Below are positions 1 to 5,441 of a stretch of DNA of 5,441 nucleotides, piece after piece; within the stretch, counting starts at the first letter, position 1; every line of letters starts with the position of its first letter. Under the pieces are notes generated by a model. It made no database searches, was not told the DNA's origin, and saw only the letters and a list, made by a program, of their open reading frames with translations. The position numbers were made by a program, and so were the translations under genes. Origin of the DNA: Synechococcus sp. CO36386bin_37 (GTDB lineage: Bacteria; Cyanobacteriota; Cyanobacteriia; PCC-6307; Cyanobiaceae); NCBI GenBank assembly GCA_011525445.1, contig WTGE01000328.1:1-5441 (forward strand). Direction: 5' to 3'.

Positions 1-524
1 CAGCCAATCAAGATGCATATACACCCAAATTGTTGGACATGAAAACAAGGTGAAATCCATTGATGAAGCTTTCTTTCTATGGCGCTACATCAGGTGAAGT
101 GAACCGACCAGAATCACATTGACAGTGATGCTTGTTGAGCTAAGTTGGCAAACTAACAACAGGGCCAAACCTCAACACGGCTAGCACTGAAGGGTTTCCC
201 GTGAACGGGGACCACTGAAACGTCAGCTGAGCAACCCAAACAAGGGCGAAGATGTCATTGGAGATAGGAACCAACTGCATCACTCAGTTCAACGATGTTA
301 ATAAAGCCATCACTTGAAGAGAGAAATGACTCACATTGCGACTTGGAAAGCCTGAGCTACTGGATCAGCTGATAGGAGCAACATCAATGCTGATACAGGA
401 GAACATCTGAGCACCCTCAATCAGTCGAAACGGATCTTATGGTATGAGCTCCGAAACTTATCCGAATAAAGCAGGGGCAAAGGAGATTAAAACCGTTGAT
501 GAGATTACCTACAAGGACATAAAA
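1..524. other. Gene-poor stretch with no supported gene
   Basis: All six frames are broken by frequent stops. The longest short frames are a 46-codon minus-strand frame (280-140) and a 25-codon plus-strand frame (295-372); neither has a Shine-Dalgarno site, a recognisable motif or a supporting neighbour. One plus-strand frame (2-97) and one minus-strand frame (60-1) stay open to the window edge, so the end of a neighbouring gene could reach in, but 20-31 open codons are expected by chance. The only visible structure is a pair of small hairpins near 193-226. I see no terminal inverted repeats, tRNA or CRISPR pattern. The stretch may be a genuine spacer or a decayed gene. Confidence 0.5.
193..226. 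repeat. Two adjacent small hairpins
   Basis: GGTT-T-CCCG (193-201) pairs with CGGGGACC (206-213) around the four-base loop TGAA, leaving one bulged T and one G-T pair. Directly after it CTGA (215-218) pairs with TCAG (223-226) around AACG. No T-run follows on either strand, so this is not a normal intrinsic terminator. It could belong to an unannotated small RNA or be chance; it does not match the Yfr1 loop sequence known from picocyanobacteria. Confidence 0.3.
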
Positions 525-701
525 TCAAGCGGCTTCAACTTGAACACTGAGCTCATTGAGATCCGTAAAAGCCTGTCCATCTTCGATGTCATAGAGCTTA
601 TAAAGAGCCATCACAGCTTCTTCCCATTTCTCGTTTTCAACGGACTCCAAAAATTGTTGAAAAACCAACACATTGACAACTTCAAGATCAGCAGAAGTCA
701 T
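525..701 (-). CDS. Small acidic hypothetical protein, 58 aa
   Basis: I do not recognise the family. Starting at the ATG at 701, the minus strand encodes 58 residues (MTSADLEVVN ... LSVQVEAA). It is acidic, rich in Glu, Leu and Val, and looks like a compact helical soluble protein with a central ESVENEKWEEAVMALYKLY segment. Codon choice is ordinary for a cyanobacterial gene. A 94-codon frame on the opposite strand (444-728) overlaps it, but that product is Lys/Ile/Phe-rich and looks like a mirror image of this one. The minus frame extends upstream to 815, but those extra 38 residues are Phe/Leu/Cys-rich and look untranslated. There is no Shine-Dalgarno site; a TACAAT -10-like box lies at 727-722, without a convincing -35. 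It is transcribed away from the TVP38-type gene. The strand is an inference from composition. Confidence 0.5.
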   Translation of the reverse strand: MTSADLEVVNVLVFQQFLESVENEKWEEAVMALYKLYDIEDGQAFTDLNELSVQVEAA

Positions 702-916
702 ATTAGTGTGATTAAAGATACATTGTAACGTCAATTTTGCAAGCAAATTCAATCTAAACCCTAAGAAATTCCATAAATTATAGAAAAGACACCTCAAGCT
801 ACCGCAAGGAATCAAAAACAGATAGCTGACGAAGCTTTATATCAAAGCGATGCGCAGAAGAGTTACAGGCTCGCGAAGCCATTCAAAAGACATGTTCATC
901 GAAGCTATAACATCAC

Positions 917-1633
917 ATGGAAGATCAGGATCAAAGTGAGAACACACAAACCACCGATACAAAAGTGATCCGGAGCCGTCATTCAACCGTGAAGCGATTT
1001 CGCAAAATCATTGGAATCACAGCTCTGATAGCAGTCGCTGTGGTTTTGGTCCACCTGGCCCACACCCACGCCCTTGATCCACTGAGAGCAAGAGTGGCAA
1101 CCATGGGCCCCTGGGCACCACTTGGGATCGTGGCCTTGAGAGGCATCAGCATCATTTTGCCTGCTTTACCCAGCACGGCTTATTCGATACTGGCAGGGGC
1201 TCTTCTTGGCTTTGAAACAGGTCTGATCACAATCGTTGTGACCGATCTAGTGTTTTGCCAACTCGCGTTTGGCATCGCGAAACGTTATGGAAAAAAACCA
1301 GTGAAAGCTCTGGTTGGTGAACAGGCAAGCCAACGAATCGAAAGTTTCAGTGAATCGCAAATTGAAAAGAATCCTCTCCTGCTCACTGGACTGCTCATGA
1401 CAGGTTTGTTCGATTTCGTCAGTTATGCCGCTGGCCTGGGAGGCACACGATGGAAAACATTTACCCCTGCGCTTGTGATCAGCATCGCCTTGAGCTCTCC
1501 TCCGATCGTAGCCCTCGGAGCTGGAGTATTCAATGGAGGGAAAATAATGCTAATCGTTGCCTCGGTGGGAATTTTAGCCCTAGCAATAATAACTGCAGTG
1601 GTCAAAAACTATCAAAAATCAAAACAATTATGA
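917..1633 (+). CDS. TVP38/TMEM64 family (VTT domain) inner-membrane protein
   Basis: This is a 238-residue polytopic membrane protein of the TVP38/TMEM64 family (DedA superfamily, VTT domain), a group implicated in lipid scrambling or membrane homeostasis. A charged N-terminus (residues 1-30) precedes a first helix at about 31-50. The first conserved hairpin follows, with LPALPST (81-87) and AGALLGFETG (93-102), then a membrane stretch to about 121 and the basic KRYGKK. Residues 152-176 hold the second signature, NPLLL ... FDFVSYAAGLGG, and two more hydrophobic segments cover about 184-205 and 210-229. The length is normal for the family. The Arg and Pro that usually sit just before the FD-VSYAAG motif are absent here (LLMTGLFDF). 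No good Shine-Dalgarno site precedes the ATG. A TATAAC box at 906-911 is so close that, if used, the transcript would be nearly leaderless. The gene converges on the psaK cluster. Substrate unknown. Confidence 0.88.
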   Translation: MEDQDQSENTQTTDTKVIRSRHSTVKRFRKIIGITALIAVAVVLVHLAHTHALDPLRARVATMGPWAPLGIVALRGISIILPALPSTAYSILAGALLGFETGLITIVVTDLVFCQLAFGIAKRYGKKPVKALVGEQASQRIESFSESQIEKNPLLLTGLLMTGLFDFVSYAAGLGGTRWKTFTPALVISIALSSPPIVALGAGVFNGGKIMLIVASVGILALAIITAVVKNYQKSKQL

Positions 1634-1662
1634 TTGGTACGTCAAAATGAGAATCCCAATCA
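1613..1662 (-). terminator. Probable terminator of the psaK cluster
   Basis: A perfect 7-base inverted repeat, TGATTGG (1631-1637) and CCAATCA (1656-1662), encloses an 18-base loop. Read on the minus strand, the hairpin is followed by TAATTGTTTTGATTTTTG (1630-1613), a T-rich tail of the kind that releases RNA polymerase. It begins 11 bases after the stop of the 39-residue microprotein. The plus-strand arm starts on the stop codon of the TVP38-type gene, and no T-run follows in that direction, so it fits minus-strand transcripts best. The stem has only three G-C pairs and the loop is long, so confidence is moderate. Confidence 0.4.
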
Positions 1663-1673
1663 AGCTTAGGTTG

Positions 1674-1793
1674 TCAACTAGAAAATTTAATCTCTGAGAT
1701 ATCCAACAGAAGCCAGCCTAAGAAACCAATAGCATTTAACGCTATCACAAAAAGCCAAAGCTTCCAAGGCTGGTTTTTGTTTATAGGAACCAT
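1674..1793 (-). CDS. Single-helix membrane microprotein, 39 aa, downstream of psaK
   Basis: This open frame encodes 39 residues and I recognise no family. The ATG lies 11 bases after the psaK stop on the same strand, a spacing typical of genes in one operon. The product begins MVPINKNQPWK, continues with one clear transmembrane helix at about residues 12-30 (LWLFVIALNAIGFLGWLLL), and ends in a short mixed-charge tail (DISEIKFSS). Three tryptophans, two of them near the membrane borders, and the small Gly/Ala/Asn residues inside the helix look like a selected membrane protein rather than chance. By the positive-inside rule the N-terminus would face the cytosol (stroma side). Size and shape resemble the one-helix subunits of photosystems and cytochrome b6f, but it does not match PsaI, PsaJ, PsaM, PsaX, PetG, PetL, PetM, PetN or the small Psb subunits as I remember them. 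There is no strong Shine-Dalgarno site. A hairpin and T-rich tract follow its stop. Confidence 0.62.
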   Translation of the reverse strand: MVPINKNQPWKLWLFVIALNAIGFLGWLLLDISEIKFSS

Positions 1794-1804
1794 CCGGTCA
1801 ATTC

Positions 1805-2062
1805 TCAAAGAAGACCTTGAGCTCCAACACCTAGAATGACGCCGAAGCCAATCACGTGCCCCAAACTGGTTGTAGCAACAAGGGCCTCTAATCCTAAACC
1901 ACCAAAATATTTGGGGTTAGGTAGTTGAGTACCTGATCCAGGTTTGAAAATCTTTGTACCTATGAAAATTGCAAAGATATTGCATGCAATCATCAAAATG
2001 GCAACCTTTGGTGACCAACTGAAAGTAGCAGGAGGAGCAAATGTCAAAAGAAGTGAATGCAT
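1805..2062 (-). CDS. psaK: Photosystem I reaction centre subunit PsaK
   Basis: PsaK is a small two-helix subunit on the outer edge of photosystem I in the thylakoid membrane. It binds chlorophyll and carotenoid and helps couple outer antennae to the reaction centre. The 85-residue product has the usual length and clear family signatures: SWSPKVAILMIACN at 15-28 opening the first helix (about 18-35), a short loop with QLPNPKYFGG (46-55), and the second helix (about 57-79) with ATTSLGHVIGFGVILG (63-78). The first 8 or so residues (MHSLLLTF) correspond to the short presequence that is removed in other cyanobacteria. The ATG is the only plausible start, because a stop lies 14 codons upstream in frame with no start codon between. 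No Shine-Dalgarno site or convincing promoter is visible. Tiny membrane-protein frames lie 95 bases upstream and 11 bases downstream on the same strand. Confidence 0.95.
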   Translation of the reverse strand: MHSLLLTFAPPATFSWSPKVAILMIACNIFAIFIGTKIFKPGSGTQLPNPKYFGGLGLEALVATTSLGHVIGFGVILGVGAQGLL

Positions 2063-2157
2063 GGTGACAAAAGTGGAGGGCGCATCATGAGTCCAAAACG
2101 ATCAGCTGGAACCATTTCTTAAAAAGGCTTCAAATGAACACACTTCAGAACAGACGA

Positions 2158-2256
2158 CTAGTGGTTGGATCCATCACCCGACAGACCACGTCGAACAAGA
2201 AATTGAGTGAGCGCTAGAAGCCCAAGCAGAAAGCTGGCTGCAATGAATAAATTCAT
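2158..2256 (-). CDS. Single-helix membrane microprotein, 32 aa, upstream of psaK
   Basis: This short frame encodes 32 residues and I recognise no family. It starts MNLFIAASFLLG, has one hydrophobic helix at about residues 3-21 ending TQFLV, and then a basic turn (RRG) and a short polar tail ending GDGSNH. The RR pair after the helix would place the C-terminus in the cytosol. The layout (helix, RR, short hydrophilic tail) is typical of small subunits or regulators of membrane complexes. It lies 95 bases upstream of psaK on the same strand, so the two may share a transcript, but the spacing also allows a separate psaK promoter. It is divergent from the L,D-transpeptidase gene, with 72 bases between the start codons. 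No Shine-Dalgarno site precedes the ATG, which is common in picocyanobacteria. Its shortness is the main doubt. Confidence 0.5.
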   Translation of the reverse strand: MNLFIAASFLLGLLALTQFLVRRGLSGDGSNH

Positions 2257-2280
2257 ACCGACACATGCGCGCACCACACT

Positions 2281-2286
2281 TTGACA
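2281..2286 (+). promoter_or_regulatory. Possible -35 box for the L,D-transpeptidase gene
   Basis: TTGACA here is a perfect match to the sigma-70 -35 consensus and lies 42 bases before the preferred ATG, in the divergent spacer. No good -10 box sits 16-18 bases downstream; the nearest candidate, CATGAT at 2308-2313, is 21 bases away. It is therefore only a weak promoter candidate. It also explains why an upstream TTG start at the same place is probably accidental. Confidence 0.2.
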
Positions 2287-2328
2287 GGCAAGAGCAATAA
2301 ATCTCGCCATGATGTGGTCACTAGCTCA

Positions 2329-2994
2329 ATGGTCATGCGTAAAATAGCGATATTGATGGTTGCAACCTCAGCGGTCTTAGCTGCAGGTTGCAACCGTCAA
2401 TCGACGACAACATCAAAAGACAGGAATCAAGAACAAGTTTCAGTCAAAATAGAACTTGATCAAGTATCGACAGTAAACAGCAAAGGGAGTGCAGATTGGA
2501 ATGGAAAAGCCCATCAATTCATGGTCGGATATGGAAAATATGGAATTGGATGCGTCGGATCAACCTTTGAGGAGGGGGTAACTCCACTGGGCAAATTCAA
2601 AGTGAATGCAATTCTTAGCGAAAATAAATTTGAAATGGATGAGACTCTGATAAAAACATCAGGACGTACAAAGGACTATTTGGCTAATCATCTATTTAAG
2701 AATATGAGTTCAATCGATTTCAAAGGTGATGGAGAAACGGGTGAGTACGGTTCAGGGTATATCAGTTTAACGCCTGTTCCACCTACTCCACAACCGTTTG
2801 ACTTCAATACATACAAGGGTATTTTTCGATGGTATAGCTTTGCGATTCATGGAACCAACGACGAATCACGTATTGGGAAAAAAGTAACCGGAGGCTGCAT
2901 CAACATGGCCAACAACGAAATTGACAAACTGATACAAAATATAAAGCTGGGCGATGAAGTCGTTATCACATCTCGACAACCCTGCACAAACTAG
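2329..2994 (+). CDS. YkuD-type L,D-transpeptidase, predicted lipoprotein
   Basis: L,D-transpeptidases make 3-3 cross-links in peptidoglycan or attach proteins to it, outside the cytoplasmic membrane, with a catalytic cysteine. From the ATG at 2329 the product has 221 residues. A hydrophobic N-terminus (about residues 5-20) ends in the lipobox-like LAAGC, with the lipid-accepting Cys at 21. The YkuD domain follows: GVTPLGKF (83-90) is the usual substrate-side motif, and the catalytic block is FAIHGTNDES with His174, then TGGCINM with Cys190. The 16-residue His-to-Cys spacing fits the family pattern. The family usually has Arg after GCI/V; here it is Asn192. The frame extends upstream to a TTG at 2281, but starting there would bury the signal peptide 16 residues inside. 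A second Met two codons on (2335) is also possible. No clear Shine-Dalgarno site decides between them. It ends 112 bases before the GAPDH gene, with no obvious terminator. Confidence 0.8.
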   Translation: MVMRKIAILMVATSAVLAAGCNRQSTTTSKDRNQEQVSVKIELDQVSTVNSKGSADWNGKAHQFMVGYGKYGIGCVGSTFEEGVTPLGKFKVNAILSENKFEMDETLIKTSGRTKDYLANHLFKNMSSIDFKGDGETGEYGSGYISLTPVPPTPQPFDFNTYKGIFRWYSFAIHGTNDESRIGKKVTGGCINMANNEIDKLIQNIKLGDEVVITSRQPCTN

Positions 2995-3078
2995 ATCGAA
3001 ATTGGCCGTAAGCTGCCAGCAGAAATCAAACCATGTGAGCATACTCCAATACAGTGATGCAATGTATTCATCAGTTCC

Positions 3079-3084
3079 TATAAC
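3079..3084 (+). promoter_or_regulatory. Possible -10 box for the GAPDH gene
   Basis: TATAAC lies 22 bases before the GAPDH start codon and would give a leader of about 16 bases. No recognisable -35 hexamer sits 16-18 bases upstream, so this rests on one hexamer only. An AAGG (3093-3096) lies ten bases before the ATG and may act as a weak ribosome binding site. Confidence 0.2.
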
Positions 3085-3094
3085 TAGTTTTTAA

Positions 3095-4108
<1,014 letters not shown>

Positions 4109-4141
4109 TTCTATTGTAAATCAATCAGACAAAAACTTTAC

Positions 4142-4183
4142 TTGGATCTGAACAGTTGATATTGATCTATATCCTGAATCCAA
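4142..4183. repeat. Two-part inverted repeat downstream of the GAPDH gene
   Basis: TTGGAT (4142-4147) pairs with ATCCAA (4178-4183), and inside it GATAT (4158-4162) pairs with ATATC (4169-4173) around TGATCT. An asymmetric internal loop separates the two stems. It lies 33 bases after the GAPDH stop, a natural place for an RNA 3' end. There is no T-run behind it on either strand, so it could be a processing or stabilising structure rather than an intrinsic terminator. Confidence 0.35.
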
Positions 4184-4253
4184 CCAAACACATCAGAAAA
4201 TCGTAAGCAATACCACAAGATTGCAATAGCATATAAAAAACAAAACGAAGAAT

Positions 4254-4281
4254 TTGATTGAAATCACATGACCTTTAGATA
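4254..4281 (+). promoter_or_regulatory. Possible promoter of the 83-residue gene
   Basis: TTGATT (4254-4259) and TAGATA (4276-4281) are separated by 16 bases and resemble sigma-70 -35 and -10 boxes. They would give a leader of about 40 bases before the ATG at 4331. In DNA this AT-rich such matches arise easily, so support is weak. Confidence 0.25.
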
Positions 4282-4330
4282 AATGCATGCAAAAATATTG
4301 CGGATTAATCCAAAATGATGACCAAGGATC

Positions 4331-4582
4331 ATGGCACAAACACCTGACTTCAATTCTGCACGTGAAAAAAGAGCTCGATTTGGAAAGATTTTCTCAGCAC
4401 GAGTCGAGAAACTTGTGGATGATTTGAAAGTCATGGCGAAAACAGCCAATTTAGAGATCTATGAATTCGACGATGAATTGGTTAAAAAACTATTCATTGA
4501 ACTGGCTAAACAATTTCAAGCCACCGCTAATCGCTTCGGGGTAGAGTTTGAAATCATGATCGATGGTGAGCAGGTCCGTTGA
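4331..4582 (+). CDS. Small charged hypothetical protein, 83 aa
   Basis: I do not recognise this family. The product is soluble and rich in Lys, Glu, Phe and Ala, without signal peptide or membrane segment. A basic N-terminal stretch (SAREKRARFGKIF, residues 9-21) runs into a probable long helix to about 39. A second amphipathic helix covers about 47-68 (DDELVKKLFIELAKQ and onward). The end, FGVEFEIMIDGEQVR (69-83), looks like a beta strand and turn. This helix-helix-strand shape and the even charge pattern suggest a real folded protein. AAGGA lies two bases before the ATG, closer than usual for a ribosome binding site. The gap of over 200 bases from the GAPDH stop suggests its own promoter. 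It is followed five bases on by a large inverted repeat. Confidence 0.75.
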   Translation: MAQTPDFNSAREKRARFGKIFSARVEKLVDDLKVMAKTANLEIYEFDDELVKKLFIELAKQFQATANRFGVEFEIMIDGEQVR

Positions 4583-4586
4583 CGTA

Positions 4587-4638
4587 TCAGATTTAAGGTC
4601 ATTAAAGCCATAAAGTTTTGTTGGCATTAATTATCTGA
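4587..4638. repeat. Composite inverted repeat after the 83-residue gene
   Basis: Three nested arms pair in register: TCAGAT (4587-4592) with ATCTGA (4633-4638), ATTAA (4601-4605) with TTAAT (4627-4631), and GCCA (4607-4610) with TGGC (4622-4625). An A-A mismatch and an asymmetric internal loop interrupt the stem, and the apical loop has 11 bases. It begins five bases after the stop codon. It probably marks the 3' end of that transcript or controls the next gene, but no T-run follows it, so it is not a textbook intrinsic terminator. Confidence 0.45.
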
Positions 4639-4750
4639 ACCAAATGAATTCGATAACAAAACACCAATACCAAAGAAATAATAAAGCTAGATTGATTTTC
4701 GTAAAGCCATCGCCTCAATCACTAAAAATCATCTTAAATTTTTCGGAGTG

Positions 4751-4758
4751 AAGGAAAG
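4751..4758 (+). promoter_or_regulatory. Ribosome binding site deciding the start of the 65-residue gene
   Basis: AAGGAAAG lies four bases before the ATG at 4763 and is the best Shine-Dalgarno-like site in the window. It overlaps the first codons of a longer version starting at the GTG at 4748, so it argues for the ATG. Confidence 0.5.
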
Positions 4759-4762
4759 AAAC

Positions 4763-4960
4763 ATGGAAACAGTCAAGAAAGCGCCATCCTGCTTTATGCA
4801 CTGGTCCGTACAAAAAGTAACTTCAAACCTCTATTCAGTCTCAGCAACAACAAACGGAATTCACTACGATCATGTTGGCAATTTCAAATCAGTGAGTGAA
4901 GCTCACACTGCTGGGAGGAGATATGCAGCAACACAATCTCATCAAAAAACACTAGCTTAA
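4763..4960 (+). CDS. Small hypothetical protein, 65 aa
   Basis: I do not recognise this family. From the ATG the product has 65 residues, basic and soluble, with no membrane segment. The central part, HWSVQKVTSNLYSVSATTNG (13-32), alternates polar and hydrophobic residues and is probably beta-strand. HYDHVGNFKSVSEAHTAG (34-51) then leads into a probable helix ending GRRYAATQSH. A strand-rich half followed by a helix containing an EA-x-x-x-G pattern recalls several tiny one-domain families, but I cannot name one. A GTG at 4748 in the same frame would add five residues, but the ribosome binding site at 4751-4758 favours the ATG. It stands alone, with 180 bases before and no gene close behind. 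A weak hairpin lies 25 bases after the stop. Confidence 0.7.
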   Translation: METVKKAPSCFMHWSVQKVTSNLYSVSATTNGIHYDHVGNFKSVSEAHTAGRRYAATQSHQKTLA

Positions 4961-4985
4961 TTTAGACATTAACATCGAGATAAGG

Positions 4986-5002
4986 GGCCTTTGCAGAAGG
5001 TC
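4986..5002 (+). repeat. Small hairpin after the 65-residue gene
   Basis: GGCCTT (4986-4991) pairs with AAGGTC (4997-5002) around TGCAG, with one G-T pair. A second short stem, TCGT (5001-5004) with ACGA (5011-5014), shares two bases with it, so both cannot form fully at once. There is no T-run, so terminator function is doubtful. Confidence 0.3.
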
Positions 5003-5059
5003 GTAAAAAGACGATTACTTAGTTAATTCATATCCCAATTCAGCACTTAATAGCACGGC

Positions 5060-5311
5060 TTATAAAGACTTTGAGTTGGAACGCAATCGCTTTCTTCGTT
5101 TGATAAAGCGACGAATTCTTGGCAAAATTACATAATCCATCATCGCGAAACTAAATAAACAAGGCCAAAATCCTTTCGCAAAAATTCTACAGATAAAACG
5201 TGAGTCATCAATTTGACAGATTACCAGCTCTGCAAACCAATAAAGAAATATTTTGAAGAGAAAATTCCTTGTCGATAACCATAACTCAGACTGTTGAAAC
5301 ACAATGGTCAA
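5060..5311 (-). CDS. Doubtful hydrophobic reading frame, 83 codons
   Basis: This frame opens with a TTG immediately after an in-frame TGA and has no ATG until residue 57, so a start is hard to defend. The product is rich in Phe, Trp, Cys and Arg. It has a hydrophobic stretch at about 16-32, a second around 48-63 (FWPCLFSFAMMDYVILP), and a strongly basic tail (RIRRFIKRRKRLR). That membrane-then-basic-tail shape is plausible for a real small membrane protein or for the C-terminal remnant of one. A T-rich strand also yields such sequences by chance. There is no Shine-Dalgarno site or recognisable family motif. Confidence 0.22.
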   Translation of the reverse strand: MTIVFQQSELWLSTRNFLFKIFLYWFAELVICQIDDSRFICRIFAKGFWPCLFSFAMMDYVILPRIRRFIKRRKRLRSNSKSL

Positions 5312-5343
5312 TCACAAATTTGAACCAATTTAATCCTACATGT

Positions 5344-5370
5344 AAGAAGCTTGATGGACCATGCTTTTTT
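5344..5370 (+). terminator. Possible intrinsic terminator on the plus strand
   Basis: AAGAAGC (5344-5350) pairs with GCTTTTT (5363-5369) with one G-T pair. The stem continues past a T-T mismatch with TG and CA, and it leads directly into a run of seven T (5365-5371), part of which also forms the stem. No plus-strand gene ends nearby; the closest stops at 4960. It would need an unannotated transcript to serve. Confidence 0.28.
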
Positions 5371-5441
5371 TGCGTTAAAGTTCTAAGTTCATGACGTTAG
5401 TAACTAGCTCCTTAATACAGAGAGCTGAAACTAAAGCAAGA

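Follow-up and report, generated by a model that had tools for sequence, protein, structure and literature searches.

Does a 40-codon open reading frame (ORF) lying 11 bases past a psaK gene encode a genuine protein, and does this position indicate a role in photosystem I? The question is raised by the window, i.e., the whole stretch of 5,441 nucleotides from Synechococcus sp. CO36386bin_37 that was analysed, for which the original prediction had proposed a one-helix membrane protein coupled to psaK, perhaps an overlooked photosystem I subunit or assembly factor. Few photosynthetic cells in the ocean are as abundant as Prochlorococcus and Synechococcus.

Reading Frame, Helix and Gene Context

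The original prediction gave no strand for the frame; it exists on the minus strand, where it translates to MVPINKNQPWKLWLFVIALNAIGFLGWLLLDISEIKFSS followed by a stop (39 residues), but not on the plus strand, where the reading is ruled out by stops. The spacing of 11 bases from the psaK stop was borne out, with the ATG at position 1793 (Table 1). An alternative TTG start at 1808 gives a 44-residue reading, with which a single-sequence protein search found no relatives; the ATG is favoured because the relative in genome G002, described below, begins (GTG) at the position matching it. The N-terminus is basic as claimed, with two lysines in residues 1-11. The most hydrophobic 19-mer, LWLFVIALNAIGFLGWLLL, has a Kyte-Doolittle mean of 2.26, and the AlphaFold2 model built with 73 sequences is a single helix (mean pLDDT 87.2, pTM 0.52); with tryptophans at residues 10, 13 and 27, the clean 19-residue helix with tryptophans near its borders was recovered as described. 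A hairpin with a T-rich tail had also been reported past the ORF: a 7-base-pair repeat is present there, but it makes no convincing terminator, as the terminator scan of the window returned 0 sites and the fold of the hairpin region was not better than that of shuffles (z -0.10), i.e., not beyond chance.

Table 1. Positions of the ORF, its helix and the adjoining elements in the window.
Feature	Position	Strand	Basis or remark
VTT-domain membrane protein, convergent neighbour of the ORF	917..1633	+	PF09335; in 8/8 psaK2 loci
Weak inverted repeat past the ORF	1631..1662		7-base-pair arms 1631-1637/1656-1662
39-residue one-helix protein, QPW family	1674..1793	-	Translation, alignment, leave-one-out profile, AlphaFold2
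Hydrophobic helix core, residues 12-30	1704..1760	-	Kyte-Doolittle; AlphaFold2 helix residues 10-33
psaK2, second divergent PsaK copy, directly upstream of the ORF	1805..2062	-	TIGR03049, 95.1 bits (cut-off 67.95 bits)
Second one-helix ORF, 32 residues from ATG, upstream of psaK2; not QPW family	2158..2256	-	

The QPW Family and Its Distribution

No family of Pfam or NCBIfam matches the protein at E<=1, and its matches in PHROGs are no better than E 0.17. A scan for psaK led to the Synechococcus single-cell genome AG-679-C18 (locus L002, genome G002); there, psaK is followed by a 40-residue ORF that shares QPWKLWxFVxxLNxIGFLG with the ORF of the window. The family to which both belong is named here the QPW family, a name coined in this analysis, with the signature QP[W/I]xxWxFVxxLNxxxxxG. 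An alignment of 73 sequences chosen from 122 proteins has eight invariant columns, Q8, P9, W13, F15, V16, L19, N20 and G26, which were also invariant in the earlier alignment A1 of 19 sequences; in the family at large L19 is nearly, not wholly, invariant, being replaced by F in the members from G123 and G058. The window's protein carries all eight signature residues and one helix and thus belongs to the family. In the core it lies nearer to several metagenome proteins than to the G002 ORF.

In the 399 genomes of the order of G002, membership being the search's own grouping around that genome, the window's protein alone finds matches in 243 at E<=1, the best of which proved to be a single family, and the family profile in 188 at E<=1e-3, mostly as a single copy and in genomes of 1.2-1.9 Mb; eight of these 188 are weak (E 5e-5 to 1e-3) and perhaps due to chance, and about 180, counted by eye, are strong. 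A multi-copy family, hinted at by the search with the window's protein alone, was rejected as the profile gives one copy in most genomes. Two QPW matches each, some with internal stops, were seen in G124, G212, G289, G305 and G312, and are perhaps duplicated, decaying copies. Of the 225 listed genomes no larger than 1.9 Mb, which by their size and by the names of relatives are probably Prochlorococcus, 166 carry the family, with four more positives outside that list; the other 59 have no detected copy, for part of which incomplete genomes may account, so the protein may be dispensable. Larger genomes contribute 18 matches at E<=1e-3, 11 of them strong (by-eye count). A phylum-wide sample of 386 genomes gave 26 matching genomes at E<=1.1e-9, all already met in the search of the order, and the best match among the genomes new to this sample reached only 5.2e-4, over 16 positions. 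Judged from these 399 and 386 genomes, the family appears to be found only in the picocyanobacterial order. A protein search with alignment A2 returned 836 clusters at E<=10; among the 120 best, which were assessed for names, most are nameless and the named ones are hypothetical or uncharacterised proteins, including relatives in Prochlorococcus sp. MIT 0602 and a Vulcanococcus MAG.

Coding and Selection

That the frame is merely open by chance might be argued from its length, as 39 codons alone are not significant. A profile of 18 relatives built without the window's own sequence nevertheless recovers this frame at 56.6 bits (E 1.9e-17), no other frame of the window doing better than E 0.78, and selection in the family is visible at the codon level, so that the probability of a chance frame is practically nil and this explanation is already refuted. 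Over the 29-codon core of 42 distinct DNA sequences, which were chosen by the family signature itself, so that conserved residues are favoured and pN is lowered, pN/pS is 0.19 in type C (13 sequences; pN<pS in 78/78 pairs), 0.20 in type B (11 sequences; 53/55 pairs) and 0.38 in the remaining 18 sequences (153/153 pairs), and the shifted frames of the same sequences give 0.87-2.15. This shows purifying selection on the QPW protein. The synonymous-over-nonsynonymous bias proposed as a check also holds between the ORFs of the window and G002 (pS 0.91, which is saturated, and pN 0.28). Relatives' profile, codon selection and predicted helix thus agree that the protein is genuine, conserved and of one helix.

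A toxin-like peptide from a type I toxin-antitoxin pair would be about as short and hydrophobic, but is very improbable, since most genomes have a single copy and the residues are strongly conserved; when one subfamily was compared with 50,697 phage records, all that came up was two partial Enterococcus hits at E 1, a scan of viral contigs confirmed none of eight pattern matches, and the window has no Rfam match. A phage origin was likewise considered and rejected, the psaK-ORF stretch being without a match in the phage records.

The Second psaK Copy and Its Island

The gene psaK is present in 372 of the 399 genomes of the order and in 31/31 of the genus of G002, where scores are 113-126 bits for the main copies (30 genomes) and 93.8-96.2 bits for the second copies (8 genomes); in G002, the second copy alone was detected, with no main copy. 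The score of the window's psaK resembles those of the second copies, and the gene is therefore taken as psaK2. Two psaK matches were also seen in G357, elsewhere in the order.

All eight second-copy loci have in common an island of orf70, orf83, GAPDH, a YkuD-domain protein, psaK2, the VTT protein and orf96. The tree of six island proteins places the window and G002 together with support of 1.0, both on long branches; identity between the island proteins of the two is just 77%. Three ORFs of the window have matches in all eight psaK2 loci: those at 4331-4582 (plus) and 4748-4960 (plus) are conserved at 71-82% identity, the former with sub-threshold similarity to Phage_RpbA and DUF1825 and a match to phrog_35258 (function unknown, E 3.8e-5), the latter with no family match, and that at 525-815 (minus) has partial-length matches of 59-79% identity, with no family above the cut-off.

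The second one-helix ORF of the window, at 2158-2256, whose relatives have 30 residues from a TTG, is a steadier companion of psaK2 than the ORF at 1674-1793: its type precedes psaK2 in 9/9 loci and is found at E<1e-18 in eight of 299 genomes searched, which are the genus's eight psaK2 genomes. Weaker matches (E 1.6e-9 to 4.4e-3) occur in 32 other genomes, in six of which the locus was inspected and psaK is absent within 8 kb; no relatives were found near the 30 main psaK copies. The pN/pS of this family is 0.23 (28 pairs of eight sequences, L070 being left out by the motif used).

Is the QPW ORF Linked to psaK?

A frame kept next to psaK in related genomes had been expected by the original prediction. 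It is kept in G002 but missing from most other loci, as the QPW ORF lies downstream of psaK2 in just 2/9 loci (the window and G002), the spacers of the seven others (55-155 bases) having no match to the family. Around the main psaK, with about 1.5 kb read on either side, a QPW member occurs at 0/30 copies, and in 38/38 genomes compared, a partial count of those with both genes readable on one contig, the start-to-start distance from the QPW gene to psaK is from 49.6 kb to 1.25 Mb. Of the members whose surroundings were inspected, none but the two in the window and in G002 adjoin psaK, and the comparison of 22 QPW loci revealed no neighbour kept across subfamilies. With psaK, the photosystem I gene tested, the family thus shows no conserved linkage.

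Relics of the ORF in the seven other psaK2 spacers are possible. Of the 14 local alignments, each set against 300 shuffles, two were equalled by 3 and 4 shuffles, a third by 12 and eleven by at least 46; since 14 tests were run, the low counts were not taken as evidence of decayed copies. The tree of island proteins fits a psaK2-QPW arrangement that belongs to one branch and, being unrooted, is compatible either with gain in the branch that unites the window with G002 or with loss elsewhere.

Coupling to psaK as an indication of photosystem I is thus not supported on these counts, and by its own refutation test this part of the original prediction largely fails, the ORF being absent from most psaK loci; the two-locus branch and the excess of pS over pN keep it from being refuted outright. 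A subunit or assembly factor dedicated to photosystem I and acting with PsaK2 would suit the position of the ORF 11 bases past psaK2, an arrangement common to two loci united with full support at 77% identity, and its one-helix size would suit the small photosystem subunits; the ORF is missing, though, at 7/9 psaK2 loci and 30/30 main flanks, is separated from psaK by at least 49 kb in each of the 38 genomes compared, and no photosystem chain of the PDB matches the QPW profile, which makes this role improbable. A dedicated photosystem I role for the QPW protein is, accordingly, not supported. A short gene beside a photosystem gene is not in itself proof of a photosystem role, and here it was seen there in one branch only.

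Proposed Role

The reading that we favour, and hold to be rather probable, is that the ORF is a member of an uncharacterised picocyanobacterial one-helix family that is accessory to a membrane complex. Its short basic N-terminus would stay cytoplasmic by the positive-inside rule for membrane protein orientation, and its helix would sit in the thylakoid or plasma membrane. Inside the helix, the conservation of Trp, Asn and Gly in the alignment suggests a face for packing against a partner; Q8, P9, W13, F15, V16, L19, N20 and G26 might pack against a larger membrane protein, which the QPW protein would stabilise or help to assemble. In the branch shared by the window and G002, the ORF is probably cotranscribed with psaK2, as it lies only 11 bases downstream, and this would tie its expression to that of psaK2 without implying that the two proteins touch. 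As no neighbour is kept across subfamilies in the 22 loci compared, nothing points to one complex; the most likely role is that of an accessory subunit of some membrane complex, with photosystem I as one candidate among several.

Two other roles deserve mention. Many bacterial regulatory one-helix proteins are encoded by single genes in changing neighbourhoods, and the QPW gene, mostly one per genome and in surroundings that vary between subfamilies, resembles them; in the Prochlorococcus-size loci L086-L088, its block also contains genes for an FtsH-like protease and a peroxiredoxin (named by eye from the translations). A small membrane regulator, for example of a transporter or membrane protease and unrelated to photosynthesis, is possible but unlikely, as the subfamilies have no common neighbour in the loci compared and the peroxiredoxin is on the opposite strand. 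Rather unlikely, too, is a bolder version of the accessory-subunit reading, by which QPW would be a small, so far unrecognised subunit of a photosynthetic membrane complex in picocyanobacteria (photosystem, antenna or NDH-1), put under second-psaK control in the window's branch, and would lack a structure match since the solved structures come largely from other cyanobacteria.

Comparison with Known Small Membrane Proteins

PsaI, PsaJ, PsaM, PsaX, PsbX and PetN are small one-helix subunits of the photosystems or cytochrome b6f, and their likeness to QPW consists in size and a single helix. None of them matches it in sequence in Pfam, NCBIfam or the PDB chains, in agreement with the original prediction that no known small subunit family fits; the best PDB chain found with the family profile, an antiporter subunit at E 0.25, is not meaningful. 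High-light-inducible one-helix proteins carry the chlorophyll-binding motif ExxN/HxR, which is absent here, as residues 10-33 contain no E or R (by eye) and no Pfam match was obtained.

Among the short conserved cyanobacterial proteins overlooked by annotation are Norf1 and Norf4, the latter with a predicted transmembrane region; according to the available part of that source, their homologues are lacking in marine picocyanobacteria, whereas the distribution of QPW is the reverse (PMC5126843). The available part of another source reports 113 new ORFs of 33-130 residues in MED4 (PMC2518516), among which there may be a Prochlorococcus QPW member. The literature searches yielded no description that was recognised as the QPW family. 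Individual members are already on record as hypothetical proteins: EV06_0879 of Prochlorococcus sp. MIT 0602 (43 residues) and 'MULTISPECIES: hypothetical protein [Prochlorococcus]' (46 residues) both belong to the family and bear its signature, with one helix expected and no function given for either. One-helix small proteins are thus a known kind, and the QPW family, without a model in Pfam, NCBIfam and PHROGs, adds to them a conserved membrane protein of most small genomes sampled, whose lack of a name and a model is a concrete gap.
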